Source of the DNA: an uncultured Bacilli bacterium
Lineage (GTDB): Bacteria > Bacillota_I > Bacilli_A > RF39 > UBA660
Length of the DNA: 14,251 nucleotides
Direction of reading: 5' to 3'
Assembly: GCA_947595415.1 (NCBI GenBank)
Contig: CANQER010000015.1
Span: 1 to 14,251, forward strand
The notes beneath the pieces are model-generated. The model did no database searches, was not told the origin of the DNA, and was given only the letters and a program-made list of their open reading frames with translations. Shown piece by piece: positions 1 through 14,251 of this stretch. Each line of letters starts with the position of its first letter. Positions within the stretch are counted from its first letter, which is position 1. Made by a program: the position numbers and the translations under genes.

Positions 1-695
1 CTAGATCCATTTATAGGTTCAATCCTTTTTTCATACGTATCTGGAATACGATAACCATAACGATCACGTTGATACTCTAAATAACCATTTTTACCTTGAA
101 GTAAATCATTATACTTAGATTCTATACCTAACTCACCAACAATATTACCCTCATCATCTTCCTTAGCATACCCAATTACATATGACGCAAAATCTCCATT
201 AGGATAACTCCTTTTAGTACCCTCTATAAAATCAATCCCTGGAAGATTAAGATCCTCAATTTCAGTTTTCTTAAGTTCACTTATTCCCCTACCTCCAGGA
301 CCTAGTTCAACTTGATACAAATCCTTATTCAAAAGACTTAAAATATACTTTTCCTTCATGTTTAAAATAGGCGCTAAAAGTTTAGCAGTACCTTCTTTAT
401 CCTTAACATAATCATCTTTTCTCGTCTCACTTAAATAAGCAATAACTGTATAAGAACTTATATTTTGAGCTAAAATATCACCCTTAGAATCATATATCGT
501 TCCCCTTTTAGCTAGTAGTTCAGTAGAATACATATTTCTACTAGCCTTTAAATCTTTCATATTAATTCCATATATATCTTTAGACAAAGTTAAATAAGCA
601 AGTTGAACAAAAAGAGCAAGCATAATAAAAAGAAACACTTTAAAAGTATTTTTAGGAAACGACCACTTTTTACTTAAAGTATTTCTTTTTTTCAT
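1..695 (-). CDS. Penicillin-binding protein (FtsI/PBP2B-like class B transpeptidase), N-terminal 231 residues, cut by window edge
   Basis: Class B PBPs cross-link septal peptidoglycan outside the membrane. Read on the minus strand, the visible part has a basic N-terminus, one membrane anchor at about residues 19-38, then the PBP-dimer domain: AKRGTIYDSKGDILAQN at 62-78 is the family's conserved 'RG-I-DR-G--LA' signature, and GELGIESKYNDLLQGKNG (about 187-204) is the second conserved block. The transpeptidase domain with SxxK lies beyond the window. The start is ATG at 693-695 with GAGGTG just upstream, overlapping the ftsL stop region. Position directly after ftsL in an mraZ-rsmH-ftsL order supports a divisional PBP; a SpoVD-type paralogue cannot be excluded from the N-terminus alone. 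Confidence 0.9.
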   Translation of the reverse strand, partial: MKKRNTLSKKWSFPKNTFKVFLFIMLALFVQLAYLTLSKDIYGINMKDLKASRNMYSTELLAKRGTIYDSKGDILAQNISSYTVIAYLSETRKDDYVKDKEGTAKLLAPILNMKEKYILSLLNKDLYQVELGPGGRGISELKKTEIEDLNLPGIDFIEGTKRSYPNGDFASYVIGYAKEDDEGNIVGELGIESKYNDLLQGKNGYLEYQRDRYGYRIPDTYEKRIEPINGS

Positions 696-704
696 CTGAC
701 ACCT

Positions 705-1001
705 CTATTCGTTTATAACGATAATACTATCATAATTATACGCCAAACCAATATCTTTGACAACCTTTTTTACATTATCAAATGAAGTTAACTCATTTAC
801 CTTCATTGTTAAACTTTCATTTTTCTTTTCTTGATCAGCAATCTCATAACGTGACTTTTCAACACTCATACTTAAATTACCAATTCCAGCGCCACAAAAA
901 ATCTTTAAAGTAATAGTAAGACAAGCACAAATAATAGCTACAAAATATAAAAGCTTTTCCCCTTTAGTAAATCTTACCTTTCTAACTTTTTTCTTACGCA
1001 T
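705..1001 (-). CDS. ftsL: Cell-division protein FtsL
   Basis: Small bitopic divisome protein that pairs with DivIC/FtsB through a periplasm-side coiled coil. The 98-residue product has a strongly basic cytoplasmic tail (MRKKKVRKVRFTKGEK), one transmembrane helix at about 17-37, and a charged heptad-like segment at about 46-75 that could form the coiled coil. Sequence conservation in this family is weak, so the call rests on length, topology and position between rsmH and the PBP gene. It starts 4 bases after the rsmH stop (TGA-TATT-ATG) with only a weak GGTGA ribosome site, suggesting translational coupling to rsmH. Two cysteines in the membrane segment (CAC, about 25-27) are a minor oddity. 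Confidence 0.85.
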   Translation of the reverse strand: MRKKKVRKVRFTKGEKLLYFVAIICACLTITLKIFCGAGIGNLSMSVEKSRYEIADQEKKNESLTMKVNELTSFDNVKKVVKDIGLAYNYDSIIVINE

Positions 1002-1005
1002 AATA

Positions 1006-1923
1006 TCACCATATTCTTTCTATTACTCTAAGTCTTGCACTCCTTGCGCGCTTATTGTTATCTATCTCTTCCTTACTTGGAACTACATTAGCAATCACCT
1101 TAAACCTAGGCATATACTCCTTTGGTATAATTGGTAATTTACTAATATTTTTATCAACTTTACTTACCTCGTTAAAAATATTTTTACAAATTCTATCTTC
1201 CAAAGAATGAAACGTAATTACTAATATCCTACCATTTACATCAATCAAATCTAAAGCTTTTCTTAACGACTTTTCTAAAACATTTAATTCATCGTTTACT
1301 TCAATTCTAAGGGCTTGAAATACCTTTCTAGCAGGATGTTTTTCACGTCTATACTTTTCACTAACACTATTTTTTATAATATCAACTAATTCTAAAGTCG
1401 TATTAATTGGTTTATCTATACGATATTTAACAATACTATCTGCTATTTTACTAGCAAACTTTTCTTCCCCATATTTTTTAAAGATCAAAGTTAAATCTTC
1501 CTTGGAATACTCATTTACAATCCTATAAGCAGTTAAAGGATTATCCCTATCCATACGCATATCTAAGATAGCATCTTTGTGGAAACTAAAACCACGATTA
1601 GCTTCATCTAATTGTGGACTAGATACCCCCAAATCAAATAAAATTCCATTTACTTTAAAAACATCTCGATCTTTTAAAACATCATCAATATCGATAAAAT
1701 TACTATTTATAATTTCATAGTTAGAAGCAATTTCACCTAATCTTTGATCACTATATATAATAGCTTCCTTATCTTGGTCTAAGGCGAATAAAAAGCCCCT
1801 TTTTATCCTTTTTAAAATTTCACTACTGTGACCGCCATATCCCAAAGTACAATCAACGATTACACTTTCTTCTTTTAAATCTAAATATTTAATTACCTCA
1901 TCTAATAAAACACTTTTATGCAT
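1006..1923 (-). CDS. rsmH: 16S rRNA (cytosine(1402)-N(4))-methyltransferase RsmH
   Basis: SAM-dependent methylation of N4 of C1402 in the 16S rRNA decoding centre. The 305-residue length is normal for the family. Diagnostic blocks are MHKSVLLDEVIKYL at the N-terminus, the SAM-binding VDCTLGYGGHSSEIL (about 23-37), LFDLGVSSPQLDEANRGFSF (about 95-114), HPARKVFQALRIEVNDEL (about 196-213) and the ITFHSLEDR motif near residues 236-244. The start is set by AGGAGG eight bases upstream, located within the end of mraZ and the short gap. It is second in the mraZ operon, as in most bacteria. Confidence 0.97.
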   Translation of the reverse strand: MHKSVLLDEVIKYLDLKEESVIVDCTLGYGGHSSEILKRIKRGFLFALDQDKEAIIYSDQRLGEIASNYEIINSNFIDIDDVLKDRDVFKVNGILFDLGVSSPQLDEANRGFSFHKDAILDMRMDRDNPLTAYRIVNEYSKEDLTLIFKKYGEEKFASKIADSIVKYRIDKPINTTLELVDIIKNSVSEKYRREKHPARKVFQALRIEVNDELNVLEKSLRKALDLIDVNGRILVITFHSLEDRICKNIFNEVSKVDKNISKLPIIPKEYMPRFKVIANVVPSKEEIDNNKRARSARLRVIERIW

Positions 1924-1931
1924 ACATCCTC

Positions 1932-2366
1932 CTAAATATTTAGATTTGTCATAAATAAATTATCTGCGATATCTGATAGATTATCTTCGTTTTCTACAAT
2001 AAACTTATCCCAACGATCTTTACTCCATATTTCTAAGTGATCATTTACCCCTATAATAATACATTCTTTTTTTAAGTCTGCATACTTAGTAAGTGGTAAG
2101 GATATATTTATTCTTCCTTGTCTATCAAATTCACAAACAGTGGCACCTGAAAGGAAAAACCTCATAAAATTTCTAGCATCTTTGGTATTAGGTAGTTGTT
2201 TGTATTTAGTGATTATATTGTTCCACTCTTCTTTAGGATAAACAAACAAACAATTATCCAAACCTCTAGTTACGATAAATTGTTCTCCTAATTCATAACG
2301 TATTTTGCTTGGTATTGTAAGTCGTCCTTTTTCATCAATTGTATGATGATATTCTCCCATCAACAT
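1932..2366 (-). CDS. mraZ: Transcriptional regulator MraZ
   Basis: AbrB-fold DNA-binding protein that controls the dcw (division and cell wall) operon and binds its own promoter. Both family repeats are present: DEKGRLTIP near the N-terminus and DRQGRINISLP in the second half. The chosen start gives MLMGEYHHTIDEKGR, 144 residues, which matches the usual ~143; a GTG 24 bases upstream would add eight residues unlike any MraZ and would run through the operator. The GGGGTGAT directly before the ATG serves as ribosome site and is itself part of the last GTGG operator repeat. First gene of the mraZ-rsmH-ftsL-pbp unit. Confidence 0.96.
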   Translation of the reverse strand: MLMGEYHHTIDEKGRLTIPSKIRYELGEQFIVTRGLDNCLFVYPKEEWNNIITKYKQLPNTKDARNFMRFFLSGATVCEFDRQGRINISLPLTKYADLKKECIIIGVNDHLEIWSKDRWDKFIVENEDNLSDIADNLFMTNLNI

Positions 2367-2370
2367 ATAA

Positions 2371-2410
2371 TCACCCCCACTTTTAACCACTTTTCACCAC
2401 TGCATACCAC
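2371..2410 (-). promoter_or_regulatory. MraZ operator: four GTGG boxes at exact 10-bp spacing
   Basis: On the minus strand the 40 bases before mraZ read as four 10-mers: GTGGTATGCA, GTGGTGAAAA, GTGGTTAAAA, GTGGGGGTGA. MraZ proteins are known to bind tandem (AAA)GTGG-type boxes spaced by one helical turn, in line with their ring-like oligomers. The boxes begin about where transcription should start and run into the ribosome site, so bound MraZ would block initiation and perhaps elongation. Confidence 0.85.
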
Positions 2411-2411
2411 C

Positions 2412-2440
2412 ATTATAGTCTTTTTTACCCATTTTGTAAA
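2412..2440 (-). promoter_or_regulatory. Sigma-A-type promoter of the mraZ operon
   Basis: Minus-strand TTTACA (2435-2440) and a perfect TATAAT (2412-2417) are separated by 17 bases. The expected start of transcription is near 2405, inside the first GTGG box. Confidence 0.8.
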
Positions 2441-2451
2441 TACTTTTTAAT

Positions 2452-2479
2452 AAAAAAAATGAATTTTTACATTCATTTT
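2452..2479 (-). terminator. Intrinsic terminator of glyS
   Basis: Minus-strand stem AAAATGAAT / ATTCATTTT (9 bp, 2471-2479 with 2456-2464), a 6-base loop and a run of T on the downstream side. It overlaps the glyS stop codon and insulates glyS from the mraZ promoter just downstream. Confidence 0.8.
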
Positions 2480-3839
2480 AAAATTTAATTCTATTTTCGA
2501 TATAACTAATAACTTCATCTAAAGGAATGGTTATCTGTTTCATTGTATCCCTATCTCTTATTGTTACAGTGTTATTTGTTATAGTATCATCATCGATTGT
2601 TATACAAAAAGGTGTTCCTATTACATCTTGACGTCTATAACGTTTACCAATATTTCCATTTTCATCATAACTAGTCATAAAGTGTTTACTTAAATTTTCA
2701 TATATTTCATTAGCTTTTTCACTATGAGTTTTTTTAATAAGTGGTAAAACACATACTTTATAAGGAGCTAAAAATGGATGAAAATGCATAACTTCTCTAG
2801 TATCTCCATTTTCTAAGGTTTCATTTTCATATGCTTCAAATAAAATAGCTAAAACACTTCTATCAAGTCCATAAGTCGATTCAATGATATAAGGTATGTA
2901 TTTTTCATTGGTAACTGGATCTAAGTACTCTTGTTTTACTTTAGAGTATTCTTGGTGATTAGTTAAATCAAAATTAGTTCTATTGTGCGTACCATTAATC
3001 TCACCCCATCCAAATGGAAAGGCATATTCAATATCACAAGCTTCTTTAGCATAATGAGCTAATTTTTCGTGATCTTTAAAACGAAGGTGTTCTTCTTTAA
3101 TCCCTAAATCAACATAGAATTTATGACCCATTTGTTTAAAATAAGCATAAAGTTCACTATCCATACCTTCTTTACAAAAAGTTTGGTATTCCATTTGTTC
3201 AAATTCAATAGTTCTAAAAGTAAAGTTACCTGGAGTTATTTCATTTCTAAATGCTTTACCTATTTGTCCTATACTAAAAGGTAGTTTAGCACGCATTGTT
3301 CTTAAAACGTTTAAGAAATTGACATACTCTCCTTGAGCATTTTCAGGTCTTAAGTAAATAACACTTTTACTGTCATTAGTAACTCCTCTATATGTTTCAA
3401 ACATCAAATTAAACTGTCTAATATCAGTATAATCTGATTTACCACAATTTGGACATGGTACTTTTTTGTCTTTTAAATATTGCATCATTTCTTCTGTTGT
3501 CATACTATCAGGGTGAGCATTGTGATCAAAATCTTCAATCAAATTATCAGCACGATGTCTTACTTTACATTCCTTACAATCTACTAAAGGATCTGAAAAA
3601 CTAGCCACATGACCACTAGCTTCCCAAACACGTGGGTGCATAAGTATATCAGCATCTAATTCATAACTGTTTTTGCGTTCTTGGATAAATCTCTTTCGCC
3701 AAGCATCTTTTAAGTTGTTTTTAAGTCTACTTCCAAGTGGTCCATAATCCCAAGTATTCGCAAGACCTCCATAAATTTCACTACCTTGAAAAATAAATCC
3801 ATAGTTTTTACATAAATTAACCATTTTTTCCATTGTCAT
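2478..3839 (-). CDS. glyS: Glycyl-tRNA synthetase, single-chain (alpha2) class II type
   Basis: Charges tRNA-Gly in the cytoplasm. The 453-residue protein is the dimeric single-chain type (GlyQS) common in Firmicutes and Mollicutes, not the alpha/beta form. Visible blocks are MVNLCKNYGFIFQGSEIYGG at the N-terminus, WDYGPLGSRLKNN, paired CKEC and CPNC cysteine motifs, the motif-2 region FRNEITPGNFTFRTIEFEQM, motif 3 STYGLDRSVLAILFEAYE, and the C-terminal anticodon-binding domain from APYKVCVLPL onward. ATG at 3837-3839 is chosen because AGAGGG lies six bases upstream; a longer open frame to 3890 would start inside the T-box terminator and add residues the family lacks. Regulation is by the T-box leader immediately upstream. 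Confidence 0.96.
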   Translation of the reverse strand: MTMEKMVNLCKNYGFIFQGSEIYGGLANTWDYGPLGSRLKNNLKDAWRKRFIQERKNSYELDADILMHPRVWEASGHVASFSDPLVDCKECKVRHRADNLIEDFDHNAHPDSMTTEEMMQYLKDKKVPCPNCGKSDYTDIRQFNLMFETYRGVTNDSKSVIYLRPENAQGEYVNFLNVLRTMRAKLPFSIGQIGKAFRNEITPGNFTFRTIEFEQMEYQTFCKEGMDSELYAYFKQMGHKFYVDLGIKEEHLRFKDHEKLAHYAKEACDIEYAFPFGWGEINGTHNRTNFDLTNHQEYSKVKQEYLDPVTNEKYIPYIIESTYGLDRSVLAILFEAYENETLENGDTREVMHFHPFLAPYKVCVLPLIKKTHSEKANEIYENLSKHFMTSYDENGNIGKRYRRQDVIGTPFCITIDDDTITNNTVTIRDRDTMKQITIPLDEVISYIENRIKF

Positions 3840-3855
3840 AAATATCCCTCTTTCT

Positions 3856-3970
3856 AAAAAAAATCCCCCTAGAAATGTAAGGACGAGCAAGCCCGTGGTT
3901 CCACCTTACTTATTCCTAGAAGAATCACTTTTATAATATATAGCTAATAGGTTTCCACCCCATCATCGCT
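3856..3970 (-). promoter_or_regulatory. T-box leader sensing uncharged tRNA-Gly, with terminator/antiterminator
   Basis: The minus-strand leader holds the T-box core AAGGTGGAACCACG (about 3893-3906), followed by CGTCCTT and a terminator ending in eight T (3856-3863). The bulge UGGA (3900-3903) is complementary to UCCA, the 3' end of a tRNA with discriminator U73, as bacterial tRNA-Gly has. Upstream, a hairpin with GUGGAAA in the loop (about 3943-3970) takes the place of stem I. Uncharged tRNA-Gly should favour antitermination and glyS expression. A normal ~100-base stem I with a clear specifier loop is not seen. Confidence 0.82.
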
Positions 3971-3981
3971 TGTATAAATAT

Positions 3982-4010
3982 ATTTTAATATTTTTTTTTA
4001 TTTTAGTCAA
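3982..4010 (-). promoter_or_regulatory. Promoter of the T-box/glyS transcript
   Basis: Minus-strand TTGACT (4005-4010), 17-base spacer, TAAAAT (3982-3987). It would start the leader near 3975, just before the first GC-containing hairpin. The sequence further upstream (4011-4102) is almost pure A/T and must also hold the divergent ftsY promoter, for which no single convincing -35/-10 pair stands out. Confidence 0.6.
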
Positions 4011-4102
4011 TGTTTTATTCTAAATTATATTTGTATTAAAATATATTATACTAGTATTTTATTTTAATTTAGTGTAAAATGTTTATAGGAAAAGGTGATA
4101 AA

Positions 4103-5077
4103 ATGGGTTTATTTGACAAATTTAAAAAAATCATAACTAAAGAAGAAAAACAAGAAATAGAATTATATGATAAAGCTTTAGATAAGACGAGAAATGAATT
4201 TGTTTCCAAGTTAAATATTCTAAGTAAAAAAAATCGTAAAGTTGATGATAGTTACTTTGAAGAACTAGAAGAAATCTTAATTATGGCAGATATTGGAGTA
4301 AATACAGTTATGGATTTTATCGATAGACTTAAAAAAAGATGTAAAAAAGATAACATTATTGATGCTTATGATCTAAGAGAAGTAATAGTTGATGAAATGT
4401 TTATAATTTATGTCAACAATGAAATTATGGTAAATAAAATAAACTACAATCAAAATGGTCCTACTGTTATTTTATTTGTTGGAGTTAATGGGGTTGGGAA
4501 AACTACAACGATTGGTAAGTTAGCTTATAAGCTTAAAAACGAAGGTAAAAAAGTTTTATTGATCGCTGGTGATACTTTTAGAGCAGGTGCCATCGAACAA
4601 CTAGAAATATGGGCTAGTAAAACAGCTAGTGATATTGTAAGTAGTATTAATAAAGATCCTTCTAGTGTTATCTATGATGGACTAACTAAAGCTAAAGATG
4701 AAAATTATGATGTCGTTTTAATTGATACTGCAGGTCGTCTTCAAAATAAAGTAAATTTAATGAATGAATTAGATAAAATAAATAAAGTAATTGGTAAAGT
4801 TATTCCTAATGCTCCTCATGAAGTTTTACTTGTGATAGATGCAACAACTGGTCAAAATGGAATAAGTCAAGCTAAAAATTTTAAAGATGTTACTGAAATT
4901 ACAGGAATTGTTTTAACTAAACTAGATGGTACTGCTAAAGGAGGAATTGTCCTTGGAATCAAAGAAAGTATTGGAATACCTGTTAAGTATGTAGGTTTAG
5001 GTGAACAAAAAGAAGATTTAAAAGTATTTGATATCGAAAAATATATTTATGGTTTGTTTAAAGATATGGTTAGGTGA
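4103..5077 (+). CDS. ftsY: Signal recognition particle receptor FtsY
   Basis: GTPase that docks SRP-ribosome complexes at the membrane for co-translational insertion. The 324-residue protein has an N-terminal helical N domain (about 1-110), then the G domain: P-loop GVNGVGKTTTIGKLA, DTFRAGAIEQL, DTAGRLQNKVNLMNEL, TKLDGTAKGG and the closing GLGEQKEDLKVFD. The acidic A domain of long FtsY proteins is absent, as in many Firmicutes and Mollicutes. ATG 4103 is preferred over ATG 4079 because AGGTGAT sits five bases before it and MGLFDKFKK is the usual N-terminus. Its stop region supplies the ribosome site of the next gene, so the three plus-strand genes form one operon. Confidence 0.96.
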   Translation: MGLFDKFKKIITKEEKQEIELYDKALDKTRNEFVSKLNILSKKNRKVDDSYFEELEEILIMADIGVNTVMDFIDRLKKRCKKDNIIDAYDLREVIVDEMFIIYVNNEIMVNKINYNQNGPTVILFVGVNGVGKTTTIGKLAYKLKNEGKKVLLIAGDTFRAGAIEQLEIWASKTASDIVSSINKDPSSVIYDGLTKAKDENYDVVLIDTAGRLQNKVNLMNELDKINKVIGKVIPNAPHEVLLVIDATTGQNGISQAKNFKDVTEITGIVLTKLDGTAKGGIVLGIKESIGIPVKYVGLGEQKEDLKVFDIEKYIYGLFKDMVR

Positions 5078-5082
5078 GATTT

Positions 5083-5328
5083 ATGAAAAATGGAATTAAT
5101 AAAACTAGTTTTTTAGTTGAAGTTATCTTAGTAATTATTTTATTCTTTTTTCTTGTAATGAGTATTTTTGAAAATGTTTTTTTCCCTCTTTGTGAAGGTA
5201 TAATGGCTGTTTTGATGTTTCTTTTAGCTTACAATAACTATAAAACATTTAAAAGAAAACACTACAGTACTTTATGTATTGTTGTAGGAATTATTTTAGT
5301 TATTTCTGCTTTAGGTAGGTTAATATGA
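5083..5328 (+). CDS. Small three-helix membrane protein of unknown function
   Basis: An 81-residue hydrophobic protein that I do not recognise. It has likely membrane helices at about 9-29, 33-49 and 61-80 with a short basic loop (NNYKTFKRKHY) between the second and third. ATG 5083 is chosen because AGGTGAG ends six bases upstream; a GTG at 5074 would overlap the ftsY stop and add three residues. It begins 5 bases after ftsY and overlaps ylxM by 4 bases (ATGA), so it is almost certainly co-translated with both. The context suggests, but does not prove, a link to membrane-protein targeting or insertion. Confidence 0.75.
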   Translation: MKNGINKTSFLVEVILVIILFFFLVMSIFENVFFPLCEGIMAVLMFLLAYNNYKTFKRKHYSTLCIVVGIILVISALGRLI

Positions 5329-5615
5329 AAGATCATATTTTATTAAATAACTTATACGATTACTATGGGGAGTTACTTACAGACAAACAACAAAAATACT
5401 TTGTTGATTACTATTTTAACAACTTGTCTTTACTAGAAATGAGTGAAAACTATAATATAAGTAGAAATGCTATTCATAAAGCTTTAAAAGATGGAAAAGA
5501 TAAACTATATTACTATGAAAGTATTCTTAAACTATATGAAAAAAGTATTAAAATTAAAAAAATAATTAGTAATTTAGATAGTGATACAAAAAAAAGAATC
5601 AATGATTTAATTTGA
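5325..5615 (+). CDS. ylxM: YlxM/p13-family helix-turn-helix protein, SRP-associated
   Basis: A 96-residue, mostly helical protein. The N-terminal NNLYDYYGELLTDKQQKYF and the following LSLLEMSENYNISRNAIHKAL are the family pattern: a sigma-70 region-4-like HTH (about 35-55) followed by a charged helical tail. YlxM is generally encoded beside ffh or ftsY and has been linked to the SRP pathway. Here it closes the ftsY operon and ffh is not adjacent. Its last codons and stop lie inside the 25-bp sequence duplicated by the element that follows, so the C-terminus is intact despite the insertion. Confidence 0.9.
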   Translation: MKDHILLNNLYDYYGELLTDKQQKYFVDYYFNNLSLLEMSENYNISRNAIHKALKDGKDKLYYYESILKLYEKSIKIKKIISNLDSDTKKRINDLI

Positions 5616-5619
5616 TTCT
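5595..5619. repeat. 25-bp direct repeat, left copy (candidate target-site duplication)
   Basis: Identical over 25 bases to 7116-7140, with different bases on either side. The unit is a hairpin: AGAATCAA, a 9-base spacer, TTGATTCT. The left copy encodes the last residues and stop of ylxM. Such an exact repeat bracketing inverted repeats is most simply a target duplication. Confidence 0.85.
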
Positions 5620-5679
5620 CAGACTGTTGACAAAGTGATATGTTTAAAATGAACATATCGCTTTTTGTTTGAAAAAAAT
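5612..5679 (+). repeat. Left terminal inverted repeat of the DUF1016 element (68 bp)
   Basis: Matches the reverse complement of 7056-7123 with only two differences (5624 and 5671). The outer 8 bases (TTGATTCT) lie within the duplicated target and match because the target is palindromic, so the element-specific repeat is 5620-5679. It begins TCAGACTGTTGACAAAG when read inward from 5619. Confidence 0.88.
5632..5670 (+). terminator. Intrinsic terminator within the left inverted repeat, stopping ylxM transcription
   Basis: Plus-strand RNA forms a 13-bp stem, AAAGTGATATGTT (5632-5644) with AACATATCGCTTT (5652-5664), containing one G-U wobble, a 7-base loop and then TTGTTT. The reverse strand would have a C-A mismatch and no T-tract, so the signal works only for transcription entering the element. 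Confidence 0.85.
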
Positions 5680-5739
5680 TGAAAAATTTAAAAGTATTGT
5701 ATGGAGTGATGCTTTAAAAAATATAAAAATTAATAATTA

Positions 5740-5770
5740 AAAAGGTTCAATTAATTTTACTGGACCTTTT
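5740..5770 (-). terminator. Terminator of the DUF1016 gene
   Basis: Minus-strand stem AAAAGGTCCA / TGAACCTTTT (10 bp with one mismatch, 5761-5770 with 5740-5749), 11-base loop, followed by a short T-rich run. It begins 12 bases after the stop codon. The remaining 5680-5739 shows nothing recognisable. Confidence 0.6.
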
Positions 5771-5781
5771 ACTTTGGAATT

Positions 5782-6825
5782 TTATTCGTTATTTTCTAAT
5801 ACTTTTTCAACTTCACTAATTAATTGTTCTTTATTTGGAATATAGTAAGTATAAGTAGATGCGAATATATTATTAGATAAACCACCTAAAGCATATTCCA
5901 TAGTTACGCCTTTTTTACCAGTGCAAAGTATGATTCCAATTGTTTCATTATCAAATTCATCTTTAATTTCTTTATTATAGTAATTAACATACATATTCAT
6001 TTGGCCAGCATATTCTGGTTTCATATCATCCATTTTTAAATCTATTAATACATAAGATCTTAAAATTTTATTATAAAAAACCAGATCAACATAATAATGA
6101 GTATTATTATCTAGTGTAATTCTAACTTGATTGCCAACATACATAAAACCTTTTCCTAATTCCATAAGAAATGCAGATAAATGATTTATTAAGTTTTTTT
6201 CTAAATCACTTTCAAGAAGTGGTTTATTTTCTTTTATACCTAAAAATTCAAATACATAAGGTTCTTTTAATATATCAGTTGGATTACTAATAATTTGTCC
6301 TTTTTTTGATAACTCTAATATTTTTTGTTTATTTGCTTTACCATTTGAAAGTAATAATCTTTGAAATAATGATGAATCTATTTGCCTTTTTAATTCTCTT
6401 TTAGACCATTTAGAATTAATACATTCATTTTCATAAAATCTTCTTTCATCATCATCTTCTATATATATTAAATAACAATAGTGACTCCAACTCAATTTAC
6501 TATCTAATAGTTGACTATTTTTATATTTATTATAGAATAACCTCATATTATATAATCCAGATAAACTAAATCCACTTCCAAATTTGTTAGTTAGTTTTTT
6601 AGACAATTTTTTTAAAATATCTTTACCATATTCTGCTCTGATGTTTCCATTTTGTTCATTCTCAACAATAACTTTTCCAATCATAAAGTTAGTTTTTACT
6701 AAAGTATTATTTATTTGATAAATCATTTTATTTTTATTATTTAATATAATGCTTGATATTTCATCATACATATCACTAATTATTCCATCATTATCTTTTG
6801 CTTTTTCCATTACAGCTGTTTCCAT
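5782..6825 (-). CDS. YhcG/DUF1016-family PD-(D/E)XK nuclease
   Basis: A 347-residue protein, the usual length of the family. The N-terminal DUF1016_N region (about 15-155) shows the family's GSGFSLSGLYNMRLFYNKY (83-101) and LSWSHYCYL (111-119). The C-terminal nuclease domain (about 200-345) has YYVDLVFYN with D247, then LIDLK with D262 and K264, and the family motif KPEYAGQMNMYVNYYN with Q275: a D-x(14)-D-x-K core. Many relatives have E where D262 stands. Family members are predicted DNA nucleases, common near restriction-modification and mobile genes; their role is not established. ATG 6823-6825 has a strong AAGGAGG (6834-6840). It is the only gene inside the inverted-repeat element and is oriented leftward. 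Confidence 0.92.
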   Translation of the reverse strand: METAVMEKAKDNDGIISDMYDEISSIILNNKNKMIYQINNTLVKTNFMIGKVIVENEQNGNIRAEYGKDILKKLSKKLTNKFGSGFSLSGLYNMRLFYNKYKNSQLLDSKLSWSHYCYLIYIEDDDERRFYENECINSKWSKRELKRQIDSSLFQRLLLSNGKANKQKILELSKKGQIISNPTDILKEPYVFEFLGIKENKPLLESDLEKNLINHLSAFLMELGKGFMYVGNQVRITLDNNTHYYVDLVFYNKILRSYVLIDLKMDDMKPEYAGQMNMYVNYYNKEIKDEFDNETIGIILCTGKKGVTMEYALGGLSNNIFASTYTYYIPNKEQLISEVEKVLENNE

Positions 6826-6840
6826 CTATTTTTCCTCCTT

Positions 6841-6867
6841 AATTTTCCAACCATTGGCTGGAATTTT
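6841..6867. repeat. Palindrome-bearing repeat, copy next to the ribosome site
   Basis: This 27-base block differs from 6901-6927 at three positions, at an exact 60-bp offset. Its core (6845-6863, TTCCAACCATTGGCTGGAA) is a 19-bp imperfect palindrome, 4 bases from the AAGGAGG of the nuclease gene. It could be an operator or an RNA hairpin controlling translation. Confidence 0.75.
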
Positions 6868-6900
6868 ATTTTTAATAATTATTCAGACGTGTTGAATCTT

Positions 6901-6927
6901 AATTTTCTAACCACTGGTTGGAATTTT
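6901..6927. repeat. Palindrome-bearing repeat, copy next to the putative promoter
   Basis: Second copy; core 6905-6923 (TTCTAACCACTGGTTGGAA) with the perfect inner palindrome AACCA-C-TGGTT. It follows directly after a possible -10 box. The similarity continues weakly into the next ~30 bases (CGTCT and TAATTAT shared on the minus strand), so this is a degenerate 60-bp tandem duplication. Confidence 0.75.
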
Positions 6928-6955
6928 CTATAATTAGCTAGACGAGTTTGACCAA
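6927..6955 (-). promoter_or_regulatory. Possible promoter of the DUF1016 gene
   Basis: Minus-strand TTGGTC (6950-6955), 17-base spacer, TATAGA (6927-6932). Both hexamers are imperfect. Transcription would start inside the upstream palindrome, a layout suited to autorepression. Other A/T-rich -10-like words lie upstream (for example TATAAT at 7022-7027), so the assignment is tentative. The rest of 6956-7055 holds only an 18-codon open frame with no clear ribosome site and is otherwise featureless. Confidence 0.35.
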
Positions 6956-7055
6956 TTTGTTAATTTTCTTATCTAATATAATTTTACCATAAAATTATCG
7001 TTCTAAATCATCATCTTTACTATTATAACTACTAAATTCATTTTTTATCATTTTT

Positions 7056-7123
7056 ATTTTTTTGAAACAAAAAGCGATATGTTCATTTTAAACATATCAC
7101 TTTGTCAACACTCTGAGAATCAA
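7056..7123 (-). repeat. Right terminal inverted repeat of the DUF1016 element (68 bp)
   Basis: Reverse complement of 5612-5679 with two differences; read inward on the minus strand it begins TCAGAGTGTTGACAAAG. Element-specific part 7056-7115. Confidence 0.88.
7065..7103 (-). terminator. Intrinsic terminator within the right inverted repeat, stopping the long minus-strand operon
   Basis: Mirror image of the left terminator: stem 7091-7103 with 7071-7083 and the T-tract read on the minus strand. It faces transcripts arriving from the gene ending at 7128 and keeps them out of the element. Confidence 0.85.
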
Positions 7124-7140
7124 TGATTTAATTTGATTCT
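7116..7140. repeat. 25-bp direct repeat, right copy (candidate target-site duplication)
   Basis: Exact copy of 5595-5619. This copy encodes, on the minus strand, the last three residues (E-S-N) and stop of the membrane-protein gene ending at 7128. In an uninterrupted locus the stop codons of ylxM and this gene would overlap within this one sequence. Confidence 0.85.
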
Positions 7141-8408
7141 ATTTTTATTTTATAATTACTGACATCTTCTACTTTACTAATATCTAAATTAACAATATTT
7201 TCAAGTTCTGAATTACCATTTAAGTTATAACTATAACCATTAGATAATAAAGATTCATTTTTACTATCATACAAAGTTAAATTTAAAACTATGTTTCTTT
7301 TTTCTTGTGAAATATTTTTAATTGTATAGTTAAAAGTTATTATATCACTACCTAAAGATATTTTATCAATACTAATTTTCCAATTATCATAAGCTATATA
7401 ATTAGTATCTTTTATTGATTTTATTTCATCATTACCTTGAACATTATAATTTGAATCAAGACTTTTACCATTACATACATAATCTTTATTTAACAAATAA
7501 TTCATAGCTTTATCGTATTCGTTTAAATTTTCGTAATCTTTACTTTTATCACTTATCTCTACATTAGTTTGTAAAACATAAGTAAGTTGATTATCGTTAA
7601 AATTACTATTTGTACCTGTTATACTTTTATAAGTTAGATAATCAGTATCATTGTTAAACTTTAATCTTTTAGTAGTTGTCCATTTGTTTAATTTATTGTT
7701 AAGATAAACTAACTCAATATTACTTTCTTCACTAGCATCATAAATACTACTGTTTATTTTTTTTACACAGACTAACTGTTTAGTTACATCAACAGTATTA
7801 TTTACACTTTTTTTAGAAAAAACACTAGTTATATTATCTTGGAATAAAACAACTGTTATTATTAAAGCAATCATTCCTACAATAAAAGTTAACATTGTAG
7901 GACTTATTTTTGGTAGTTTAAAAGTTGGTTTCATAGTTGGTTTTATACTACTTACTGGTTTATAAGTATTTTCAGCAAAACTATCATAACTACTTTCAGT
8001 AATTACAGGTTGATCTTCAAAGTTTTTTAAAAAACTAGCTTTTTTAGGATTTTCAAAGATAAATTGTTTGAAAAAATCAGTATAATCTATTACCTTTTTA
8101 CCAGTTTCGTTAGCAGTTATTAATTCCATACTTTTAATATCATCTAAAGGAACTATTTCAACTTTACTTTCCCCTTTTAAAAACTTGTCTAACAATTCAA
8201 AACTTTGATTGTACAAATCTTGACTTTCTATTTTAAATATGATTTTTTTGTTGTCAATAGTTCTTAAGCTACCTAAATAAATTTCTTCTTCACTTAATTT
8301 TTTACTCTCATTGATATAAGCTATAAATTCTTCTTTACCAATTTTAAATATTACAATTACATTAATGCTTTTATCTTTTTCACTAACACTTATAACTTTC
8401 CCTTTCAT
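7128..8408 (-). CDS. Unrecognised single-pass membrane protein with extracytoplasmic C-terminal domain
   Basis: I do not recognise this 426-residue protein. The first ~125 residues form a soluble, beta-rich, charged region beginning MKGKVISVSEKDKSINVIVI, faintly like DUF1292-type small domains. A proline/lysine-rich linker (about 150-168) leads to one membrane helix at about 171-190, followed by ~235 residues rich in N, S, D and Y. The last ~100 residues (from about YIAYDNWKISIDKISLG) alternate hydrophobic strands with a NYTIKNISQEKRNIVLNLTL pattern reminiscent of FxLYD/DUF4352-type immunoglobulin-like domains. Two C-terminal-half cysteines (in LVCVKK and YVCNGK) could form a disulfide. It is last in the recO run, starting 14 bases after the DUF212 gene with AGAGG upstream, and its end lies in the element's target repeat. 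Confidence 0.8.
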   Translation of the reverse strand: MKGKVISVSEKDKSINVIVIFKIGKEEFIAYINESKKLSEEEIYLGSLRTIDNKKIIFKIESQDLYNQSFELLDKFLKGESKVEIVPLDDIKSMELITANETGKKVIDYTDFFKQFIFENPKKASFLKNFEDQPVITESSYDSFAENTYKPVSSIKPTMKPTFKLPKISPTMLTFIVGMIALIITVVLFQDNITSVFSKKSVNNTVDVTKQLVCVKKINSSIYDASEESNIELVYLNNKLNKWTTTKRLKFNNDTDYLTYKSITGTNSNFNDNQLTYVLQTNVEISDKSKDYENLNEYDKAMNYLLNKDYVCNGKSLDSNYNVQGNDEIKSIKDTNYIAYDNWKISIDKISLGSDIITFNYTIKNISQEKRNIVLNLTLYDSKNESLLSNGYSYNLNGNSELENIVNLDISKVEDVSNYKIKIESN

Positions 8409-8422
8409 TCTAATACCTCTTT

Positions 8423-8854
8423 CTAACTAAATAAAAAACTTACAACAGTTCCAAGGACTGCTCCAAAAAATACTTCTATTGGACTATGTCCTAATTGTTC
8501 TTTTAAATGTTTAAATCCCTCTTTAGTATTTTTAGAAAATATTTCATCTAAAATATGGTTAATCACAACTGCTTGTTTGCCACTTTCCATTCTTAGTCCC
8601 ATTGAATCATAAGCAATGATTAACGAAAATACTAAACTAACTGCGAATAAAGGTGTAGTAAATCCTAACTTAAATCCAATAAGCATCGTAATAGAAAAAC
8701 AAAACGACGTATGACTACTAGGCATTCCTCCCATTCCATTTAACAAACGTCCCCATTTTAGTTTACGAGCTTGAATTGATTCGATTGTAAATTTAATTAT
8801 TTGTGCAATTATTAAAGTCAAAAATGGAACTATTAAATACACATATTCTTGCAT
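8423..8854 (-). CDS. Divergent PAP2-family (DUF212/YuiD-like) membrane protein
   Basis: A 143-residue membrane protein with about four helices. It carries the DUF212 signature GRLLNGMGGMPSSHTSFCF (about 35-53), AYDSMGLRMESGKQAVVINHI (about 82-102) and the closing LGHSPIEVFFGAVLGTVVSF. The PSSH motif and the R...H arrangement resemble the acid phosphatase/PAP2 active site, implying a lipid- or undecaprenyl-phosphate substrate, but activity of this branch is unproven. ATG 8852-8854 is preferred because AGAGGTGG, overlapping the recO stop, lies just upstream; a start at 8875 would overlap recO and add seven residues. Ten bases separate it from recO. Confidence 0.9.
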   Translation of the reverse strand: MQEYVYLIVPFLTLIIAQIIKFTIESIQARKLKWGRLLNGMGGMPSSHTSFCFSITMLIGFKLGFTTPLFAVSLVFSLIIAYDSMGLRMESGKQAVVINHILDEIFSKNTKEGFKHLKEQLGHSPIEVFFGAVLGTVVSFLFS

Positions 8855-8864
8855 AAACCACCTC

Positions 8865-9602
8865 TTATATATCAACTTTTGACAAGTTACTAATTAAAAC
8901 TTTACTTTTTAAATAAAGACCTGTATAACGATCATAATAATCATCTAAAAAATGATTGATTTCTTTTTTGGTAATATCACTTACATCTAATTTACTTATC
9001 TTAGATATATCAACGTAGTAAAACATTCTAATTAGTTTAATGGTTTTATCACTTACAATTTTTTCATCAGTACGACAATTATTGCACAAATAACCACCTT
9101 TATAACTCGATAAAGTCGCTATCGAGGAAGTATTACCACATACACAACAACGATCGATTATAGGCATCACACCTAAATAATCCAAATATTTAAGTTCAAT
9201 AATATTAGTTATAACTAAAGGATCAAAATTCTCATTTATCTTAAGTAAACCACTTATAAGTAAGTTATATATATCTTCGTCGTTTTTTTGTTTATAAACT
9301 TGTTCTGCTAACTCTAGTAAAAAAGCAGCGTAACTTATCTTATGAATATCTTTTTTGATGTTTTTAAAATTATCTATTACATCAACAGATGACAGAGTAG
9401 ATAACTTACCTTCTTTGTAATAAACATTGAAATTTCCATATGTAAGTTTACTACTAACACTACGAAGTTCACTTTTTAGAGTTCTTGCTCCTTTGGCTAT
9501 CATACCAATTATACCATACTTTTTAGTTAAAACGTTAATTATTTTACTAGATTCGCCATAAGCTCGTTCGTTTAATATGATCCCTTCTATTTTTTCTAAC
9601 AT
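8865..9602 (-). CDS. recO: DNA repair protein RecO
   Basis: Recombination mediator that, with RecR, helps RecA load on SSB-coated single-stranded DNA. The 245-residue protein has the N-terminal OB fold (EGIILNERAYGESSKIINVLTKKYGIIGMIAKGAR, visible in two consecutive blocks within residues 6-40), a helical centre and a zinc site formed by C152-x2-C155 and C173-x2-C176 (RCCVCG and YLCNNC). Length and domain order are normal. AGGTGAGGT just before the ATG overlaps the yqzL stop, so translation is probably coupled. The position after era and yqzL is the classic Bacilli arrangement. Confidence 0.96.
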   Translation of the reverse strand: MLEKIEGIILNERAYGESSKIINVLTKKYGIIGMIAKGARTLKSELRSVSSKLTYGNFNVYYKEGKLSTLSSVDVIDNFKNIKKDIHKISYAAFLLELAEQVYKQKNDEDIYNLLISGLLKINENFDPLVITNIIELKYLDYLGVMPIIDRCCVCGNTSSIATLSSYKGGYLCNNCRTDEKIVSDKTIKLIRMFYYVDISKISKLDVSDITKKEINHFLDDYYDRYTGLYLKSKVLISNLSKVDI

Positions 9603-9606
9603 TACC

Positions 9607-9693
9607 TCACCTTTTTATTTGTCTTTTATATTCGATATAATATTCTATCTTACCTGTATTTCTAAATAAATCCCATAACAATTGTTTTTTCAT
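9607..9693 (-). CDS. yqzL: YqzL-like mini-protein (28 residues)
   Basis: A short frame between era and recO, beginning MKKQLLWDLFRNTGKIEYYI and ending in a basic tail. The W-x(n)-F-x-x-TG-x-I-x-x-Y pattern is that of YqzL, a tiny protein encoded at the same place, between era and recO, in Bacillus. A strong AGGAAGGTGAT sits five bases before the ATG, and the TGA forms part of the recO ribosome site. At 28 residues it is shorter than the roughly 45-residue Bacillus protein. Function is unknown. Ribosome site, position and motif together make it a real gene rather than chance. Confidence 0.8.
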   Translation of the reverse strand: MKKQLLWDLFRNTGKIEYYIEYKRQIKR

Positions 9694-9735
9694 CTAATCA
9701 CCTTCCTATTAATATAGTGATTAATATAGGTTTAT

Positions 9736-10614
9736 TTATTCAAAATCCTTATATCCAAATTCTGACAAATACCTTTCTTTATCACGCCATTTAGGAATAA
9801 CTTTAACAAAAAGATCTAAATATACTTTTTCATTTAAAAGTTTTTCGATATCATATCTAGCTTTAATACCAATTTGTTTTATCATACTACCATGTGCTCC
9901 AACAATGATTTTTTTAATCGATGGTCGATCAACTATAATAGCTACATTTATCAAATAACCATTTTTTTTCTTTTTAAATTGTTCAATTACACAAGTAGTA
10001 GAATGAGGTATTTCATCTTTAGTTAAATTAAAAATTTTTTCTCTTACTAATTCACTTACAATAAACTCTAAAGATTTATCTGTTATATCATCATCTTCAT
10101 AATACTTGACATCATCTTTTAAGTAGTTTCTAATAACTTTTATTAAAGTATCAATATTAGTATTTTTTAAAGATGATACAGGAACGATTTCTTTAAAATC
10201 ATATAAATCTTTGTATTCTAATATTTTTTTCATTATTTCTTCTTTGGTTAATAAATCAATTTTATTAATAACAAGGATAACTGGTTTAGTTATATTTTTT
10301 AACTGTTCGATTATGTATTTATCACCTTTACCAAGTTTTCCATCAACAAGGAGAATAACTAAATCAACATCATTTATCGTATAATAGGCTTGTCTATTTA
10401 AATACTTTCCTAAATTGTGTCTTGGTTTATGAATACCAGGTGTATCAACAAACACAATTTGCGTATCTTTGGAATTATATATACCTTTAATTGTATTTCT
10501 CGTTGTTTGAGGTTTATCAGATATAATAGCTATTTTACTACCTATTATTTGGTTCATAAGAGTAGATTTACCAACATTAGGTCTACCAATTAAAGCTACA
10601 AATCCAGATTTCAT
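9736..10614 (-). CDS. era: GTPase Era
   Basis: Essential GTPase that binds 16S rRNA and checks maturation of the 30S subunit. The 292-residue protein shows G1 GRPNVGKS (10-17), switch I TTRNTIKGI, G3 VDTPGI, G4 NKID, G5 VSSLK and a C-terminal KH domain with IIVGAHGSMIKQIG as the GxxG loop, ending with LFVKVIPKWRDKERYLSEFG. ATG 10612-10614 is chosen: AGAGG precedes it and MKSGFVALIGRPNVGKS is the normal N-terminus; a start at 10635 would sit inside cdd. It overlaps cdd by 4 bases (ATGA). It shares a ribosome-maturation role with ybeY, two genes upstream. Confidence 0.97.
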   Translation of the reverse strand: MKSGFVALIGRPNVGKSTLMNQIIGSKIAIISDKPQTTRNTIKGIYNSKDTQIVFVDTPGIHKPRHNLGKYLNRQAYYTINDVDLVILLVDGKLGKGDKYIIEQLKNITKPVILVINKIDLLTKEEIMKKILEYKDLYDFKEIVPVSSLKNTNIDTLIKVIRNYLKDDVKYYEDDDITDKSLEFIVSELVREKIFNLTKDEIPHSTTCVIEQFKKKKNGYLINVAIIVDRPSIKKIIVGAHGSMIKQIGIKARYDIEKLLNEKVYLDLFVKVIPKWRDKERYLSEFGYKDFE

Positions 10615-10994
10615 TTTAAATCCTCTTTTCCCCATGGTAAAGTAATAAAATCTTTTATCTTATAACTTTTTTCTCCTTTAGAAGTTACAAGGATTAACTC
10701 ATCTTCCATATCAAAAAATTCTAAAATAGTTTGACGACATACAAAACAAGGCATGGCATAAGAATCACTACTTACCATAAGATAAATTTTAGAAAAATCA
10801 CCTTTTTTATAACCTTTAGTAATAGCTGCGTTTATAGCGTTTCGCTCAGCACAAATAGTAGCTCCATAAGAAGCATTTTCAACATTTACTCCTCTTACTA
10901 TATTTCCATCTTTCATTTTTAAAATACAAGCTACTTTATAATTTGAATATGGTGCGTATGAATTTTGTAATAACTGTTTTAATTCATTAAACAT
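10611..10994 (-). CDS. cdd: Cytidine deaminase
   Basis: Zinc enzyme converting (deoxy)cytidine to (deoxy)uridine in pyrimidine salvage. The 127-residue length fits the small tetrameric type. Zinc ligands and the catalytic glutamate are in CAERNA (C48, E50) and PCFVC (C83, C86); the substrate loop VNVENASYG precedes them. PCFVCRQTI is slightly unlike the usual PCGxCRQ. AGGAGG lies close upstream, overlapping the dgkA stop region. It lies between dgkA and era as in Bacillus. Confidence 0.95.
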   Translation of the reverse strand: MFNELKQLLQNSYAPYSNYKVACILKMKDGNIVRGVNVENASYGATICAERNAINAAITKGYKKGDFSKIYLMVSSDSYAMPCFVCRQTILEFFDMEDELILVTSKGEKSYKIKDFITLPWGKEDLK

Positions 10995-11002
10995 ATTTCC
11001 TC

Positions 11003-11407
11003 CTATATACTTTGAATAAATGTCATAATTCTTGGGATAAAAATTATTAAACCAGAGACAAAAGCTACTATCGAAAAAACAAAAACAGCTGCTGAAGCGG
11101 TATCTTTAGCTACTTTCGCTAAAGGATGAATTTTAGGACAAGTTAAATCTACGACTGCTTCTAATGATGTGTTTATAAGTTCTGTTGCTAAAACAAGACC
11201 CATTAAGATTAAAACTAAAAGCCATTCTGTTAAGTTTATTTTAACAACAATTCCTACAACTACAACTATTATAACAACCAAAAGGTGAATAGTCATACTT
11301 TGTTCATACTTATAAGCATATCTTAACCCATCAAATGAGTAACCAAAACTTTTAATAAAACGCTTAAATCCTGGTTTTTTTTGCCTATCTCTTAATTCTG
11401 AATCCAT
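11003..11407 (-). CDS. dgkA: Diacylglycerol/undecaprenol kinase, DgkA family
   Basis: Integral membrane lipid kinase; Gram-positive members phosphorylate undecaprenol and so feed the lipid carrier pool. The 134-residue protein has a cytoplasmic amphipathic N-terminus, then three helices at about 41-56, 61-75 and 104-125. The catalytic family motif is ATELINTSLEAVVDL (74-88) with E76, N79 and E83, followed by HPLAKVAKDTASAAV (94-108). Its start overlaps the end of ybeY by 23 bases, with AGGAGATG seven bases before the ATG, so the two are translationally coupled. The unusually basic N-terminal stretch is typical for this family in Firmicutes. Confidence 0.95.
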   Translation of the reverse strand: MDSELRDRQKKPGFKRFIKSFGYSFDGLRYAYKYEQSMTIHLLVVIIVVVVGIVVKINLTEWLLVLILMGLVLATELINTSLEAVVDLTCPKIHPLAKVAKDTASAAVFVFSIVAFVSGLIIFIPRIMTFIQSI

Positions 11408-11828
11408 TTAAAATCATCTCCTGACGAGTAAACATTTTTTCTTCATCTTCTTTATTCATATGATCATAACCTAGTAAATGCAAAGTTCCATGAACTGTTA
11501 AAAAAAGAATTTCTCTTTTAAAACTATGACCATAACTAATAGACTGACTTATCGCTTTAGGAACAGATATATAAATATCACCCAGTATTCTTTCTTTTGT
11601 TTTTATATTCATTTTAGAATCTTCTAAAGCAAAACTGATAACATCTGTTACTTTATCAATTCCTCTATATGTTTTATTTAAATTTCTAATTTCATCATCA
11701 TCTACTAATATTACATTAACAACACCATTGGTTACTTTTTCTTTTTTTAAAGTATATTTTACTATTTTGACAATATCCTTTACGTATTTAGCATTCTCTA
11801 CTTTTTTAAAACACATTACTTTATTCAT
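11385..11828 (-). CDS. ybeY: Endoribonuclease/rRNA maturation factor YbeY
   Basis: Metal-dependent endoribonuclease involved in 16S rRNA 3'-end processing and ribosome quality control. The 147-residue protein has the family's H-x3-H-x5-H metal site, HGTLHLLGYDH (H113, H117, H123), preceded by the conserved NKTYRGIDKVTDVISFAL (51-68) and LGDIYISV. An AGGAG eight bases upstream supports the ATG at 11828; M5 is an alternative. Directly upstream in most Firmicutes is phoH, which is missing here. Confidence 0.96.
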   Translation of the reverse strand: MNKVMCFKKVENAKYVKDIVKIVKYTLKKEKVTNGVVNVILVDDDEIRNLNKTYRGIDKVTDVISFALEDSKMNIKTKERILGDIYISVPKAISQSISYGHSFKREILFLTVHGTLHLLGYDHMNKEDEEKMFTRQEMILNGFRIKR

Positions 11829-11879
11829 CTAAAAACTCCTAATAAATAGCTTAATATAACTATTAAAACTACTATTACT

Positions 11880-11908
11880 ATTATATTATAAGTGACTTAT
11901 TTTTTCAA
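11880..11908 (-). promoter_or_regulatory. Possible internal promoter before ybeY
   Basis: Minus-strand TTGAAA (11903-11908), 17-base spacer, perfect TATAAT (11880-11885), overlapping the end of the vanZ-like gene. The 68-base gap here is the largest within the run apart from era-yqzL, so a second promoter driving ybeY to the end is plausible. Confidence 0.5.
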
Positions 11909-12427
11909 TAATTTAGGTAAGTGAATTTGAATGTTTTTACAAAATCTAAATAGGTAAAATCCTATTAATCCTCCTATTAGATTTAAAAGAATATCATCAA
12001 TATCAAAAACTCTTCCTATCACAAGTTGCGTAGTTTCTATAGTAATTGAAGTAATCAAGGTAATTAAAACTATTACTTTAGTTTGGTTGTTTTTTAAAAC
12101 ATAACCTACAAAAAATCCATAAGGAACAAACATAATCATATTGCCAACTACGTTACGAAAGAATAATCCACTTCCAAAATCATATCTAAATATTTCTTTA
12201 AATGGTGTAAAATTAGAAGTTGACCAACTAACATCTTGAAATGTAACAACATGGAACAAACAAAGAATATATATTACAAATCCTAACATTAAAGCTTCTT
12301 TGTAAAAGACAAACTTTTTATTATTAGAATAAAGATAGACTATTCTAATGGTTGTTAGGATGACTGTAAATATTAAAATCATTGGCCATATATTACTAAA
12401 AATAGTAAGGATTATCTGTCTAAACAT
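11897..12427 (-). CDS. VanZ-like family membrane protein
   Basis: A 176-residue protein with about five hydrophobic segments. The VanZ family core is clear: FTPFKEIF (73-80), NVVGNMIMFVPYGFFVGYV (92-110), ITIETTQLVIGRVFDIDDIL (128-147) and LNLIGGLIGFYLF. VanZ itself gives low-level teicoplanin resistance by an unknown mechanism; most chromosomal homologues have no assigned role, so no resistance is inferred. GAGGT overlapping the yqfD stop provides the ribosome site, two bases separating the genes. It fills the position where phoH normally follows yqfD. Confidence 0.92.
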   Translation of the reverse strand: MFRQIILTIFSNIWPMILIFTVILTTIRIVYLYSNNKKFVFYKEALMLGFVIYILCLFHVVTFQDVSWSTSNFTPFKEIFRYDFGSGLFFRNVVGNMIMFVPYGFFVGYVLKNNQTKVIVLITLITSITIETTQLVIGRVFDIDDILLNLIGGLIGFYLFRFCKNIQIHLPKLLKK

Positions 12428-12429
12428 AT

Positions 12430-13620
12430 TTACCTCGATTCTTGTTCTTTTTTTTGATCTTTTATTTTAGCATAAGCTGTTATGTTTTCATTGACTGTAA
12501 AAAATACTACTACTTCTATTTTACTATTCTTTTCTATAACTTTCAAAGTTTTTTGACTAATAATTTCATCTTTTACATTTAATTTACTAAGTAATCTTTT
12601 TTGAGCTAATTCTTCTGCTTTTATAATAGCTTCTTTTTTAGTATATTTTTTATCAATTATTTCTATTTCTCTTTGGGTTTGTTTTACTAATCTAATAGGT
12701 AAAATTGGATGAGATAATAAGTTATTATCTTGTTTTATTTTGTTTTTGTATTTGTTAAAATTAAAAAGTTCAAAATCTTTGTTTAAAAATTTTAAAACGT
12801 AGACATCTTTCATTTTTCCTGTTTGTTTTTCTTCGTAATAAGTATAAGGATAATCAACAGTTACTTGATACCATACTTCACCATAAACTTCTCCTTCTGC
12901 TCTTACTTTGTCTTTTAGTTCTTCGTTTAAATATATTTCACCACTTATTACAACATCACCTTTTTTAACATAGGTATTTTTTTGTTTTACGATTTCTCCT
13001 TTACTAGCTATTACATTTGTGATAATAGCTGATTTGGAAGCAACTATATTTCTAACTTTAGTACTTTTTTTACTATCGTTTATTTTTCTTTCTTCTAATC
13101 TAACGATATATTTAGTTCCTACTTTTTCTATTTCTAACCATTCTATTTTATCTTTATGTTCTTCAATTATTCTTTTTTTTATTTGCTGAATTTCTTCATA
13201 ACTTTTTTGAAAATGATAGGTTTTTATTCCATATTCATCTAATTCGTTATTGATTAGTTTTCTTAGATTTTTATCTGTATGAACTATTTCGATTGAAAAA
13301 ATGAAGTTACTAAGTACATATAGTAATATTATTCCAAATATTATAGCTATTATTAGTATTTTGTTTTTTTCTAAGACTTTTTTTATTTTGATAAATCCAT
13401 AAGTATTGATTGTTTTTATTTCATAGGTTGTTTTTAGTTTTAGTACTTTTTTAAAGTCTTTTTTATAGATCTTTATATTAACGTTGTTATAATTTAGATA
13501 TTTTATTTCTAATATTTCTATTTTATTGGTATATAGTCTTTTGATAAATCGTTCGATATTTTTACCTTGGATATTTATTTTGATAACACTTATAAAGTTT
13601 TTTATAAATTGATTTTTCAT
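12430..13620 (-). CDS. yqfD: YqfD-family sporulation-type membrane protein
   Basis: A 396-residue protein with the YqfD layout: a ~85-residue cytoplasmic N-terminal domain, one membrane helix at about 87-109, and an extracytoplasmic part that includes FSIEIVHTDKNLRKLINNEL (a POTRA-like start) and the family block YIVRLEERK, IVASKSAIITNVIASKGEIV and VKKGDVVISGEI. In Bacillus the gene belongs to the sigma-E sporulation regulon and is paired with yqfC, as here. It begins 4 bases after yqfC with only a weak GAGTTGAT ribosome site, implying coupling. Lysine and isoleucine richness reflects the genome's base composition. Confidence 0.93.
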   Translation of the reverse strand: MKNQFIKNFISVIKINIQGKNIERFIKRLYTNKIEILEIKYLNYNNVNIKIYKKDFKKVLKLKTTYEIKTINTYGFIKIKKVLEKNKILIIAIIFGIILLYVLSNFIFSIEIVHTDKNLRKLINNELDEYGIKTYHFQKSYEEIQQIKKRIIEEHKDKIEWLEIEKVGTKYIVRLEERKINDSKKSTKVRNIVASKSAIITNVIASKGEIVKQKNTYVKKGDVVISGEIYLNEELKDKVRAEGEVYGEVWYQVTVDYPYTYYEEKQTGKMKDVYVLKFLNKDFELFNFNKYKNKIKQDNNLLSHPILPIRLVKQTQREIEIIDKKYTKKEAIIKAEELAQKRLLSKLNVKDEIISQKTLKVIEKNSKIEVVVFFTVNENITAYAKIKDQKKEQESR

Positions 13621-13624
13621 TTAA

Positions 13625-13864
13625 TCAACTCAATTCTATATTTTTGATTAAACCAGTTATTAGTATTTCATCATTCATTAGTTTTGATACAACTAGTTTT
13701 TCACCTTTTATTTTTAGTTTTCCTCCATCATAATTGATGTTTACTTGATTGTTATCAAAATGACCTATGCTTTCGTAATTTACTATGTTTATTTTGTTTT
13801 TATAGATGTTTATTTTAAATTCATCTTCTAATAGATAGTTTCTTAATTGGTTTATTATATGCAT
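13625..13864 (-). CDS. yqfC: YqfC/YabP-family sporulation-type protein
   Basis: A 79-residue protein that I place in the YabP/YqfC family from its length, its location before yqfD and the pattern INIYKNKINIVNYESIGHF (about 18-36), followed by VNINYDGGKLKIKGEKLVVSKL and ITGLI. The typical family phrase is 'I-N--I-IV-YESI--F-----I-----G-L-I-G--L'. ATG 13862-13864 has AGGTGAT four bases upstream. It is the first gene of the long minus-strand run. No convincing sigma-E promoter is visible in the 92 A/T-rich bases before it. Confidence 0.9.
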   Translation of the reverse strand: MHIINQLRNYLLEDEFKINIYKNKINIVNYESIGHFDNNQVNINYDGGKLKIKGEKLVVSKLMNDEILITGLIKNIELS

Positions 13865-13956
13865 GGTATCACCTATGTAATTTTATTAGAAGTTTTTATT
13901 ATTTATGAATATATCTAATATATAATACTTGATTATTTGTTTATATCCTTTTAGAT

Positions 13957-13984
13957 AAAAAAAATAACACATTGTGTGTTACTT
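13957..13984 (-). terminator. Intrinsic terminator after the right-edge gene
   Basis: Minus-strand stem AAGTAACACA / TGTGTTATTT (13975-13984 with 13962-13971), 3-base loop and eight T (13957-13964). It starts two bases after the stop codon at 13987 and separates that gene from yqfC. Confidence 0.85.
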
Positions 13985-13986
13985 TA

Positions 13987-14251
13987 TTATTTTGGAGAAA
14001 GGACTAGGCGAGTAGAACAATCCCAGTGTTCACTGCCATCGTTACTGTTAAATGCGAATACTCCAGCAGTATCACCATGATTATAGGCAGCACCACGATA
14101 GAACCATGGAATCGTATTTGCGATAAAGGAAGCATAATCAATATACCAACTACCAGAAGTGTTAAATGGGCCCATTTCTCCTGTTGCATCTCCTAAGATT
14201 CTTGCACCATAATTATAAGTTGGATATGATGACTGTCTATTATCATAAACA
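13987..14251 (-). CDS. C-terminal 87 residues of a surface- or phage-tail-type protein, cut by window edge
   Basis: The frame is open from the window edge to TAA at 13987-13989. The visible part reads TYNYGARILGDATGEMGPF, then a Trp/Tyr/Gly-rich stretch with SGSWYIDYASFIAN, WFYRGAAYNHGDTAGVFAF, and ends STRLVLSP followed by K. The 'RG--Y--G--AGVFAF---G------R-VLSP' ending is a pattern I associate with secreted or phage-structural proteins of gut Firmicutes/Mollicutes, but I cannot name a family. The DNA is visibly richer in G and C than its neighbours, suggesting different ancestry. The start and domain architecture lie outside the window. Confidence 0.7.
   Translation of the reverse strand, partial: VYDNRQSSYPTYNYGARILGDATGEMGPFNTSGSWYIDYASFIANTIPWFYRGAAYNHGDTAGVFAFNSNDGSEHWDCSTRLVLSPK

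Follow-up and report, generated by a model that had tools for sequence, protein, structure and literature searches.

The locus raises the question of how a predicted nuclease gene came to lie alone between inverted repeats, and of which enzyme carried it there. The window, a stretch of 14,251 nucleotides of DNA from an uncultured member of the Bacilli, contains this arrangement at positions 5595-7140. The anatomy given in the earlier note is confirmed: a lone nuclease gene stands between 68-bp inverted repeats with two mismatches, which are bracketed by a perfect 25-bp direct repeat. The inverted match pairs 5612-5679 with 7056-7123, and its outer 8 bp are part of the direct repeat. The unit proper occupies 5620-7115 (1,496 bp) and has arms of 60 bp containing the two mismatches, with similarity weakly extending to ~75 bp (66 of 75 positions identical, ungapped). 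The sole open reading frame of at least 60 amino acids listed inside the unit is the DUF1016/YhcG gene (5782-6825, minus strand).

The two copies of the direct repeat (5595-5619 and 7116-7140) are identical at 25 of 25 positions. The chance of a 25-bp match at a fixed position is ~2e-13 at the base composition of the window. The repeat is itself palindromic, forming a hairpin of 8 outer pairs. The left copy is the duplicated target, a terminator-like hairpin at the 3' end of ylxM (PF04297) with an 8-bp stem at -6.2 kcal/mol, matched in stability by 5 of 200 shuffled sequences. The ylxM stop codon (TGA, 5613-5615) lies inside this copy, and the right copy contains the stop codon (TAA, 7128-7130) of a convergent gene at 7128-8408. 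Because both stop codons fall within the repeat copies, neither neighbouring reading frame is broken. The convergent gene has no Pfam match and matched only itself among 117 genomes, which therefore offered no empty site to set beside the locus. Near the far end of the window (13987-14189) is a frame that by eye resembles the C-terminal part of a 399-aa reading frame at another locus (L038), sharing the words GSW, RGG and GVF.

The ends of the unit are not peculiar to it. Of 291 family genomes, 81 contain the terminal word CAGAYTGTTGACAAA and 1 contains the reversed control word. A search with the arms among 147 relatives matched 32 genomes, mostly through short AT-rich segments, with strong matches in five (G060, G022, G061, G083 and G043). 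In G043 and G083 the ends adjoin IS1182-type transposase fragments, which fall under the IS1182 family cut-off because they are incomplete or decayed. At least six pairs of ends sharing CAGAYTGTTGACAAA termini were found in sister genomes, each pair on one contig and spaced 1,656-1,681 bp apart. All six of these complete elements encode an IS1182 transposase above the NCBIfam cut-off. Five of the six stand between perfect palindromic direct repeats (28, 25, 26, 22 and 26 bp); in the sixth (L125) the two flanking palindromes differ, and there is no matching direct repeat. Two of the six (L125 and L128) use the first base of the target palindrome to complete the TGA stop codon of their transposase gene. 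A different IS1182-like element occurs in G043 (contig C6, L068 54-1828); its inverted repeat is exact over 47 bp, and its 540-aa reading frame falls below the NCBIfam cut-off.

Complete insertion sequences (ISs) of this group have one 3' and one 5' end, with ~15 bp in common. The left arm of the unit (5620-5694, plus strand) is identical at 67 of 75 positions to the 3' end of a complete IS (L127) and at 71 of 75 to a 3' end on another contig of the host (C91). The right arm (7050-7115, minus strand) matches the C91 end at 64 of 75 positions, compared with 35 of 75 for the 5' end at host contig C34, and the two arms are in general about half identical to 5' ends. These alignments identify the ends of the unit as ends of IS1182-family ISs. 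They also assign both arms to the transposase-distal (3') type, unlike the mixed pair of the complete ISs. A tblastn search of the window with two IS1182 transposases gave no match, and none is encoded inside the unit. Without an IS1182 transposase gene between its ends, the unit is an IS1182 derivative rather than an IS.

Related insertions are present elsewhere in the host genome. The arm sequence is found again at contig edges, on C91 and C107. The 3'-type end at C107 and a 5'-type end at C2 have one target palindrome in common, the C91 and C34 ends have another, and C104 carries a third 5'-type end at a contig edge. Pairing these contig-edge ends by their targets indicates at least three IS-type insertions whose interiors are unassembled. 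The host assembly (935 kb in 119 contigs, 68.4% complete) yielded no IS1182 transposase. The earlier note had looked to further copies of the repeat around DUF1016 genes; such copies do exist in the host and its relatives, but what lies next to them is an IS transposase or an unassembled interior and not another DUF1016 gene. The cassette itself is present once in the host and, among the matches listed, in none of the other family genomes. A search with the whole unit over 386 family genomes, scoring 2 candidates per genome, matched 147 at E 1e-8, and among the matches listed gene and arms occur together only in the host.

The choice of target is shared as well. Among 62 collected ends, which are not independent in that both ends of some insertions are counted, 46 adjoin an anchored palindrome scoring above the 99th percentile of a random-position control. 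Four loci repeating the window, outer flanks shorter than 30 bp and repeated flanks were left out of this test. The other 16 ends miss the threshold and include the left end of the unit (score 4, threshold 5), which falls short because the score charges interior mismatches, though its 8 outer pairs are perfect. The right end (CAGAG) is off the pattern and was left unscored. The last outside base is T at 57 of the 62 ends. In addition, each of the 14 ends of the seven elements, namely the unit and the six ISs, folds within 60 bp into an inward-facing terminator-like hairpin with a T-rich tail (-9.9 to -15.2 kcal/mol), compared with 2.9% of 175 control windows folding at -6 kcal/mol or below, these windows being drawn from the same seven loci and possibly overlapping ends. 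In the unit the hairpins occupy 5632-5664 (plus strand) and 7071-7103 (minus strand), each at -14.8 kcal/mol and followed by a T-rich tail. A second fold of the left hairpin has -15.4 kcal/mol and a z of -5.7. These elements probably part a terminator hairpin from its U-tract, leave that hairpin in two copies and supply replacement terminators of their own, which would make insertion nearly harmless.

The gene carried by the unit encodes a predicted PD-(D/E)XK nuclease of 347 aa with the Pfam domains DUF1016_N (PF17761, E 9.4e-42) and YhcG_C (PF06250, E 1.3e-54). It is followed by a likely intrinsic terminator at 5740-5770 (minus strand), a hairpin at -7.7 kcal/mol and then a T-run, which 5 of 200 shuffles equal in folding. 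In 46 distinct homologous loci the residues D247, D262 and K264 are identical wherever covered (44/44, 43/43 and 43/43, respectively). Most close homologues are found in records whose titles name uncultured Bacilli, Bacillales or Erysipelotrichaceae. The nuclease also matches one PHROG of unknown function, and no match was found among solved structures. Its best PADLOC match is PDC-S02 (3.9e-127), which the available text of PMC13356809 treats as a candidate defence class counted in rumen genomes. By this match the passenger is possibly an anti-phage gene. Like the DUF1016/YhcG proteins of PDC-S02, the nuclease has the two Pfam domains and the residues predicted for catalysis; it differs from them in setting, as none of 55 other loci (46 distinct) lies between IS1182 ends.

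Sequence upstream of the gene indicates where it came from. A Mob/Pre-type relaxase remnant at 6995-7042 (minus strand), immediately inward of the right arm, consists of the last 15 codons and the stop (NEFSSYNSKDDDLER*), and matches the C-terminus of the relaxase at a locus in another genome (L151, G403). Running inwards from 7056, the inner edge of the right arm, the sequence is 87% identical to L151 over 184 bp. In L151 this homology begins within the 3' end of the relaxase gene, downstream of which lies a DUF1016 gene with 62% identity. The L151 relaxase matches PF01076 (Mob_Pre, 3.7e-16), and NCBIfam MobV only below cut-off. At a further locus (L012) a DUF1016 gene 87% identical to that of the unit is likewise found downstream of a relative of the relaxase C-terminus (58% over 182 residues), which is too short to show the Mob_Pre domain. 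The remnant, together with the context at L012 and L151, indicates that capture of the gene brought along a truncated part of its former neighbour. The cargo thus comes from a mobilizable element.

Between the remnant and the gene is a leader (6838-6927, minus strand) with two similar imperfect palindromes, CCAACCANTGGNTGGAA-like, seen as a 30-bp direct repeat (D2) at 90% identity; its fold has a z of -4.1. Comparison of the leaders before DUF1016 genes in L011, L012, L151 and the window shows palindromes of differing sequence, for example TTCAGACGCGTCTGAA-like. It is possible that they are operators or leader hairpins. A leader like window 6877-7049 also stands before another gene family (L152, L154, L157 and L158), which by eye looks KilA-N-like. 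At three more loci (L153, L155 and L156) the relaxase tail precedes other genes. The position behind the relaxase gene looks like a shared cargo slot. A recombinase suspected by eye upstream of the L151 relaxase matched nothing in Pfam.

The reading that best accounts for the locus, and one that we hold with considerable confidence, is that an IS1182-family IS gave rise to the unit as a non-autonomous derivative resembling a mobile insertion cassette, which was moved in trans with the nuclease as its passenger. The last codons of the relaxase gene, the leader, the DUF1016 gene and its terminator would have become enclosed by two inverted IS 3' ends. The IS1182 transposase of a full copy in the same cell would then have moved the cassette in trans. 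Insertion into the hairpin of the terminator that separates ylxM from the convergent gene would have duplicated the whole 25-bp hairpin, leaving each neighbour with its stop codon and a copy of the hairpin, and the inward-facing terminators of the arms probably replace the separated U-tracts. Since the direct repeat lies outside both arms, it was presumably the finished unit that moved to the ylxM terminator. The order in which the cassette formed is what we infer from its present structure. Counting against this reading are the lack of an IS1182 transposase in the incomplete host assembly, the pairing of two 3'-type arms, which makes mobility today uncertain, the lack of a second copy of the cassette among the matches listed, the unmatched repeats of L125 and the 16 ends that fall short of the palindrome threshold.

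The closest competing account, though an unlikely one, is that the unit represents the remains of a composite element, in which two inverted IS1182 copies moved the gene and then lost everything except their 3' ends. Two arms of 3' type are what the outward-facing ends of two inverted ISs would provide, and a precedent for islands bordered by IS1272 is found in TnSha2, as described in the consulted portion of PMC4923244. However, the tblastn search with two IS1182 transposases revealed no transposase remnant between arm and cargo, and the leader homology starts right at the inner edge of the arm. This account differs from the trans-mobilized cassette only in how the cassette arose.

A more active part for the nuclease is harder to sustain. 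It could act on hairpin or cruciform DNA and so aid the IS1182 transposase at terminator hairpins, or it could protect the cassette, but we consider either very doubtful. If true, the unit would be a two-enzyme, structure-directed mobile unit spreading a defence-candidate gene by insertion into terminators.

Less probable still is a new class of element in which the DUF1016 nuclease serves as the mobility enzyme or acts in a homing-like way. It is the only gene between the inverted ends, is intact, and has conserved PD-(D/E)XK residues. The earlier note had suggested that such a protein, as the only one of an inverted-repeat element, would be a new kind of mobile system, and had named mobility enzyme, homing-like accessory and cargo moved in trans as possible roles. 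The last of these gains support from the present data and the first does not. The same ends are used by ordinary ISs with a DDE transposase of the IS1182 family in six of six cases, and the same kind of palindromic target duplication in five of six, in each instance without DUF1016; on this basis the nuclease was rejected as the mobility enzyme, use of the ends by an ordinary IS being what the earlier note itself had named as telling against its proposal. A nuclease-driven or homing-like element would also carry the gene with these ends to other sites, and no such case was found: IS1182 ends are present at 0 of the 55 DUF1016 loci (46 distinct) retrieved from elsewhere than the window. The gene, moreover, was cut from a relaxase-linked context. 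Weak pairs of flanking inverted repeats occur at 12 of the 55 loci at E <= 0.01 (best 2.8e-5, compared with 1.7e-33 in the window), in a test where one flank is at most 65 bp in L025, L165, L171 and L189 and from which L188, a duplicate of L151, was left out; we take these for chance matches in AT-rich DNA. Among plasmid records, 472 contain a DUF1016 relative and 1,855 a relative of the L127 transposase, all below 60% identity, and no closer relative of the cassette was found there.

It is equally improbable that the short-read assembly wrongly placed an unrelated DUF1016 contig between two IS ends: IS ends do break the host assembly elsewhere, but here the 25-bp repeat is perfect on both sides, both arms carry the variant GTGATATG, which is absent from the other 3' ends of the host, and gene, leader and terminator are continuous.

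As a transposase-less IS1182 cassette, the unit can be compared with known systems. Full members of the IS1182 family, including IS1272, have similar termini, a DDE transposase, and hairpins or terminators as targets; the unit differs in lacking the transposase and in having two 3'-type ends. According to the portions of PMC4923244 and PMC5678879 consulted, IS1272 targets stem-loops and deletes them, making no duplication. The model published for it includes, in the same portions (PMC5678879, PMC4923244), an outcome in which the stem-loop is duplicated, and this fits the repeats seen here. ISPse1, also of the IS1182 family, is listed with a 4-bp repeat in the consulted part of PMC3281130. TnSha1 (IS1272 + sh-fabI) likewise combines a passenger gene with IS1182-family ends and terminator hairpins as targets, but, as described in the same part of PMC4923244, its IS is still complete, transposase included, and the target hairpin is deleted.

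The nearest parallel is with mobile insertion cassettes (MICs), described in the portion of PMC3913671 consulted as cassettes without a transposase, one of which, MIC231, is mobilized in trans by the IS from which it derives. In MIC231 and the qnrD mic, as far as these sources describe them, a passenger gene replaces the transposase between IS-type inverted repeats, and the target is duplicated. The unit has these structural features of a MIC, and its mobilization in trans would follow the same scheme. It is unlike them in that its parent family is IS1182, not IS231, that the repeat is a whole terminator palindrome, and that both ends come from the same IS end. A limited literature search found no paper pairing the IS1182 family with a passenger gene and three that mention IS1182 together with non-autonomous elements, and by that search alone a transposase-less IS1182 cassette is apparently unreported.

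The IS1182 relatives in these Bacilli duplicate terminator hairpins, in contrast to the deletion produced by IS1272. An inward terminator-like hairpin is present at each end of all seven elements, which suggests why terminators are safe landing sites. The cassette, in turn, shows a route by which a defence candidate made up of a single gene may leave a mobilizable element and enter a cassette with IS ends.
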